NCBI GenBank assembly: GCA_029961055.1
Contig: JASBVM010000009.1
Span: 1-64,000, forward strand
Source: Bacillota bacterium
GTDB lineage: Bacteria > Bacillota > Sulfobacillia > JAIMAT01
DNA: 64,000 bases
Direction: 5' to 3'
The position numbers were made by a program, and so were the translations under genes. The notes under the pieces were generated by a model, which saw nothing but the letters and a program-made list of their open reading frames with translations, searched no databases and had not been told where the DNA came from. Below are positions 1-64,000 of this stretch, one piece after another; position 1 is the stretch's first letter; every line of letters begins with the position of its first letter.

Positions 1-217
1 GCCGCAGGAGCGTGGCGAGCACGCGCAGGAGGGTGCTCTTCCCCGCGCCGCTTGGACCCACCAGCCACGTCACACCCGGAAGGATGCGGGCGGAGACCGC
101 CTGCAGCGCCGGCGCGCGCGGCCGCCCCGGAAAGGAGACGGTCAGCCGCCGCAGGAGGATCGCCCCGCCCGACTGGCCACCCCGCCCGGATCCGCTGCTG
201 AACGCGTCGCCCATCAT
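1..217 (-). CDS. ABC transporter ATP-binding protein (N-terminal part)
   Basis: Only about 72 codons lie in the window, and the gene runs off the left edge. The reading frame begins ATG-ATG at 217 behind a GGTGGGGAG ribosome binding site. It shows the normal N-terminal beta strands of an ABC nucleotide-binding domain (ILLRRLTVSFPGRP), then a Walker A loop GPSGAGKST followed by LLRVLATLLR. The ABC signature and Walker B lie outside. It is the third gene of a cluster after a sigma factor and a membrane protein, 30 bp behind the latter. This suggests an ATPase that energises an exporter or resistance pump under that sigma factor. The substrate cannot be told from this fragment. Confidence 0.85.
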   Translation of the reverse strand, partial: MMGDAFSSGSGRGGQSGGAILLRRLTVSFPGRPRAPALQAVSARILPGVTWLVGPSGAGKSTLLRVLATLLR

Positions 218-247
218 GGCTCCCCACCTGCGTCCGCCGGCGCAGCC

Positions 248-1072
248 CTAGCCGTCCCGACCCCATCCAACCGCCGGCCATCGGGCAGCCCCGCGCAGCG
301 CCAGAGCCGCCATGGCCAGGCCGGCCGCCGCCATGGAGGCGGCCAAGGCGGCGCCGCCCGGCCCGGGCTGGAGCGTGAAGAAGGCGAGCGAACCTGCCCA
401 GGGCAGGAAACCTTCCAGTGCGACCCAAAGGCCCAAGGAAGCGAGCAACCCGCCCCACGACCCCAGGTAGCGGGTGGTGAGCAGCGACCACCCCGCAGCC
501 AGCAGCAGCGGCGCATCCCGGAGGAGGACGAGTCGAACCACGGGGGCCACGGACCAGCCGGTCTGCTGGAAGCCGGCGATAAGACCGGCTCCGGTCTGGA
601 GGACGAGGGCGGCGCCCAGCGCCACCCCCGCCTTGGCCAGCAGGCGGAGTGCCGCAGGCAGGGGCGAGAGTGCCTGCACTTCCTGCCACGCTCCCCGCCG
701 GGGCCAGAAACCGGCCAGCACGGCAGCCGTGCCGAGCCAGGGGGCGGCCAGCGCCCATGCATCGAGCGGGCTTCGCAGCCGCTCCAGCAGGTCGGCCGCC
801 ACCAGGGCCAGCAGCACCAGCCCGGCCTCCATGCCCCAGAAGGCCGCCGGCAGAAAGCGCGCCTCGGCCACCACGAGGCGCCCGAGCGCGGCCAGCCCGA
901 GCCGCTGCAGCTCCGCCTCGGCGAGCTCCTCCCGCACCAGACCCAGCAGGCTGAGCACCTCGCGCGGCGCCGGGGGAGCGTCGCCGCGGCGCACCGCTTC
1001 CTCGCGCAACTCGGCGGCAACCTCGGCGGCCAGGCGCTCCTCGTCCCGGTCCCTCTGGCCACGGCCCCTCAT
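248..1072 (-). CDS. Sigma-factor-linked membrane protein
   Basis: A 274-residue protein. A charged cytoplasmic N-terminus of about 75 residues (rich in E, R and A) is followed by roughly six hydrophobic segments, the last ending near residue 260. I do not recognise the family. There is no zinc-binding HxxxCxxC anti-sigma motif in the N-terminal part. The ATG at 1072 overlaps the sigma factor stop (ATGA), so the two are translationally coupled, and an ABC ATPase gene follows. By analogy with other ECF sigma operons it may be the membrane anti-sigma factor or the permease partner of the ABC ATPase. Both roles are inferred from position. A longer frame reaching to 1387 lies inside the sigma gene and is rejected. 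Confidence 0.7.
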   Translation of the reverse strand: MRGRGQRDRDEERLAAEVAAELREEAVRRGDAPPAPREVLSLLGLVREELAEAELQRLGLAALGRLVVAEARFLPAAFWGMEAGLVLLALVAADLLERLRSPLDAWALAAPWLGTAAVLAGFWPRRGAWQEVQALSPLPAALRLLAKAGVALGAALVLQTGAGLIAGFQQTGWSVAPVVRLVLLRDAPLLLAAGWSLLTTRYLGSWGGLLASLGLWVALEGFLPWAGSLAFFTLQPGPGGAALAASMAAAGLAMAALALRGAARWPAVGWGRDG

Positions 1073-1575
1073 CGCTCGTCCCCCCGCAGAGGCTCCAGAT
1101 CGGACTCCAGCCGGCGGTAGGCCCGGTAGAGCCGCGACTTGACGGTGCCCTCGGGCAGCCCCAGCTGCTCCGCGATCGCCCGGACCGGCCAGCCGCGGTA
1201 GAAGCGCAGGACCACCACCTCGAGGAGATCGGGAGGAAGCCCGGCCAGCGCGGCCCGGACCGCCCGCCGCCGCCTCGCGCGCCGCTCCCGATCCAGGAGG
1301 ACGGCCTCGGGATCGGTCTCGACGTCGCCGGGAACCGGCGGCACGGTGTCGACGGGCGTCTCCTTCCTGCGGTAGGCGCTGCGCCACTCGTCCCGGAGGA
1401 GGTTGGAGGCCACCCGGTAGAGCCAGGGGGCAAGGTTGCGGGGAGCGCGCTCCGAACCAAGGACGGCCAGGGCGCGGGCCAGCGCCTCCTGCGCCAGTTC
1501 CTCGGCCCGGTGCGCCTCCACGCCGTGGTTGTGGAAGAACCGGAGCAACCGCCCGCTCCAGTCGTCCGCCCCCAC
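1069..1575 (-). CDS. ECF-type RNA polymerase sigma factor
   Basis: A 168-residue sigma-70 family protein of extracytoplasmic-function size. Region 2 covers about residues 5-65, with the conserved helix LAPWLYRVASNLLRDEWRS. Region 4 covers about 105-165, with DLLEVVVLRFYRGW and a helix-turn-helix AIAEQLGLPEGTVKSRLYRA. Regions 1 and 3 are absent, as usual for the group. The start is a GTG at 1575. It directs RNA polymerase to a small regulon, probably including its own operon, since an ECF-like promoter lies about 65 nt upstream. It is coupled (ATGA) to the downstream membrane protein and then to an ABC ATPase. The inducing signal is unknown. Confidence 0.9.
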   Translation of the reverse strand: MGADDWSGRLLRFFHNHGVEAHRAEELAQEALARALAVLGSERAPRNLAPWLYRVASNLLRDEWRSAYRRKETPVDTVPPVPGDVETDPEAVLLDRERRARRRRAVRAALAGLPPDLLEVVVLRFYRGWPVRAIAEQLGLPEGTVKSRLYRAYRRLESDLEPLRGDER

Positions 1576-1644
1576 CCCGGGGCGGACGGATTCCGTCTCC
1601 GTCGCCGCCAGCCCCCTTGGACGCCTGCCGTGCCTCTATGGTTC

Positions 1645-1670
1645 AGACGAAACACCGCCGCGCGGGTTCA
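1645..1670 (-). promoter_or_regulatory. ECF-type promoter of the sigma factor operon
   Basis: On the minus strand TGAACC (1670-1665) is followed after 15 nt by CGTCT (1649-1645). This is the bipartite GAAC / CGTC pattern recognised by many ECF sigma factors, and it lies about 70 nt before the GTG of the sigma gene. It suggests autoregulation. The call rests on pattern only. The surrounding gap (1576-1869) also holds several CGGTTC-containing repeats but no convincing gene. Confidence 0.55.
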
Positions 1671-1869
1671 CGCCCTTCGAACCGGTCCGGCCTCCAGCGG
1701 GGTTCGTCTTCCTCTGAACCGGCCTTTTGAACCGATCTTTCGCCCGTTTCATCGGCCCCCGCCCTTCACCCCTCGCGCCGCGTACGCATCCCTGCCGCCC
1801 CCGCCGCGCGGCGGTCACGTCCGTGTTCAGCGGCTCCCGGGACACTGCCGAGGATGAGCATTTGACGCT

Positions 1870-3837
1870 TCACCTGTTCGGCGGTCCCGTGCCCGGCGTG
1901 GCGGGGCGCCCCTTCCCGCCTGTCTCGAGCCGGGAGGCTGGCGCCGTGGAGCGATAGAGATAGACGCCGTCCCGGACGAAGAGCGGCTCGAACGCGTGCG
2001 AGGCCAGGATGGCGCGGAGGTCGGCCCACTGGGCGTCGAGCGGGACGATGGGCGCGTACGAGACGCCGGGAGCGAAGAGCACGTACACCGGGCTCTCCGT
2101 TCGCCTGGCCTGGTGGAGAAGCCCGGAGAAGGTGTCGTACGGTTCCGCCCCCACCCAGGGCCGGTCCCAGAGATGCCCGACCGTGCCGGTCTGGCCGTAG
2201 ACGACGGCGTCGGCGGGGATCCGCCGCACGGCCGCGTCCAGGGCGGCCACCACCCGGGGGGCGGGCGGTCGGAACCTCCAGAGCTCCATGGGCAGGCTCC
2301 AGTGCACGGTGACGACGGTGGCGGCGACGAGGAGCAGCGCCGCCGTCGCCTCGGGAGCCCACCGGAACCGGCGGGCGGTCCCGCTGGCGGCGTCGACCGT
2401 CGCCGCCGCCAGGAAGGGGAGGGCCCAGAGCGGGTACTGGCTGTAAGGCAGGTTGGGCAAAGGGAAGCGGCTGAGGCTGTCGACCAGGAGGACAGCGAGC
2501 GCCGGCAGGGCGCGCACCGGTGCCAGAAGCGGAAGCCAGGCGAGCGAGCCGAGCAGGAGCGCCCAGGTGTCCGCGTGCTTCGCGACCGCGTCGAGGAGGG
2601 AGCCCGGATGCAGGACGAGGTTGGCCAGGATGGCCGGGACGGACGCACCGAGGTGGCCGTAGTTCGCGAGAAGCGTCTTGTCCCCCGGCCCCAGCACCCG
2701 CAGGACCACTTCCTCGCTGAGCAGGAAGAAGCCGAGCGAGACGGCCAGCGTGACCAGCCCGCGCCGGAGCCCGAGGCCGTCCCTCCGGCGAAACGCAGCG
2801 ATCAGCTGCCAGAGCGCCATCCCCACCACCGGCACGACCGCCTGGTTCTTGCTGAGGAGCGCCAGCGCCACCAGCACGTAGTACAGGTGCGCCCGGTTGC
2901 GATCGTGCGCCCAGAGGGCCCACGTCAGGAAGGCGAAGGCCAGCGTGTCCGGGTGCCAGTCGATCGCGACGGTGGCCACCGTGCCCGGGAAGGCCCAGAT
3001 GGCCGGGAGCATGGCGAGCGCCCACCAGGATCGCCCCCAGGCGCGCCAGGCCATGAGGGCGAGGGGAACCGCACCGACACCCAAGGCGAATCCCTGCAGC
3101 GCGAACATCAGCCACGGCCCACCGACCGGTCCGCCGATCCGGAAGAGCGGGGCCAGCAGGTAGAGGATCCATTGCCCGGCGTCGGTGAGGACGGGCCCCC
3201 CGACGAGCGAGGTCCTCCCGAGCCAGTCGCCGCGCCCGATGGCGGCCATCGCCGTGAAGTAGATGCCCAGATCCCAGGCGCCCACCAGCCAGTGACGGTA
3301 CTGGTAGATCTTGACCGCCGTGAAGAGTGCGCCCGCCGAGAGCGCAAGTGCCCAGACAGTGCCTCGGAAGAGGCGCTCGATCTCGGCCGGGCGGCCCTGG
3401 CTCCGCGCCTGTGCCACCTGCGCCGCCAGGCCTCCGGCAAGCTGCACGACGACCAGCATGGGCACCGCCAGCAGCGCGGACCAGGCCAGGTGGTGCATGG
3501 GCACAGGCCCGTCCGGAGCCAGGGTGAGGGCGTACGTCAGCACGGCGCCACCGAGGAAGCCACCCAGGAGAAGGGTCGTCCACCCCGAGCGGCGCTCGCC
3601 GCCCCCGCGAGGGAGTGAGCGGAGACTCGCCCATCCGGCGACGGCCGAGGCCACGAGGAAGAAGAGCCCGGAGAGGAGCGGACGCAACCAGGCCGTGCGG
3701 ACCGCGTACGGCAACACCCGCACCAGGGCGTCTCCGGCCGCGGCGAGCAGGAGGGCGAGAGCCGCGCTCGCGGCGGCGCCCGCAGAGGCGTCGACGATCC
3801 ACGCCGAAAGCGGCGCGGACCGGGGCCGCCGGGTCAC
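1870..3837 (-). CDS. DUF2079 family polytopic membrane protein
   Basis: A 655-residue integral membrane protein with about a dozen hydrophobic helices between residues 10 and 510 and a soluble C-terminal stretch of about 130 residues. Landmarks typical of the DUF2079 group (related to GT39-like lipid-linked glycosyltransferases) are AWDLGIYFTAMAAI, DWHPDTLAFAFLTWALW and LLSKNQAVVPVVGMALW. The GTG start at 3837 overlaps the stop of the upstream glycosyltransferase (GTGA). The coupling suggests a joint role in transferring a sugar from a polyprenyl-phosphate carrier to an extracytoplasmic acceptor, but the substrate is unknown. An open frame continues upstream to 5646 only as a shadow of the neighbouring gene. 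Confidence 0.8.
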   Translation of the reverse strand: MTRRPRSAPLSAWIVDASAGAAASAALALLLAAAGDALVRVLPYAVRTAWLRPLLSGLFFLVASAVAGWASLRSLPRGGGERRSGWTTLLLGGFLGGAVLTYALTLAPDGPVPMHHLAWSALLAVPMLVVVQLAGGLAAQVAQARSQGRPAEIERLFRGTVWALALSAGALFTAVKIYQYRHWLVGAWDLGIYFTAMAAIGRGDWLGRTSLVGGPVLTDAGQWILYLLAPLFRIGGPVGGPWLMFALQGFALGVGAVPLALMAWRAWGRSWWALAMLPAIWAFPGTVATVAIDWHPDTLAFAFLTWALWAHDRNRAHLYYVLVALALLSKNQAVVPVVGMALWQLIAAFRRRDGLGLRRGLVTLAVSLGFFLLSEEVVLRVLGPGDKTLLANYGHLGASVPAILANLVLHPGSLLDAVAKHADTWALLLGSLAWLPLLAPVRALPALAVLLVDSLSRFPLPNLPYSQYPLWALPFLAAATVDAASGTARRFRWAPEATAALLLVAATVVTVHWSLPMELWRFRPPAPRVVAALDAAVRRIPADAVVYGQTGTVGHLWDRPWVGAEPYDTFSGLLHQARRTESPVYVLFAPGVSYAPIVPLDAQWADLRAILASHAFEPLFVRDGVYLYRSTAPASRLETGGKGRPATPGTGPPNR

Positions 3838-5156
3838 GCCCGGGTCGACTCCCTGCCGGCCCCCTCCGCGTTGTAAGCGTGGCCCCACTTGCCCCGTGCC
3901 CAGATGCCCATGGCGCTCAGGAGCATGCGCGCGGCATCCCGGCCGGGCCGGACCGTCGACGCCTCCACCTGACGCCATCGGAGCGGCACCTCGACGATGC
4001 GGAGGCCGTTCCGGCGGGCGACGAACAGGAGCTCGAGGTCGAAACTGAAGTTGTCCACGTGCAGATGCGCCAGCAGCCGGCGCACGCGCTGCATGCGGAA
4101 GCCTTTGAACCCGCACTGCGTGTCGGCCACCGTATCCAGTCCAAGCCGCCGGATGGCCCACTGGAAGAGCCGGTGGCCGACGGCCCGCAGGCCGCTGCCT
4201 TCGCCGAGGCGCCGTCCCGCGACCACGTCCGCCCCCTCGCGGAGCACCCCGAGCACCTGTCCCACCGGTTCCAGCCCGAAAGCCAGGTCGGCGTCCGACA
4301 TGACGGCATACCGGCCGCCGGCCGCCCCGAGCCCTGCCCGCACCGCGGCGCCCTTCCCGCCGTGCGGCTCGAGCCGATAGGCGCGCAGCCACGGGTGTCG
4401 CGCGGCGAACCGGGCCAGCAGCTCGGGCGTCGCATCGCTGCTGCCATCGTCCACCACGACCACTTCCGGCCGCCATCCGCGGTCTCGCTCCCAGGCTGCG
4501 ACCCAGTCCGCGATCCGGCCGAGCGTGGCGGGGAGACGCTGCGCCTCGTTGTAGGCGGGAATGACCAGGCTCAGCTCGGGGGCACACTCTCCCTCTCCCG
4601 CTCGGGCCGGGTCGCCGACGGGCACGGGGACGCCGACGCCCCCACCGAGGGGTTCGAGCCGGTAGACCCGCTGAAACGAGAAGAGGCTGTAGCCCACGTA
4701 GTTGGTGACCAGGCTTACAGCCCCACCCATCGCCTTCCCCGCGTTGATCCAGAGGACGCCCGAAATCGGGGGCGCGGCGCGGTGGAGCAGGAGCCACGTC
4801 AGCCAGCTCACATTCGGCGGCTTGGGCCAGAGGGCCATCCAAAGGGCGAGCACGAGCGTGCTCGCTCCCGCCGAGGCGAGGCTGACCAGGACGAAGCGCG
4901 GGAAACTGGCCCGGCTGCCGCGCCAGGTCCAACTCCGGTTCCACAGGTAGCTGTTCAGAAGGGCGACGCCGAAGGAGACGGCGTTGAGTCCTGCGGCGAG
5001 GGGCGCCGGCACGGACCCCGGGCGGGAGCCGCCCCACCCGAGGAGCATCGCGGTGTGGAGGAGCAGGTTGAAGAGCAGAAAGTCGACCAGGGTGTTCCCA
5101 ACACCGACGACGGTGAATCGCGCGAACCGGCGGAGCGGTGAAGACGGAGTCGCCAT
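3834..5156 (-). CDS. GtrA domain fused to GT2 dolichol-phosphate-type glycosyltransferase
   Basis: A 440-residue two-domain protein. Residues about 8-140 form a GtrA-like domain of four membrane helices, starting RRFARFTVVGVGNTLVDFLL. Residues about 195-425 form a family 2 glycosyltransferase resembling polyprenyl-phosphate mannosyl/glucosyl synthases, with LSLVIPAYNE, VVVVDDGSSD, the metal-binding SDADLAF and DTQCGFKGFR. It would make polyprenyl-phosphate-linked sugar at the inner face, and GtrA proteins are thought to help flip it. In most fusions I know of, GtrA lies C-terminal to the transferase; here it is N-terminal. It is coupled to the downstream DUF2079 gene by a GTGA overlap. The ATG at 5156 is well supported by the GtrA N-terminus. 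Confidence 0.88.
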   Translation of the reverse strand: MATPSSPLRRFARFTVVGVGNTLVDFLLFNLLLHTAMLLGWGGSRPGSVPAPLAAGLNAVSFGVALLNSYLWNRSWTWRGSRASFPRFVLVSLASAGASTLVLALWMALWPKPPNVSWLTWLLLHRAAPPISGVLWINAGKAMGGAVSLVTNYVGYSLFSFQRVYRLEPLGGGVGVPVPVGDPARAGEGECAPELSLVIPAYNEAQRLPATLGRIADWVAAWERDRGWRPEVVVVDDGSSDATPELLARFAARHPWLRAYRLEPHGGKGAAVRAGLGAAGGRYAVMSDADLAFGLEPVGQVLGVLREGADVVAGRRLGEGSGLRAVGHRLFQWAIRRLGLDTVADTQCGFKGFRMQRVRRLLAHLHVDNFSFDLELLFVARRNGLRIVEVPLRWRQVEASTVRPGRDAARMLLSAMGIWARGKWGHAYNAEGAGRESTRA

Positions 5157-5464
5157 GCAAGGACCTTCTTCCCAACCATTCTCGGGCCAGGCCGGCCTCT
5201 GCCCCGCGTCCGTGCGGAGCCCCTACGAGACCACCCGGAGCGTCAAGCCTTCGCCTGCCCCGCCACCGGGCCTGTACGGACGTCGTACCCCTGTACCTGC
5301 CCCGGGTGTCCATTCCACCGTCGGAGTCCCTCGTCCTGCCCGCCGGGCACCCCCGTCGCCACCGGCCCGGCCCGGCCCCGAACGGTCCGCGGGCCACGGC
5401 TCCCGCACTCCGTCGTCGGCCCGCCCAGACGCAGCTGGTGGAGCGCGGCCCCCGGCATGCCGGG
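5157..5464. other. Intergenic stretch, nothing recognised
   Basis: A gap of 308 bp between the HD-GYP gene stop and the GtrA-GT2 start, both genes on the minus strand. I see no RNA gene, no strong hairpin and no coding signal with a ribosome binding site. It presumably holds the promoter of the glycosyltransferase pair. Confidence 0.4.
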
Positions 5465-6571
5465 CTACCCCTGCACCTCGGTTCCAGCCAGCTCGGGGGG
5501 ATATTCGGGGAGCACCGCGGCGATTTCCAGGTGCCTGTTCTCGGCCAGAGAGAGCTCGAACGGTGCCAGCCTCTCGTTCCGCCCGTCTGCCAAGACACGC
5601 ACCCAGGGCCGCAGGGGGTCGCCGCGCACCGAGCGCGAGACGACACCCAGGAAGCCGTTGCTGAGCCGCACGATGGTACCCACCGGATAGAGAGCCAGCT
5701 GCTTCAAGAACATGCTGACGAGCCTCGGTTCGTAGGCACCTCCGGCCGCCTCGAGCAGCTTCGCGCCCGCCTTCACCTCCGGGAGGGGCTCCCATGGTCC
5801 GGGACGTCGGCTCGTCAGGTTGTCGAAGGCGTCGGCGATCGCCGCGATCCTCCCGTAGAGGTGGATGCCGTCGCCCCGCAGGCGGCGGGGGAATCCCTGG
5901 CCGTCCCATCGCTCGTGGTGCTGGTAGGCCACGTGGGCGGAGAGCAGGCTCAGCTCGGGGTCCGAACGGATCATGTTATAGCCGTCGGTGGTGTGCTGCT
6001 CGTACACGATCCGCTCGGCCTCGTCCATCTCGCTCGGCGATTTGTCGTTGAGCCCCGGGGGGAAGCGGATCTTGCCCAGGTCGTGCAAGAGGGCGCCGGT
6101 GCCGAGCTCGACCAACTTGACCTTGCTCAGGCCCAGGGTCGCCCCAAGCGCCACCGAGTAGACGCAGACGTTGACGCCATGGGCGTAGATGAATTCGTCG
6201 TAATCGCGCATGAGGTAGAGACCCATGACCGTGCTCTTGCCGGTGAACACCTCGTCCACGATCGCCTCGACGACGGGGACGACCTCCCGCATCGGCGTGC
6301 CATCGCCTTCCCCCGCCTTCTCGAAGACCTTGCGCACTGCCACGGTCGCATCCACCCGGGTGCGCTCCGACAGCGCGTCCTCCGCCGGATCGAGGTCGGG
6401 CGCCAGCGCGTCCTCGACGTACACGCCCTGCACGCCACGGGCGGCAAGTGCCTCGATATATCGCTCCGTCAGGGTGACCCCCGCTTCCAGGAGCGGCTTG
6501 CCTGTCTCGGCGTAGATGGGCCGAGCCAGGCGCTTGCCGACGGCGCGCACGGAGACCGGAACGAGACGCAT
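5465..6571 (-). CDS. HD-GYP domain cyclic di-GMP phosphodiesterase
   Basis: A 368-residue cytoplasmic protein. The N-terminal part (about 1-110) has no recognised sensor domain. Residues about 120-270 carry an HD-GYP domain with HDLGK, the second metal cluster HHERWDGQGFPRRLRG and IAAIADAFDNLTSRRP. The signature GYP reads GFP here, a conservative change, and the metal ligands look intact. Such enzymes hydrolyse cyclic di-GMP, often to GMP. The C-terminal part resembles the tail of many Bacillota HD-GYP proteins (PVGTIVRLSNGFLGVV). The gene starts 7 bp after the stop of an EAL gene, so two different phosphodiesterase folds share one operon. Confidence 0.9.
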   Translation of the reverse strand: MRLVPVSVRAVGKRLARPIYAETGKPLLEAGVTLTERYIEALAARGVQGVYVEDALAPDLDPAEDALSERTRVDATVAVRKVFEKAGEGDGTPMREVVPVVEAIVDEVFTGKSTVMGLYLMRDYDEFIYAHGVNVCVYSVALGATLGLSKVKLVELGTGALLHDLGKIRFPPGLNDKSPSEMDEAERIVYEQHTTDGYNMIRSDPELSLLSAHVAYQHHERWDGQGFPRRLRGDGIHLYGRIAAIADAFDNLTSRRPGPWEPLPEVKAGAKLLEAAGGAYEPRLVSMFLKQLALYPVGTIVRLSNGFLGVVSRSVRGDPLRPWVRVLADGRNERLAPFELSLAENRHLEIAAVLPEYPPELAGTEVQG

Positions 6572-6578
6572 CCGGCTG

Positions 6579-7820
6579 TCACCGCCAGAGAACCGGACGA
6601 CCGAACAGGTACCCCTGGCCGAGCTCCAGCCCCCGGTCGCGACAGAACGCGTACTGGTCGGCGGTCTCGATCCCCTCCGCGATCACCCTGGCTCCGACCT
6701 CGGCGGCGTAGCACTTCAAGGCGCTGCACAGAGCGGCGAAGCGTGGCTCGATCCGGGCGCGGCGCGTGACCGTGGCGTCGATCTTGATGTAGTCCCACTG
6801 GAAGAGCGCGAGGACCTGCAAACCCGTGTGACCCGTGCCCACGTCGTCCAGCGCGATCTCCACACCGAGCGCCCGCAGCATCCGCAGCTCCTCCCGGAGC
6901 TGGCTCGGATGATCGAAGACGCTCTTCTCGCTGATTTCGACCACCAGGTGACGCGGCTCATAGGTCCTCTGGTGCAATACGTCCACGAGTTCCCGGAGGG
7001 AGGCGATGGGGTTGACGTTCAGAAAGAGCCGCCGGCCGTCGGCCAGGTCCGCGGGCTGATAGCGAAGAATGGTGCGGCGGCAGACCGTCTCCAGCCGGCG
7101 CGCCGCGGCGTGCTCGCCGGCCAGTGCGAAGAGAGCGTCCGGTTGTTCCAGGGGGGAATCCTGCGGGCCGCGGATCAGCACCTCGTAGCCGTAGATCGAG
7201 CGGTCGTGCAGGTTGACGATGGGTTGTCGCGCGAGGCGCAAGCCCCGACCCTGCAGGGCTTCCTGGAGCGCCGCCAGTGCCGTTTCCGCTTCCGCCTCCG
7301 CACCGCCGGCGCGGGCGCCGTCCACGTCGCCGGCCAGGCGGTGAAGGACCGAGTCGAAGACCACCGCCGGGTCGGTCCCCGGCTGCCGGCGAACCTCGCT
7401 GCCGGTCACCCTCACGTCCCCCGGCCGGACCGCGTACGCGGCGAGGGCGGGTCCCCGGCAGAGACGGGCCACCGCCCCGGCGAGGCTGTCTCGCCACCCC
7501 GCCGTCTCCGTCGCCCCGGTCGTCGCCATGAGGACCAGTTCGCGGCTTCCGGGATAGAGGTGCGTCACCGAGGCGCGGCCCTTCAGCGCTCGCGCCAGGC
7601 GGGCCGCCAGCTCGGCGGTGAAGCCCCCGGCCACTTCCGGTCCCATCCGCTCGACGGCGTCGGGGGTCAGGCTGACCACGCCCACGAGGAGCGGACCACC
7701 GACTCCATCGCCGTGGCGGTAGAGGTCGGTGAACGTGTCAACGGCGTAGGGGGAAACCGTTTTGACTACTTCAGGAAGGTGCCCCCCCCCCCCCGTATCC
7801 ATATACTTCCAGTCGTTCAC
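6579..7820 (-). CDS. EAL domain cyclic di-GMP phosphodiesterase with poly-G tract
   Basis: A 413-residue protein. The N-terminal about 165 residues have no clear sensor and may be a decayed GGDEF-like region. Residues about 175-410 form an EAL domain with YEVLIRG (the EAL position), FLNVNP, VVEISE, DDVGTGHTG, YIKIDAT, VIAEGIET and LGQGYLFGRP. The residues that normally bind metal and substrate appear kept, so hydrolysis of cyclic di-GMP to pGpG is likely. The start is GTG at 7820 behind GGGAGGTG. Codons 9-13 lie in a run of 13 G (7782-7794) encoding Gly-Gly-Gly-Gly, so a one-base slip there would abolish translation from this start. It is followed at 7 bp by an HD-GYP gene. Confidence 0.9.
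   Translation of the reverse strand: MNDWKYMDTGGGGHLPEVVKTVSPYAVDTFTDLYRHGDGVGGPLLVGVVSLTPDAVERMGPEVAGGFTAELAARLARALKGRASVTHLYPGSRELVLMATTGATETAGWRDSLAGAVARLCRGPALAAYAVRPGDVRVTGSEVRRQPGTDPAVVFDSVLHRLAGDVDGARAGGAEAEAETALAALQEALQGRGLRLARQPIVNLHDRSIYGYEVLIRGPQDSPLEQPDALFALAGEHAAARRLETVCRRTILRYQPADLADGRRLFLNVNPIASLRELVDVLHQRTYEPRHLVVEISEKSVFDHPSQLREELRMLRALGVEIALDDVGTGHTGLQVLALFQWDYIKIDATVTRRARIEPRFAALCSALKCYAAEVGARVIAEGIETADQYAFCRDRGLELGQGYLFGRPVLWR
7782..7794 (-). repeat. 13-bp poly-G homopolymer in the EAL gene
   Basis: An uninterrupted run of 13 C on the plus strand (G in the mRNA) in codons 9-13 of the EAL phosphodiesterase. The next longest G or C runs I noticed in the window are about 7. 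It is in frame in this sequence. Such tracts are the classical substrate of slipped-strand phase variation. Confidence 0.95.
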
Positions 7821-7949
7821 CGGCGCACCTCCCGCTCGACGTCCTTCTCATCGCTTTGGTTCGGCCGGACTTCACCGGACTTGAGCGACTCGGCGCCTTG
7901 CAGCGGCCGCCGCGGAAGCTGCCAAGCCCACCCGGGCGGGCCTGGACGC

Positions 7950-7984
7950 ACCGGATCCCGTCGCAGCGCGACGGGATCCGGTGA
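7950..7984 (-). terminator. Perfect 15-bp hairpin downstream of clpX
   Basis: Arms 7950-7964 and 7970-7984 are perfectly complementary with a 5-nt loop. No T run follows on either strand. It lies about 90 bp after the clpX stop and 130 bp before the EAL start, so it probably ends the tig-clpP-clpX transcript. Confidence 0.6.
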
Positions 7985-8073
7985 ATGAGATCTTCGCTTC
8001 TCCTCCGTCCTTCCTGACGGTCGACCTGAGGCGCGGCCGGCCCGCGGCACGCCGGGGCGTCGCCGGAGAGCGG

Positions 8074-9327
<1,254 letters not shown>

Positions 9328-9356
9328 GCGGCCCCCACTCCTTCCTGCCAAGCCCG

Positions 9357-9971
9357 TCAGCGCTCCTTACGCTTGGACCGGGGGATCAGGATGTCGTCGA
9401 TCAGGTGATACGCCTTGGCCTCGTCCGCCGACATGAAGTAGTCCTTCTCCGTGTCGGTGTTGATCTTCTCGATATCCTGACCCGTGTGGTAGGCCAGGAT
9501 ACGGTTGATCCGCTGGCGGTCCTTCATGATCTCCTCGGCGTAGATCTTGATGTCGGTGGCACGCCCCTGGAGGCCTCCGGTCCACGGCTGGTGGATCAGG
9601 ATCTTCGAGTTGGGCAGCGCGTAGCGCTTGCCGGGAGCGCCGCCGGCCAGGAGGACCGCCGCCATGCTCATGGCGACGCCGACGCAGATGGTGGAGACGT
9701 CGGGCTTGATGTACTGCATGGTGTCGTAGATCCCCAGCCCCGCGTCGACGGAGCCGCCCGGCGAGTTGATGTAGACGGAGACGTCGCGATCCGGATCCTC
9801 GGTCTCCAGGAAGAGCAGCTGGGCGATGACCAGGTTGGCGATGGTGTCGTCGATGGGCGTGCCGATGAAGATGATCCGGTCGCGCAGCAGGCGGGAGTAG
9901 ATGTCGTACGCCCGCTCGCCGCGGTTGGTCGTCTCGATCACCATGGGGACCAGCGCGTTGTAGCTCGTCAT
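9357..9971 (-). CDS. clpP: ATP-dependent Clp protease proteolytic subunit
   Basis: A 204-residue serine peptidase that forms the two-ring proteolytic barrel for ClpX. It shows YINSPGGSV, the nucleophile Ser in [15 protein letters not shown] (usually A-S-M, here preceded by Met), and the catalytic His in LIHQPWTGG, with Asp further on. Length is normal. The ATG at 9971 overlaps the stop of tig (ATGA), so clpP translation is coupled to that of trigger factor, and clpX follows. Between many relatives tig and clpP are separated, so the overlap is unusually tight. Confidence 0.98.
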
Positions 9972-11335
9972 CCCTCTCGGACCTCCTCCTGGCCTTGCTC
10001 GCTCCCGCTCTCCCGACCCGCCTCGCCGTCTCCATTCTCCACGTTCGCGAGGCCGATCTCCACCAGGCGGTCGACGGCCTGCCTCCTCGCCAGGGCGGCG
10101 GCCACGCCAACCCGGTTGGCAGGCTGGTTGAGCACCTTGCGCACCGAGCCGGCCTCCTCCCCGTATGCGGCGGCCATCGCCTCGATCTCCTCGTCGATCT
10201 CCGCGTCGGTGGGCTCGATGCCCTCCCGGCGCGCCACCTCGCTCAGGACCAGGTCCGCCTTCACGTCCTCCAGGGCCTGGGGCCGGAGCTCATCCTTCAG
10301 CTGTTCCAGCGTCCGGCCGCTCTGCGCCAGGAACTCCTCCAGGCTCAACCCCTGCCGGCCCAGCTGGCTGCGCAGGTCGTCCAGGCGGTGGCCCAGCTCA
10401 TGCTCCACCATGGAGTCGGGCACCTCCACCCGCGCCCCTTCCACGACCCGCGCCACCGCCTGCCGCTCCAGCTCGCGGCGCTGCTGCGCCTCCTTGAGCT
10501 GGCGCAGCCGCCGCTTCCGGATGGCGCGCAGCTCCTCCAGGGTCTCCGCCTCTTCCTCGACGGAGCGGGCGAAGTCGTCGTCCGGCTCCGGCAGCTGTTT
10601 CCGCTTCAGCTCGTGGAGCTTGACGGTGAAGGTCGCCTCCTTCCCCGCCAGGGAGGTCTGCGGGTAGTCGTCGGGGAACCGGACCGGGAAGCTCCTCTCC
10701 TCGCCGGGCCGCATCCCCTCGATGCCCGTCTCGATCTCCGGAAGAAGGGTCCCCGAGCCGAGCTCGACCATGTACCCCTGCGCGTCGCCGTTCGGGATGG
10801 GCTTCCCGTCCATCTCGCCGCGGAAGTCGATGGTGGCGAACATGCCCTTCTCCGCCGCGGCCTCGTCGGGAACGGCCACCAGCTCGGCGAACCGCTCCCG
10901 GAGCGACTGGAGGTCGGCCTCCACCTCTTCGTCGCTCACCTCCACCGGCTGCTGCTCCAGCTTGAGCTCCCGGTAGTCGCCCAGCTCCACCTCGGGGCGG
11001 ATGTCCACCGTCACCCGGAAGGTGAACGGCTCACCCTTCTTCATCGAAATGATGTCGACGTCCGGAGCGGCCACCGGCTCGAGCCCGTTCTCCTCGATGG
11101 CCTGGCTGTAAGCCTCGTTGACCAGCTCGTCCACGGCCTCGTCCCAGAGGGCCGCCTCACCCAGGTACCGCTCGAGAAGGCCTCGGGGCGCCCTCCCCTT
11201 GCGGAAGCCGGGGATGTTGACGCGGCGGACCAGCTTCCGGTAGGCGCGGTCGAGCGCCTGCTCGACGCGCGGCGGGTCCACCTCGATCTCCAGAACGGCA
11301 CGGCTTTTCTCCTTCTTCTCGAGCGTGCTGCGCAA
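9968..11335 (-). CDS. tig: Trigger factor (ribosome-associated chaperone)
   Basis: A 455-residue chaperone that binds the ribosomal exit tunnel and folds nascent chains. The N-terminal ribosome-binding domain has the signature [16 protein letters not shown]. The central FKBP-type prolyl isomerase domain spans about residues 165-245 ([13 protein letters not shown] through [16 protein letters not shown]). The helical C-terminal cradle covers about 255-425, followed by an acidic tail rich in Glu, Gly and Ser. The start is a TTG at 11335, set eight bases after a clear AGAGGAGG site. The open frame running further up into the tRNA genes has no such support. First gene of tig-clpP-clpX. Confidence 0.96.
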
Positions 11336-11438
11336 ACCGGCGGCCCTCCTCTCCGCGGGCGATCGCCCAGGTACGGCGGGAAACCGCGAAGCAGCCTCGC
11401 GCTTACCTTTTCGGCACCAGACCCCGCAGGCACGGCTC

Positions 11439-11447
11439 ATTATAGCA
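11439..11447 (-). promoter_or_regulatory. Extended -10 promoter of tig-clpP-clpX
   Basis: The minus strand reads TGCTATAAT, a perfect sigma-A -10 box with the TGn extension, about 105 nt before the tig start. No good -35 box is seen, which fits an extended -10 promoter. Confidence 0.6.
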
Positions 11448-11535
11448 TCGCTCCCCGCGGCCCTCTGGCCCCCGGGGCCCGCCCGCGCGCGGGCGCGGGA
11501 GCGTCCGGCCCCGGGGCGAGGCCGCCGCAGGAGCC

Positions 11536-11563
11536 GGCAGGGGCGGCGCCCGCCGCCCCTGCC
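11536..11563 (-). terminator. Hairpin terminating the tRNA operon
   Basis: A perfect 12-bp stem (11536-11547 with 11552-11563) with a 4-nt loop, about 24 nt after the 3' end of tRNA-Leu. No T run follows. Confidence 0.6.
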
Positions 11564-11586
11564 TTCACCGGGATGGAACAAGACCG

Positions 11587-11671
11587 TGGTGCGAGGAGAG
11601 GGATTCGAACCCTCACGCCTGCGGGCACGGGATCCTAAGTCCCGCGTGTCTGCCAGTTCCACCATCCTCGC
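11587..11671 (-). tRNA. tRNA-Leu (anticodon UAG)
   Basis: An 85-nt class II tRNA. The acceptor GCGAGGA pairs with TCCTCGC, and discriminator A and CCA are encoded. The anticodon loop CTTAGGA gives UAG. The variable arm is long, as expected for Leu, and the T loop is GGTTCGAATCC. Last of five tRNAs. Confidence 0.97.
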
Positions 11672-11678
11672 GGAGAGA

Positions 11679-11753
11679 TGGCTGGGGCGGCAGGATTCGA
11701 ACCTGCGAGTGGCGGTTCCAAAGACCGCTGCCTTACCGCTTGGCGACGCCCCA
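11679..11753 (-). tRNA. tRNA-Gln (anticodon UUG)
   Basis: A 75-nt tRNA with acceptor TGGGGCG/CGCCCCA, encoded CCA, anticodon loop CTTTGGA (UUG) and a T arm with GGTTCGAATCC. Separated by 7 nt from tRNA-Leu and 11 nt from tRNA-His. Confidence 0.97.
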
Positions 11754-11764
11754 ACCGGAAAACC

Positions 11765-11842
11765 TGGGGTGGCTGGTGGGACTCGAACCCACGGCCTCCA
11801 GGGCCACAACCTGGCGCTCTGACCACCTGAGCTACAGCCACC
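11765..11842 (-). tRNA. tRNA-His (anticodon GUG)
   Basis: The anticodon loop TTGTGGC gives GUG. The acceptor GTGGCTG/CAGCCAC carries the His identity elements: an extra 5' G (position -1, at 11842) opposite discriminator C. CCA is encoded. Confidence 0.97.
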
Positions 11843-11854
11843 GCGAAACCGCTC

Positions 11855-11930
11855 TGGCGCGCCCGGCAGGAGTCGAACCTGCAACCAGCGGCTTAGAAGG
11901 CCGACGCTCTGTCCATTGAGCTACGGGCGC
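11855..11930 (-). tRNA. tRNA-Arg (anticodon UCU)
   Basis: A 76-nt tRNA with acceptor GCGCCCG/CGGGCGC, discriminator G, encoded CCA and anticodon loop CTTCTAA (UCU, reads AGA/AGG). Confidence 0.97.
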
Positions 11931-11937
11931 CCACTCT

Positions 11938-12011
11938 TGGAGCGGGTGACGGGAGTCGAACCCGCGTACCCGGCTTGGAAGGCCGGTGCTCTACCGTTGA
12001 GCTACACCCGC
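11938..12011 (-). tRNA. tRNA-Gly (anticodon UCC)
   Basis: A 74-nt tRNA with acceptor GCGGGTG/CACCCGC, discriminator T, encoded CCA and anticodon loop CTTCCAA (UCC). First of the five-tRNA operon. Confidence 0.97.
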
Positions 12012-12034
12012 AGGAATCCCGCACGGGCAGCCCC

Positions 12035-12040
12035 ATTGTA
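12035..12040 (-). promoter_or_regulatory. Probable -10 box of the tRNA operon
   Basis: TACAAT on the minus strand, 24 nt before the 5' end of tRNA-Gly, with an AT-richer local context than the surroundings. A -35 box is not obvious. Confidence 0.4.
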
Positions 12041-12193
12041 CTTGGCCGGTCGCCCCGGCGCCACCGCGCGGGCAGGGACCCTGCCCCGCCAGCCTTCCTA
12101 TTGTGCCGCGCGTCACTGCGCCTGTCGAGCGGGCGCGCTAGCATACAAGGCGGCGGTGAGGACCGCTTCCACCCGCCGCGGGGAGGCGAGGTG

Positions 12194-12559
12194 ATGATCC
12201 GGGTGAAACGCGTCTACGAACCGGCCGAGGAGCGGGACGGGCTCCGCTTCCTGGTGGACAGGCTCTGGCCGCGCGGCCTCCGGCGCGAGGCGGCGCGGAT
12301 CGACCGGTGGCTGAAGGAAGTGGCTCCCTCCGACGGGCTGCGCCGCTGGTTCGCCCACGATCCCGCGCGCTGGGAGGAGTTCCAGCGCCGCTACGGCGCC
12401 GAGCTGGAGGCGCAGCCCGAGTCCTGGCGGCCGCTCGCGGAGGCGGCGCGTGCCGGCGACGTGACGCTGCTCTACTCTGCGCGCGACGAGGCGCACAACA
12501 ACGCGGTGGCGCTGAAGGCCTTCCTGGAGGCACGTCTCGGCTCCGGCGCCAGCCGGTGA
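12194..12559 (+). CDS. DUF488 family protein
   Basis: A 121-residue protein of the DUF488 family. Characteristic segments are MIRVKRVYEPAEERDGLRFL, VDRLWPRGLRRE and a C-terminal VTLLYSARDEAHNNAVAL. The family is widespread and has no firmly assigned function. The gene stands alone on the plus strand between a minus-strand tRNA operon and tRNA-Pro. The ATG at 12194 follows GGGGAGGCGAGGTG; the adjacent GTG at 12191 is an alternative. Confidence 0.9.
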   Translation: MIRVKRVYEPAEERDGLRFLVDRLWPRGLRREAARIDRWLKEVAPSDGLRRWFAHDPARWEEFQRRYGAELEAQPESWRPLAEAARAGDVTLLYSARDEAHNNAVALKAFLEARLGSGASR

Positions 12560-12646
12560 CGGGAACGAGGAGACGCGCCCGCGCTGGCTGCGGGGGGACG
12601 ATCGGAGGGTCGGACCGGCGAGAGCAGGCCGCTGGCGCAAAACGGA

Positions 12647-12723
12647 TGGTCGGAGCGGCCGGATTCGAACCGGCGACCTCCTGCGCCCAAGGCAGGCGCG
12701 CTGCCAAGCTGCGCCACGCTCCG
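12647..12723 (-). tRNA. tRNA-Pro (anticodon UGG)
   Basis: A 77-nt tRNA with acceptor CGGAGCG/CGCTCCG, discriminator A, encoded CCA and anticodon loop CTTGGGC (UGG). It lies 12 bp after the rdgB stop and may be co-transcribed with it. Confidence 0.97.
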
Positions 12724-12735
12724 CGAATCATAAGG

Positions 12736-13368
12736 CTAGCACCCGAGCAGCTGGCGTCGCAAGACGGGGACGAGCGCCCGCATGGCGGCGCCGCGGTGGC
12801 TGTAACGGTTCTTCTCCTCCCCCTCCAGCTCGGCGTAGGTCTTGCCCAACTCGGGCAAGAGGAAGAGGGGGTCGTAGCCGAATCCGTTCTCGCCCCGCGG
12901 CGCCTCCAGGATCCGCCCGCGGGTCTCCGCGGTGGCCACCCACTCGCGCCCGTCGGGCGCCACCAGCGCCAGCGCCGCGTGGAAGGTGGCGCCCCGCGCC
13001 CCGGGCGGGACGCCCTCCATCTCGCGCAGGAGCTTGGCGTTGTTCTCGGCGGGCGTCGCCTCCGGACCCGCCCAGCGGGCGGAGTGGACGCCGGGCCGGC
13101 CGCCCAGCGCGTCGACGGCCACGCCCGAATCGTCGGCCAGCGCCCAGGCGCCGCTGGCGCGGGCGGCGGCGCGCGCCTTGATCAGCGCGTTCTCCGCGTA
13201 GGTGGAGCCGTCTTCCTCGGGCAGGGCGTGACCGGGCAGGTCGCGCAGCGTCATCAGCTCGATCCGCTCCGTCTCCACGCCCAGCGAGGCCATCAGCGCC
13301 ACCAGCTCCCCCACCTTGCCCGGGTTGTGCGTGGCCAGCACCAGGCGCGGGCGGGCGCCTTGCTGCAA
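12736..13368 (-). CDS. rdgB: Non-canonical purine NTP pyrophosphatase (RdgB/HAM1)
   Basis: A 210-residue house-cleaning enzyme that hydrolyses (d)ITP and XTP to monophosphates and pyrophosphate. Family marks are LVLATHNPGKVGEL at the N-terminus, DGSTYAENALIKA, ALADDSGVAVDALGG, HSARWAG, GENGFGYDPLF and the end SHRGAAMRAL. Length is normal. The start is a TTG at 13368 behind AAGGAGG with a nine-base gap. It lies downstream of ssrA on the same strand and upstream of tRNA-Pro. Confidence 0.95.
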   Translation of the reverse strand: MQQGARPRLVLATHNPGKVGELVALMASLGVETERIELMTLRDLPGHALPEEDGSTYAENALIKARAAARASGAWALADDSGVAVDALGGRPGVHSARWAGPEATPAENNAKLLREMEGVPPGARGATFHAALALVAPDGREWVATAETRGRILEAPRGENGFGYDPLFLLPELGKTYAELEGEEKNRYSHRGAAMRALVPVLRRQLLGC

Positions 13369-13392
13369 GGGACTCCGCCTCCTTCATGCGAT

Positions 13393-13443
13393 CCGGCGGC
13401 GGCCGCCGCCGGCTACAGGAACGGCGCCGGTCGACCCGGCGCC
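13393..13443 (-). terminator. Paired hairpins between ssrA and rdgB
   Basis: Two perfect inverted repeats: arms 13423-13430 with 13436-13443 (8 bp, 5-nt loop), and a 20-bp palindrome 13393-13412. They lie just after the 3' end of tmRNA and before the rdgB start, so they likely end or process the tmRNA transcript. Confidence 0.45.
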
Positions 13444-13454
13444 GGCGAGAAATC

Positions 13455-13807
13455 TGGTGGAGGTGCGGGGGAGCTGCCCCCCCGGTCCGTGAACGGGCCC
13501 ACAGGGATTCTACGAGCGTAGCCCTCGTACGGAATCTCGCCGGCGCCGCGCCCGAGGGCGGGCTCGGCGGCGGCCACCCCGCCGGGGTCTCGTCGCCGCC
13601 CCCGCGGGGAGGGGGACGGTGACCAGCCTGCTAGGTGACGTCAGCCGGCGACCGCAGGCGGGTCAGCCGTTGACGTGGCGTGCTGCGTTAAGCCGCCAGT
13701 GCGTACTCTTCGTCGGCACCTAATGGGTGCGTTCCGCGGTTTCACGAGGCGCGGTGCTCGGCTCGCTGCTCCTGCCAGCCCGGCTCACGTCGAGCCTGCT
13801 CACCCCC
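13455..13807 (-). ncRNA. ssrA: Transfer-messenger RNA (tmRNA)
   Basis: About 353 nt. The 5' end GGGGGTG pairs with the 3' end CACCTCC, followed by discriminator A and encoded CCA. The 5' part has the D-arm-like GGCTCGACG near the usual tmRNA place. The tag frame runs 13717 to 13688: TTAGGT, then codons for Ala-Asp-Glu-Glu-Tyr-Ala-Leu-Ala-Ala and a TAA stop, the hallmark of SsrA tags recognised by ClpXP. It begins 34 nt after the smpB stop. Odd point: the T arm reads CGGGGG, a loop GGCAGCT, then CCCCCG, without the usual TTC of a T loop. It rescues stalled ribosomes together with SmpB. Confidence 0.93.
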
Positions 13808-13841
13808 GTACATGTTCCAGGGCGTCCGTTTCCGGCGAACC

Positions 13842-14294
13842 TCACCGCTGGCGCAACGCCCGCTCGATCCGGCGCCGCGCGTCGCGCTCGGCGATCGCCC
13901 GCCGCTTATCATATTGCTTCTTCCCGCGGACCAGCGCCAGCTCCACCTTGGCCCGTCCCCGCTTGATATAGAGGTTGAGCGGGACCAGGGTGAAGCCTTG
14001 CTGGCGGACTCGCCCGTATAGCCGGTCGATCTCGCGCCGGTGGAGGAGGAGCTTCCTGGGACGGAGCGGATCGTGGTTGAACCGGCTTCCCTGCTCGTAA
14101 GGGGCGATGTGCATGCCGTAGAGGAAGGCCTCGCCGTTCCGGATCATGGCGTGGCTGTCGCGCAGGTTGACGTGTCCGGCGCGGATCGACTTGATCTCCG
14201 TGCCGGTGAGGACCAGGCCGGCCTCGACCGTCTCCTCGACGAAGTAGTCGTGCCGGGCCTTCCGGTTCTCCGCCACCTGCCGGTCCCCCCGCAT
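13842..14294 (-). CDS. smpB: SsrA-binding protein SmpB
   Basis: A 150-residue RNA-binding protein needed for tmRNA trans-translation. Family segments: [61 protein letters not shown] and a basic C-terminal helix [17 protein letters not shown] that reaches into the empty mRNA channel. The ATG at 14294 follows GGGGGTGAAGG. The tmRNA gene follows by 34 bp on the same strand, so protein and RNA partners are probably co-expressed. Confidence 0.98.
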
Positions 14295-14370
14295 CCGCCT
14301 TCACCCCCTCCTCGTCCAGCATACCGCCGGCGGCCGCCAACCGCCGGCCGCCGTCTCTCGCGGGATCCGC

Positions 14371-15006
14371 TCAGAGCCAGCGGCGGAGCTCCCGCTCGAC
14401 CTCGTCGGCCCCGTGCCCGCCTCCGGGAGAACCGGCCTCGCTGCCGGTCCTCCCGTTCGGCGCGGCCACCGGCTCCGCTGCTCTCCCGCCGCCACCACCG
14501 GCCGCGCCGCCCCCCTCCGGGGACGGCCACCGAAGTCGGCTGCGCAGCCAGAAGGCCAGCGCCGCCCCGCCCCCCAGCAGCGCCACCAGCGGCAGGAGCC
14601 AGATGGCCAGGAAGGGTCCCTGGCGCGGCGGCTCGTTCAAGATCCAGATGCCGAAGTTGCGCACATAGTAGTCGAGGATCTGCTGGCGCGTCTTCCCCTC
14701 GGCCAGCATCTGCCGGATTTCGGCGCGCATCTGCGCCGATTCGGCCGTCTGCGACTCGGCCACCGATTCGCCGTTGCAGACCGGGCAGCGGAGCAGCTGC
14801 TCGATCGCCTGCGCCTCCCGCTCCAGCTCGGCGGGATCGCGCCCGGCCGCCGAAGACTGGCCCGAGGGCGCCGTGGCCGTCGTCGCCGCCAGCGCCGGCG
14901 GGGCCGGCACCATGCCGGCTCCCCCCCGCACAGGGAGGGCCGCCAGCAGGGCCAGGAGTATGGCCGGCAACCAGGTCCGCCGCGCTCGCGCGGCCGCGGA
15001 CCGCAT
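14371..15006 (-). CDS. ccmH: CcmH/NrfF-type cytochrome c maturation protein
   Basis: A 211-residue membrane-anchored protein. A signal or anchor segment is followed by a CcmH domain at about 60-125 with the redox motif LLRCPVCNGESVAESQ (C-x-x-C), EIRQMLAEGKTRQQILDYYV and FGIWILNEPP. One transmembrane helix (about 130-155) and a low-complexity Gly/Ala/Glu tail follow. CcmH of System I keeps the haem-binding Cys pair of apocytochrome c reduced. No other ccm gene is in the window. The start is taken at ATG 15006, which has GAGGA five bases upstream; ATG 15018 is the alternative. Confidence 0.85.
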   Translation of the reverse strand: MRSAAARARRTWLPAILLALLAALPVRGGAGMVPAPPALAATTATAPSGQSSAAGRDPAELEREAQAIEQLLRCPVCNGESVAESQTAESAQMRAEIRQMLAEGKTRQQILDYYVRNFGIWILNEPPRQGPFLAIWLLPLVALLGGGAALAFWLRSRLRWPSPEGGGAAGGGGGRAAEPVAAPNGRTGSEAGSPGGGHGADEVERELRRWL

Positions 15007-15026
15007 CCTTTTCCTCATGCAAAGCC

Positions 15027-15032
15027 ATTATA
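15027..15032 (-). promoter_or_regulatory. TATAAT box before ccmH
   Basis: A perfect TATAAT on the minus strand 21-26 nt before the ccmH ATG at 15006. It directly follows a hairpin, so it could instead be the T-rich tail of a terminator. Confidence 0.35.
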
Positions 15033-15033
15033 A

Positions 15034-15066
15034 GGCGGAAGGATCCGCGCCACGGATCCTTCCGCC
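15034..15066 (-). terminator. Hairpin after the spore protein gene
   Basis: A perfect 14-bp stem (15034-15047 with 15053-15066), 5-nt loop, followed on the minus strand by TTATAATGG. It lies 70 bp after the small acid-soluble spore protein stop and probably ends that transcript. Confidence 0.6.
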
Positions 15067-15135
15067 AACGCCACAGGACAGGCTGGTCACGCGCTCAGGC
15101 GATCCGCGGTACGCCGGCGCCGCCGGGCGGCCGGC

Positions 15136-15369
15136 TTACCGCGTGGTGGTGCCCGGGTACTGGCTGGAGAGGTTCTGCTCCGCCAGCTGGATCATGCGCC
15201 GCACCATGTTGCCGCCGACCGCACCGCACTGGCGGGCGGGGAGGTCGCCCCAGTAACCGCTCTGGGGCGGGTTGACGCCGATCTCCGAGGCGACCTCGTA
15301 CTTGAACTGGTCCAGGGCGCGCGCAGCCTCCTTGACGAGGGCGCGGTTGGACTGCTGGCCTCGTGCCAT
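15136..15369 (-). CDS. Alpha/beta-type small acid-soluble spore protein
   Basis: A 77-residue DNA-binding spore coat-of-DNA protein. The conserved halves are ALDQFKYEVASEIGV, which includes the region cut by the germination protease, and CGAVGGNMVRRMIQLAEQNL. It binds DNA in the forespore core and protects it against UV and heat. The ATG at 15369 follows GGGAGGTGA. It lies between rnr and ccmH as its own unit with a hairpin behind it. It would normally be expressed under forespore sigma G, but I did not identify that promoter. It is the clearest sign that this organism sporulates. Confidence 0.93.
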   Translation of the reverse strand: MARGQQSNRALVKEAARALDQFKYEVASEIGVNPPQSGYWGDLPARQCGAVGGNMVRRMIQLAEQNLSSQYPGTTTR

Positions 15370-15461
15370 CGCTTCTCACCTCCCGTCCATCCGAAGTCAG
15401 TCGCTAGTCTCGTCGCTGACCCGGGGACGGATACTGAGAAGAGAGGCCAAGGCGTGGCGTG

Positions 15462-17849
15462 CTAATTGCGGTTCGGATCTGCCTTGCCTGGTTTTCGTCG
15501 CCGCCTGGCCGCCGTCTTGGCGCGCTGGCTCGCCGGCCGGCCGCCGCCCCTCGCCGCCTCCGGACCGCCACCCTTCGCCGCTTCGGGGCTGTCGCCCCTG
15601 GCGACCCTGGCGGCGCCGCGCTCGCGCGGCGCGCTGCCGGCAGCCCGGTTCCGCCGACCCCGGCGGGCGGTGGCAGGCGCTTCCTCCCGCGCCTCGTCGG
15701 CCAGGAGGAGGTCCATGCGCCGCTCGACCCGGTGGACGGCGGCGACGCGGACACGGACCGGGTCACCCAGGCGGAAGATGCGGCCGGTCCGCTCGCCCAC
15801 CAGCTGGAGCGCGTCGGGGTCGTACTGGTAGTAGTCGTCGGTGATGGTGGAGACGTGGACCAGCCCTTCCGCCAGATTGGTCAGCTGGACAAAGATGCCG
15901 AACGAGGTGACGCCGCTGATCCAGCCGTCGAAGAGCTCGCCCACCCGGCCCTCCATCACCTCCATCATCTTGGCCTCCACCGACTCGCGTTCGGCCTCGT
16001 CCGCCTCCCGCTCCGTCTCCGAACAGTGGGCGGCCAAGTCGGGCAGGAGGCGGCGCCACTCCGCCTCCTGCCTGGGCGGTATGCCCTCGGAGCTGAGGGC
16101 GGCATGGATCACCCGGTGGACGAAGAGGTCCGGGTAGCGCCGGATGGGCGAGGTGAAGTGGCAGTAGTTGCGCGTGGCCAGCGCGTAGTGGCCCAGGTTC
16201 TCCGGCGAGTAGCGGGCACGGGCCATGGAGCGGAGGACCAGGCTGTGGATCAGCCGTTCGCCCGGCCGGCCGCGCACCTGTTCCACCACCCGCTGGAGCT
16301 CCTTGGGATGCGGTTCGGCGGCCGAGCGCCAGGCGATCCCCAGCGGTGCCAGCGCCGCGCGCAGCTGCTCGATCCGCTCCGCCGAGGGCCGCTCGTGGAC
16401 CCGGTAGAGGAAGGGGACCCGGCGCCAGAAGAACTCCTCGGCCACCACCTCGTTGGCGGCGAGCATGAACTCCTCGATCAGGCGGTGCGCTTCGTTCCGT
16501 TCCGCCACCACGATGTCGGTGGCCCGCCCGCTCTGGTCGAGGAGCGCCTTGGCCTCGGGCAGGTCGAGGTCGATGGCCCCCCGTTCCATCCGCCGCGCCC
16601 TCAGCTGGTCCGCCAGCTGCCGCATCTCCAGGAGCATCTTCGCGACCGGCTCACCCAGCTCGCGGCGGACCTCCTCGTCGCCCTGGAAGAGCGTCCAGAC
16701 CTGGGTGTAGGTGAGCCGGGCGGAGGAGCGGATGACGCTGGGCGTGATGGTGTGGTCCACGCGTTCGCCGCGGCTGTCGAAGTCGATGAAGACGCTGAGC
16801 GTCAGCCGCTCTTCCCCGGGGTTGAGGCTGGCGATGCCGTTGGAGAGCTCCGGCGGAAGCATGGGCAGCACGCGGTCGACCAGGTAGACGCTGGTGCCGC
16901 GGCGACGCGCCTCCGCGTCCAGCGCCGTCCCCTCGCGGACGTAGTGGCTCACGTCGGCGATATGGACGCCCAGCCGCCAGCGGGCTCCTCCCTGACCGGG
17001 CTCCAGGGAGATGGCGTCGTCGATGTCGCGCGTGTCCTCGCTGTCGATGGTGACCACCGTCTGGCGGCGGAGGTCCTTCCTGCCGCGACGCTCGCCGGGG
17101 CGGACCGTCTGCGGGACGGCCGCCGCCTCCTCCCGGACCTCGGCGGGGAAGTCGGCGCTCAGCCCGTGGGCGGTCAGGATGGAGAGGACGTCGACCCCGG
17201 GCGCCTCGGCGCGGCCGAGCCGCTGGAGCACGCGGCCCACCGCGCCCTGCCGGCCTTCGGGCCAGCGCTCGATCCGGACAACCACCTTCTCCCCGCTCTG
17301 GGCTCCGGCCAGGGCGCTGCCGGGGACGAAGACCGAGGGGAGACGCCGGTCGTCGGGACGCACCAGCGCGTAGTCGCCCTGGCTGTCCAGGAGGCCGACG
17401 ATGGTCGGATGGGCCCGCTCCAGCACCCGGATGACGCGTCCCGTCCGCCGCCCGCCCCGCTCCACGCCCAGGATGCGCGCGATCACCAGGTCGCCGTGGA
17501 CGGCGCCGTCCATGTCGTCGGGGGCGATGTAGACGTCCTGCTCGTCGCGGTCGGCGCTGAGGACGAAACCGTACCCCTTCTCGTGCGCCTCGAAGCGGCC
17601 GACCACCAGGTTCATCCGCGCCGGGACGCCCAGGCGGTTCCCGCGGGTGCGGACGATGGCGCCCCGCGCCTCCATCTCCAGGAGGAGCTGGCGCACCGCC
17701 TCCGTGGCGCCGCGCGGGACGTGGAGCGCCCGCATCAGCTCCTCCTCGGTCAGCGGGCGGTAGGCCTCCTCGCTCATGAAGGCGAGAATCCGCTGCTCGC
17801 GCTCGGCGTTGCCGGGGTCCGACGGCTCGCGGCGACTCACGCCCCGCAC
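15462..17849 (-). CDS. rnr: Ribonuclease R
   Basis: A 795-residue 3'-5' exoribonuclease of the RNB family. In order: an N-terminal winged-helix region (to about 75), cold-shock domains (about 80-225), the RNB catalytic domain with DSEDTRDIDDAIS and the conserved block NYCHFTSPIRRYPDLFVHR, an S1 domain (about 625-715) and a Lys/Arg/Gly-rich tail. It degrades structured RNA and helps trans-translation quality control, fitting the nearby smpB-ssrA. The start is taken as GTG at 17849, seven bases after AGGAG. A TTG at 17873 overlaps secG and has no site. Confidence 0.96.
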   Translation of the reverse strand: MRGVSRREPSDPGNAEREQRILAFMSEEAYRPLTEEELMRALHVPRGATEAVRQLLLEMEARGAIVRTRGNRLGVPARMNLVVGRFEAHEKGYGFVLSADRDEQDVYIAPDDMDGAVHGDLVIARILGVERGGRRTGRVIRVLERAHPTIVGLLDSQGDYALVRPDDRRLPSVFVPGSALAGAQSGEKVVVRIERWPEGRQGAVGRVLQRLGRAEAPGVDVLSILTAHGLSADFPAEVREEAAAVPQTVRPGERRGRKDLRRQTVVTIDSEDTRDIDDAISLEPGQGGARWRLGVHIADVSHYVREGTALDAEARRRGTSVYLVDRVLPMLPPELSNGIASLNPGEERLTLSVFIDFDSRGERVDHTITPSVIRSSARLTYTQVWTLFQGDEEVRRELGEPVAKMLLEMRQLADQLRARRMERGAIDLDLPEAKALLDQSGRATDIVVAERNEAHRLIEEFMLAANEVVAEEFFWRRVPFLYRVHERPSAERIEQLRAALAPLGIAWRSAAEPHPKELQRVVEQVRGRPGERLIHSLVLRSMARARYSPENLGHYALATRNYCHFTSPIRRYPDLFVHRVIHAALSSEGIPPRQEAEWRRLLPDLAAHCSETEREADEAERESVEAKMMEVMEGRVGELFDGWISGVTSFGIFVQLTNLAEGLVHVSTITDDYYQYDPDALQLVGERTGRIFRLGDPVRVRVAAVHRVERRMDLLLADEAREEAPATARRGRRNRAAGSAPRERGAARVARGDSPEAAKGGGPEAARGGGRPASQRAKTAARRRRKPGKADPNRN

Positions 17850-17859
17850 CCCGGTGCTC

Positions 17860-18090
17860 CTAGCGTTCGACAAAGGCCAGCGCCATGGCGACGGCGGCCA
17901 GGACGACGGCCGCCCCCACCGTCACCCGGGAGAGGAAGCGGTCGAGGCCGCTCCGCTTGCCGAAGATCTGTTCGGCGCCGCCGCCGATGGCGCCGGAGAG
18001 ACCGGCGCTCTTCCCCGGCTGGAGCAGCACCACGACGCCGAGGACCACCGACGCCAGGACGAAGAGAACGGTCAGGACGGTGCCCAGCAA
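17860..18090 (-). CDS. secG: Protein translocase subunit SecG
   Basis: A 76-residue inner membrane protein with two hydrophobic helices (about 3-21 and 53-72) joined by the conserved loop VVVLLQPGKSAGLSGAIGGG, typical of SecG. It supports SecYEA-driven preprotein export. The TTG start at 18090 follows GGAGG with eight bases. It is located just before rnr, as in many Bacillota. Confidence 0.95.
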   Translation of the reverse strand: MLGTVLTVLFVLASVVLGVVVLLQPGKSAGLSGAIGGGAEQIFGKRSGLDRFLSRVTVGAAVVLAAVAMALAFVER

Positions 18091-18139
18091 CTCCTACACC
18101 TCCACCTCCAGACAACCGTGCTAGTCTACCATAGCCTGC

Positions 18140-19516
<1,377 letters not shown>

Positions 19517-21166
19517 TCACCGCCGCCGGGAGGCCGCGGTCGCGGTCCCGGCGCCGTCGACGGGGCCGTCGCCCTCGCCGCCCGCCAGGAGGTCCCGTCC
19601 CTCCATCGCCTCCGGCCGCGGCAGCCCCAGGAGGCCCAGGGCGGTGGGCGCCACGTCGCGCAGCCCACCCGGCGCCAGCTCGCGGGGCTTCTCGCCGGGA
19701 ACCACGGCGATGAAGGGGACCGGGTTGCTGGTATGCGCCGTGTGGGGCTGGCCGGTGGCCTCGTCCAGCATCTCCTCGGCGTTGCCGTGGTCGGCCGTGA
19801 CCAGGACGGCACCCTGCCGCTCCAGGGCCGCCTCCACCACCTCGCCGACGCAGCCGTCCACCGTCTCCACCGCCCGCACCGCCGCGTCGAAGTCGCCGGT
19901 GTGACCGACCATGTCGGCGTTGGCGAAGTTGAGGACCACCAGCCGGTACTCCCGGGCCGCCAGCGCTCCGCGCAGCCTCTCCGCGATCTCCGGCGCGCTC
20001 ATCTCCGGCTTCAGGTCGTAGGTGGCCACCTTGGGGGAGGGGACGAGGATCCGGTCCTCTCCCTCGAACTGGCGTTCCTCCCCGCCGTTGAAGAAATAGG
20101 TGACGTGCGCGTACTTCTCCGTCTCGGCGATGCGCAGCTGCCGCCCGCCCGCCCGCGCCACCAGCTCGCCCAGCGTGTCCGCCAGGTCGGGCTTGGGGAA
20201 GGCGACCGGGAGCGCCAGCCCCTCCTCGTAGCGCGTCATCGTGACGAAGCGAAGGTCGAGGCGCTCCACGGGGAAGGGGTCGAAGTGGGCGTCGGTCAGG
20301 GCGTGCGTCAGCTGGCGCGCCCGGTCGGCGCGGAAGTTGAAGAAGATGACGCCGTCGCCGGGGCGGATGCGACCCAGGGGCCGGCCGTCCAGGCGCTCCG
20401 GCGTGACCACCGTCGGCTGGACGAACTCGTCGCCCTCGCCGCGCTCGTAGGCGGCGTGGAGCGCGGCCACGGGGTCCGGGGCGGTCAGGCCGCGGCCCTC
20501 CACCAGCGCCCGGTAGGCGCGCTCGGTCCGCTCCCAGCGCCGGTCCCGGTCCATGGCGTAGTAGCGGCCGCTCACCGTGGCGATGCCGGGGAAGCCCAGG
20601 CTCTCCGCCTTCTCCTGCGCCTCGCGCAGGAAGGGCTCGGCGCTCCGGGGCGGGGTGTCGCGCCCGTCCAGGAAGGCGTGCACACAGACCTGGCGGAGCC
20701 CAACCCGGGCTGCCATCTCCAGCAATGCCAGCAGGTGGCGGATGTGGCTGTGGACGCCGCCGTCCGAGAGGAGGCCGAGGAGGTGAAGAACATGGCCGGA
20801 GGCGCGGGTCTCCTCCATCACCTGGCGCAGGACCGGGTTGGTGAAGAAGCTTCCTTCGCGGATGGCGCGGTCGATGCGGACCAGGTCCTGCCAGACGATC
20901 CTTCCCGCGCCGATGGTCAGGTGGCCTACATTGGAGTTCCCCATCTGTCCCGCGGTCAGCCCCACCGCCTCGCCGGAGGCGTCGAGCCGGGTATGGGGGT
21001 AGTCGCGCCAGAGCCGGTCCATCACCGGCGTCCGGGCGGCCAGGATGGCGTTCCCCCGGGCCGAGCGGCGGATGCCCCAACCGTCCAGCACCATCACCAC
21101 GACAGGCCCCCGGACCGGCCGGGGGTCTCTCTCCCTCTCTCCCTCTTCGCTCACGCCCGCTCTCAC
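19517..21166 (-). CDS. gpmI: 2,3-bisphosphoglycerate-independent phosphoglycerate mutase
   Basis: A 549-residue Mn-dependent mutase of the alkaline phosphatase superfamily, interconverting 3- and 2-phosphoglycerate. Key sites: VVVMVLDGWGIR (metal Asp), the phosphoserine loop in MGNSNVGHLTIGAGR, HAFLDGRDTPP, NFRADRARQLT, MVGHTGDFDAAV and VTADHGNAEEM. The start is a GTG at 21166 overlapping the tpiA stop (GTGA). The C-terminus is extended by about 20 residues rich in Gly and Ala. In spore formers this enzyme type is pH sensitive and helps hold 3-phosphoglycerate in spores. Confidence 0.97.
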   Translation of the reverse strand: MRAGVSEEGERERDPRPVRGPVVVMVLDGWGIRRSARGNAILAARTPVMDRLWRDYPHTRLDASGEAVGLTAGQMGNSNVGHLTIGAGRIVWQDLVRIDRAIREGSFFTNPVLRQVMEETRASGHVLHLLGLLSDGGVHSHIRHLLALLEMAARVGLRQVCVHAFLDGRDTPPRSAEPFLREAQEKAESLGFPGIATVSGRYYAMDRDRRWERTERAYRALVEGRGLTAPDPVAALHAAYERGEGDEFVQPTVVTPERLDGRPLGRIRPGDGVIFFNFRADRARQLTHALTDAHFDPFPVERLDLRFVTMTRYEEGLALPVAFPKPDLADTLGELVARAGGRQLRIAETEKYAHVTYFFNGGEERQFEGEDRILVPSPKVATYDLKPEMSAPEIAERLRGALAAREYRLVVLNFANADMVGHTGDFDAAVRAVETVDGCVGEVVEAALERQGAVLVTADHGNAEEMLDEATGQPHTAHTSNPVPFIAVVPGEKPRELAPGGLRDVAPTALGLLGLPRPEAMEGRDLLAGGEGDGPVDGAGTATAASRRR

Positions 21167-21978
21167 CCGCCCCGGGCCGCCGCGGCGGCGACGATGGCCG
21201 CGAATTCCGCGGCCTCCAGGCTTGCCCCGCCGACCAGCGCCCCGTCGATCTCGGGATGCCCGAGGAAGCCGGCCGCGTTGGCGGCCTTGACGCTTCCTCC
21301 GTAGAGCACCCGCAGCTGCGAAGCTTCCTCTTCGGCTCCGAGCCAGCGCGCGGCGAGCTGCCGGATCCGCGCCGCCACCTCGCCGGCGTCGGCGGGCTGC
21401 GCCGCGCGGCCGGTGCCGATGGCCCAGACCGGCTCGTACGCCACCACCACCCGCTCCAGCGCCCCCGCGCCGAGCCCGGCCAGCGCGGCCGCCAGCTGCC
21501 GCGCCACCACGGCCTCCGTCCGCCCGGCATCCCGCTCCTCCGCCGTCTCGCCGACGCAGAGGATGGGGCGGAGCCCCGCCTCCAGCGCCACCGCCAGCTT
21601 CCGCTGGACGGTGGCGTCGTCCTCGCCGTAGATCAGCCGCCGTTCGGAATGGCCCACGATCACCCAGTCCGCGCCCGCCCCCCGCAGCATGCCGGCCGAG
21701 ATCGCACCGGTGAAGGCCCCCGCCGGCCTCGGGTCCACGTCCTGGGCCCCCAGGGCCAGCCCCGAGCGGGCCAGCGCCTCGCCGGCGGCCGCGAGCCCCG
21801 TGAAAGGCGGGCAGAGGACCACCTCGGGCCGGCCGGCGCGCCCCGGGTCCAGGCCGCGCAGTTCCAGCTCCCTGCGCACCGCCGCCGCCAGCTCGCGAGC
21901 CTCCTGGGGCGCACCGCGGTTCATCTTCCAGTTGGCGGCCACCAGCGGCCGCCTGGTCGCGCGGCCGATCTCAGGCAT
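21163..21978 (-). CDS. tpiA: Triosephosphate isomerase
   Basis: A 271-residue TIM barrel interconverting dihydroxyacetone phosphate and glyceraldehyde 3-phosphate. The catalytic residues are in AANWKMN (Lys), VGHSERR (His) and VAYEPVWAIGTG (Glu). The phosphate loop LYGGSVKAANA and GALVGGASLEA close the barrel. The ATG at 21978 overlaps the end of pgk by eight bases, and the stop overlaps the gpmI start, so the three are tightly coupled. Confidence 0.98.
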   Translation of the reverse strand: MPEIGRATRRPLVAANWKMNRGAPQEARELAAAVRRELELRGLDPGRAGRPEVVLCPPFTGLAAAGEALARSGLALGAQDVDPRPAGAFTGAISAGMLRGAGADWVIVGHSERRLIYGEDDATVQRKLAVALEAGLRPILCVGETAEERDAGRTEAVVARQLAAALAGLGAGALERVVVAYEPVWAIGTGRAAQPADAGEVAARIRQLAARWLGAEEEASQLRVLYGGSVKAANAAGFLGHPEIDGALVGGASLEAAEFAAIVAAAAARGG

Positions 21979-23149
21979 CGGCCAGCGCCTCGATCCCGGG
22001 CAGCGACTTCCCCTCCACGAACTCGAGGGAGGCGCCGCCGCCTGTGGAGACGTGGTCGAAGCGGTCGGCCAGGTCCAGCTCGTCCACCACGCGCACCGAG
22101 TCGCCCCCGCCCACCACCTTGTAGGCGGGGGTCCGGGCGATGACCTCGGCGATGCGACGCGTCCCCTGGGCGAACTCGTACCACTCGGTGACGCCCAGCG
22201 GCCCGTTCCAGAAGATGGTCTTCGCCTTGCGGATCTCGGCGCTGAAGCGCTCGACCGTCCTGGGGCCGATGTCCATCGCCACCCACGTCTCGGGCACCGC
22301 GTCCACCATCACCACCTGGTGGTCGGCCGTCTCCTCGAAGAAGTCGCCCACCACCAGGTCGATGGGGAACTGGAGCTCGTGGCCGATGGCGTCGGCGCGG
22401 TGGACCAGCGCCCGGGCCTCGCCCGCCAGCTCCGGCTCCACCAGGGACTTGCCCATCCTGTGCCCCAGCGCGAGCAGGAAGGTGTTGGCCATCCCCCCGC
22501 CCATCAGCATGACGTCCGCCTTCTCCAGGAGGGCCCGCAGGATGGGCAGCTTGTCCTTCACCTTGGCGCCGCCCACCACCACCACGTAGGGGTGCTCCGG
22601 CTCGAAGAGCTTGGAGAGGCCCTGGATCTCCCTCTCCATCAGGAAGCCGGCCACGCCCTCGAGCCGGCTTCCCACCCCGGCGGTGCTGGCGTGGGCGCGG
22701 TGCGAGGAGCCGAAGGCGTCGTTCACCCAGAGGTCGCCGAGTCGTGCCAGCGCCTCCACGTACTGCGGGTCGTTCCTCTCCTCGCCGATATGGAAGCGGA
22801 GGTTCTCCAGCAGCAGGATCTCGCCCGGCTGGAGCCGCGCCACCATCGCCTCCACCTCGGGGCCGACGCTGTCCGGCGCCAGGGGGACCGGACGGCCGAG
22901 CAGCTCGCCCAGCCGGCGGGCCACCGGGGCCATGCTCAGCCCCGGCACCACCTGCCCCTTGGGCCGGCCCAGGTGCGAGCAGGCGACGACGCGCGCCCCG
23001 TGCTCCAGGAGGTAGCGGATCGTGGGCAGCGCCGCGCGGATGCGGGCATCGTCGGCCACCCAGCCTTCCTGGAGGGGGACGTTGAAGTCGACGCGGAGGA
23101 GGACCCGCTTGCCTCGGACGTCGACGTCGCGGACCGTCTTCTTGGCCAT
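21971..23149 (-). CDS. pgk: Phosphoglycerate kinase
   Basis: A 392-residue two-lobed kinase making ATP from 1,3-bisphosphoglycerate. It shows RVDFNVPL, SHLGRPKG, LENLRFHIGEERND, FGSSHRAHAST, VVGGAKVKDKLP, WNGPLGVTE and the C-terminal nucleotide loop VGGGDSVRVV and FDHVSTGGGASLEFVEG. The ATG at 23149 follows GAGGAGG; an ATG-like frame to 23197 is non-conserved. It lies between gap and tpiA in the glycolytic operon. Confidence 0.98.
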   Translation of the reverse strand: MAKKTVRDVDVRGKRVLLRVDFNVPLQEGWVADDARIRAALPTIRYLLEHGARVVACSHLGRPKGQVVPGLSMAPVARRLGELLGRPVPLAPDSVGPEVEAMVARLQPGEILLLENLRFHIGEERNDPQYVEALARLGDLWVNDAFGSSHRAHASTAGVGSRLEGVAGFLMEREIQGLSKLFEPEHPYVVVVGGAKVKDKLPILRALLEKADVMLMGGGMANTFLLALGHRMGKSLVEPELAGEARALVHRADAIGHELQFPIDLVVGDFFEETADHQVVMVDAVPETWVAMDIGPRTVERFSAEIRKAKTIFWNGPLGVTEWYEFAQGTRRIAEVIARTPAYKVVGGGDSVRVVDELDLADRFDHVSTGGGASLEFVEGKSLPGIEALADA

Positions 23150-23224
23150 GGACCTGCACCTCCTCGGCCGGTGGGCCCGGGCGGGCTGCACCGGCATCCG
23201 GCGTCCGCCAGGCGGCCGCCCCGG

Positions 23225-24235
23225 TCAGAGCCCCTTCTTGGCGAGGAAGCGGACGAGGTCGAGCAACCGCGCCGAGTATCCCCACTCGTTGTCGTACCAG
23301 GCGAACGTCTTGACCAGGCGGCCCTCCGTCACCATGGTGGAGAGCTCGTCGATGATGGAGGAGTAAGTGGAGCCCTTGTAGTCCATGGAGACCAGCGGCT
23401 CCCTGCTGACGCCCAGGATGCCCTTCATCGGCCCGGCCGCCCAGCGTTCGAAGGCTTCGTTCACCTCCTCCACGGTGACCTCCCGGGAGAGCTCGGAGAC
23501 CAGGTCGGTGATGGAGACGGTGGGCGTGGGCACGCGCAGCGAGACGCCGTTCAGCTTGCCGTTCAGCTCCGGCATCACCTTCCCGATGGCGCGGGCGGCG
23601 CCGGTGCTGGTGGGGATGATGTTCAGCCCGCCCGCCCGGGCGCGGCGGAGATCCTTGTGGGGCAGGTCGAGGATGCGCTGGTCGTTCGTGTAGGAGTGGA
23701 CGGTGGTCATCAGCCCCCGGACGACGCCGAACTCCTCGTGGAGCACCTTGACCATGGGGGCCAGCGAGTTGGTGGTGCAGCTGGCGTTGGAGACGACGTG
23801 GTGCCTGGCCGGATCGTACTGGTCGTCGTTGACACCCAGGACGAGGGTGATGTCCTCCCCCTTGGCCGGGGCGGAGATGATCACCTTCCTGGCGCCGCCC
23901 TTGTCGATGTGGAGCTGGGCGTGCTCGCGGTCGGTGAAGCGCCCCGTCGACTCGATGACGATGTCGACGCCGTACTCCCGCCACGGGATCTGGCCGGGAT
24001 CGGTGTGCTGGAGGAAGGCAATCCTCCGGTCATCGACCAGGATGTTCCCCCCCTCGGCACGGACGTCGTGCTCCCAGACGCCATAGTTGCTGTCGTACTT
24101 CAGGAGCAGGGCGAACGATGCGACGTCGGCCACGTCGTTGACGGCGACCACCTCCACGTCCCGGTCCTCCCAGGCCTGGCGCGTGAACCGCCGCCCGATG
24201 CTGCCGAAGCCGTTGATACCGACGCGCACGGTCAT
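23225..24235 (-). CDS. gap: Glyceraldehyde-3-phosphate dehydrogenase
   Basis: A 336-residue dehydrogenase. It has [17 protein letters not shown] for NAD binding, the Asp of [10 protein letters not shown] that favours NAD, the catalytic Cys in [22 protein letters not shown], and [14 protein letters not shown] at the end. The ATG at 24235 follows GGGAGGAGG. It heads the operon gap-pgk-tpiA-gpmI-eno. No cggR-like repressor gene precedes it, unlike many Bacillota. A TATAAT lies about 100 bp upstream and a small hairpin lies in the leader. Confidence 0.98.
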
Positions 24236-24302
24236 GGTTTCCGGCCTCCTCCCTGCCACGGATCCGATGGGAAGCCCGGACCCGAAATCGAAAGGCTTTT
24301 TC

Positions 24303-24324
24303 GCCTGGTGTCGTTTTTCCAGGC
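24303..24324 (-). promoter_or_regulatory. Leader hairpin of the gap operon
   Basis: Arms GCCTGG (24303-24308 on plus) and CCAGGC (24319-24324) enclose a ten-base A-rich loop in the presumed 5' untranslated region of gap. It could affect mRNA stability; its function is unknown. Confidence 0.3.
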
Positions 24325-24336
24325 CGGTCCTCGCAC

Positions 24337-24342
24337 ATTATA
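24337..24342 (-). promoter_or_regulatory. TATAAT -10 box of the gap operon
   Basis: A perfect -10 box on the minus strand about 100 nt before the gap ATG, in an AT-rich island. No convincing -35 box. Confidence 0.5.
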
Positions 24343-24399
24343 ACCATCGCCCGTAGTCTCCCCGGGCGCCAGGGGAAGCAGGCCGGATCCGCCGGCCGG

Positions 24400-25368
24400 T
24401 CAACCGCCCGGCCGGGCACCGGGCGCGAGCCTGTAGGCCCATCGCGCCAGCGGGCGATGAAGGAGCAGGGCGGGCAGCGCCGCCGCCAGGTTGAGGAGCG
24501 TGTAGGCCACCGCCAGCCTCGCCGCGGGCTCACCCGCCAGCCCCGCCGTCGCCGCCTCCAGCCCCTGGCGCCCCAACAGGAGCCAAGCCAGATCGGCGGC
24601 GAGATTGAAGAGGAGCTGCGCCGCCGCCACCGCCCGGCCCCGCCGGCCCGCCGCCGCCGCCGCGATCAGCGTGTCGGCCACCGTACCCAGATCGTTCCCC
24701 AGCAGGACCGGGAGCGCCTGGCCGAAGCTGAGCAGCCCTGCGCCCAGCAGCTCCTCCAGCAGCCCCACCGTGAAGGCGGAGGAGAAGGCGGCCGCCGTCG
24801 CCGCCACCCCCAGGAGGAAGCCCCGCCCGGCCCCGCCCGCCCCCGTCTCCAGGAGCGTCGCCCAGCGGTCCGCCCCTCCGGTCCCCTCCAGCGCCAGCCG
24901 CGCCGCCTGGCCGAGCAGGTCGAGGCCCGCGAGGAGCGCTCCCGTCGCCGCCGCCGCGCCCGCCGTCGCCCGCCTGGCCGGGCCCCGCAGGCGGCGGAAG
25001 GCCAGGCGGCCCAGCGCCCAGAGCGCCAGCCCCGCCGGCCAGGGCAGCGCCACCGCCATCAGGTGGGCGCTGGCGGTGGAGCCCACGTTGGCGCCCAGGA
25101 CCATCGCCACCGCCGCCGGCAGCTCCAGCACGCCGGCGTCGGCCAGCCCTTCCAGGAGGATCACCCAGGCGCTGGACGAGCCGAGCAGCAGGGTGCCGGC
25201 AAGACCGACCAGGAAGGCGCCCAGGGGCCGCCCGCCCGCCGCCCGCACCGCCCTCGCCAGCCCGGGCGAACCGGCGCCGGCCGCGCCAGCCTCGGACGCC
25301 TGCCGGAGCGCCAGCAGCACCAGGCCCAGGCCCGCCGCCAGCCGCGCCAGCCAGGCGGCCCAGGCCAT
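24400..25368 (-). CDS. NptA-like Na/Pi cotransporter family protein
   Basis: A 322-residue membrane protein with about eight hydrophobic helices arranged as two inverted repeats. Each repeat has the small-residue signature of the Na+/Pi-cotransporter (NptA/PF02690) family: LLGSSSAWVILLEG with VLGANVGSTASAHLMA, and AAFSSAFTVGLLEE with VLLGNDLGTVADTLIA. Usual members read QSSSAT and GxNIGTT, so this copy is a divergent one. No C-terminal PhoU domain. The substrate may be phosphate or another anion, and this is not certain. ATG at 25368. Confidence 0.65.
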   Translation of the reverse strand: MAWAAWLARLAAGLGLVLLALRQASEAGAAGAGSPGLARAVRAAGGRPLGAFLVGLAGTLLLGSSSAWVILLEGLADAGVLELPAAVAMVLGANVGSTASAHLMAVALPWPAGLALWALGRLAFRRLRGPARRATAGAAAATGALLAGLDLLGQAARLALEGTGGADRWATLLETGAGGAGRGFLLGVAATAAAFSSAFTVGLLEELLGAGLLSFGQALPVLLGNDLGTVADTLIAAAAAGRRGRAVAAAQLLFNLAADLAWLLLGRQGLEAATAGLAGEPAARLAVAYTLLNLAAALPALLLHRPLARWAYRLAPGARPGG

Positions 25369-25514
25369 ACCATCGCCCCCGGCCGACGCCTATGCCGGCC
25401 GGCTCCCGGCGAGACCGCGGCGCTGGCAGAAAGGCGTCCTTCCTCCAGATGCCCGGCCTGCACACGGCGCCCTCCTCCCGGGCGGACGCACCCGGCCAGG
25501 GGCGCCGTACAGGC

Positions 25515-26222
25515 TCAGGCCGCCTCTCCGGCGAAGAAGCGCAGCACCTCGTCCAGGTCGCCCCTCCGCTCCACCGGCCGCGCCCGCTCCAGGTTCTTGG
25601 GCAGCCGCTCGACGAAGAAGGTGTGGATGCCCAGCTCCGCCGCCACCATGTCCTGCGCCATGTCGTTGCCCAGCATCCAGCTCTCCTCGGGGCGGGCGCC
25701 CAGGCGCTCGAGGATCTCCCGGTAGTAGCCCAGGTGCGGCTTCGTGTAGTGCATCTCCTCGTACGTCGTGACCAGGCTGAAGGGGAGGTCGTCCAGCCCC
25801 GCCCAGCGCAGCCGCTCCCGGATCGCGGCCTCGGGGAAGACCGGGTCGGTGGCGACCGCCACCTGCCAGCCGGCCGCGAGCGCCGCCTCCACCGCCACCC
25901 GTGCCTCCGGCCAGCGTTCGCTGAAGCCCGAGAGCGCCGGGAAGACCTCTCGGTAGAACCCGTCGATGGCCTCCCGCACGGCCGCCTCCCGCCCGGGCCC
26001 GAGCCCGCGGTAGAAGACCCGCTCGAAGCGCTCGGCGTTCCGCAGCCGGCCGTCAACCGCCTGGTAGAGCGCCGCCAACCCCTCCTCCATCCGCGCCGCC
26101 AGATCCCGCGGCTCCAGGAGCGGGGCCAGGTGACGGCTGAGCGCCTCCATGTAGGGCGGGAAGAAGCGGCCGATGTCGAAGCCGAGCAGCGTCCCATCCA
26201 GATCGAACAGGGCGGTTCTCAC
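25515..26222 (-). CDS. HAD superfamily hydrolase
   Basis: A 235-residue HAD phosphatase. Motif I is LFDLDGTLLGFD with a helical cap at about 20-95, motif II VAVATDP, the Lys of motif III in TKPHLGYY, and motif IV MLGNDMAQDM. The substrate is unknown. The GTG start at 26222 overlaps the stop of the P-loop/Asp23 gene (GTGA), making it the last gene of the trx-hemL-ATPase-HAD operon. Confidence 0.88.
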   Translation of the reverse strand: MRTALFDLDGTLLGFDIGRFFPPYMEALSRHLAPLLEPRDLAARMEEGLAALYQAVDGRLRNAERFERVFYRGLGPGREAAVREAIDGFYREVFPALSGFSERWPEARVAVEAALAAGWQVAVATDPVFPEAAIRERLRWAGLDDLPFSLVTTYEEMHYTKPHLGYYREILERLGARPEESWMLGNDMAQDMVAAELGIHTFFVERLPKNLERARPVERRGDLDEVLRFFAGEAA

Positions 26223-27151
26223 CGCTCGATGCCTCCTTCCTCTCGCGAACCGGGAGGTCGGGGATCCGAGGGCTCCGGCGCGGGGGGTTGCGGCGCGGGC
26301 GGCTGCGTTTCCGGCGGCACCGCCCGGCTCGGCAGGGTCAGGCGGGCCGCGCTCACCTCCACCCCGCCGATGAGGAGCGCGGTCAGCTGCTCCACCCGGG
26401 TGGCCACCCGCTCCTGGACCTGGCGCAGGACGTGGTGGAGGCGGTGCCCGTAGACCAGCTCCAGCTCCAGGGCCAGCTCGATCCGGCCGGAGCGCTGTTC
26501 CACGCGGCAGCGGAGCACCTCCCGGACGCCCGGCACCTGCCTCGCCTCGTAGGCGGCCAGCGAGCGCAGGGCGTGGCGGGAGATGGAGAAGTGACCGAGG
26601 CGGCTGTAGGTCGGCCGGACGACCGACCGCTCCACCCAGGCGGTGCCGTGCCGCCGGAGCCGCAGGAAGAGGACGACGGGGTCGATCAGGTAACCCGGGA
26701 AGCTGCGCCGGACCTCCAGCGTGGGCGCGGGGATCACGTGCCTGCCCGTGCTCTGCCGCTCGCCCAGCGCCTGCCGGATCTCTTCCTCGCTGGCCAGCTC
26801 CTCGATCCGCCGCATGCGCGCCGGCAGGGCCAGGTCGAGGGCGGCACAGATCCGCTCCACCATCGCCTCCGAGGTGCCGATGACCAGGAGCGGCACGCCG
26901 GGCCGGGCGTCCAGGGCGGCCCGCACCTCGGCCCGGTGGGCCGGGTCGCTCAGGATCGCCGTCCGCACGGCGGCGATCAGGTTGGGCGCCCGCTTGGCCG
27001 AACGCCCCGCCACGATCCGCTCCCGCTCGATCAGGAGGCCGTCGTCCAGCAGAAGCGGGCAGCCCAGGTCGTAGGCGAGCTGGGTGGCGCGGTGGCTCTT
27101 GCCGGTCCCCGCCGCACCCACCAGCGCCTCCACCCGCCGCCGGTCGCTCAT
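26219..27151 (-). CDS. P-loop NTPase fused to an Asp23/Gls24-like domain
   Basis: A 310-residue protein of unusual make-up. Residues 1-130 hold a P-loop VGAAGTGKSHRA and a hydrophobic strand GVPLLVIGTSEAMV. A linker of about 60 residues follows. Residues about 195-285 look like an Asp23/Gls24 (DUF322) domain: LGHFSISRHALRSLAAYEA, VPGVREVL, LELELVYGHRLHHVLRQVQE and VEQLTALLIGGVEV. The last 25 residues are Pro-rich. Asp23-type proteins attach to the membrane and respond to envelope stress. What the ATPase part does is unknown. The start ATG at 27151 overlaps the hemL stop (ATGA), and the HAD gene overlaps its end. Confidence 0.75.
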   Translation of the reverse strand: MSDRRRVEALVGAAGTGKSHRATQLAYDLGCPLLLDDGLLIERERIVAGRSAKRAPNLIAAVRTAILSDPAHRAEVRAALDARPGVPLLVIGTSEAMVERICAALDLALPARMRRIEELASEEEIRQALGERQSTGRHVIPAPTLEVRRSFPGYLIDPVVLFLRLRRHGTAWVERSVVRPTYSRLGHFSISRHALRSLAAYEARQVPGVREVLRCRVEQRSGRIELALELELVYGHRLHHVLRQVQERVATRVEQLTALLIGGVEVSAARLTLPSRAVPPETQPPAPQPPAPEPSDPRPPGSREEGGIER

Positions 27152-28449
27152 CCCCGCTCCGCGCGGGCGATCGCCTCCATCACCTCGCCCGCCGCCTCCA
27201 GCGCCCGGTCGATGTCCGCCTCCCCATGCGCCAGGGAGACGAAGTCGCTCTCGAAGGGGGAGGGCGGCAAGTAGACGCCCCGCTCCAGCATGCCGTGGAA
27301 GAAGGCGGCGTACCGCTGGCGGCTGGCCCGTTCCGCGCCCCCCAGGTTGCGCACCGGCTCCGCCGTGAAGAAGGGCGTCGACATGGACCCGCGCCCGTTG
27401 ACCACCAGAGGAAGCCCCGCCGCCTCCGCCGCCGCCCGCAGACCGCGGCGCCACCGCTCGCCCAGCTCCTCCAGGCGCCGGTAGACCCCGGGCCGCTCCA
27501 GCTCGCGAAGCGTGGCCAGGCCCGCAGCCACCGCCAGCGGGTTGCCCGAGAGCGTTCCCGCCTGGTAGACGGGCCCCGTGGGCGCCAGCTGCTCCATCAG
27601 CCGCCGCGGTCCCGCCACCGCCGCCAGCGGCAGCCCGCCACCGATCACCTTGCCCAGGCAGGTCAGGTCGGGTTCGATGCCCAGCTGGTTCTGCACCCCG
27701 CCCCAACCCAGGCGGAAGCCCGTGATCACCTCGTCGAAGATGAGGAGGGCGCCCGCCCGCCGGCTCTCCTCCCGCAGGAGCTCGAGGAAGCCGGGCTCGG
27801 GCTCGACCACGCCCATGTTGCCGGCGACGGGCTCGACGATCACCGCCGCCGTCGCCTCGCCCTGCTCGCGGAAGTAGGCGCGGACCGCCTCCTGGTCGTT
27901 GTACTCGAGGACGCTGGTCTCCTGCGCCAGCGCCGCCGGCACGCCGGGGCTGGACGGAACGCCCAGCGTCAGGGCCCCCGAGCCCGCCTCCACGAGGAGG
28001 CTGTCCGAGTGGCCGTGGTAGCAGCCGCGGAACTTGAGGATCCGGTCGCGCCCGGTCGCCGCCCGGGCGAGGCGGAGGGCGGTCATGGTCGCCTCGGTGC
28101 CGGAGTTGACGAAGCGGACCTGCTCCACCGAGGGGATGGCGCCGGCGATGGTCTCGGCCAGCTCCACCTCGCCCAGGGTCGGAGCCCCGAAGCTGGTACC
28201 GCCCGCGGCCGCCTCCCGGACCGCCTCGACCACCGCCGGGTGGGCGTGGCCCAGGATCAGCGGTCCCCACGAGCAGACGAAGTCCAGGTAGCGGTTGCCG
28301 TCCAGGTCCTCGATCCAGGCGCCCTGCCCGCGGGCGATGAAGGGGGGCTTCCCCCCCACCGCTCCGAAGGCCCGGACCGGGCTCGAGACACCCCCGGGAA
28401 TGCGTTCGGAGGCGCGCTCGAAAGCGGCCTCCGAACGGTACCGTTCCAC
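27148..28449 (-). CDS. hemL: Glutamate-1-semialdehyde 2,1-aminomutase
   Basis: A 433-residue PLP enzyme making 5-aminolevulinate, the first dedicated tetrapyrrole precursor in the C5 pathway. It shows IPGGVSSPVRAFGAVGG, FVCSWGPLILGHAHP, RFVNSGTEATMTALRLAR, YHGHSDSLLVEAGSG, LIFDEVITGFRL and the PLP Lys in LTCLGKVIGGGLPLAAV. The GTG start at 28449 gives the normal family length; a site GGAGGAGG lies twelve bases upstream. It sits 41 bp after the thioredoxin gene and is coupled (ATGA) to the P-loop/Asp23 gene. Confidence 0.96.
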   Translation of the reverse strand: MERYRSEAAFERASERIPGGVSSPVRAFGAVGGKPPFIARGQGAWIEDLDGNRYLDFVCSWGPLILGHAHPAVVEAVREAAAGGTSFGAPTLGEVELAETIAGAIPSVEQVRFVNSGTEATMTALRLARAATGRDRILKFRGCYHGHSDSLLVEAGSGALTLGVPSSPGVPAALAQETSVLEYNDQEAVRAYFREQGEATAAVIVEPVAGNMGVVEPEPGFLELLREESRRAGALLIFDEVITGFRLGWGGVQNQLGIEPDLTCLGKVIGGGLPLAAVAGPRRLMEQLAPTGPVYQAGTLSGNPLAVAAGLATLRELERPGVYRRLEELGERWRRGLRAAAEAAGLPLVVNGRGSMSTPFFTAEPVRNLGGAERASRQRYAAFFHGMLERGVYLPPSPFESDFVSLAHGEADIDRALEAAGEVMEAIARAERG

Positions 28450-28490
28450 CTCGTTCCATGCCTCCTCCGGGTGCCGCGAAGTCGAGCGGG

Positions 28491-28829
28491 TTATCCCTTC
28501 TCGCTCTTCCCGAGGAGTTCGCCGATCCGCCGGGCCAGCTCCTCCTTCTTGCGGAAGCCTTCCAGCCGCGCGATCTCCTGCCCCTGGCGGAAGACCAGGA
28601 GGGTGGGAACGTTCTTCACCCCGTAGACCATGGCGCTGACCGGGTTCTCGTCGACGTTGAGGCGGAAGATCTTCAGGTCGGGGCGCTCCTCGGCCAGCCG
28701 GCCGATCTCGGGTTGGAGCGCCAGGCACGGCCTGCACCAGGGCGCCCAGAACTCGACCACCGTCACCAGCTCGCAGTGGTAGACCTGCTCCGCGAAGGTG
28801 AAATCGCTCAACTCGGCCAGCTCGCCCAT
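28491..28829 (-). CDS. Thioredoxin family protein (WCRPC active site)
   Basis: A 112-residue thioredoxin fold. The active site is FWAPWCRPCLAL, with Arg in place of the usual Gly of WCGPC, which should shift the redox potential. The cis-Pro loop NVPTLLVFRQGQEI is kept. The ATG at 28829 follows AAGGAGGG with eight bases. First gene of the hemL operon. It may be a general disulfide reductase or serve a client in this operon. Confidence 0.93.
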   Translation of the reverse strand: MGELAELSDFTFAEQVYHCELVTVVEFWAPWCRPCLALQPEIGRLAEERPDLKIFRLNVDENPVSAMVYGVKNVPTLLVFRQGQEIARLEGFRKKEELARRIGELLGKSEKG

Positions 28830-29355
28830 CCTCCTAGCCCTCCTTTCCGCCTCTCCAGGCTTGCGGCCGGTATTCGACGGTCGCGAGCGGCCGCCCTGCT
28901 GGAACGGTATGTTGCCCGCAGCCACCTCCTGGAATTCGTCCCGCAACCTGGTCTCCGGCCCAGCGCCTCTCCCTCGGGCAGGCGGGGGTCGCTCCGAGGC
29001 GCCGCTTCGGGCGGCTCGCGCAGGTGAACCGCAAGCGCGAAGGGGGAACGAGGCGATACCGCGGGTGGCGGACCGCCGCCTCCGAAGCTGGCTCGCTGGA
29101 GGCGCGCCGGAAACGCCAGCCGACACCGGAAGCCCGCGCCGATCGGCTCTTCCCCCGGCGGGCGCCGTTGCCCGTCCCGTGCGGTGGCGAACGGGACGTT
29201 GCCCGCGGCAGGGGGAGCCCTTCCTTCGTTGCCTTGCCGGTCGCCGGCTCCGCACCCCGGCCAAGCCCCGGCGAATAACCTGCCACCACCGGCAGCACCA
29301 CCCGTGCGGAGAGCCGGCCGGCACCGCTGCCGGAGCTGGAGGTGGGGGTGGAGCG
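28830..29355. other. Non-coding region with paired repeats, unidentified
   Basis: A divergent gap of 526 bp between trx (minus) and a phosphatase-like gene (plus). No ORF with a site was found. It contains GTTGCCC three times (28911, 29167, 29198 on plus). The last two flank a perfect 7-bp inverted repeat (29174-29180 with 29191-29197, 10-nt loop). A longer imperfect direct repeat of 21 bp occurs at 28902 and 29189 (about 17 matches). This could be a structured leader RNA or regulator sites. I could not match it to a riboswitch, T-box, RNase P, SRP or 6S RNA. Confidence 0.35.
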
Positions 29356-30720
29356 ATGCGCATCCGCCGCGTGCTGATCCTCGATCTCTCCGGCGTGCCC
29401 GTCCGCGCGCTGGACGAAGGCTGGGCGCCCAACCTGGCTCGTCTTGCCTCAGCCGGCGACCGGCGCCGGCTTAGGCCTCCCTTCCCCTCGGCCGCCTCCA
29501 CCTTCCATGCGACGCTGGTGACGGGGCGACCCACCCGGCTCCACGGCATCGTCGCCGACGCCTTCTACGACCGCGACCTGATGCGCCCCATCACCTGGGC
29601 CAATTCGGCGCGGCTCCTGCAGGCCCCGCCGCTCTGGAGCTGGGAGGGCGGCGGGCGGCTGTGCGTGGCCACCCTCTTCTGGTCCAACTCCTGGGGGGCC
29701 AGCGCCGACGCGGTGGTCGCCCCGCCGCTCCCCAGCGCCCCCTGGGCCAGCGACAGCCCGCCGGTGGGTTGTTCCACCCAGCCGGAGGAGCTCTCCGAGG
29801 CGCTCACCCGCGCGGTCGGTCCGCTCAGCTCCGACGACTGGTGGGGACCCCAGGCGGGGCTCCGTGCCGCGCGCTGGACCATGGCCGCCATCGGCCGCCT
29901 GCTGGAGTGGCGGCGGCCGCACGTCCTCCTGGCCTACCTGCCCCAGGCCGGCCATACCGCGCGTCGCCTCGGCCCGGAGAGCGCCGAGGCCAGGGCGGCG
30001 GTGACCCGTCTCGACCGCGAGGTGGGCCGGCTGCTGGCCGAGCTCGACCACCGGGGCACCCTCGCCTCCACCGCCGTCCTCGCCCTCTCCGGCCGCGCCA
30101 TCCGCCCGGTCTCGCGCCCGGTGCCGCTCAACCGCTTCCTGCGCGAGGCCGGCCTCCTGGCGGTCCGCCGCTCCGGCGGCCGGCTCTACCTCGACCTGGG
30201 GAGAAGCGCCGCCTTCGCGGTCTGCGACCAGCAGGTGGCCCACATCTACCTCCAGGGGGCACGCGCGACCGACGTCCGGCATGCCCTGGAGTCGCTCCCC
30301 GGCGTCGCCGCCCTGCTGGAGGAAGCGGACCTGCGCGCGCTGGACGCGGACCACCCGCGATCCGGCGACCTGGTCGCCATCGCCGAGGCGGGCGCCTGGT
30401 TCCCCTACGACTGGTGGGACCGGCCCGAGGAGGCCCCGCCGGTGGCGCGGCGCGTGGAGCCGACGGGGAAGCCGGGGGTCGACCCGCTGGAGCTCCTGGC
30501 CGGCCCGGAAGGGGTCCCCCTGGACCGGACGGTGCTGCGCGGCTCCTTCGGCTCCCTGGCCGACAGCCCCGAGCAGGGGTGGCTGGTCAGCTCCCGGCCC
30601 CTTCCCCGGCAGGTGGAGAGCGAGGAGATCGGCGCCGACGAGGTGGCCGCCGTCCTGGCCGCCTGGCTCGGCCTTCAGCCCGAGCACGAGCTCGCCCGGG
30701 CCGGGATCCACCCGGCCTGA
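29356..30720 (+). CDS. Alkaline-phosphatase-fold protein, metal site degenerate
   Basis: A 454-residue protein resembling type I phosphodiesterase / nucleotide pyrophosphatase members of the alkaline phosphatase superfamily. The N-terminus RRVLILDLSGVPVRALD and the stretch FPSAASTFHATLVTGRPTRL (with a Thr or Ser nucleophile and HGIVADAFYD after it) fit the family. LLAYLPQAGHTARRLGPES lacks the usual Asp, and the expected D-H metal motif reads VLALSGRA. It may therefore be inactive or use another chemistry. ATG at 29356 after GGTGGGGGTGGAG. Monocistronic as far as seen. Confidence 0.7.
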   Translation: MRIRRVLILDLSGVPVRALDEGWAPNLARLASAGDRRRLRPPFPSAASTFHATLVTGRPTRLHGIVADAFYDRDLMRPITWANSARLLQAPPLWSWEGGGRLCVATLFWSNSWGASADAVVAPPLPSAPWASDSPPVGCSTQPEELSEALTRAVGPLSSDDWWGPQAGLRAARWTMAAIGRLLEWRRPHVLLAYLPQAGHTARRLGPESAEARAAVTRLDREVGRLLAELDHRGTLASTAVLALSGRAIRPVSRPVPLNRFLREAGLLAVRRSGGRLYLDLGRSAAFAVCDQQVAHIYLQGARATDVRHALESLPGVAALLEEADLRALDADHPRSGDLVAIAEAGAWFPYDWWDRPEEAPPVARRVEPTGKPGVDPLELLAGPEGVPLDRTVLRGSFGSLADSPEQGWLVSSRPLPRQVESEEIGADEVAAVLAAWLGLQPEHELARAGIHPA

Positions 30721-30942
30721 AACGGCCCATGCCGGAGAGCGCCCGCGCTCGCACGACCGAGACCGGATGCGTGCGGGCCATGTCCGGTCCCGTTGGTGAC
30801 CCGTCATCGTGGTGGAAAACCTCTCACCGGCCCGCGCTTCCCTGACCAAATTCGACCTTCGCGGCTACAGTAGGGGTGGCAGCCGGATTCCACCGCTGCC
30901 GGATCTTCGGTCCTCGGTTCGAGTGGGAAGGAGGTGTCGAAG

Positions 30943-31212
30943 ATGCTCGGTGTGTACGGTTGGATCGCCGTCATCGTGGTCGGCCTGGTGGTCGGCTGGC
31001 TGGTGGGCAGCTACGCCCTTCCCAACAAGGAGTATCCGGCCGGCTGGGTCGGCTATCTGGCAGCCGGCCTGGTGGGCGGCGTGGGGGGCGGCTGGATCCC
31101 CGGCAACTGGGGCTGGACGCTGGACCATGCCAACATGATCGCCGCCATCGTCGTCGCGGCCGTCCTGACCTACGTCGTCGGGCTCTTCGGCAAGGCGAAG
31201 GCCAGCACCTGA
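30943..31212 (+). CDS. GlsB/YeaQ/YmgE family small membrane protein
   Basis: An 89-residue, Gly-rich membrane protein with three hydrophobic segments (about 5-25, 37-58, 65-83), matching the transglycosylase-associated (GlsB/YeaQ) family pattern: GWIAVIVVGLVVGWLVG, GYLAAGLVGGVGGGWIPG and MIAAIVVAAVLTYVV. Function is not established. ATG at 30943 with AAGGAGG eight bases upstream. A perfect hairpin follows at 31304. Confidence 0.75.
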   Translation: MLGVYGWIAVIVVGLVVGWLVGSYALPNKEYPAGWVGYLAAGLVGGVGGGWIPGNWGWTLDHANMIAAIVVAAVLTYVVGLFGKAKAST

Positions 31213-31248
31213 GCCTTTCCGCCAGGACAGCCGGTGACCGGAAGCGAG

Positions 31249-31299
31249 CGATTCGTCGGGTCTGATTCCTTCGTCGGGTCTGATTCCTTCATCGGATGA
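31249..31299 (+). repeat. Short tandem repeat, 18-bp unit
   Basis: One partial and two full copies of GATTCCTTCGTCGGGTCT (the last diverged) in tandem, between the GlsB-like gene and its hairpin. The role is unknown. Confidence 0.6.
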
Positions 31300-31303
31300 G
31301 CGC

Positions 31304-31332
31304 GTGCGGGGAGCCGGGGAGGCTCCCCGCAC
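31304..31332 (+). terminator. Hairpin after the GlsB-like gene
   Basis: A perfect 12-bp stem (31304-31315 with 31321-31332), 5-nt loop, no T run. Confidence 0.6.
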
Positions 31333-31470
31333 CGCTTCGCATGCCCGGCGCCCCGCCTTGCAGCCAGGCCCCCGCGGTCCCGTCGGACGGGCCTCGCGCG
31401 CCGTCTTTGGGCCGTGCCACAGGGCCGCCCCAGGAAAATCCCGGTTATCATGGGCGTCGGAGGTGAGTCC

Positions 31471-33297
31471 GTGCCCAGCTTCGAACAGTACTTCGCCATC
31501 CGGCGCATGGCCGGCGCCGCCTTCAGCGCCGACGGCCGCGATCTGCTCTACGCCATCGACACCAGCGGCCAGTTCAACCTGTGGCGGCACCCCCTGGAGG
31601 GAGGCTGCCCCGAACAGCTGACCGCCTTCGACCGCGGGACCGTACGGATGTTCGCAGTCTCCCGGGATGCGCGGCACCTGGCGCTCCTGGTCGACCAGGA
31701 CGGGGACGAGCGCTACCAGGTCTACCTCCTCCCCGCCGAGGGCGGGTGGCCGCGGCGGCTGACCCCGCGCGACGACGTCCAGTACCTCTTCACCCCCGGG
31801 GCCTTCTCCCCGGACGGCCGGCGGCTGGCCTACGCCGGCACCGAGAGCCGTCCCACCGACATGGAGCCGCTGGTGGCGGAGCTGGAGACGGGCGCGACGC
31901 GGCCGGTGGCGAGCGCGCCCGGGCGGAACCGTTACCCGGTCGGCTGGTCCCCCGACGGCTCGCAGCTCCTCGTCCTCGACCAGGAAGGGAACACGCAGGC
32001 GAACCTCTACCTGGTCCGCCCGGAGGATCCCGAGGCCGAGCCCCAGCTCCTGACGCCGCACGAGGGCGAGGCGATCTACAGCCCGGGTCCGTGGAAGAAA
32101 GACGGCTCCGGCTTCTTCCTTCTCACCAACCAGGAGCGCGAGTTCACCGGCCTCGCCTTCTACCACCTGGCGGAGCGGCGCATGGAGTGGCTGGCCACGC
32201 CGGACTGGGACGTGGAGGAGGTGGCGCTGGGCGCCGACGAGCGCCACCTGGCCTACACGGTGAACGAGGCCGGCGTCAGCCGCCTCCACGTGCTCGACTT
32301 GGCCGCAGGGGAGGAGCTGGACCTCCCGCCCATCCCCCAGGGCGTCATCCGCAGCCTGGACGCCTCGCCGCGCAGGGGCTCGGTCCAGCTCAGCTTCCTC
32401 CTGGCGCGAGGAAGCCAACCCGCCGACGCCTACCTGCTCGACGTCCCGGAGGGCGAGCTCCGCCGCCTCACCCGGAACCACCTGGGCGGCCTGCGCCGCT
32501 CCGATCTGGTCGAGCCGGAGCTGGTCCACTTCACCAGCTTCGACGGCCGCGAGATCCCGGCCTGGCTCTACCGGCCGCGGGCGGCGGAGGGGGGGCGGCG
32601 GGCGGCGGCGCTGCTCTCGATCCACGGCGGTCCGGAGAGCCAGGAGCGGCCGCTCTACATGTACGGCGGCCTCTACCAGGTCCTCCTCGACCGCGGCATC
32701 GCGGTGCTGGCGCCCAACATCCGCGGCTCCACCGGCTACGGCAAGAGCTACCAGAAGCTGATCCACCGCGACTGGGGCGGCGGGGAGCTGCGCGACCTGG
32801 AGGCGGCCGTCCGCTGGCTGCGCGGCCAGCCGTGGGTCGACCCTGCGAGGATCGGCGTCTTCGGCGGGAGCTTCGGCGGCTTCGCCACCCTCTCGTGCGT
32901 CACGCGGCTCCCGGAATACTGGGCGTGCGGCGTCTCGCTGATGGGCCCCTCCAACCTGGTCACCTTCACCCGCGCCGTCCCGCCCAGCTGGAGGAAGGAG
33001 ATGGCCAACTGGGTCGGCGACCCCGACGAGGACCGGGAGATGCTCCTGGAGCGCTCCCCCATCACCTACGTCGACCGGGTCCGCTGCCCCATGCTGATCA
33101 TCCAGGGGGCGCAGGACTTCCGCGTGGTCAAGTCCGAGTCCGACCAGATGGTGGAGGCGCTCCGCGGCCGCGGGCTGGAGGTGGAGTACCGGGTCTTCGA
33201 GGACGAGGGGCACGGTTTCACCCGGCGCTCCAACCAGGAGAAGGCGTACCGCGAGGTGGTCGACTTCCTGGTGAGGCACCTGGTTGCGCAGGGCTGA
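31471..33297 (+). CDS. S9 family peptidase (prolyl oligopeptidase type)
   Basis: A 608-residue cytoplasmic-type serine peptidase. The N-terminal beta-propeller (about 1-340) has TolB-like repeats such as FSPDGRRLAYAG and WSPDGSQLLVLD. The C-terminal alpha/beta-hydrolase (about 355-605) has SIHGGPESQ, the nucleophile in FGGSFGGFA, the Asp in IIQGAQDFRV and the His in VFEDEGHGF. It likely cleaves short peptides or acyl-peptides. The start is taken as GTG at 31471, seven bases after GGAGG; an ATG at 31450 is less well placed. Confidence 0.92.
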   Translation: MPSFEQYFAIRRMAGAAFSADGRDLLYAIDTSGQFNLWRHPLEGGCPEQLTAFDRGTVRMFAVSRDARHLALLVDQDGDERYQVYLLPAEGGWPRRLTPRDDVQYLFTPGAFSPDGRRLAYAGTESRPTDMEPLVAELETGATRPVASAPGRNRYPVGWSPDGSQLLVLDQEGNTQANLYLVRPEDPEAEPQLLTPHEGEAIYSPGPWKKDGSGFFLLTNQEREFTGLAFYHLAERRMEWLATPDWDVEEVALGADERHLAYTVNEAGVSRLHVLDLAAGEELDLPPIPQGVIRSLDASPRRGSVQLSFLLARGSQPADAYLLDVPEGELRRLTRNHLGGLRRSDLVEPELVHFTSFDGREIPAWLYRPRAAEGGRRAAALLSIHGGPESQERPLYMYGGLYQVLLDRGIAVLAPNIRGSTGYGKSYQKLIHRDWGGGELRDLEAAVRWLRGQPWVDPARIGVFGGSFGGFATLSCVTRLPEYWACGVSLMGPSNLVTFTRAVPPSWRKEMANWVGDPDEDREMLLERSPITYVDRVRCPMLIIQGAQDFRVVKSESDQMVEALRGRGLEVEYRVFEDEGHGFTRRSNQEKAYREVVDFLVRHLVAQG

Positions 33298-33330
33298 GCG
33301 CGGCTCCGGCAGCCCGCGCGGGCGCCGGGA

Positions 33331-33366
33331 GGTGAGGCGGCGGGCCGCGCGGCCCGCCGCCTCACC
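33331..33366. terminator. Bidirectional hairpin between convergent genes
   Basis: A perfect 16-bp stem (33331-33346 with 33351-33366) with a GCGC loop between the S9 peptidase (plus) and the Nudix gene (minus). No T run on either side. Confidence 0.65.
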
Positions 33367-33411
33367 GTCTTCCGGAGTCCCGGGCGGCGGGGTCTTCGGG
33401 CGGCGGGGCCC

Positions 33412-33909
33412 TCAGGCCGGGGGCGGCTCGAGGCCCAGCCGCAGCAGGGCCTTCCGGATCGCCTCCCGGTCGTCGGGCCCCACCGCCAGCGCGGGGTCGC
33501 CGGGGTCGAGCCAGGCCAGCTCGGTCAGCTCGCCTTCCTGGGGGTGGAGCGGCCCGTCGCCGGGCACCTCGACCAGGAAGTAGTACCGGAGCGAGTGGAA
33601 GGCATGGTCGAAGAAGCTGACGTACCCCTCCGCGAAGTGCACGGGCTCGAGCAGGCGCGGGCGGAGGCCCGACTCTTCCTCGAACTCGCGTTCAAGCCCT
33701 TCCGCCAGGCTCTCCCACGGCTCCACGCCGCCCCCGGGCAGTTCCCAGCGCCCGGTGAAGACCGAGCGGCCCAGGAGGACCCGCCCCTCCACCACCGCCA
33801 CGCCGTAGGCGGCCGGGCGCCAGCGCACCTGTTCGGCGGGGAAGCTGCGCGGCTCGCCGCGCACGGTGGGGCAGACGATCTGGCGGCGGGGCGGGCGGAT
33901 CCGTGCCAA
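33412..33909 (-). CDS. Nudix hydrolase
   Basis: A 165-residue Nudix protein. The box is GGGVEPWESLAEGLEREFEE followed by ESGL, matching Gx5Ex7REUxEExGU. It hydrolyses a nucleoside diphosphate linked to another moiety; the substrate is not evident. The start is TTG at 33909, eight bases after GGAGG and three bases after the WrbA-like gene stop, so the two form an operon. Confidence 0.9.
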   Translation of the reverse strand: MARIRPPRRQIVCPTVRGEPRSFPAEQVRWRPAAYGVAVVEGRVLLGRSVFTGRWELPGGGVEPWESLAEGLEREFEEESGLRPRLLEPVHFAEGYVSFFDHAFHSLRYYFLVEVPGDGPLHPQEGELTELAWLDPGDPALAVGPDDREAIRKALLRLGLEPPPA

Positions 33910-33912
33910 CGC

Positions 33913-34533
33913 TCAGTCCTCCGCTTCGCTCCCGGCCAGGAGCCGGCGGCTGACGCGGATCACCCGGCGCGCCAGGTAGCGCGCCGCCTGTTCCGCCGCC
34001 TCGGGGACGGGCCGGTCCGGCCGGGCGGTGACGCTGACACCGTAGGGGTTGCCGCCCGCGGCGAAGACCGCCTGGTCGGTGTAGCCGGGCGGCACCAGGA
34101 TGCAGCCCCAGTGGTGGAAGACGTTGTAAAGGGCGAGGAGGGTGCTCTCCTGCCCGCCGTGGTCGTTGGAGGCGCTGGTGAAGCCCGCCGCCACCTTGTC
34201 CGCCAGCTTCCCCCGGGCCCAGAGCGGCCCCGTGGTGTCGATGAACTGCTTCAGTTGCGAGGCCACGTTGCCGAAGCGGCTGGGCGTGCCGAAGAGGTAG
34301 GCGTCCGCCCACTCCAGGTCGTCATACCCCGCCTCCGGCACCTCTCGGGTCGCCTCCAGGTGGGCGCGCCAGGCGGGGTTGGCGTCGATGGCCGCGTCGG
34401 GCGCCAGCTCGTGCACCTTGCGGAGACGGACCTCCGCCCCTTCCTCCCGCGCCTCTGCCTCGGCCGCCGTGGCCAGACGGTGGATGGTGCCGGTCGAACT
34501 GTAGTAGATGATGGCGAGACGGACCGCTCGCAT
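33913..34533 (-). CDS. WrbA-like NAD(P)H:quinone oxidoreductase
   Basis: A 206-residue flavodoxin-fold protein of the WrbA group. It shows the FMN phosphate loop IIYYSSTGTIHRLA, FGTPSRFGNVASQLKQFIDTTG and TSASNDHGGQESTL, and GNPYGVSVTA. It would reduce quinones by two electrons and protect against semiquinone stress. The ATG at 34533 (Met-Arg-Ala-Val) is chosen; an open frame adds 18 residues to 34587 with no support. Operon with the Nudix gene. Confidence 0.92.
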   Translation of the reverse strand: MRAVRLAIIYYSSTGTIHRLATAAEAEAREEGAEVRLRKVHELAPDAAIDANPAWRAHLEATREVPEAGYDDLEWADAYLFGTPSRFGNVASQLKQFIDTTGPLWARGKLADKVAAGFTSASNDHGGQESTLLALYNVFHHWGCILVPPGYTDQAVFAAGGNPYGVSVTARPDRPVPEAAEQAARYLARRVIRVSRRLLAGSEAED

Positions 34534-34765
34534 GCTGGGTGTATCGCCTCCCGGACCCCCATGGTAGCGCAACCCGCTCCACGTCAAGCCGCGGCCGGAT
34601 GAAGCCGGTCACCGCCCGTCTTCGACCCCTCGGTAGCCAGGTGGGGCCGTCCCCCTCGCCGTATCCCGGGATCGGGAGACCTGCGGCATCTGCTCCCGGC
34701 TCCCGGGTCGGCTTCCGCCCCGGCCCGGCGACCGGGGGATCGGGAGGAAGGGGAGGGGAGAGTCC

Positions 34766-35677
34766 TTGCAGCCGGTGGGGATCGTCGTCGACTCCAGCAG
34801 CGACCTGCCGCGGACGGCGCTGGAGGAGCGCGGGATGGAGTCCGCGCCCATCGTGGTCATCCTCGACGGCCAGGAGGTGGAGGTGGGCCCCGAGCTGGAG
34901 GTGGCCCGCTTCGCCCGCCGGCTCGCCGCCACCCCGTTGGAGCGGGTGAGCACCTCCGGCGTCAACGTCGAGGCCTGGAGCGCCGCCGTGGAACGGCTCC
35001 GGCGGCAGGGCGCGGGCGCGGTCCTCCTCCTCGCCCTCGCCTCCCGGCTGAGCGTCACCCACCGCAGCGCCCTGGCCGCCGCCGAACTGGCGGAACCCTT
35101 CCCCGTCCGGGTGGTGGACGCGGGCACGGCTTCCTGCGGGCTGGCCGCGCTGGCGCTGGGCGCGGCGCGATGGGCGGCGGCGGGCGCCAGCCTGGAGAGG
35201 CTGGAACGGTGGACGGCGGAGGCGACCGGGCGGACGCGGACGGTGGTGGCCAGCACGGAGACCCGGCTTCTTCGCCACATCGGCCGCCTGGACGCCGGGG
35301 AGGGCGAGGGGCGCGGGGGCGACCCGGAGAAGGCCCGCTACGTCCTCCTGGAGATCGGCCAGCGGATCCGCCCCGTCGGGGTGGCCCGGGACGAGGCGGA
35401 GGCGGCGGAGCGGATGGTGGAACTCCTCCGCCCGAGCTGGGTGGAGGGAGCGCCGGAGCCGGGCGGCTGGCAACTGGTGGCGGCGCACGCCGGCAACCGG
35501 CCGGCCGCCGACCGGCTGGAGCGGCTGCTCGACCGGGAGCCAGGCCTCGCGGGGCGCTCCGACCTCTTCCGCATCGACGGCGCCCCCATCCTCGCCCTCC
35601 TCTCCCGTTCGCTGGACGGCTTCGGCCTGGGACTGGCCCCGCGGCCGGAGCTCCCCGCAGGCGGCCCGGGCGTATGA
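34766..35677 (+). CDS. DegV family fatty-acid-binding protein
   Basis: A 303-residue DegV/FakB-like protein. N-terminal GIVVDSSSDLP is the family start, followed by VSTSGVNVEAW (usually TSQP/TSGP) and VVDAGTASCGLAALALG. FakB proteins hold a fatty acid for FakA kinase, but no fakA is nearby. TTG start at 34766 after GGGGAGGGGAGAG. First of a plus-strand run with a small membrane protein, the M1 peptidase and another membrane protein. Confidence 0.87.
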   Translation: MQPVGIVVDSSSDLPRTALEERGMESAPIVVILDGQEVEVGPELEVARFARRLAATPLERVSTSGVNVEAWSAAVERLRRQGAGAVLLLALASRLSVTHRSALAAAELAEPFPVRVVDAGTASCGLAALALGAARWAAAGASLERLERWTAEATGRTRTVVASTETRLLRHIGRLDAGEGEGRGGDPEKARYVLLEIGQRIRPVGVARDEAEAAERMVELLRPSWVEGAPEPGGWQLVAAHAGNRPAADRLERLLDREPGLAGRSDLFRIDGAPILALLSRSLDGFGLGLAPRPELPAGGPGV

Positions 35678-35734
35678 GGCGGTGCCAAGAGGGGAAGGGC
35701 TTCCGGATGCAGGGAGGGATGGAGCACGGGCTCC

Positions 35735-36085
35735 GTGGCGCGCTGGCTGATCGCGGCCCTGCTCCTGCTGGCGGGCGCCGTGCTGGTCCTCGTCTGGGGC
35801 GGCCGGTACGAGGCGGCGGCGGCCCACTGGGCGAACCAGCTCTATGGGAGTCCGGGCAGCCAGCAGGCGGCGCGCGCCCTGGCGCAGATGGAGATCGCCC
35901 GCATCCGCTACCTCACCCGGGAGGTGAGCACGGTGGCGCTGACCCTGGCCGCGCTCTGGCTCCTCCTGCGGGCGCCCGCCGCCTGGTTCGAAGCGCTGGA
36001 CCCACGGCTGGAGCGGTGGGTGGGCCGGACGGGGAAGCGGGCTCGCGAGCGCTTCCTCGTCCGGCCAGGAGATCGCCGCGAGTGA
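35735..36085 (+). CDS. Small membrane protein of unknown function
   Basis: A 116-residue protein with two hydrophobic helices (about 4-22 and 64-83), an Ala/Gln-rich segment between them and a basic tail. Not recognised. GTG start at 35735 with a weak site. It lies 57 bp after degV and just before the M1 peptidase. Confidence 0.6.
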   Translation: MARWLIAALLLLAGAVLVLVWGGRYEAAAAHWANQLYGSPGSQQAARALAQMEIARIRYLTREVSTVALTLAALWLLLRAPAAWFEALDPRLERWVGRTGKRARERFLVRPGDRRE

Positions 36086-36118
36086 GTCGAAGGGGCTGAG
36101 CCTTGGAGGGAGACGATC

Positions 36119-38083
36119 ATCGACCTGCGGCACCGCTCCCGTAGGCGGCTTCTGGTCCTGCTGCCCCTTCTCGCGCTCCTCCTCGGCGCCGCGGCCCCGG
36201 CCGCGGTCGATCCCGTGCCGGGGCTGGGCGGGCTTCCTTCGCCGCCGCCCCCCGTGGTCAGCTACCGCATCGACGTCCGCCTCGACCCGGCCACGCACCG
36301 GCTGACGGGACGGGAGCGGATCGTCTGGCGGAACCGCTCGACGCTCACCGTGGACGCCCTCTACCTGCACCTCTACATGAACGCCTTCTCCGGCCCCGAT
36401 ACCAGCTTCATGCGCGAGTCGGGCGGCCAGCTGCGCGGGATCCGCTGGGATTCGCGCCACCCGGGGTGGATCCGGGTGGAGGGCCGGCCCCTGGAGGTCG
36501 TCCAGCCCGACGACCACAACCCGCACGACCGGACGCTGGCCCGGCTGCCGCTGGAGCGGCCCGTGCCGCCGGGCGGCAGCACCACCGTCGACCTGGCCTT
36601 CCAGGTGCAGCTGCCCAGGGTCTTCGCCCGTGCGGGCTACGCCGGCGATTTCGTCATGGCCGGCCAGTGGTTCCCCAAGGTGGCGGTGCTGGAGCCGGCG
36701 GGGACACGCGGCCGGAGCCGGCCGGGATGGAACCTCCACCAGTACCACGCCAACAGCGAGTTCTACGCCGACTACGGCGACTACGACGTCCGCATCACCG
36801 TGCCCGACCGCTACGTGCTGGGGGCGACGGGGGTGGAGGCCGGGCGCTCCACGCCGGAGAAGGGGTGGAAGACGGTCCGCTTCCTGGCCGAGGCGGTGCA
36901 CGACTTCGCCTGGACGGCCGACCCCCGCTTCGTGGCGCGGGAGCGGACCTTCCGGGCTCCGGGTCTGCCGCCGGTGCGGGTCCGGCTCCTGCTCCAGCCG
37001 GAGGACGTCGCCTCCGCCGGCCTCCAGTTCCGCGCGCTGGAGGGCGCCTGGAAGCTTTTCGGCAGGGCGTGGGCGCCCTACCCCTACCCTGTTCTGACCG
37101 CCGTCGACCCGCCGTCCGGAGCGGAGGGCGCCGCCGGCATGGAGTACCCGACGCTCATCGTGGGCGGCTACCCCGGCCCCGGCCCGCACCGGCCGGACGA
37201 CCCGGCGCTGGCCGACGTGCTTCTCCACGAGTACGCCCACCAGTACTGGTACGGCCTGGTCGGCTTCGACGAGACCGAGGAAGCCTGGCTCGACGAAGGG
37301 CTCGCCACCTATTCGGAGATGCGCGCCATGGAGGCGCTGCTGCCCCGCGCGCCGTTCAGCCCCAGCCTGCTGGGCCTGCCGCTGCCGCCTCCGGCGCCGA
37401 CCGGCCCGCTCCGCTGGCTGAGGCCCGGGGAGCCGCCGCTGGTGCTGACCGGCAGCGCCCTGATCCGCCTCCCGTACATCCCCAGCCTGCCGCCGGACCG
37501 GGTCCGGCCGGCCTGGCAGGAGACCGACGACAACGCCTACTGGTACACCGCCTACGGCCAGCCGGGCCTCTTCTACCGCAGCCTGGAAGGCTACCTGGGC
37601 CGTGCCGTCTTCGACCGGGCGCTGGCCACGCTGGTGCGGCGCTATGCCTGGCAGCACCCCTCCACCGACCAGGTGCGCGCCGTCTTCGAGGAAGTCTCCG
37701 GCCGCCCGCTGGGCGATCTCTTCCGCCAGTTCCTCACCGGCACCCGGCGCGTCGACTACGGCATCGACGCCGTCCGCAGCGGGGGCGGCCAGACCCGGGT
37801 GACGCTCCGCCACCTGGGCGACGGAAGCTTCCCGGTCCGCGTGGTGGCCGTCTACGCCGACGGCAGCCGGCGCGCGCTCACCTGGGACGGTCGCGGGCAG
37901 CAGCTGGAGCTGGCCTTCCCCGGTTCCCCGGCGGAGGTGCGCGTGGCCGACGGCCTGGCGCTGGACGCGGACCGGGCTGATGACGTCTGGCGGCGCCAGC
38001 CGCCGGCCTGGCCCCTCGCCCGCTGGTGGGGCGAGCTGGCCTACCTGGTGGAGCTGGTGCTGAGCGGAGGGGTGCTCTGGTGA
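36119..38083 (+). CDS. Secreted M1 family metallopeptidase
   Basis: About 654 residues. Frame analysis shows a signal peptide upstream of the first ATG/GTG/TTG: RHRSRRR followed by LLVLLPLLALLLGAAAP. The peptidase core has GMEYPTLIVGG in place of GxMEN, the zinc site LLHEYAHQYWYG and the third ligand Glu in EAWLDEGLATYSE. The only canonical start, GTG 36215, would cut off the signal. ATC at 36119 (nine bases after GGAGG) or CTG at 36125 would keep it; I use 36119. It is coupled by GTGA to the next gene. It likely trims extracellular peptides. Confidence 0.85.
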   Translation: MDLRHRSRRRLLVLLPLLALLLGAAAPAAVDPVPGLGGLPSPPPPVVSYRIDVRLDPATHRLTGRERIVWRNRSTLTVDALYLHLYMNAFSGPDTSFMRESGGQLRGIRWDSRHPGWIRVEGRPLEVVQPDDHNPHDRTLARLPLERPVPPGGSTTVDLAFQVQLPRVFARAGYAGDFVMAGQWFPKVAVLEPAGTRGRSRPGWNLHQYHANSEFYADYGDYDVRITVPDRYVLGATGVEAGRSTPEKGWKTVRFLAEAVHDFAWTADPRFVARERTFRAPGLPPVRVRLLLQPEDVASAGLQFRALEGAWKLFGRAWAPYPYPVLTAVDPPSGAEGAAGMEYPTLIVGGYPGPGPHRPDDPALADVLLHEYAHQYWYGLVGFDETEEAWLDEGLATYSEMRAMEALLPRAPFSPSLLGLPLPPPAPTGPLRWLRPGEPPLVLTGSALIRLPYIPSLPPDRVRPAWQETDDNAYWYTAYGQPGLFYRSLEGYLGRAVFDRALATLVRRYAWQHPSTDQVRAVFEEVSGRPLGDLFRQFLTGTRRVDYGIDAVRSGGGQTRVTLRHLGDGSFPVRVVAVYADGSRRALTWDGRGQQLELAFPGSPAEVRVADGLALDADRADDVWRRQPPAWPLARWWGELAYLVELVLSGGVLW

Positions 38084-39096
38084 GAAAGCTCGCGCGCGCC
38101 ATGCTGGCCTTCGTCCTGCGCCACCGCGGCGCGCTCCTGGCAGCCTGGCTGCTGACGGCGGCGCTGGGCGCCCTGCCCTGGCTGGCGGTACCCGGTCTGG
38201 CCGCCCTGGCGGCGGCGATGCCCGCGCGGCCGGACGGCTGGGCGACAGCCGACGCAGGCTGGCTCCTGGAGGTCTTCGCGGGCCCGCATGCGCCGCTCTC
38301 GGGGCCGCCGGCGCCCACGCCGGCCAGCTTCCCCACCGGCGCGACACCGGGGGCAGGCATGCCCTCCCCGGAGGCCACCCTGACCGGAAGCGCGCTGGTC
38401 CTCCTGCTGGTGCCGCTCCTGGCCTGGCTGCTGGGACCGCTTCTGGCCTCACTGACGCTGGGGCGCGCGCTCCTGGCGGAGGCACGGGGCGGCGACCGGG
38501 CGCGCGGGGAGCTGTGGGCCGATCTCCGCCTCGTGGTGGGCCCGTTTTACCGGCTCTGGGCGGCCGGCATCCCGTGGACGCTGGCGGTCGCCGCCCTCTT
38601 CGGCGCGGCCGGGGCGATCCTGGGCCGGATCGCCTCGCCGCGGGGAGCCGCGGCGGCCGCGCTGGTCGCCGCCGCGCTGGGTGCGGGGCTGGCCCGCCTG
38701 GCGGTGGACGCCGGCCGCCCGGCCATGCTGCGCGCGGCGGGAGCGGGCCTGCGCCCGGCCGCCTGGCCGCTCTTCCGCGCGCTCCTGCGGCCGAGCGCCT
38801 GGCCGCTCTGGGCGACCCTGGTCGCGCTGGCGGCGGGGATCGGGGTGGCGGGACGGTTCCTGGCCGCGCTCCAGGGGTGGGTGGTCTGGAGCTGGCTTCC
38901 TGCGCCGGCGCCGGGGACGCTGCTGCTGCTCTTGCTGCAGCAGCTGGCCGTCCTCCTCCAGACGGCGCTCCACTTCGCCGGCGCCGGGGCGGGGGCGGCC
39001 TTCGACGGTTGGCCGGAGGGCGCCGCCGTCCCCGCACCGGCGGCGCCTCCCACCCTGCGCGAGACGGCGGCGGTGGGGGCGGAGCCGGAGCGCTGA
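38080..39096 (+). CDS. Polytopic membrane protein of unknown function
   Basis: A 338-residue protein with about six hydrophobic helices and a Pro/Ala-rich tail. Not recognised. The GTG start at 38080 overlaps the M1 peptidase stop (GTGA), so it is made in step with the peptidase and may anchor or assist it. Confidence 0.65.
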   Translation: MRKLARAMLAFVLRHRGALLAAWLLTAALGALPWLAVPGLAALAAAMPARPDGWATADAGWLLEVFAGPHAPLSGPPAPTPASFPTGATPGAGMPSPEATLTGSALVLLLVPLLAWLLGPLLASLTLGRALLAEARGGDRARGELWADLRLVVGPFYRLWAAGIPWTLAVAALFGAAGAILGRIASPRGAAAAALVAAALGAGLARLAVDAGRPAMLRAAGAGLRPAAWPLFRALLRPSAWPLWATLVALAAGIGVAGRFLAALQGWVVWSWLPAPAPGTLLLLLLQQLAVLLQTALHFAGAGAGAAFDGWPEGAAVPAPAAPPTLRETAAVGAEPER

Positions 39097-39166
39097 GCCG
39101 CCTCCCGGCCCCGGCGGTGCCGCCGTCGCGCCGACACCCCGCCTCGCCGCCCGGCCTCCCCGCCGG

Positions 39167-40489
39167 TCAATCGCGGAAGAAGCGGGGCAGGTAGGGTCGC
39201 TGCGCCTCCAGGAGCTCCTCCAGCAGCTCCCTCGCCACCCGGAGGCCGGGCACCAGCGGGTGGGCCGCCAGCGCCGCCAGAGCCGTCCCGCGGTCGCCGC
39301 TGACCGCCGCCTCGATGGTCAGCTCCTCGTACGCCTTGACCGCCTGCATCAGCCCGCGCAGCTCCGGCCGCAGGCGACCGTGGGAGACGGCGCGGACCCC
39401 CCAGGGCCCGACGCTGGTGTCCACCTCCAGCACCGCCTCCGGCGGCATGTCGGGCGTCGCCCCCCGGTTGGGCACGTTGAGCACGTGGAGGGCCGGGCGC
39501 CCGGTCCAGAGCGACTCCATGGCGCCCAGGGCAGCCTCGGAGTACCAGGCGCCGCCGCGCTGACCCAGCTCCGCCGGCGGCTCCGCCCGGCCGGGCTGGC
39601 GGTAGAGCTCCAGGAGCTGCCGGTCGATCCTCTCCACGCGGTCGGCCCGCGTCCCCTCGCCCGCCTCCAGCAGCCGCCTCGCCTCGTCCACCGTCGCCTC
39701 GCGCAGGAAGTAGTACCGGAGATACGGGTTGGGGATCATCCCCAGGCGCCGGGCGTAGGCCAGAAGCGTCTCCACCTCCGGCGAGGAGGGCTCCAGGGCG
39801 GGCAGGTTGGCCACCACCTCCTGCACCGCCGTGGGCGAGGCCAGGACCTGGTCGGTGATCTCCCGGCCGTCCAGGAAGACCCGGCTCCAGGAGAGGTGGT
39901 TGAGCCCGATGGTGCGGAGGGTGACCCTCTCCTCCGCCACCCCCAGCGCCCGCGCCACCCCGCGCTGCAGGCCGAGCGGCACGTTGCAGAGGCCGAAGCT
40001 CCTCACCTTGGGCTCGTGGCGGTGGATCGCCTCGGTCACCAGGCCGGAGGGGTTGGTGAAGTTGATCAGCCAGGCGCCGGGCGCCCGCTCGCGCACGTCG
40101 GCCGCCAGCTCCAGCGCCGGCGGCACCGTCCTCAGCGCCAGGCTGAAGCCGCCCGGCCCGGTCGTCTCCTGGCCGATGACGCCGTGACGGAGCGGGATGC
40201 GTTCGTCCCGGCCACGGGCGGCGGTGCCGCCCACCCGGAACTGGCTGATGACGAAGTCCGCCCCCTCCAGCGCGGGCTTCCGGTCGTAGGCCACCTCCAC
40301 CCGCGCCGGGTGGCCCGCCCGGGCAAACATCCGGCGGACCAGGCCGGCCACCGCCTCCACCTTCTCCCGTCCCTCGGGCACGTCGACCAGGATCAGCTCG
40401 TCCAGCGGCAGGCTCTCCCTCCGCCGGAGGAAACCCTGGGCCAATTCGGCGGTGTAGAGGCTGCCGCCGCCGATCACCACCACGCGCAA
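39167..40489 (-). CDS. GH4 family 6-phospho-glycosidase
   Basis: A 440-residue NAD- and Mn-dependent glycosidase of family GH4. N-terminal VVVIGGGSLYTAELAQGF is the NAD fold. Then come QFRVGGTAARGRDERIPL, GVIGQETTGPGGFSLALR, INFTNPSGLVTEAI, FGLCNVPLGLQRG (metal Cys), IGLNHLSW (metal His) and a C-terminal helical part. It resembles the 6-phospho-beta-glucosidase branch. The start is TTG at 40489 behind GGGAGG. It follows a PIG-L deacetylase gene, with a divergent sugar transporter upstream. Confidence 0.92.
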   Translation of the reverse strand: MRVVVIGGGSLYTAELAQGFLRRRESLPLDELILVDVPEGREKVEAVAGLVRRMFARAGHPARVEVAYDRKPALEGADFVISQFRVGGTAARGRDERIPLRHGVIGQETTGPGGFSLALRTVPPALELAADVRERAPGAWLINFTNPSGLVTEAIHRHEPKVRSFGLCNVPLGLQRGVARALGVAEERVTLRTIGLNHLSWSRVFLDGREITDQVLASPTAVQEVVANLPALEPSSPEVETLLAYARRLGMIPNPYLRYYFLREATVDEARRLLEAGEGTRADRVERIDRQLLELYRQPGRAEPPAELGQRGGAWYSEAALGAMESLWTGRPALHVLNVPNRGATPDMPPEAVLEVDTSVGPWGVRAVSHGRLRPELRGLMQAVKAYEELTIEAAVSGDRGTALAALAAHPLVPGLRVARELLEELLEAQRPYLPRFFRD

Positions 40490-40506
40490 GGACGCCACCT
40501 CCCGTC

Positions 40507-41259
40507 TCAGGAGACCGCCGCGTCGACGTTGAAGTGGAGCGCGACGGTCGGGAGCACCTTGAACGCCTCGGCCAGCTCGCAGCCGGCGGCGGCGCCATGC
40601 TCCCGCGCCTTCGCCTCCAGGTAGCCGCTCACGGAGGGCCAGCTCTCGGCCGGGAACTGGCTCCGGTGCGCCTGGAGCGCCCGGATCTTGAGCGGCCACG
40701 TCTCGCCCACGTCGACGCGGACGTTGGGGGCAGCCGTCCCGTAGAAGCCGACCGCCTTCACCTCGTGCCCCCTCTCCGGTCCCTCCCCGGCCCGGAGGGC
40801 CCAGGGGAAGGCGGCCAGGAGCGCCGCGGCCGCCGCCGCCAGACCGGTCACCCGGTGGTCCGGGTGGGCCTCGTAGGGAAGCCAGGGGTCTGGCGCCAGC
40901 ACCACCTCGGGCTGGAAGGCGCGGATCTCCCGTGCCAGCGCCAGGCGGACGGCGCCCTCGTCCAGCACGCCCCCGTCGGGGAAGCCCAGCCAGCCCATCT
41001 CCGCCACACCCAGGATCCGGGCGGCCTCCTCCGCCTCGCCGCGCCGGATCGCCGCCAGTTCGGCCGGCGTCTGGCGGGGGTCGGGGCTGCCGACGCCCCC
41101 GTCGGTCACCGTCACCAGCCGCACCCGGCCGCCGGCACGGGCGAGGCGGCCCACCGTGGCGCCGGCACCCACCTCCATGTCGTCGGGGTGGGGCTGGATG
41201 CAGAGGATGCGCCGCACGGAGAGCAGATCCGGAACGGGCACCAGGTCGGTGATGCGCAT
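40507..41259 (-). CDS. PIG-L family N-deacetylase
   Basis: A 250-residue zinc deacetylase of the LmbE/PIG-L family: ILCIQPHPDDMEVGAGAT, TVTDGG, GFPDGGVLDE, VVLAPDPWLPYEAHPDHR. These enzymes remove acetyl from N-acetyl-amino sugars or their conjugates (BshB, MshB, diacetylchitobiose deacetylase). Its position 17 bp before GH4 suggests an acetylated disaccharide as substrate, which is inference. ATG at 41259 after GGAGGTGG. Confidence 0.88.
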   Translation of the reverse strand: MRITDLVPVPDLLSVRRILCIQPHPDDMEVGAGATVGRLARAGGRVRLVTVTDGGVGSPDPRQTPAELAAIRRGEAEEAARILGVAEMGWLGFPDGGVLDEGAVRLALAREIRAFQPEVVLAPDPWLPYEAHPDHRVTGLAAAAAALLAAFPWALRAGEGPERGHEVKAVGFYGTAAPNVRVDVGETWPLKIRALQAHRSQFPAESWPSVSGYLEAKAREHGAAAGCELAEAFKVLPTVALHFNVDAAVS

Positions 41260-41324
41260 GAAAGCCACCTCCGCCGCGGCAGGCAAGGCCTGCCGCCCTG
41301 TCGAACAGGGTTTCGGGACAGGGG

Positions 41325-42716
41325 GTGCGACTCCTGGAGAGGTGGCGGAAGATCGCCTACAGCTCCGGCTCGCTGGGAAGCGCGCTGCTCAGCCAGGCGT
41401 TCGGAGCTTTCATCCTCTTCTTCTACGAGGATACCGTCAAGCTGCCCGTGGCCGCGGTGGGGACGCTCTTCGGACTTTACGGCATCTGGAACGCCATCAA
41501 CGACCCGCTCTTCGGGTACCTCTCGGACCGGACGCGCACCCGCTGGGGGCGGCGCGTGCCGTACATCGCGCTGGGCTTCCTGCCGCTGGCGGTCTCCTTC
41601 GCCCTGGTCTGGTCGCCGCCCGTGGAGGCGGGGACGACCCCGCTGCTGGCCTACTTCTTCGGCATCATCTTCATCTTCGACGGCCTCTACACGCTGGTCA
41701 TCCTCAACTGGACGGCGCTCTTCCCGGAGATGTTCCGGACGCTGGAGGAACGCGCCCAGGTCTCCGCCTGGCGGCAGATCTTCACGGTGGTGGGGGCGCT
41801 GCTGGGCATGGCGGCGGCACCTCTCCTCTACGGCAGCCGGCTGGGCTGGGCGGGGATGGGCTGGCTCTTCGCCCTCGTCGCCGCGCTGTCGCTGGGCGTC
41901 TCGCTCCTGGGGAGCCGCGAGGGCGCCACCGGGCGGGCGGGGAGCGAGGAAGCGGTCCTCTCCCCCTGGCTGGCGCTCCGCTACACCTTCTCCAGCCGCT
42001 CCTTCCTCTTCTACGTGCTGACCAGCTTCTCGCTCCAGCTCAACTTCACGCTCCTGCCCTCGGTGGTCCCCTTCTTCACCAAGTACGTCCTCCGCGTGGG
42101 CAGCACCGAGACCTCCATGCTCCTGGGCGTCATCTTCGTCGTCGCCTTCCTGGCCATGATCCCCTGGTCGCGGGTGACGGTCCGGATCGGCGCCCGCGCG
42201 GCCATCATCCGCTCCGCCATCCTCTTCGCGCTGGTCCTCTGGGGCTTCCTCCTCGTCCAGACCTTCGCCCAGGCGCTGGTGGTCGCCGCGCTGGCGGGGG
42301 TCGGCCTGGCCGGGCAGATGATGCTCCTGGACGTGCTGATCGCCGACGTGATCGACGAGGACGAGCTCCGCACCGGCGTCCGCCGCGAGGGGATGTACTT
42401 CGGCATGCAGGCGCTGATCATCCGCCTGGGCATCGCCGTCCAGGCGCTGGTGATGACGCTCACCCAGCTCCTCACCGGCTACGATCCGCACCTGGCGGTC
42501 CAGCCGCCGCGGGCGCTCCTCGGCCTCCGGGTGCTCCTGGGCGTCGTGCCCAGCCTCTTCGTCGCCATCGGCGTCGTCTCCATGCTCTACTACCCGCTCT
42601 GGGGGCCGCGCCTGGCCGAGGTGAGGGCGCAGCTGGCCGCGCGGCAGGCCGCCGGCGCGGTCACCCCGGCCGGCGGACCGGGCGCGTCCGGGCCGGCGTC
42701 GGGGAGCGGAGCCTGA
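41325..42716 (+). CDS. GPH (MelB-like) family sugar transporter
   Basis: A 463-residue MFS-type carrier with about 12 helices. MelB-like marks are GIWNAINDPLFGYLSDRTRT with WGRRVPYIALGFLPL right after, GLYTLVILNWTALFPEMF and DVIDEDELRTGVRREGMYFG. It would import glycosides with Na+ or H+. It diverges from the PIG-L/GH4 operon with a short shared promoter region. GTG start at 41325. The end runs directly into mutY. Confidence 0.9.
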   Translation: MRLLERWRKIAYSSGSLGSALLSQAFGAFILFFYEDTVKLPVAAVGTLFGLYGIWNAINDPLFGYLSDRTRTRWGRRVPYIALGFLPLAVSFALVWSPPVEAGTTPLLAYFFGIIFIFDGLYTLVILNWTALFPEMFRTLEERAQVSAWRQIFTVVGALLGMAAAPLLYGSRLGWAGMGWLFALVAALSLGVSLLGSREGATGRAGSEEAVLSPWLALRYTFSSRSFLFYVLTSFSLQLNFTLLPSVVPFFTKYVLRVGSTETSMLLGVIFVVAFLAMIPWSRVTVRIGARAAIIRSAILFALVLWGFLLVQTFAQALVVAALAGVGLAGQMMLLDVLIADVIDEDELRTGVRREGMYFGMQALIIRLGIAVQALVMTLTQLLTGYDPHLAVQPPRALLGLRVLLGVVPSLFVAIGVVSMLYYPLWGPRLAEVRAQLAARQAAGAVTPAGGPGASGPASGSGA

Positions 42717-42765
42717 GACGGCGGCCCTCGCCCCGGGCGGCCCCGCGGCCGAGCGGACGGCCGCC

Positions 42766-43923
42766 CTGCTCGCCCACCGTCCGGAGGTCCGGCGCCGCCT
42801 TCTCGCCTGGTACCGGGCACGGGGGCGTTCGCTTCCCTGGCGGCGGACCCGGGACCCGTACGCCATCCTGGTCTCCGAGGTGATGCTCCAGCAGACCCGG
42901 GTGGAGACGGTGATCCCGTACTGGGAGCGGTTTCTCGCCCGCTTCCCCGACCCGCCCAGCCTGGCCCGCGCCGAGCCCGCGGACGTGGAGCGGCTCTGGT
43001 CGGGCCTGGGTTACTACCGGCGCGCCCGGGCGCTCCAGGCCTGCGCGCGGGAGCTGACGGAGCGGTACGGGGGTCGGCTGCCCAGGGATCCCGAGGCGCT
43101 TCGGCGGCTCCCCGGCGTCGGCCCGTACACCGCCGGCGCCGTGGCCAGCATCGCCTTCGGGCGGCCCGAGCCGGCCCTGGACGGGAACGCCCAGCGGGTC
43201 CTCAGCCGCCTGGTCGCGCTGGACGAGCCGCGCTCCAGCCCGGCCTTCCGCCACGGGCTGGAGGCGCTGGCGCGGGAACTCCTCGACCCGGAGGATCCCG
43301 GGGCATGGAACCAGGCGGTGATGGACCTGGCCGCCACCGTCTGCCTGCCCCGCCGTCCGAGCTGTGCCGACTGCCCGCTGGCGCCCTTCTGCGCGGCCCA
43401 CCGCCTCGGCCTCGAGGATTCGCTGCCCCGCCGGCCTCCCCGCCGGGCGCCCCTCCCCGTCCCCGTCGCCATGCTGGGGCTCCTCGCCCGCGGCCGCGGC
43501 CGCAGCGCCGAGCCCCGCCTGCTGGTGGTCCGCAGGCCGTCCAAGGGCCTCCTGGCCGGCCTGCCGGCCCTCCCGCTGCTCGAGTCGCCCTGGCAGGAAG
43601 TCGACCTCGCCGCCTGGCTGCGCGCGCTCCTCCCCGGCCTCCCCGCGCCCGAGGCCGAACGCCTGGCCTCCGGGGGGGTCGAACCCGCCGCCCGGTATGC
43701 GCACACCTTCAGCCATCGCCGCTGGCAGGTCGAGCTCGGGCGGCTCCGCCTCGACCTCGCGCCGCCGCCCCCCGCCGGCGAGGGGCGCTGGCTTCCGCTG
43801 GGCGAGCTCCACGCCGTCCCCTTTCCGGCGGCCTTCCGCCCCGCCGTGGCGGCGCTGACCGGGCACGGGAGGGAGGAGGGGCCGTCGCCCCGGTGGTCTC
43901 AGAGTGCGCCGGGCTCGGGGTAG
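42766..43923 (+). CDS. mutY: Adenine DNA glycosylase MutY
   Basis: A base-excision repair enzyme removing A opposite 8-oxoG, about 385 residues from the CTG used here. It shows RSLPWRRTRDPYAILVSEV and MLQQTRVETVIPYW, LPGVGPYTAGAVASIAFG, catalytic Asp in NQAVMDLAATVC, a 4Fe-4S cluster CLPRRPSCADCPLAPFC, and the C-terminal 8-oxoG domain with HTFSHRRW. No ATG, GTG or TTG occurs in frame before 42880, which would cut the conserved N-terminus. CTG 42766 or ACG 42718 (six bases after GGAG) are candidates. The stop overlaps the convergent neighbour by 25 bp. Confidence 0.93.
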   Translation: MLAHRPEVRRRLLAWYRARGRSLPWRRTRDPYAILVSEVMLQQTRVETVIPYWERFLARFPDPPSLARAEPADVERLWSGLGYYRRARALQACARELTERYGGRLPRDPEALRRLPGVGPYTAGAVASIAFGRPEPALDGNAQRVLSRLVALDEPRSSPAFRHGLEALARELLDPEDPGAWNQAVMDLAATVCLPRRPSCADCPLAPFCAAHRLGLEDSLPRRPPRRAPLPVPVAMLGLLARGRGRSAEPRLLVVRRPSKGLLAGLPALPLLESPWQEVDLAAWLRALLPGLPAPEAERLASGGVEPAARYAHTFSHRRWQVELGRLRLDLAPPPPAGEGRWLPLGELHAVPFPAAFRPAVAALTGHGREEGPSPRWSQSAPGSG

Positions 43924-45302
43924 AAGCGGGTGACGGGGAAGGGGTCGTTCTCCTGGCCGGCTGCCCGAAGACCGAGCGCGCGGGCGCCGAGGAGCGCCCC
44001 GCCGCGCTCGACGGCCGCGTGGTGCGTGGCGCGGAGCACCGGCAGGCCGCTGGCCCGCGCCAGCTCCTCGAGGCGCAGGTCGCTCAGCGCGGCGAGGCCG
44101 CCGACGTGGAGGTGGTCCGGGGCCCGCCCCTCTCCCGCGAGCCGCCGCCAGGCCGCCAGAAGCCCGGCCACCGGCTCCGCCGGCGCCTGCACGATCAGTC
44201 GAGCCAGCACCGCCGCGTCGGTACCGCCGTCCAGGTCGCGGAGCGTCCAGCGCCCGCCGCCGGCGCTCTCGAGCCGGGCGCCCGCAGCCGCGGAGGCGCT
44301 CCTCGCCAGCCGCTCCGTCTCCGCCCAGCTCGCCGAGAGGCCGAGCGCCTCCTCGAACCAGCGGTCCAGCAGGCCGGCCGGACCGGCCTCCGCCTCCGCC
44401 AGCGTGTAGAGGCGGAGCCCTTCCTGAAGGGCGACGCGGAGCCGCAGCCGCGGGCCGGCGCCGCCCTCCGCCCCGGCCCGGACCGCCTCCGCCGCCGCGC
44501 CGGCCATACGCGCGCGCAGCTCCAGCTCCTCCGGCTCCAGGTCGCTGACCACCCGGAGCGTCGCCTCCTCCTCCAGGAGCAGGAGCGCCTCCGCCGGACC
44601 CGGCCAGCCGCCTTCGCGCCGGCAAACGGCCGCGTGGCCGGCCACCTCGGCGACCCGGCGGTCGACGAGCGCCACCACCGGCAGGGGGAAGTCCAGGACC
44701 CGGGGGGTGGTCCAGCCGAGGTGGCCGAGGCTCGGACGGAAGGGAGGGAGGAGGTCCCGGGGGACGGTCGCCGCCTCCCCCTCTCCCGACCCCGCCTCAC
44801 CCCGGGCCGGCGGAAGCCAGCCGCGCATGCGGCGGTCGAAAAGGCCGAAACGGTCGCCGCCCGCCGCCTCCGCCGCCCCCTCGCCGCCGCAGAGGGCGGC
44901 CACCAGCCAGGCGCCGAGCGGGCCGAAGCGGAGCGCCCGCTCCGCGGGAAAAAGCTCCTCGGGCACGCTGCCGCGCAGCTCCTCCAGGGCGGCTGCGGCC
45001 GCCTGCGGCCCCGCGCCGGGGAGCGGGCGCGGGCCGGCCAGCGGCCGCCCGTCGGCCCGCCAGAGCATCGCCTCGTCCGCATCGGCCGCCAGCACCAGCC
45101 CGCCCACCTCCTGGGGCAGCAGGCCCGAGCGGCGGACCAGGTCGCGCAGCGTGGCGACCAGCGCCTGCTCCAGCTCCGCCGGTCGCCCCTCCGGCCAGCC
45201 GGCCGCGAGGAAGGCGACAGCCCGGCCGGCAGGCTCGGCCAGTGCCGCCCGGAGAGCCCGCCGCCGGCTGTCGACGTCCACCACCAAGAGCACGGGTTCC
45301 AT
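43899..45302 (-). CDS. Divergent FGGY carbohydrate-kinase-like protein
   Basis: A 467-residue protein whose layout follows FGGY sugar kinases. N-terminal VLLVVDVDSRRRALRAAL replaces the usual DxGTT(S/T)xR phosphate loop. MLWRADGRPL and RFGPLGAWLVAALCG match mid-domain blocks. C-terminal HLHVGGLAALSDLRLEELA and HHAAVERGGALLGARALGL match the closing blocks. The catalytic Asp block (usually GxxDQ) is not clear, reading VVALVDRRV. It may be a non-catalytic or altered kinase. ATG at 45302. The 3' end overlaps convergent mutY. Low-confidence family call. Confidence 0.5.
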   Translation of the reverse strand: MEPVLLVVDVDSRRRALRAALAEPAGRAVAFLAAGWPEGRPAELEQALVATLRDLVRRSGLLPQEVGGLVLAADADEAMLWRADGRPLAGPRPLPGAGPQAAAAALEELRGSVPEELFPAERALRFGPLGAWLVAALCGGEGAAEAAGGDRFGLFDRRMRGWLPPARGEAGSGEGEAATVPRDLLPPFRPSLGHLGWTTPRVLDFPLPVVALVDRRVAEVAGHAAVCRREGGWPGPAEALLLLEEEATLRVVSDLEPEELELRARMAGAAAEAVRAGAEGGAGPRLRLRVALQEGLRLYTLAEAEAGPAGLLDRWFEEALGLSASWAETERLARSASAAAGARLESAGGGRWTLRDLDGGTDAAVLARLIVQAPAEPVAGLLAAWRRLAGEGRAPDHLHVGGLAALSDLRLEELARASGLPVLRATHHAAVERGGALLGARALGLRAAGQENDPFPVTRFYPEPGAL

Positions 45303-45434
45303 CAGGACGCCCTTCGCCCCTCACGACGCGGAAAAGGAGACGGCAAATCCGCGTCACGCCCTGGACGTCTACCCTTCGCAGCGGGAAGAGCGCTTTCCTG
45401 CGCAAGGTGTCCGACCGCGTCGAAAAGACGCCAA

Positions 45435-45462
45435 GGGAGGGGTCCCGGACGGGGCCCCTCCC
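45435..45462 (-). terminator. Hairpin after pstS
   Basis: An 8-bp perfect core (45435-45442 with 45455-45462), extended by three further pairs including one G-T, 28 bp after the pstS stop. On the minus strand TTGGCGTCTTTTC follows, the closest to a U tract of all hairpins in the window. Confidence 0.6.
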
Positions 45463-45489
45463 TTCTTCCGATACGGCCGTCCACCCGGA

Positions 45490-46617
45490 TCACTTGGCCA
45501 CGGCGCGGAGCTCCTGGAGCTTCTGCTCGTCCAGCTGGACCACCTTGTCGGGAAGCGGACCGTAGTAGAGGTCCTTGGCGAAGGACTGCCCGTCGTGGAC
45601 CATCCAGTCGAGCAGCTCCACGACCGGCTTGCTGACGCGGTTCTTGTCCACCAGGACCCAGCTGAAGCCGGAGATCGGGTAGGAGTCCGGACCGGGAGCG
45701 TTGACGAAGAGCGCCCGCAGGTCGGACGGCATGCTGGCCGCCGCCTGCGCGGCCCCCACCGAGGCGCCGTCGACGCTGGGCGCCACCCAGTTGCCGTCCT
45801 TGTTCTGCATGGTGGCCATGGGGATCTGGTTCTGCATGGCGTAGGCCATCTCGAAGTACCCGATGCCGCCCGGGACTTGCTTCACCTGGGCGGAGACGCC
45901 CTCGGACCCCTTGGCGCCGACGCCCGTCGGCCAGTTGACGGCGGTGCCGCTGCCCACTTTGGACTTCCAGTCGGCGCTCACCGCCGAGAGGTAGTTCGTG
46001 AAGATGAAGGTGGTGCCGCTGCCGTCGGAGCGGTGGACCACCGCGATGGGCAGGTCGGGCATCTTCCGGTTCGGGTTCAGGTTCTGGATGGCGGGGTCGT
46101 TCCACTTCTTGATCTGGCCCAGGTAGATCTTGGCCAGCACATCCCCCGTCAGCCGGACGCCCGAACCGATGTTGGGCAGGTTGTAGCCGACGGCGACGGC
46201 GCCCAGGGTGATCGGGATGTGGACGATGCTGGGGTGCTCCTGCAGCTGCTGGTCACTCAGGAAGGCGTCCGAGGCGGCGAAGTCGACCGTCTGGGCGAAG
46301 AGCTGCTGCTGCCCGGCGCCGCTCCCCACCGACTGGTAGTTGACCTGCACGTTGGGATGGAGCTTGTGGTACTCGGAGAACATCTTGCTGAAGAGGGGAT
46401 TGTCGAACGAGGAACCAGCCCCCATGATGGTCACCTGGCCGCCGCCCGACCCTCCCGAGCCCCCCGAGCCGCCGGTGGACGGCGAGGAGCCCGAGTTGGC
46501 CGAGGGAGGCGTGGCGGCGCCGCCGCCACAGGCACCCAGGGCCAGGCTGAGCGCCAGGATCATGACCGGGATCGACAAGAACCGGGCGCGACTCGTCGCG
46601 CGCCGTACTCCGCTCAT
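45490..46617 (-). CDS. pstS: Phosphate-binding lipoprotein PstS
   Basis: A 375-residue periplasmic-type substrate-binding lipoprotein. Signal peptide with lipobox LALGACGG (Cys at about 30), a Gly/Ser linker, then IMGAGSSFDNPLFSKMF, DFAASDAFLSDQQL, IPITLGAVAVGYNL and RSDGSGTTFIFTNYLS, the phosphate-binding loops. It captures phosphate for the PstCAB importer, but no pstC, pstA or pstB gene lies next to it. A three-repeat Pho box lies about 80-105 bp upstream. ATG at 46617 after AAGGAGG. Confidence 0.95.
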   Translation of the reverse strand: MSGVRRATSRARFLSIPVMILALSLALGACGGGAATPPSANSGSSPSTGGSGGSGGSGGGQVTIMGAGSSFDNPLFSKMFSEYHKLHPNVQVNYQSVGSGAGQQQLFAQTVDFAASDAFLSDQQLQEHPSIVHIPITLGAVAVGYNLPNIGSGVRLTGDVLAKIYLGQIKKWNDPAIQNLNPNRKMPDLPIAVVHRSDGSGTTFIFTNYLSAVSADWKSKVGSGTAVNWPTGVGAKGSEGVSAQVKQVPGGIGYFEMAYAMQNQIPMATMQNKDGNWVAPSVDGASVGAAQAAASMPSDLRALFVNAPGPDSYPISGFSWVLVDKNRVSKPVVELLDWMVHDGQSFAKDLYYGPLPDKVVQLDEQKLQELRAVAK

Positions 46618-46695
46618 GCCGCGGATCGACCTCCTTGGAGGAGTCTGCCCTCGGGACGAGGTTATCTTGTGGAACGCCTGCCCTGGTTGCGGGGG

Positions 46696-46723
46696 GGTTA
46701 AGGCGGGGTTAAGAGGCGGTGAA
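46696..46723 (-). promoter_or_regulatory. Pho box (three 11-bp-spaced repeats) before pstS
   Basis: On the minus strand TTCACC, TTAACC and TTAACC begin at 46723, 46712 and 46701, each exactly 11 bp apart. This is the arrangement PhoP-type regulators bind in Bacillota. A weak -10-like GATAAC lies about 40 bp further on. Confidence 0.65.
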
Positions 46724-46756
46724 CCCGGGGGCGTCCGGCGGCCCCCGGGTTCGCCT

Positions 46757-47626
46757 TCAGCCCTGGGCCGCCTCGGCGGCCTCGGCCTCCTCCCTCCACC
46801 GCCGGAGGAGGGCGATCTCGGGGCCGTACTCGCGCTCTTCGGAGACGGGGGTCTCGAGGCAGAGGGGGATGTCGCGGAAGGCGGGGAGGGTGGCCGCGCG
46901 GCGCAGCCCCTCCTCGCCGATGAACCCCTGCAGGAGGCGCTGGTGGCGGTCCCGGCGGCCGCCGAAGTCGACCATGCTGTCGTTGAAGTGGATCACCCGG
47001 ATCCGGGGGAGGGCGCCCGTGGAGCGGAGCGCTTCCTCGAAGGCGGAGACGGAGCCGGCGTCGCGCCAGTCCACGACCCCGGCGGCGAAGGCGTGGCAGG
47101 TGTCGAGGCAGAGGCCGAGCCGTTCCGGTTGGCGGACCGCTTCCACGATCTCCATCCACTCCGCCGGGGTCCGGCCCATCTCGGAGCCCTGGCCGGCGGT
47201 GTTCTCCAGGAGCAGCAGGGTGGAGCCGCGGTACGTGGCCAGGATCTCGTCCAGCGTCTCCACCATCAGGTGCTTCCCCTCCTCCTCGCCGGCGCCGACG
47301 TGCTTTCCGAAGTGGACGACCAGCCAGGGGGTGCCCAGCGCCTCCGTCAGTTCCAGGTCGTTGACCACCGAGGCGACGGTGGTCTCGTGGAGCTTCGGGT
47401 CGTAGGTGGCCAGGTTGGTGACGTAGGGCGAGTGGGCCACGGTCTCCACGCCGGCGGCGCGGGCCGCCTCGGCCCCGCGCTTGCCGGCCGCCTCGTCCAC
47501 CGCCTTCAGCCGGTAGCTGCGGGGGTTCTTGGGGAAATACTGAAAGAAGTTGCCCCCCAGCGCGAGGGCGTTCTCCACCGCCGTCTCGAAGCCGCGGGAG
47601 GTGCTGAGATGGCATCCGACGCGCAC
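46757..47626 (-). CDS. nfo: Deoxyribonuclease IV (endonuclease IV)
   Basis: A 289-residue apurinic/apyrimidinic endonuclease with a TIM barrel and three zinc ions. It shows VGCHLSTSRGFETAVENA, FFQYFPKNPRSY, VAHSPYVTNLA, VVHFGKHVGAGEEEG, LLLENTAGQGSEMG, LCLDTCHAFAAG and HFNDSMVDFGGRRDRHQ. It cleaves 5' of abasic sites, complementing MutY nearby. The start is GTG at 47626, six bases after AGGAAGG; TTG 47629 is too close to it. Confidence 0.95.
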   Translation of the reverse strand: MRVGCHLSTSRGFETAVENALALGGNFFQYFPKNPRSYRLKAVDEAAGKRGAEAARAAGVETVAHSPYVTNLATYDPKLHETTVASVVNDLELTEALGTPWLVVHFGKHVGAGEEEGKHLMVETLDEILATYRGSTLLLLENTAGQGSEMGRTPAEWMEIVEAVRQPERLGLCLDTCHAFAAGVVDWRDAGSVSAFEEALRSTGALPRIRVIHFNDSMVDFGGRRDRHQRLLQGFIGEEGLRRAATLPAFRDIPLCLETPVSEEREYGPEIALLRRWREEAEAAEAAQG

Positions 47627-47646
47627 CAAGACCCTTCCTTTCCGGC

Positions 47647-48375
47647 TCAGAGCGACTCCAGCACCCGCCGGAGCCCCCTGAGCGCCCTCAGCTGCCCGGG
47701 CAGGAGCGCCGGCATCACCAGCCCGTAGTTGATCACGTTGAAGCGCTCCTCGGGCAGGCGCCGGGCCAGGAACGCCATCAGGACGAAACCGGCGAGGGAG
47801 AGGCCCGCGGCCGAGACCGCCTGCCTCCGGGCCCGGCCCGGCTCGGCGCGGGCGGCCAGCCAGGCGAGCCAGGCCGCCCAGCTGCCGTGCTCCAGCGCGC
47901 CCAGGAAGTTGCCCACCCATGGCGGCAGGCGCCGCCGGGCCGGCTCCCAGAGGTCGACCTGGTCGGGCACCCCCAGCAGGCGGAGCGGCCAGAAGAGTGC
48001 CACCGGCGAGAACCAGACGGCGATATCCGTGGCGCTGTGGACGCCCATCCCGGTGAGCAGGCCGCCGTAACGCCACCGGCGGACCTCCCCGGCCGGCATC
48101 CCCGGCTCCCGGGAGGCGGCCAGCCGCTCCAGCAGCGCCGCCCAGAGCGGTTGGAGCAGCCAGGAGTGGCTCCAGCTCCGGTGCAGCGAGGCCGCCAGGC
48201 GCGAGTTGACGGGATAGAGGGGCAACTCCAGCGCCAGGTCGGCGTCCGGCGCCAGGCTCCCCCAGACCACCGCCGCCTTGTACGCCGCCTCGGGGCTGCC
48301 CGGTTCCTGGGGGCCGGGGTGACGCCGGGCGGCAAGCCAGCTCCCGATCCAGCCGTGCAGGGCCGCCTGTGCCAT
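47647..48375 (-). CDS. YdjM-like metal-dependent membrane hydrolase
   Basis: A 242-residue protein with three to four hydrophobic helices and the conserved polar motifs of the YdjM/DUF457 group: H at the N-terminus (ALHGWIGSWLA), WGSLAPDADLALE, LHRSWSHSWLL and GMGVHSATDIAVW. Function in the family is poorly known. It lies 20 bp before nfo on the same strand. Confidence 0.75.
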   Translation of the reverse strand: MAQAALHGWIGSWLAARRHPGPQEPGSPEAAYKAAVVWGSLAPDADLALELPLYPVNSRLAASLHRSWSHSWLLQPLWAALLERLAASREPGMPAGEVRRWRYGGLLTGMGVHSATDIAVWFSPVALFWPLRLLGVPDQVDLWEPARRRLPPWVGNFLGALEHGSWAAWLAWLAARAEPGRARRQAVSAAGLSLAGFVLMAFLARRLPEERFNVINYGLVMPALLPGQLRALRGLRRVLESL

Positions 48376-48417
48376 CTGCCGCCGCCTCCTCGCGCATGCT
48401 CGCGCCCTCGCTTCCGC

Positions 48418-50301
48418 CTAGGCGGGCTTCTCCTCGCCCGACAGCGTGTACTGCCCGTGCGTCCAGGCGGCGAAGGCCTCGCGCTGGGCGTCGCTCGGCC
48501 GGGCCACCGGCTTCAGTGTGTACCTGGACGGCCGCCGCTCCGCCAGCTTCACCTCCACGTGGCGCTCTTCCTCCCGGCGGAAGGTGGTGAGGCGGACGCG
48601 CTCGCCCGGCCGGCGGTCGGCGAGCCGCTCGCGCAGCGCTTTCTCGTCCGTGACGCGGAAGCCGTCCACGGCCACGATCTCGTCGCCTGGCGCCAGCTCG
48701 CTCCCGTAGGCGGGGCCGTCCTCCAGGACGGTGGTCACCCGCAAGCGGCCCTCCTTGGCCTCCACGCGGACGCCCAGTTCGGCCCCCGGCCGCCTCTCAT
48801 ACCACCACGCCCAGCGCTCCCGGCTGCCCGGCATCGCCTGGCCCTCCGGCTCCTGCGTCTCCTCGGGCTCCCTCCGCCGCTCCAGCTCCAGGCCGAGGAA
48901 TTCCAGGCGGCCCGCCCAGTCGATCTCCTCGCTGCCGGTGACGTAGCGGGCGAAGAAGTCGTCGAGCGGGAAACCGCAGGCTTCCTCCGCCGTCGCCTTC
49001 CAGCCCTCCAGCTCGGGGATCCCCTGGTCCCGGCTGCCGTAGCGCTGCCAGAGCAGGCGCATCACATCGTCCAGCGAGCGCCGGCCGCCCGTGCGGCTGC
49101 GGATCTCCACGTCCAGGGCGAGGCCGACCAGGGAGCCCTTGACGTAATACGAGACGCCGGTGTTGGGTGTGTTCTCGTCGGGCCGGTAGAAGTGGATCCA
49201 GCTGTCCCAGCTGGAGCCGGCCAGCGGCTGGACGCGCCTCCCCGGCGTCTCCTCCAGCCGCTGGATGGTCTCGGCGATGTACTCCAGGAAGCGCTCGCGC
49301 GGGACCACGCCCGCCCGCCCCACCAGCATCCAGGCGTAGTAGTCGGTCAGCCCCTCCATGGCCCAGAGGAGGCGCGTCAGGTTCTCCCGCAGGTAGTCGA
49401 AGGGGCCCAGCGCCAGCGGCCGGATCCGCTTCACGTTCCAGAGGTGGAAGAACTCGTGGGCGAAGAGCGTCAGGACTCTGGCGTACTCCTTCGGCTCGCG
49501 GAACTGGAAGCGCCCCACCTGGATGGCGGTGGAGTTGCGATGCTCCAGGCCGCCCCCGCGCCTCTCCAGGAGGTGGACCAGGAAGGTGTACTCCTTGTAA
49601 GGCAGGCCGCCCATCAGGCGCGCCGCCTCGGCGACGACGGCGCGCAGGTCCGCCACCAGCCGCTCCGGCTCCTCGTTGCCGTGCCCGTCCAGCACCAGGC
49701 GGTGCGGGACGCCCTCGACCTCGAAGGTGTAGAGGCGGGGCGTGCCGCACTCCACCGGGCAGTCCACCAGCTCGTCGTAGTCGGCGGCACGGAAGAGGCC
49801 GGGCGTGCCCTCCACCGGCTCCAGGCCCGTATAGACCCGCCAGCCCTCCGGCGCCTCCACCTGCAGCGTGCAGGGGAACTCCTTCCCCCCCTCGAGGTAG
49901 AGGAAGAGGAGCGTCCCGTTCCAGAAGGCATGGTGCTCGTCCAGGTCGGCCGCGTCCACGTCCAGCTGGTGCGCATAGACCCGGTACTCGAGGCGGATGG
50001 GATCGTGGCCGCCCAGCTGCACCCGCCAGGTGGACTTGCCCACCTTCTCCACCGGCAGCTCCGGCCCGCCCTCGCCCTCGCCCGCCTGGGCGCGCAGGTC
50101 GACCAGGTGCCTGGCGTAATCCTCGATGCTGTAGGAACCGGGCGTCCAGACCGGGAGGCTGAACTCCAGCGTCCCCTCCGGCGCCAGGCCGCCCGCTGCC
50201 GAGGCGCCGCGGAAGCCGCCGATCTCGCTGACGCGGAGCGTCACATCGAAGTAGTGCGTCGCCGGCTCCGGGAAGGCGACGCGGTACGCGATCTTGGGCA
50301 T
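48418..50301 (-). CDS. M61 family (glycyl aminopeptidase-like) peptidase with PDZ domain
   Basis: A 627-residue zinc peptidase. The N-terminal M61 domain (about 1-165) has FSLPVWTPGSYSIEDYARH. The catalytic domain has the zinc site LFAHEFFHLWNVKRIRP with the third ligand Glu in WAMEGLTDYYAWM. A PDZ domain (about 515-590) has ELGVRVEA, AYGSELAPGDEIVAVDGF. It has no signal peptide, so it acts in the cytosol. ATG at 50301. Transcribed away from corA. Confidence 0.93.
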   Translation of the reverse strand: MPKIAYRVAFPEPATHYFDVTLRVSEIGGFRGASAAGGLAPEGTLEFSLPVWTPGSYSIEDYARHLVDLRAQAGEGEGGPELPVEKVGKSTWRVQLGGHDPIRLEYRVYAHQLDVDAADLDEHHAFWNGTLLFLYLEGGKEFPCTLQVEAPEGWRVYTGLEPVEGTPGLFRAADYDELVDCPVECGTPRLYTFEVEGVPHRLVLDGHGNEEPERLVADLRAVVAEAARLMGGLPYKEYTFLVHLLERRGGGLEHRNSTAIQVGRFQFREPKEYARVLTLFAHEFFHLWNVKRIRPLALGPFDYLRENLTRLLWAMEGLTDYYAWMLVGRAGVVPRERFLEYIAETIQRLEETPGRRVQPLAGSSWDSWIHFYRPDENTPNTGVSYYVKGSLVGLALDVEIRSRTGGRRSLDDVMRLLWQRYGSRDQGIPELEGWKATAEEACGFPLDDFFARYVTGSEEIDWAGRLEFLGLELERRREPEETQEPEGQAMPGSRERWAWWYERRPGAELGVRVEAKEGRLRVTTVLEDGPAYGSELAPGDEIVAVDGFRVTDEKALRERLADRRPGERVRLTTFRREEERHVEVKLAERRPSRYTLKPVARPSDAQREAFAAWTHGQYTLSGEEKPA

Positions 50302-50480
50302 GCTCTTCAGGTCACCACCCTCCAGGGGCTTTCCATTCCGCCGGCGGCGGCCGATCCCTCCCGCTCGCGGGGCGGGCGGATGAGGTACGCTCTCCCCGGT
50401 GCCGGCGCGCCTCGGGCAGCCGGCCGCCGTCTGCCCCGGCCTGCGCTCCGCCGGCCGGGGGCTTGTGAGGAGGGAGGACG

Positions 50481-51377
50481 TTGCGCCGCGAGATCGCGGG
50501 TTGGGTCGACCTGGAGGCGCCGGCGGAGGCGGAGTGGGAGTGGCTCCGCACGGTCCGTCACGTCCATCCCCTGCACGTGGAGGATTGCCAGCACTTCTCG
50601 GAGCTCCCCAAGATCGACGTGGAACGGGAGTACCTTTTCCTGGTGCTGCACGTGCCGGCGCCGGAGCCGCCCGATCCGCGCGGGCGGCTGCGCCTGGTGG
50701 AGCTGGACCTCTTCCTGTTCGAAGACGGCGTCGTCTCCGTCCACATGGAGCAGCTGCCCTGGCTGGAGCAGCTCCGCGGCCGGGTCGAAGCGCTGGCCGC
50801 GCGCTCGCCCCAGCGGCCCGACCGCCTCTTCCACGCGCTCGTCGACCACGCGGTCGATGCGCTGATCCCCTCCGTGCAGGCGCTCCTGGAGCAGGTGGAC
50901 GAGCTGGGCGAGGAGATCTGGGCGGGCCGCGGCCGCCGGGCGATCCGGCCGCTCCGGCGGCTGCTGCGTTCGGCGGCGCAGCTTCGCCGCAGCATCGAGC
51001 CCGAGGCGGTGGCGCTGACGCGGCTGATGCACGAGGAGAGCCGGCTGGGTGAGGAGACCCGCCCCTACCTGAAGGACGTGGCCGACCACCTGGACCGGCT
51101 CCAGCGCGACCTGGAGTTCCTGCAGCACAACGCGCTGGCGCTCTTCGAGTCGCACCTGGCCATCCAGAGCCAGCAGTCCAACCGCGTCATGCAGAGGCTG
51201 ACCGTCATCTCCGCCATCTTCCTCCCGCTCTCCTGGATCGCCGGCGTCTACGGCATGAACTTCCGGCACATGCCCGAGCTGGCGGTGCCCTGGGCCTATC
51301 CGGCGGTGCTGGGCTTCATGTTCGCGCTGGGGCTGGCGCTCTTCGTCTATTTCCGCCGGGCGGGGTGGCTCGACTGA
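50481..51377 (+). CDS. corA: CorA-like magnesium transporter
   Basis: A 298-residue CorA-type divalent cation channel. A cytoplasmic N-terminal domain (about 1-235) ends in a long stalk helix, followed by two membrane helices (about 240-258 and 270-290) with the selectivity motif YGMNF between them. It imports Mg2+ (perhaps Co2+ or Ni2+). TTG start at 50481 after GGGAGG. Confidence 0.93.
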   Translation: MRREIAGWVDLEAPAEAEWEWLRTVRHVHPLHVEDCQHFSELPKIDVEREYLFLVLHVPAPEPPDPRGRLRLVELDLFLFEDGVVSVHMEQLPWLEQLRGRVEALAARSPQRPDRLFHALVDHAVDALIPSVQALLEQVDELGEEIWAGRGRRAIRPLRRLLRSAAQLRRSIEPEAVALTRLMHEESRLGEETRPYLKDVADHLDRLQRDLEFLQHNALALFESHLAIQSQQSNRVMQRLTVISAIFLPLSWIAGVYGMNFRHMPELAVPWAYPAVLGFMFALGLALFVYFRRAGWLD

Positions 51378-51470
51378 CGGGACGGAGGGAACGGGCGAGC
51401 GGCCGATCCGTCAGGCGGCGAGCGCCCCCCACGCCGCCCTCACCAGCCGCCGGTCACGTCCCCCCTCCGC

Positions 51471-52619
51471 CTAGCGCGGACCGACCAGCTCGCGGCCGAT
51501 GATGAGCCGGCGGATCTCCGAGGTGCCGGCGCCGATCTGCATCAGCTTGGCGTCGCGCATCATCCGCTCCAGCGGCAGCTCGCGCAGGTAGCCGTAGCCG
51601 CCGTGGATCTGGACCGCCTGTTCGGTGGCGCGCATGGCCACGTCGGAGGCGAAGAGGAGGGCGGCGGCCGCTTCCTTGTGGACGCTCCGGCCCTGGGCGA
51701 ACGCCTCCTCCGCCAGCCGTGCCGTCCGATAGACCAGGAGCCGCGCCGCCTCCACCTCGGTGAACATGTCGGCCAGCTTCGCCTGGACCAGCTCGAAGTC
51801 GCCGATACGGAGGCCGAACTGCCGCCGCTCGCGGGCGTAGGCCAGCGACCGCTCCAGCGCCTCCTCCGCCAGGCCGAGGGAGAGTCCCGCCAGGAAGGCG
51901 CGCTCCAGGTCGAGCCCCGACATCATCACCGCCACGCCACCGTTCTCCTCGCCCAGGAGGTTCTCCGCCGGCACCCGGCAGCCGTCGAAGAGGAGCTCGC
52001 CGGTGGGCGAGCCGCGCATCCCCATCTTCTCCAGCTTCCGGACGACCCGGAAGCCCGGGGTGGCCCCCTCCACCACGAAGGCCGAGATCCCGTGCGCGCC
52101 CCGCTCCGGCGCGGTCTTGGCGTAGACGAGGAAGAGGCCCGCGATGGGGCCGTTGGTGATGAAGATCTTGTTGGCGTCGAGGACGTAGACGTCGCCCTCG
52201 CGGCGGGCGGTGCCGCGCAGGCCGACCGCGTCGGAGCCGGCGTCGGGCTCGGTCAGCGCCAGGGCCCCCACCCGCTCTCCCGAGGCGAGCCCGGGCAGGA
52301 AGCGCCGCCGCTGCTCCTCGCTCCCGTTCCGGTAGAGGTTGTGCGCGCAGAGGTTGAGGTGGGCGCCGTAGGAGAGCGCCAGCCCGGCCGAGACCCGCGC
52401 CAGCTGCTCGCAGACCAGGAGGCCGTCCAGGAGGCTGCCGCCGCTGCCTCCGTACGCCTCGGGGATGCCCAGCCCCAGGAAGCCCTGCTCGGCCAGCCCC
52501 CTCCACACCTCCGGCGGCAGCTCGTCGCGTGCGTCCATCTCCGCCGCCCGCGGCTCCACTTCCGCCCGCGCCCACTCCAGCGCCGTCTCCGCCAGAAGGC
52601 GCTGCGCCTCGGTGAGCAT
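51471..52619 (-). CDS. Acyl-CoA dehydrogenase, isovaleryl-CoA type
   Basis: A 382-residue FAD enzyme. It shows [44 protein letters not shown] and [15 protein letters not shown]. Isovaleryl-CoA dehydrogenases have their catalytic Glu in SGLDLER, which is present here as [13 protein letters not shown]. The C-terminal [10 protein letters not shown] and [15 protein letters not shown] fit. It oxidises isovaleryl-CoA to 3-methylcrotonyl-CoA in leucine breakdown, matching the divergent carboxylase genes. ATG 52619 gives normal length but has no clear site; ATG 52715 with GGAG is the alternative, adding 32 residues. Confidence 0.88.
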
Positions 52620-52623
52620 ATCT

Positions 52624-52635
52624 GACGCAAGCGTC
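52624..52635. promoter_or_regulatory. 12-bp palindrome, candidate TetR operator
   Basis: GACGC-AA-GCGTC is a perfect 12-bp palindrome five bases before the acyl-CoA dehydrogenase ATG at 52619. Its neighbour on the other side is a TetR gene. It could be the operator if the start at 52619 is right; otherwise it is in coding sequence. Confidence 0.3.
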
Positions 52636-52844
52636 GACAAACCCTCGCCCAAACCCTTTCCCTCCTCCGCGCCCGGCTCCGCTCCGGGGGACGCCGCGTC
52701 GCCGGAGATCCGCATGTCAGTTCGTCTCCGGCCTCCGCCTCTCCTCCCGGGACGTGCGCCGCGCCCGTTTCCAAGGCAGGATTCCGGGTGGCCGCCATGG
52801 AATCTTCGACCGACGCGTAAGACGGCAGACGGGAGGCGAGGCCC

Positions 52845-53534
52845 GTGGCCCGCGCCGGCGAGGGAACCCAGTACGCGCTCCGCCGCGAGGAGATCATCCA
52901 GGTGGCCGCGGAGCTCTTCCGCGAGAAGGGCTACCGGAACAGCACCCTCGAGGAGGTGGCCGGCCGGCTGGGGGTGACCCGTCCGGCCCTCTACCACTAC
53001 ATCCGCTCGAAGGAGGAGCTGCTCAGCGAGATCTACAGCCGGGTGATGAGCCGGCTCCTCGGGCAGGTGGAGGAGATCCTGGCCAGGGGGCTCGACCCGG
53101 TGGCGACGCTCCGCGCCATCGTCGTCGGCCACGTGGAGTTCGTCATCCGCAACCGCGCCATCGTCACCGTCTTCTTCCAGGAGAAGGGCTCGCTGCCCGA
53201 GGAGCAGTACCGGCGGATCGCCGACCAGAAGCGGCGCTACGATGCGCTGGTGCAGGCGGTGGTCGAGCGCGGGCAGCGGGCGGGCCTCCTCCGCCCGCTC
53301 GACGCGAAGCTGACGGTCTACGCCATCATGGGCATGGCCAACTGGCCCTACCAGTGGTTCCACCTCGAGGGCCCGGTGGCGCCCCGCGCGCTGGGCGACC
53401 TCTGCGCCGACCTGGTGCTGGCCGGCCTCCTCTCGGAGCAGGGCCGGGAGGCGGAGGAAAGCCCCGCCGGCGCCGCAGCCGCGGGGGGCGGGCGGGCAGG
53501 GCAGGCCGCCTCCGGGAGGGACGGGCGCCGATGA
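52845..53534 (+). CDS. TetR family transcriptional regulator
   Basis: A 229-residue regulator. The N-terminal DNA-binding domain (about 10-60) has [18 protein letters not shown], and the helix-turn-helix is [20 protein letters not shown]. The ligand domain follows, with a low-complexity Gly/Ala tail. It probably binds an acyl-CoA and controls the divergent dehydrogenase and its own operon with the carboxylase genes. The GTG at 52845 follows GGGAGGCGAGG. The stop overlaps the mccB ATG (ATGA). Confidence 0.92.
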
Positions 53535-55207
53535 GGAAGGAGGCGGCAGGGGCCGACCCGGTCCCCGCCCGGCGGATCGGCACGCCGGCGGACCGCTCCG
53601 ACCCGGCCTACCGGGCGAACGAGCGGGCGATGCGGGCGCTGGTGGAGGAACTCCGCACCCGCCGCGAGGAGGCCCAGCACCGGCGCGACCCGGACGCGGT
53701 GGCGCGCCACCGGGCGCGCGGCAAGTGGCTCGCCCGGGAGCGGGTGGAGGCGCTGGTCGATCCGGGGACCGCCTTCCTCGAGCTGAGCCCGCTGGCCGCC
53801 TGGGGCATGTACGACGGCGAGGCGCCGCAGGCCGGCATCCTGACAGGGATCGGTCGCGTCGCCGGGCGCGAGTGCGTCATCGTCGCCAACGACGCCACGG
53901 TCAAGGGCGGCACCTACTACCCCATGACGGTCAAGAAGCACCTGCGCGCCCAGGAGATCGCGGAGCAGAACCGGCTCCCCTGCATCTACCTGGTCGACTC
54001 GGGCGGGGCCTTCCTGCCGCTCCAGGCGGAGGTCTTCCCCGACCGCGACCACTTCGGGCGCATCTTCTACAACCAGGCGCGCATGTCGGCCAAGGGGATC
54101 CCGCAGATCGCCGCGGTGATGGGCTCCTGCACGGCGGGCGGCGCCTACGTCCCGGCCATGAGCGACCAGGCGGTGATCGTCCGCGGCACCGGGACCATCT
54201 TCCTGGGCGGGCCGCCGCTGGTGAAGGCGGCCACGGGCGAGGAGGTGAGCGCGGAGGAGCTGGGCGGCGCCGACGTCCATAGCCGCATCTCCGGCGTCAC
54301 CGACTACCTGGCCGAGGACGACGCCGAGGCGATCCAGATGGTCCGCCGGATGGTGGCCGACCTGGGGCCGGCCGAGCCGCCGCCCTGGGAGCTGGCCGAG
54401 CCGGAGCCGCCGGCCTTCGACCCGGAGGAGCTCTACGGCATCGTGCCGGTCGACCTCCGCCAGTCGTACGACGTCCGCGAGGTGATCGCCCGCATCGTGG
54501 ACGGGAGCCGCTTCCACGAGTTCAAGGAGCTCTACGGGCCGACGCTGGTGACGGGCTGGGCGCGGATCATGGGCTACCCGGTGGGCATCCTGGCCAACAA
54601 CGGCGTCCTCTTCTCGGAGAGCGCGGTCAAGGGTGCCCACTTCATCGAGCTCTGCGTCCAGCGGCGGATCCCGCTGGTCTTCCTCCAGAACATCACCGGC
54701 TTCATGGTCGGGCGGGAGTACGAGAACCGGGGCATCGCCAAGGACGGGGCGAAGATGGTGACGGCGGTGGCGACGGCCGACGTGCCCAAGCTGACGGTGG
54801 TCATCGGGGGCTCCTTCGGCGCCGGCAACTATGCCATGGCCGGGCGGGCCTACCAGCCCCACTTCCTCTGGATGTGGCCGCAGGCGCGGATCAGCGTCAT
54901 GGGCGGTCCGCAGGCGGCCTCGACGCTCCTCACCGTGCGGCTGGACGCCCTCGCCCGCGAGGGGCGGAGCATGAGCGAGGAGGAGCAGCGCGCCTTCCAG
55001 GCGCCCATCCTGGCCAAGTACGAGGAAGAGGGCAGCCCCTACTACTCGACGGCGCGCCTCTGGGACGACGGCATCATCGACCCGGCGGAGACGCGCCAGG
55101 TCCTGGCGCTGGGCCTGGCCGCCGCCTCCTCCGGCGCCGCCGTCGCCTCGGCCTGGAGCCGTGCCGAGCGCGAGGAGGTCCACCGCTTCGGCGTCTTCCG
55201 GATGTAG
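53531..55207 (+). CDS. mccB: Methylcrotonyl-CoA carboxylase carboxyltransferase subunit
   Basis: A 558-residue acyl-CoA carboxylase beta subunit. The MCC-type signature is clear: [34 protein letters not shown] and [20 protein letters not shown]. The C-terminal domain has [18 protein letters not shown] and [20 protein letters not shown]. It transfers CO2 from carboxybiotin to 3-methylcrotonyl-CoA. The ATG at 53531 overlaps the TetR stop. Operon with a thioesterase and mccA. Confidence 0.94.
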
Positions 55208-55283
55208 GGGCCCGGTCCGGGCGGACGGACGGAGGCCTCGCCCGAGGCCCGCGCACGCAGACGATGAGACGGAGGCGAGACGG

Positions 55284-55712
55284 ATGCCGGGTGAGCAGGA
55301 CAGCGGTTCGGACAGCGCGATCCGGCCGGGGCTGGAAGGGGTGGCGAGCCTCCGCGTCACCCGGGAGCGGACGGCGGCGGCTGCCGCCAGCGGGGCGCTG
55401 CCGGTCTTCGGTACGCCCTTCCTCCTGGCGCTGATGGAGGAGGCGGCCTTCCAGGCGGTGGCGCCCTACCTTGGAGAGGAGCAGTCCACGGTGGGGATCG
55501 GGGTGGAGCTCCGCCACCTGGCGCCCACGCCGGTGGGGCTGACGGTGACGGCGCGGGCGCGCCTGCTGGAGGTGGAGGGCCGCCGCCTGGTCTTCCAGGT
55601 GGAGGCCGAGGACGGGTTCGAGAAGGTGGGCGAGGCGCGCCACGAGCGCTTCATCGTGGACGTGCCGCGCTTCCTGGAGCGGGCCGCGCGGAAGACGGCC
55701 CGGAACGCCTGA
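55284..55712 (+). CDS. Hotdog-fold thioesterase
   Basis: A 142-residue protein. The hotdog helix block VFGTPFLLALMEEAAFQAV and the strand STVGIGVELRHLAPTPVG place it with FlK-like and related thioesterases. The catalytic residues are not certain. It may remove CoA from a pathway intermediate. ATG at 55284 after GGAGG. Its stop and the mccA start share bases (TGATG). Confidence 0.82.
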   Translation: MPGEQDSGSDSAIRPGLEGVASLRVTRERTAAAAASGALPVFGTPFLLALMEEAAFQAVAPYLGEEQSTVGIGVELRHLAPTPVGLTVTARARLLEVEGRRLVFQVEAEDGFEKVGEARHERFIVDVPRFLERAARKTARNA

Positions 55713-57955
55713 TGCGTGCGGAGGCGGCCGTCCCCGGTCCGGCCCCCCGCCCCTTTCGCCGGGTGCTGGTGGCCAACCGCGGCGAGATCGCCCGCCGCGT
55801 CATCCGCGCCTGCCACCGCCTGGGCCTGGAGGCGGTGGCCGTCTATTCCGACGCCGACGCCGGCGGTCTCTGGGTGCGCGAGGCGGACGCCGCGATCCGC
55901 CTCGGTCCCGCGCCGGCGCGGGAGAGCTACCTGGACGTGGAGCGGCTGCTGGCGGCGGCCCGGGAGACGGGGGCGGAGGCGGTCCACCCGGGGTACGGCT
56001 TCCTGGCGGAGGAAGCCGGATTCGCCGAGGCGGTGGAGCGCGCCGGCCTGGTCTGGATCGGCCCGCCGCCCGAGGCGATGCGCGCCATGGGCGACAAGAG
56101 CCGCGCACGGCAGCTGGCGCGGCGGCTGGGCGTGCCGGTGCTGGAGGGGTACGACGGCGAGGAACAGGAGGCCCGGCGCTTCCTGGCCGAGGCCGAGCGC
56201 ATCGGCTGGCCCGTCCTGGTCAAGGCGGCCGCCGGGGGCGGCGGGCGCGGCATGCGCGTGGTGCCCGGGCCGGAGGAGCTGCCGGCGGCGCTGGAGTCGG
56301 CGCGGCGCGAGGCGGAGGCCGCCTTCGGCGACGGCCGCCTCCTCCTCGAGCGCTACGTGGAACGGCCGCGCCACGTGGAGGTGCAGCTCCTCTTCGACGC
56401 CTTCGGCCGGGGCGTCCACCTGGGCGAGCGCGAGTGCTCGGTCCAGCGCCGGCACCAGAAGATCGTGGAGGAAAGCCCTTCGCCGGCGGTGGATCCGGCG
56501 CTCCGGAGCCGGCTCGGCGAGGCGGCGCTGGAGCTGGCGCGGGCGGTGGGCTACCGGAGCGCGGGGACGGTGGAGTTCCTGCTGGACCAGCGGGGACGGT
56601 TCCACTTCCTGGAGATGAACACCCGCATCCAGGTGGAGCACCCCGTGACCGAGGAAGTGACCGGTCTCGACCTCGTGGCGCTCCAGCTCCGCCTGGCCAT
56701 GGGCGAGCCCCTGCCCTTCGACCAGGAAGCGGTGGCGCTCCGCGGCCACGCCTTCGAGGTCCGGCTCTACGCCGAGTCGCCGGAGGAGGGCTTCCTCCCC
56801 TCCAGCGGGCGCCTGGAGCGCTTCGGCCTCCCGGAACCGGCCGGGCGGGGCGACGCGCGTGGCGGCTCCGGCCTGTCGGAGCTGCCCGGCGTGGGGTTGC
56901 CGGGCCTGCGCGTCGAGGCCGGCTTCGCCGCCGGCGACGAGGTCAGCCCGTACTACGACGCGCTCCTGGCCAAACTGGTGACGCACGGCGCCGACCGGGA
57001 GGAGGCGCTGGAGCGCCTCCAGGCGGCGCTGGCGGCGACGGAGGTGCGCGGCGTCGCGACCAACCTGCCGCTCCTGCGGCGCATCGCCGCCGACCCGGCC
57101 TTCGCCGCCGGCGACCTCTCCACCCGCTTCCTGGAGGAGCGGCGGCTGCTCGGGGCGGCCGCGGCGCCGCCGGAGGCGGCGGTGGCGGCCGCCGTGGCGG
57201 AGCAGTTGGACAGGTCCGGAGCCGCCCGCGGAGGGGCGGACCGCTCGCCCTTCACCCTGCTCGGTCCCTGGCGCATGGGCGAGGGCATCCGCAGCCGCTG
57301 GTCGCAGGCGGAGGCTGGCCAGGGCCATCCCGCGCGTGCGGCGGAGGCGGCCGCGGGCGGCGGGGAAGCCGCCCCTGCGCTGGTGGTGCGCCTGCGCGGC
57401 GAGGGGCACCGTCTCCGCGCCCGGGTGACGCGCGAGCCGGCCGGGGTGCCTGCTGGGGAGGCCGCGTCCGAGGGGGCGGCGGGCACGTACCGGCTCCTGG
57501 CCGGCCGTCCGGTGCTGGGCGGCTGGCAACTTCAGCTGGAGGCCGAGGGCGGGCGGGAAGCCGCGGCCCATGGCCCCCGCCGGCGCCTCTGGGCCCGGCC
57601 CCTGGCGGGCGGAGGCTGGTGGGTGGCGGAGGCCGGCGAGGGTTCCTGGGAACTGCGACAGGCGCCGCCCGCACCGCCCGCCGGGCGCCGCCCGCCGGTT
57701 GCGGCGAGCGGCCCGGAGGAGAAGGGGGCGGCGTCGGCCGTGGCGGTGGTGAGCGCACCGCTTCCCGGGACACTGGCGGCCGTCCGCGTCCGGCCCGGCG
57801 AACGGGTCGAGCGCAACCAGCCTCTGGTGGTCCTGGAGGCGATGAAGATGGAGCACCTGGTGACCGCACCCCAGGCGGGCCGGGTGGAAGAACTGCTGCA
57901 CGGGCCGGGCGACGTGGTCCAGCGGGGGGAGCCGCTCCTTCGCCTGGTTCCCTGA
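55712..57955 (+). CDS. mccA: Methylcrotonyl-CoA carboxylase biotin-containing subunit
   Basis: A 747-residue biotin carboxylase with fused carrier domain. N-terminal RVLVANRGEIARRVIRAC, VHPGYGFLAEEAGFAEA, ATP-grasp loop VKAAAGGGGRGMRVV, catalytic region LEMNTRIQVEHPVTEEVTG. A linker of about 170 residues, rich in Ala, Gly and Glu, joins the C-terminal carrier with the biotin Lys in VLEAMKMEHLV. It carboxylates its own biotin using bicarbonate and ATP. It could be an acetyl/propionyl type in isolation, but its partner MccB and the dehydrogenase argue for leucine degradation. ATG at 55712. Confidence 0.93.
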   Translation: MRAEAAVPGPAPRPFRRVLVANRGEIARRVIRACHRLGLEAVAVYSDADAGGLWVREADAAIRLGPAPARESYLDVERLLAAARETGAEAVHPGYGFLAEEAGFAEAVERAGLVWIGPPPEAMRAMGDKSRARQLARRLGVPVLEGYDGEEQEARRFLAEAERIGWPVLVKAAAGGGGRGMRVVPGPEELPAALESARREAEAAFGDGRLLLERYVERPRHVEVQLLFDAFGRGVHLGERECSVQRRHQKIVEESPSPAVDPALRSRLGEAALELARAVGYRSAGTVEFLLDQRGRFHFLEMNTRIQVEHPVTEEVTGLDLVALQLRLAMGEPLPFDQEAVALRGHAFEVRLYAESPEEGFLPSSGRLERFGLPEPAGRGDARGGSGLSELPGVGLPGLRVEAGFAAGDEVSPYYDALLAKLVTHGADREEALERLQAALAATEVRGVATNLPLLRRIAADPAFAAGDLSTRFLEERRLLGAAAAPPEAAVAAAVAEQLDRSGAARGGADRSPFTLLGPWRMGEGIRSRWSQAEAGQGHPARAAEAAAGGGEAAPALVVRLRGEGHRLRARVTREPAGVPAGEAASEGAAGTYRLLAGRPVLGGWQLQLEAEGGREAAAHGPRRRLWARPLAGGGWWVAEAGEGSWELRQAPPAPPAGRRPPVAASGPEEKGAASAVAVVSAPLPGTLAAVRVRPGERVERNQPLVVLEAMKMEHLVTAPQAGRVEELLHGPGDVVQRGEPLLRLVP

Positions 57956-58385
57956 TGCCGGACGCCGGCACGGCAGGGGGGAGCAGCGGACCTCGCCCCG
58001 CCGGCGCGGCCACGGAGGAGCCACCGGTCTCTCCCCCGCCCCAAGACCTCCCACGGATGGCAGGAGCGTCCCGGCAAGACGGGCTCCCCCACACCGGCTC
58101 CGGCGCCCACCATCGGCGGGTCTCCTCTCCTGGCACGCGGCGCGCGGGCGCGCGCCTCCCGGGGTCGAGCACCCGCGGAGCCTCGTACCGTTGCCCCCAG
58201 CTCGCCAGCGGCCCCGCCTCCCAGGCCGCTGCCCCTCACGACGTTCTCGAGGAGCCGGGCGGCAGGCGCCTGGAGCCGCCCGTGCCCGGAGCCCGCCGGC
58301 GCCTGGGACGGGCCGACCCGTGCACATACCCGCCACTCGTTCCCGTACCATGAGGCGATTCCATGACCACGAAGGGGGAGTCGCC
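57956..58385. other. Gap between mccA and cysH
   Basis: A GC-rich stretch of 430 bp. It contains one good hairpin (58256-58263 with 58275-58282, 8-bp arms) that may end the mcc operon. I see no RNA gene or riboswitch signature. The cysH promoter must lie in the last 100 bp but was not recognised. Confidence 0.4.
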
Positions 58386-59087
58386 GTGATCGAGAGCCCG
58401 CCTCGCCTGGAAGAGCTGGAGCGGGTGGCGGCCGAGCTGGAGACGGCCCCGCCCGAGCAGATCGTGCGTTGGGCGGTGGGGCGCTATGAGCCCGCCATCG
58501 CGCTCGCGACCAGCTTCGGCGCCGAGGACATGGTCCTCCTGGATATGCTCGCGCGGATCCAGGAGCGGCCGCGGGCCTTCTTCCTGGACACCGGCCTCCA
58601 CTTTCCCGAGACCTACGCGCTCCGCGACCGGGTGGTGGCGGCCTACCCGCAGCTGGACCTCGAGGTGATCCGGCCCCGCCTCACGGTGGAGCAGCAGGAG
58701 CGGGCCTTTGGGCCGGCGCTCTGGCGCCGCGACCCCGATCGCTGCTGCGCCCTGCGCAAGGTGGAGCCGCTGGAGCGGGCGCTCCGGCCGCTCTCCGCCT
58801 GGGTGACCGGGCTGCGGCGGGAACAGGCGCCCACCCGCCGGAACATCCGCGTGGTGGAGTGGGACCGCCGCCATGGGCTGGTCAAGGTCAACCCGCTGGC
58901 CCGCTGGCGGCAGCGGGAGGTCTGGCGGTACATCCGCGAGCACGGCCTCCCCTACAACCCGCTCCACGACCGGGGCTATCCCAGCATCGGCTGCCAGCCC
59001 TGCACCTCCCCGGTGGCGGACGGCGAGGACCCCAGGGCGGGTCGCTGGCGCGGCCTGGGCAAGACGGAGTGCGGTCTCCATGTCTGA
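58386..59087 (+). CDS. cysH: Adenylylsulfate (APS) reductase, assimilatory
   Basis: A 233-residue CysH-family reductase. ATSFGAEDMVLLDML is the substrate-binding loop, FFLDTGLHFPETYAL follows. Four Cys for a 4Fe-4S cluster are in DRCCALRKVEPL and GCQPCTSPV, the mark of the APS-using branch. The C-terminal KTECGLHV holds the catalytic Cys. It reduces APS to sulfite with thioredoxin. GTG at 58386, five bases after GGGGGAG; ATG 58350 is possible. Overlaps sat by eight bases. Confidence 0.94.
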   Translation: MIESPPRLEELERVAAELETAPPEQIVRWAVGRYEPAIALATSFGAEDMVLLDMLARIQERPRAFFLDTGLHFPETYALRDRVVAAYPQLDLEVIRPRLTVEQQERAFGPALWRRDPDRCCALRKVEPLERALRPLSAWVTGLRREQAPTRRNIRVVEWDRRHGLVKVNPLARWRQREVWRYIREHGLPYNPLHDRGYPSIGCQPCTSPVADGEDPRAGRWRGLGKTECGLHV

Positions 59088-60324
59088 GCCGCGGGGAGCT
59101 GCCCTGCCGCCCTACGGCGGACGTCTGGTCGACCGGCGCCTGCCCCCGGTCCGCCAGGACCAGGCGCGGGCCGAAGCGCTCCGGCTCCGGGCGCTGCCGC
59201 TGCCACCCCACCTCTGGGGCGAGCTGGAGCTGATCGCGGACGGGGGGTACAGCCCCCTGGAGGGATTCATGGAGGAGGCGGACTACCTCTCCGTCCTGGA
59301 GCGGGCGCGGCTGGCGAACGGCCTCCCCTGGGGACTGCCCGTCGTGTTCCGCCTGCCGCCGGGCTGGCCGGAGAGCGAGCGGCCGCAGCCCGGCGAGCGG
59401 CTACGCCTGGAGGCGGCAGGTCGACCGGTGGCCGTCCTGGAGGTGAGGAGCGTCTTCCGGGCGCCCAGGGAGCGGGAGGCGGAGGCGGTCTTCGGCACCC
59501 GCGACCCGGCCCACCCGGGTGTCGCCCGCCTGGAGGCGGAGGGCGAGTGGGCCGTGGGCGGCCCGATCCTGCTCCTGGAGAGCCCGCCCAGCCGCCTGGG
59601 CGCCGCCTGGGCGCGCTACCGGCTGCGGCCGGCCCAGACCCGGGCGCTCTTCCTGAAACTCGGCTGGCGGCGCATCGTCGCCTTCCAGACCCGGAACCCG
59701 ATCCACCGCGCGCACGAGTACCTGCTGAAGTGCGCCCTGGAGATCGCGGACGGGCTTCTCATCCACCCGCTGGTGGGGGAGACGCGGCCGGGGGAGGTGC
59801 CGGCGGACGTCCGCCTGCGGGCCTACGAGGCGCTCCTCCGGCGCCGTTTCCCGGCGGGCCGCGCGGTCCTCGCCCTCTACCCGGCCGCGATGCGCTATGC
59901 GGGCCCGCGGGAGGCGCTGATGCACGCCATCGCCCGGCGGAACTACGGCGCCACGCACCTGATCGTGGGCCGCGACCACGCCGGCGTGGGCGGCTACTAC
60001 GGTCCCTACGACGCCCAGCGGCTCTTCGACCGCTTCGATCCCGGCGAGCTGGGCATCGAGATCCTCCGCTTCGAGGCCGCCTTCTTCTGCCGCGCCTGCG
60101 GCGGCATGGCCACCGCCAAGACCTGCCCGCACGGGCCGGAGGAGCGGCTCAGCCTGAGCGGCACCGAGGTGCGGGCGCGGCTCGGGCGCGGCGAACCGCT
60201 GCCGCCGGAGTTCACGCGCCCCGAAGTGGCGGCCGTCCTGGAGGAGGCGGCCGGCAGCGCGCCTCAGGCCCGCGAGGCGCGCGGGAAGGGGGCGGAGGCG
60301 GGGGGCGCGGCCGCAGCGGTCTAG
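59080..60324 (+). CDS. sat: Sulfate adenylyltransferase (ATP sulfurylase)
   Basis: A 414-residue homooligomeric ATP sulfurylase making APS from sulfate and ATP. It has the N-terminal PUA-like domain with DGGYSPLEGFM, then FQTRNPIHRAHEYLLK (QxRNP and HxxH), IVGRDHAGVGGYYGPYDAQ and a Cys-rich zinc-like loop FFCRACGGMATAKTCPH. ATG at 59080 inside the end of cysH, so the pathway enzymes are coupled. C-terminal tail rich in Ala and Gly. Confidence 0.96.
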   Translation: MSEPRGAALPPYGGRLVDRRLPPVRQDQARAEALRLRALPLPPHLWGELELIADGGYSPLEGFMEEADYLSVLERARLANGLPWGLPVVFRLPPGWPESERPQPGERLRLEAAGRPVAVLEVRSVFRAPREREAEAVFGTRDPAHPGVARLEAEGEWAVGGPILLLESPPSRLGAAWARYRLRPAQTRALFLKLGWRRIVAFQTRNPIHRAHEYLLKCALEIADGLLIHPLVGETRPGEVPADVRLRAYEALLRRRFPAGRAVLALYPAAMRYAGPREALMHAIARRNYGATHLIVGRDHAGVGGYYGPYDAQRLFDRFDPGELGIEILRFEAAFFCRACGGMATAKTCPHGPEERLSLSGTEVRARLGRGEPLPPEFTRPEVAAVLEEAAGSAPQAREARGKGAEAGGAAAAV

Positions 60325-60354
60325 CCGGCCGGTCGCACCGCGCCGGCGCCTCCA

Positions 60355-60381
60355 GGGACCCCGCCGCTCAGGCGGGGTCCC
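60355..60381. terminator. Bidirectional hairpin overlapping the DUF2267 stop
   Basis: A perfect 11-bp stem (60355-60365 with 60371-60381) with a 5-nt loop. The stop codon of the minus-strand DUF2267 gene lies across the loop, and its last codons form one arm. It separates convergent sat and DUF2267. Confidence 0.6.
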
Positions 60382-60823
60382 GCCACCAGTCGGCCACTTC
60401 CTCGGGAAGCCGGGAGGCCACCTGCTCCCGCTCCTCCGCGCCGAGCCCCTCCTGGAGCGCGGCGAAGACGGCCCGCGTCTGCCGGATCGCATCCTCGTCC
60501 ACGTGGTCCGAGAAGAGGTCGAGGCCCCCCAGGGTCTGGTCGTAGAGACCCTCGGTGGCGAGGCCGCCGGTCAGCCGGCCCAGGAAGACCTCCCGGTCCA
60601 CCAGCGGATCCGGCTCCGGCGCCGCGAACCGCTCCATCTCCGCCGCCAGCTCGCCCGGGAGCCGCCTCTCCAGGAGCGCCCGGCTCTCCCAGGGCAGCAC
60701 CTGTCCCAGCGAGCGGAGGACCGCGCGCACCAGGGTGGCCGCCTCCTCGTCGCTCCCCAGCCGGGCCGCCTCGCGCACGCGGCGGTAGAGTTCCGCCCGG
60801 TCGTATCCCGCGCCTTCCGCCAT
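60368..60823 (-). CDS. DUF2267 domain protein
   Basis: A 151-residue helical protein with two DUF2267-like repeats: ELYRRVREAARLGSDEEAATL with LPGELAAEM, and VFLGRLTGGLATEG with ALQEGLGAEEREQVASRLP. Function unknown. The ATG at 60823 follows GGGAGG. It lies 13 bp after korB. Confidence 0.8.
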   Translation of the reverse strand: MAEGAGYDRAELYRRVREAARLGSDEEAATLVRAVLRSLGQVLPWESRALLERRLPGELAAEMERFAAPEPDPLVDREVFLGRLTGGLATEGLYDQTLGGLDLFSDHVDEDAIRQTRAVFAALQEGLGAEEREQVASRLPEEVADWWRDPA

Positions 60824-60836
60824 GCCGCGCACCTCC

Positions 60837-61748
60837 CTACACCAGCTCGCGCTGAAGCGCCTCGAAGGCGGCCTCGTCCAGGTCGTCCAGGGGGCGCTGG
60901 ACCAGCGGCCCCCGTTGCAGGCCGGGCACCTTCTCCTCGTAGGCGGGCACCTCCTCGGTCCGGTAGAGGATGCCCACCGGGATCCGCTCGCCGAACTCCC
61001 CGGCGCGTTCCCAGGCAGCGTCGAAGTCGGAGGGGTCGTGGCCCTCCGCCTCCAGGCGTACGATGCGCTCGGCGTACCAGTCGTAGGTGTTCACCTTGTT
61101 GTAGGTGATGCACGGCTGGAGGATGTCGACCAGGGCGTAGCCGCGGTGGTGGAGCGCCTCGCGGATCAGCCGCGCCAGATCCTTGGGCTCCCCGGCGAAG
61201 CCCCGGGCCACGAAGGTGGCGCCGGCGGCCAGCGCGGTCCGGAGCGGGTTGACGGGCCGCTCGATGGCCCCCTCCGGCGAGGTGGTGGTCCGGGTCCCCT
61301 GCTCGGTGGTGGGCGAGTACTGGCCCTTGGTCAGCGCGTAGATCTGGTTGTTCTCCACCAGGTGGACGATCCCCGGGTTCCGCCGGCAGGTGTGGAGCCA
61401 GTGGTTGCCGCCGATCCCGTAGGCGTCGCCGTCGCCGTCCACCACCAGGACCCGCATCGACGGGTTGGCCAGGCGGAAGCCGGTGGCGATGGGCAGCGGG
61501 CGCCCGTGGAGCGTCAGGAAGCCGTTGACGCGCATGTAGTCGGGCAGCTTCGAACCGCAGCCGATGCCGGAGACGAGGATCACCTCGTGGGGCGCGATCC
61601 CCTCCTGGAGGAGCGCCTCGCGGAGGGCGGCCAGGATGCCGAAGTCGCCGCAGCCGGGGCACCAGGTGGGCCGCTGCTCGGTCATGTAGTCGCGCGCCGA
61701 GAGCTGCCGGCCGTCCCGGGAGGGAAGCCTCCGGCCGTCAACGGACAC
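60837..61748 (-). CDS. korB: 2-oxoacid:ferredoxin oxidoreductase, beta subunit
   Basis: A 303-residue thiamine diphosphate subunit. CPGCGDFGILAALREAL and SGIGCGSKLPDYM are at the front, and the ThDP/Mg site is VDGDGDAYGIGGNHWLH and ENNQIYALTKGQYSPTT. It oxidises a 2-oxoacid (often 2-oxoglutarate) with ferredoxin, feeding or drawing from the TCA cycle. GTG at 61748 with GGAGG nine bases up. It overlaps the end of korA. Confidence 0.92.
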   Translation of the reverse strand: MSVDGRRLPSRDGRQLSARDYMTEQRPTWCPGCGDFGILAALREALLQEGIAPHEVILVSGIGCGSKLPDYMRVNGFLTLHGRPLPIATGFRLANPSMRVLVVDGDGDAYGIGGNHWLHTCRRNPGIVHLVENNQIYALTKGQYSPTTEQGTRTTTSPEGAIERPVNPLRTALAAGATFVARGFAGEPKDLARLIREALHHRGYALVDILQPCITYNKVNTYDWYAERIVRLEAEGHDPSDFDAAWERAGEFGERIPVGILYRTEEVPAYEEKVPGLQRGPLVQRPLDDLDEAAFEALQRELV

Positions 61749-63555
61749 CGGCGCCCACCTCCTCCAGCACACCCTGGGCGATCTCGGTCGGCGCCAGCGG
61801 CCGGCCGTCGTAGCGGCGGACCAGCGCCTCCGCCTGGTAGCCGGTCATCATCCTCAGGAAGCGCCGGAACTGCCCCGTGTAGTTCTGCTCCACCACCACC
61901 CCGCGGCGCACCCGGCGCAGCTCCCGCTCCGCCGCCTCCACGTGGAAGGGCCAGATGTCGGTCCAATGGAGCAGGTTGGCGCGCACGCCCCGGGCCTGGA
62001 GCACCTCCAGCGCCTCGCGGGCCGGTCCCAGCGTGGAGCCCCAGGTGAGGAGCGTCACCTCCGCCTCTTCGGGCCCCACCCGGCGCGGCCCGCGCACGTC
62101 GCCGGCCGCCAGCGCCGTCTCCAGCTTCCGCATCCGCTTCTCCATCATCCGCCTGCGGTTGTCCATCTCCTCGGTGATGTGGCCGGCCTCGTCATGCTCG
62201 TCGCTGGACGCGCCGTAGACCGCCTGCGGGTCGCCGGGGATCACGCGCGGCGAGATGCCGTCGGCGGTGAAGGCGAAGCGGAGGTACCCGTCCCGCCTCC
62301 CGGCCGAGCCGTCTTGCTGCCCGCCACCCGCCCCCCGCTCCCCGGGAAGCGGCTTCTCCCCGGGACGCCGCGTCTTCCCCCGGTCGATGGGCACCGCGTC
62401 GCGCCGGAGCTGGCCGAACTCCAGCGTGCGCAGGCTCGAGGCCAGGAACTCGTCGCTGAGCACGATCACCGGCGCCTGGTACCTCTCGGCCAGGTTGAAG
62501 GCGCGCATCGCCGTCTCGAAGGCGTCCACGTGGTCGCCGGGTGCCAGGACGAAGCGCGGGAAGTCGCCCTGGGAGGCGTGCAGGACGAAGAGCAGGTCAC
62601 CCTGCTCGGTCCGGGTGGGCAGGCCGGTGGAGGGCCCACCCCGCTGGACGTCCACCACCACCACCGGCGTCTCCGTCATGCCGGCCAGACCCAGCGCCTC
62701 GGTCATCAACGAGAAGCCGCCGCCGGAGGTGGAGCACATCGCCCTCGCGCCGGCGAAACCCGCGCCGATGGCCATACAGACGGCCGCCAGCTCGTCTTCG
62801 GCGTGCTTGGTGACCACGCCCAGCGGCTCGGCGTGGGCCGTCATCCACTCCAGGATGGTGGTGGCCGGGGTCATGGGGTAGGCGGCGATGAAGCGGCAGC
62901 CGGCCGCCACCGCCCCCAGGCTGAAGGCGTGGTTCCCGTGGAGGAGCATCCGCTCCGGCTGCCCCGGACGGCCGGGCAGGCGGTAGCGGAAGCGGGCGGC
63001 CTCGGGCGAGCCGGCCACCAGGGCGTAGGTCTCGCGGGCCACCGCCAGGTTCCCCTCCACCGCCGTCTCGCCCTTGCGTGCGAAGTTCCGCCGGATCACC
63101 TCCTCCATCTGCCCCAGCGGGAAGTGGAGGAGGCCGGCCGCCGCCGCCAGCGCCGCGGTGTTCATCATCACCTTGCTTCCGTGGCGGACGGCGATCTCGT
63201 TCATCGGCACCGGCACCGCCAGCCGGCCGCTCCGCTCGACGGCGGTGCGGTCGAGGCGGAAGGAGCTGTCGTAGATGACGGCGGCATCCGGCGCCAGCTT
63301 CTCCAGGTGGAGCTCCACCGACTCGGCGGTCAGGGCGAGGAGCAGCGCCGGCGGCTCCGCGTGCGAGGCGACGGGCCGTGTCGCCGCCCGGATCTGGTAG
63401 AAGTTGTGGCCCCCGCGGATGCGCGAGCGGTAGTCGGCGATGCAGAAGATGTGGTAGCCCGCCCGGGCCAGCGCGCTGGAGAAGCCGGCGCCGCTGGACT
63501 CGACGCCCTGGCCGGCGTCGCCGCCGATCACCAGGCTGACGTCCTGGTCGCGCAC
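61738..63555 (-). CDS. korA: 2-oxoacid:ferredoxin oxidoreductase, fused gamma-alpha subunit
   Basis: A 605-residue fusion. The gamma domain (about 1-190) opens VSLVIGGDAGQGVESSG. The alpha domain follows with GNHAFSLGAVAAGCRF, AAYPMTPATTILEWM, MCSTSGGGFSLMTEALGLAG and QRGGPSTGLPTRTEQGDL. This is the KorA layout with KorB as partner. The GTG at 63555 fits the conserved start. A strong AAGGAGGG site further up points to an ACG 14 codons earlier (see findings). Confidence 0.92.
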   Translation of the reverse strand: MRDQDVSLVIGGDAGQGVESSGAGFSSALARAGYHIFCIADYRSRIRGGHNFYQIRAATRPVASHAEPPALLLALTAESVELHLEKLAPDAAVIYDSSFRLDRTAVERSGRLAVPVPMNEIAVRHGSKVMMNTAALAAAAGLLHFPLGQMEEVIRRNFARKGETAVEGNLAVARETYALVAGSPEAARFRYRLPGRPGQPERMLLHGNHAFSLGAVAAGCRFIAAYPMTPATTILEWMTAHAEPLGVVTKHAEDELAAVCMAIGAGFAGARAMCSTSGGGFSLMTEALGLAGMTETPVVVVDVQRGGPSTGLPTRTEQGDLLFVLHASQGDFPRFVLAPGDHVDAFETAMRAFNLAERYQAPVIVLSDEFLASSLRTLEFGQLRRDAVPIDRGKTRRPGEKPLPGERGAGGGQQDGSAGRRDGYLRFAFTADGISPRVIPGDPQAVYGASSDEHDEAGHITEEMDNRRRMMEKRMRKLETALAAGDVRGPRRVGPEEAEVTLLTWGSTLGPAREALEVLQARGVRANLLHWTDIWPFHVEAAERELRRVRRGVVVEQNYTGQFRRFLRMMTGYQAEALVRRYDGRPLAPTEIAQGVLEEVGAGVR

Positions 63556-63703
63556 GCCGTCACTCTCGGAGGCGGCCGTGGCGCATCCCTCCTTCCGACG
63601 CCCGCCGGCTGCGGAGAGGCCGCGCCAGGCCGAGCCTGGCCCGCGAGGCCGCACGGGCGGAGACCGACTTGATTCTTTCTCGCGAAGGGGGAAGCTATGC
63701 GAC

Positions 63704-63733
63704 GCGGGCGGCGACCCCGGGGTCGCCGCCCGC
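63704..63733 (-). terminator. 30-bp palindrome downstream of tRNA-Arg
   Basis: Positions 63704-63718 and 63719-63733 are perfectly complementary; the hairpin folds with a short CCGG loop. It lies 54 bp after the tRNA 3' end on the same strand and probably ends its transcript. Confidence 0.55.
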
Positions 63734-63786
63734 TCACCGCCAGCCGTGAGAACCTGAAACCGCGCCGGGAAGAGGACCGGGAAAGG

Positions 63787-63861
63787 TGGTGCGCCTAGGA
63801 GGATTCGAACCTCCGCACCCGGCTCCGGAGGCCGGTGCTCTATCCCCTGAGCTATAGGCGC
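63787..63861 (-). tRNA. tRNA-Arg (anticodon CCG)
   Basis: A 75-nt tRNA with acceptor GCGCCTA/TAGGCGC, discriminator A, encoded CCA, anticodon loop CTCCGGA (CCG, reads CGG) and a T arm with GGTTCGAATCC. Stands alone near the right edge; the last 139 bp of the window show nothing. Confidence 0.97.
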
Positions 63862-64000
63862 GTCGACGGCTGCATTATAGCGCTCCGCGCCGCCGGTTCA
63901 CAACGCGCCCGCCCACCAGCCGGGCGCTCGGAGCCGCCGCACCGCGGGCGCACCCGGCGCCGAACGGAGCAGCGAGGCCTGTTCCGCCGCCGTCCTTCCT

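Follow-up and report, generated by a model that had tools for sequence, protein, structure and literature searches.

The EAL gene and its surroundings

The window, i.e. the whole 64,000-nt stretch of DNA analysed, carries on its minus strand a gene coding for a predicted c-di-GMP phosphodiesterase with a degenerate GGDEF domain and an EAL domain, followed by a gene coding for an HD-GYP phosphodiesterase (Table 1). The first-pass annotation had described an EAL gene located directly upstream of an HD-GYP gene, with residues that otherwise look active, and both statements agree with the present analysis: the two genes lie on the same strand with a gap of 7 nt, and the translation contains the full catalytic set, namely E (of the EVL motif), N, E, DD, K, E and Q, which are the residues required by EAL phosphodiesterases. 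The Pfam match to the EAL domain is strong (9.2e-43, 146.7 bits with a cut-off of 31.3), and judging by its translation the protein looks active and is predicted to hydrolyze c-di-GMP.

No GGDEF match was returned by the Pfam search of this protein. In the AlphaFold model, residues 24–168 form a GGDEF-like α/β domain with the element order H-E-H-H-E-E-H-E-H, and Foldseek produced full-length alignments with the GGDEF-EAL proteins DosP, PA0575, MorA and LapD, with overall TM-scores of about 0.5, a value presumably due to a different placement of the two domains with respect to each other. Residues 1–21, which include the poly-G tract and precede the first fold, are predicted to be disordered (pLDDT below 30 in the AlphaFold model), so the gain or loss of glycine residues in frame should be harmless according to the model.

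Table 1 Features of the EAL locus in the window and tract loci of the PocR-GAF-HD-GYP family in other genomes
Feature	Position	Strand	Remarks
HD-GYP phosphodiesterase gene	5465..6571	-	Pfam HD_5 1.2e-22; starts 7 nt past the EAL stop
Degenerate-GGDEF–EAL c-di-GMP phosphodiesterase gene (predicted)	6579..7820	-	413 aa; GTG start at 7820
EAL domain	6594..7271	-	Residues 184–409; Pfam; PDB relatives 2r6o, BlrP1, DosP
Degenerate GGDEF domain (predicted)	7317..7751	-	Residues 24–168; signature YPGSRE in place of GGDEF
Off-frame stops just 3′ of the tract	7766..7773	-	TGA 7773–7771 in one frame, TAG 7768–7766 in the other
G13 tract (C13 on the plus strand)	7782..7794	-	EAL gene codons 9–13; putative slippage site
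Shine-Dalgarno sequence GGAGG	7828..7832	-	7 nt 5′ of the GTG start; read from the sequence
31-nt inverted repeat CCGGATCCCGTCGCAGCGCGACGGGATCCGG	7951..7981	.	Between clpX and the EAL gene
clpX	8074..9351	-	Upstream neighbour; Pfam zf-C4_ClpX and AAA_2
Tract loci L369, L370, L371, L372, L375, L376, L386, L387, L395			PocR-GAF-HD-GYP family
Twin HD-GYP copy L375	G068:C1, about 1827652		Single-contig genome
Twin HD-GYP copy L387	G068:C1:1056850-1058004		Single-contig genome

The only inverted repeat noticed upstream of the EAL gene is a tight, terminator-like hairpin which, as far as its function can be read from the sequence, is likely the terminator of clpX. No c-di-GMP riboswitch was found near the operon in the window. 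Downstream of the HD-GYP gene, the region 1870–5222 of the minus strand codes for a GtrA/family-2 glycosyltransferase and a DUF2079 membrane protein; these genes may be related to envelope polysaccharides.

The order of the EAL and HD-GYP genes is conserved in the congener G002 (contig C91), with 69% and 77% identity, respectively, although this contig begins inside the EAL gene, at residue 307. Within the genus no full-length ortholog of the EAL gene was found, the one in G002 being partial and G001 having no close ortholog, and the collections of genome contigs and viral contigs contained no close ortholog either. In G002 and G003 clpX is followed by lonB, with the EAL–HD-GYP pair taking this place in the genome studied here (G000), so either the pair or its neighbours have moved.

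The poly-G tract and its reading frames

The tract consists of the last base of codon 9 (ACG) and the whole of codons 10–13 (GGG). Its length, exact position and placement in codons 9–13, all reported in the first-pass annotation, were confirmed in the assembly on the minus strand and from the gene coordinates and translation, and so was the claim that it is by far the longest homopolymer, the second-longest run in the window being 7. Pattern searches of the genome (2.28 Mb in 54 contigs, 96% complete, 73% G+C) found 19 G/C runs of at least 8 bases, fifteen of which have 8 bases, two 9, one 10 and one 13, which makes the tract the sole G/C run above 10. With the observed run-length decay of 0.20–0.25 per added base, 0.006–0.02 runs of at least 13 bases are expected genome-wide.

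As in contingency loci, the repeat is far longer than the genome background (13 versus 10), it is located near the gene start (codons 9–13 of 413, downstream of GGAGG and GTG), and a change of one unit leads to a stop, with multiples of three restoring the frame. The frame is open at G10, G13 and G16, and G11, G12, G14 and G15 truncate it after 15–18 codons (16–17 codons for G12 or G14). Both wrong frames thus terminate at once, within four codons past the tract, which bears out the earlier claim that slippage by one base would turn the EAL gene off. A double off-frame stop within four codons occurs at 0.17% of codons in the 22 genes called in the window, or at 0.23% when their first 60 codons are considered. 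At 73% G+C such an immediate double stop is a marked feature, and an on/off device requires it. Start codons in frame with the gene occur next at codons 46–63, inside the GGDEF-like domain and with no recognizable ribosome site.

The main rival to a selected switch is a chance homopolymer which is tolerated in the disordered N-terminal tail of a protein from a high-GC genome. Under a simple composition model about 0.1 runs of this length are expected per genome, MutS is present, and many genomes of the class have long poly-G tracts away from signalling genes, all of which speaks for chance. Nevertheless, we consider this explanation unlikely, as the tract is the only run above 10 in the genome and has a double stop right after it, and as there is an excess of tracts at EAL genes of the class, a homolog from another family with a tract at the corresponding site and one conserved tract site in an HD-GYP family, all described below. 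In other bacteria MutS1 keeps the slippage of mononucleotide runs in check, and the intact mutS1 gene of this genome also counts against slippage as such; the loss of mismatch repair was rejected as a cause on the same ground.

It is considerably less probable that assembly or sequencing has exaggerated the length of the run, the true tract being shorter. The genome is in 54 contigs, poly-G junk is found at the contig ends of several relatives, and homopolymer length is a weak point of some sequencing methods, which weakens the comparison of G12 and G13 copies given below as well. The tract, however, is mid-contig, at position 7,782 of 194,473, its flanks are clean, its length of 13 keeps the gene in frame from a start with a good Shine-Dalgarno sequence, and comparable tracts occur in single-contig or near-complete genomes (G21 in G033, G13 in G043, G12 and G13 in G068).

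AT-rich flanks are marginal over all tracts of the class and strong at the G13 locus and at several tracts of signalling genes. The motif TAATATTTTCCA, considered as a shared flanking element 3′ of the tracts, was dropped as its frequency was about that of the background (7 versus about 5 of 147).

Poly-G tracts in related genomes

Of the 154 genomes of the class, 99 contain G tracts of at least 11 bases. From 96 genomes, about 280 distinct tracts were sampled in listing order and not by neighbouring gene, with the exception of a few loci noticed beforehand, and the 163 contig-internal tracts with clean flanks were retained as clean. Many of the long poly-G tracts of the class are intergenic or located at contig ends and look neutral or artefactual. 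Clusters at contig ends (G010, G013, G075, G101 and others) were set aside as likely assembly artefacts; G010, G013, G075, G101 and G144 have many poly-G/poly-C clusters no more than 100 bases away from a contig end, which probably arose in assembly or sequencing, and a G tract forms the very start or end of contigs in G011, G028 and G053.

EAL and HD-GYP genes near the tracts were recognized with home-made profiles. In total, 526 EAL matches in 103 genomes were counted for the class. Five of the 163 clean tracts are located within 170 bp of an EAL domain, with 0.25 expected from per-genome EAL counts (P about 6e-6). When 1 kb upstream is allowed, a limit picked after inspection of the data, the count rises to eight versus 0.44 expected, an approximately 18-fold excess, and it equals seven (P about 4.5e-7) without the G13 locus. 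Six taxonomic families are represented among the eight loci (f1, f8, f32 and f42 with one locus each, f7 and f38 with two each), so at least six of them are independent at the family level. EAL is also the commonest Pfam family among 134 tract-touching ORFs (six members, along with three to four containing HD/HD_5), and, in a separate comparison, neither EAL nor HD-GYP is among the top families listed for 134 control ORFs from the same loci, a list that may miss families with a single control member. A stop codon directly follows the tract in 15 of 42 clean tracts followed by T, compared to 11% of comparable sites (P about 3e-5), and of the 109 gene-associated tracts, 72 have their G residues on the coding strand (P about 0.001).

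The first-pass annotation had suggested comparing tract length and frame in related genomes, and this comparison revealed other c-di-GMP phosphodiesterases with tracts, in both ON and OFF frames. The homolog from G091, which belongs to another family, shares 36% identity with the EAL protein over residues 49–410, the GGDEF-like domain included, and possesses a G15 tract at the equivalent N-terminal place, with unrelated DNA on its flanks; read in frame with the start codon, the tract runs into TAA, so the gene is OFF as assembled. Likewise, a PAS-GGDEF-EAL gene in G038 contains G11 near its start, then TAA, and is OFF. In the congener G002, a methyl-accepting chemotaxis protein gene (L082, G002:C11, tract at 8598) has G12 past its start codon, then TAG, being OFF as assembled and ON at G13. 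Tracts just 3′ of the EAL domain were found in G033 (G21, a near-complete genome), G127, G093, G009 and G075.

Several tracts are located at regulatory genes of other types. G12 at L092 (G036:C119, tract at about 2896) joins a sigma-factor-like gene and the next, anti-sigma-factor-like gene, with TGATATG right after it, so slippage there could alter the end of the sigma factor and the coupling to the next gene. G13 at L365 (G043:C1, tract at 837372) precedes an anti-sigma-type HATPase domain, with TAA next in one frame, and G11 at L126 (G060:C29, tract at about 8387) is just upstream of a gene coding for an XRE-HTH and IrrE-like peptidase protein.

In a family of PocR-GAF-HD-GYP proteins, copies from six genomes share one C-terminal tract site, located at the same codon, where the run measures 6, 6, 8, 11, 12, 13, 15 and 20; one further copy is interrupted, and four more distant members have no tract. 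Read in one frame, the sequence 3′ of the tract gives a conserved alternative tail (LLGEILFS; TLIALLGEILFS or TIMDLLGEILFS), and most assemblies are in a frame other than that of this tail. The twin copies of G068 do not differ over 1,650 nt 5′ of the tract and 30 nt 3′ of it; the tract itself is G12 in one and G13 in the other, and the copies diverge starting shortly 3′ of it. A changed tract with no substitutions in 1.6 kb is what hypermutable slippage predicts on sequence grounds, although this difference could be mimicked by an error in sequencing the homopolymer or by a gene conversion event with its end near the tract.

A further possibility, about as improbable as an artefact or slightly more so, is that the run acts without any change in DNA, with transcriptional slippage, ribosomal frameshifting or a G-rich mRNA structure tuning the amount of phosphodiesterase per cell. 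Long G runs can favour each of these, and 13 G residues are enough in principle for a two-tetrad G-quadruplex. Against it are the relatives whose tracts, as assembled, put the gene out of frame and lead into a stop, and the twin copies differing in length, a pattern which, read from the sequences, fits heritable slippage. The two mechanisms are not mutually exclusive.

Proposed phase variation of c-di-GMP breakdown

We regard the G13 tract as a candidate contingency locus, and slipped-strand phase variation of the EAL phosphodiesterase as the best explanation and a fairly probable one. The proposal of a phase-variable switch made in the first-pass annotation gains support from the reading frames, the predicted activity, the relatives, the excess at EAL genes and the one-G difference in G068. 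According to it, replication slippage would add or remove single G residues at the tract. At G13, as well as at G10 and G16, the degenerate-GGDEF–EAL phosphodiesterase would be made because the glycine run falls in the disordered N-terminal tail; at other lengths translation would halt 2–4 codons past the tract and give no enzyme. In the OFF state the downstream HD-GYP gene would probably lose translational coupling, suffer from polarity, or both, so cells lacking the phosphodiesterase and possibly some of the HD-GYP activity would contain more c-di-GMP. Cells would thereby alternate, heritably and reversibly, between states with lower and higher c-di-GMP levels. We infer slippage at the G13 locus, its rate, its effect on c-di-GMP and the polarity on the HD-GYP gene.

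Phase-variable c-di-GMP phosphodiesterases are known in Bacillota from Clostridioides difficile, where pdcB and pdcC are controlled by promoter inversion (PMC9286219; reviewed in PMC11868660). That c-di-GMP and phase variation are connected is presented as a recent insight in a review from 2025, which gives recombination and epigenetic examples (PMC11868660). The novelty claimed in the first-pass annotation is corrected accordingly. No EAL, HD-GYP or diguanylate cyclase gene controlled by a homopolymer or by strand slippage, nor any such phase variation in Thermaerobacter or Symbiobacterium, was found in the open-access literature searched. The candidate resembles pdcB and pdcC in the stochastic on/off control of a phosphodiesterase in Bacillota, and PdcB, a PAS–degenerate GGDEF–EAL protein, is close to the GGDEF–EAL core of the 413-aa protein. 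In C. difficile, however, a promoter is inverted by site-specific recombination, whereas the candidate switch described here would be translational, acting by slippage of a coding poly-G tract.

Translational poly-G contingency loci are known from Campylobacter, Helicobacter and Neisseria (e.g. PMC6321876, PMC2823697, PMC5320596), and share with the present locus a long G tract near the 5′ end of the coding sequence, where a one-base change leads to an early stop. Those loci mostly concern surface structures in host-associated bacteria, and their length variation has been demonstrated; the G13 locus, known from one assembled length, concerns an enzyme acting on a second messenger, in another phylum and in a high-GC genome. 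In Helicobacter canadensis homopolymers switch C-terminal sequences (PMC2823697), and the tract near the 3′ end of the HD-GYP family would likewise swap C-terminal tails and not abolish the protein, but it occupies one site of one phosphodiesterase family in several genomes of the class and has a conserved alternative tail. Homopolymers at the 5′ end of coding sequences have also been described as a general means of inactivating genes (Orsi et al. 2010, PMC2831843), with early truncation as predicted for the present locus (an 8-aa product in the case of inlA), although that work stresses short poly-A/T runs and not a 13-base G run.

A point which goes beyond the first-pass annotation is that poly-G tracts occur repeatedly in c-di-GMP phosphodiesterase genes across the class. 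It is an evenly balanced question whether poly-G contingency loci target c-di-GMP breakdown class-wide, through EAL and HD-GYP tracts acting as N-terminal on/off switches or by C-terminal tail swaps, with free-living populations hedging between motile and sessile states through the second messenger. Repeat-driven phase variation mostly concerns surface antigens of host-associated bacteria. If the proposed switch is real, the random choice would be moved upstream, to the messenger which sets motility versus biofilm formation, in a poorly studied class. It would also be a second, mechanistically independent route to phase-variable phosphodiesterases beside that of C. difficile, suggesting convergent selection for switching c-di-GMP phosphodiesterases.
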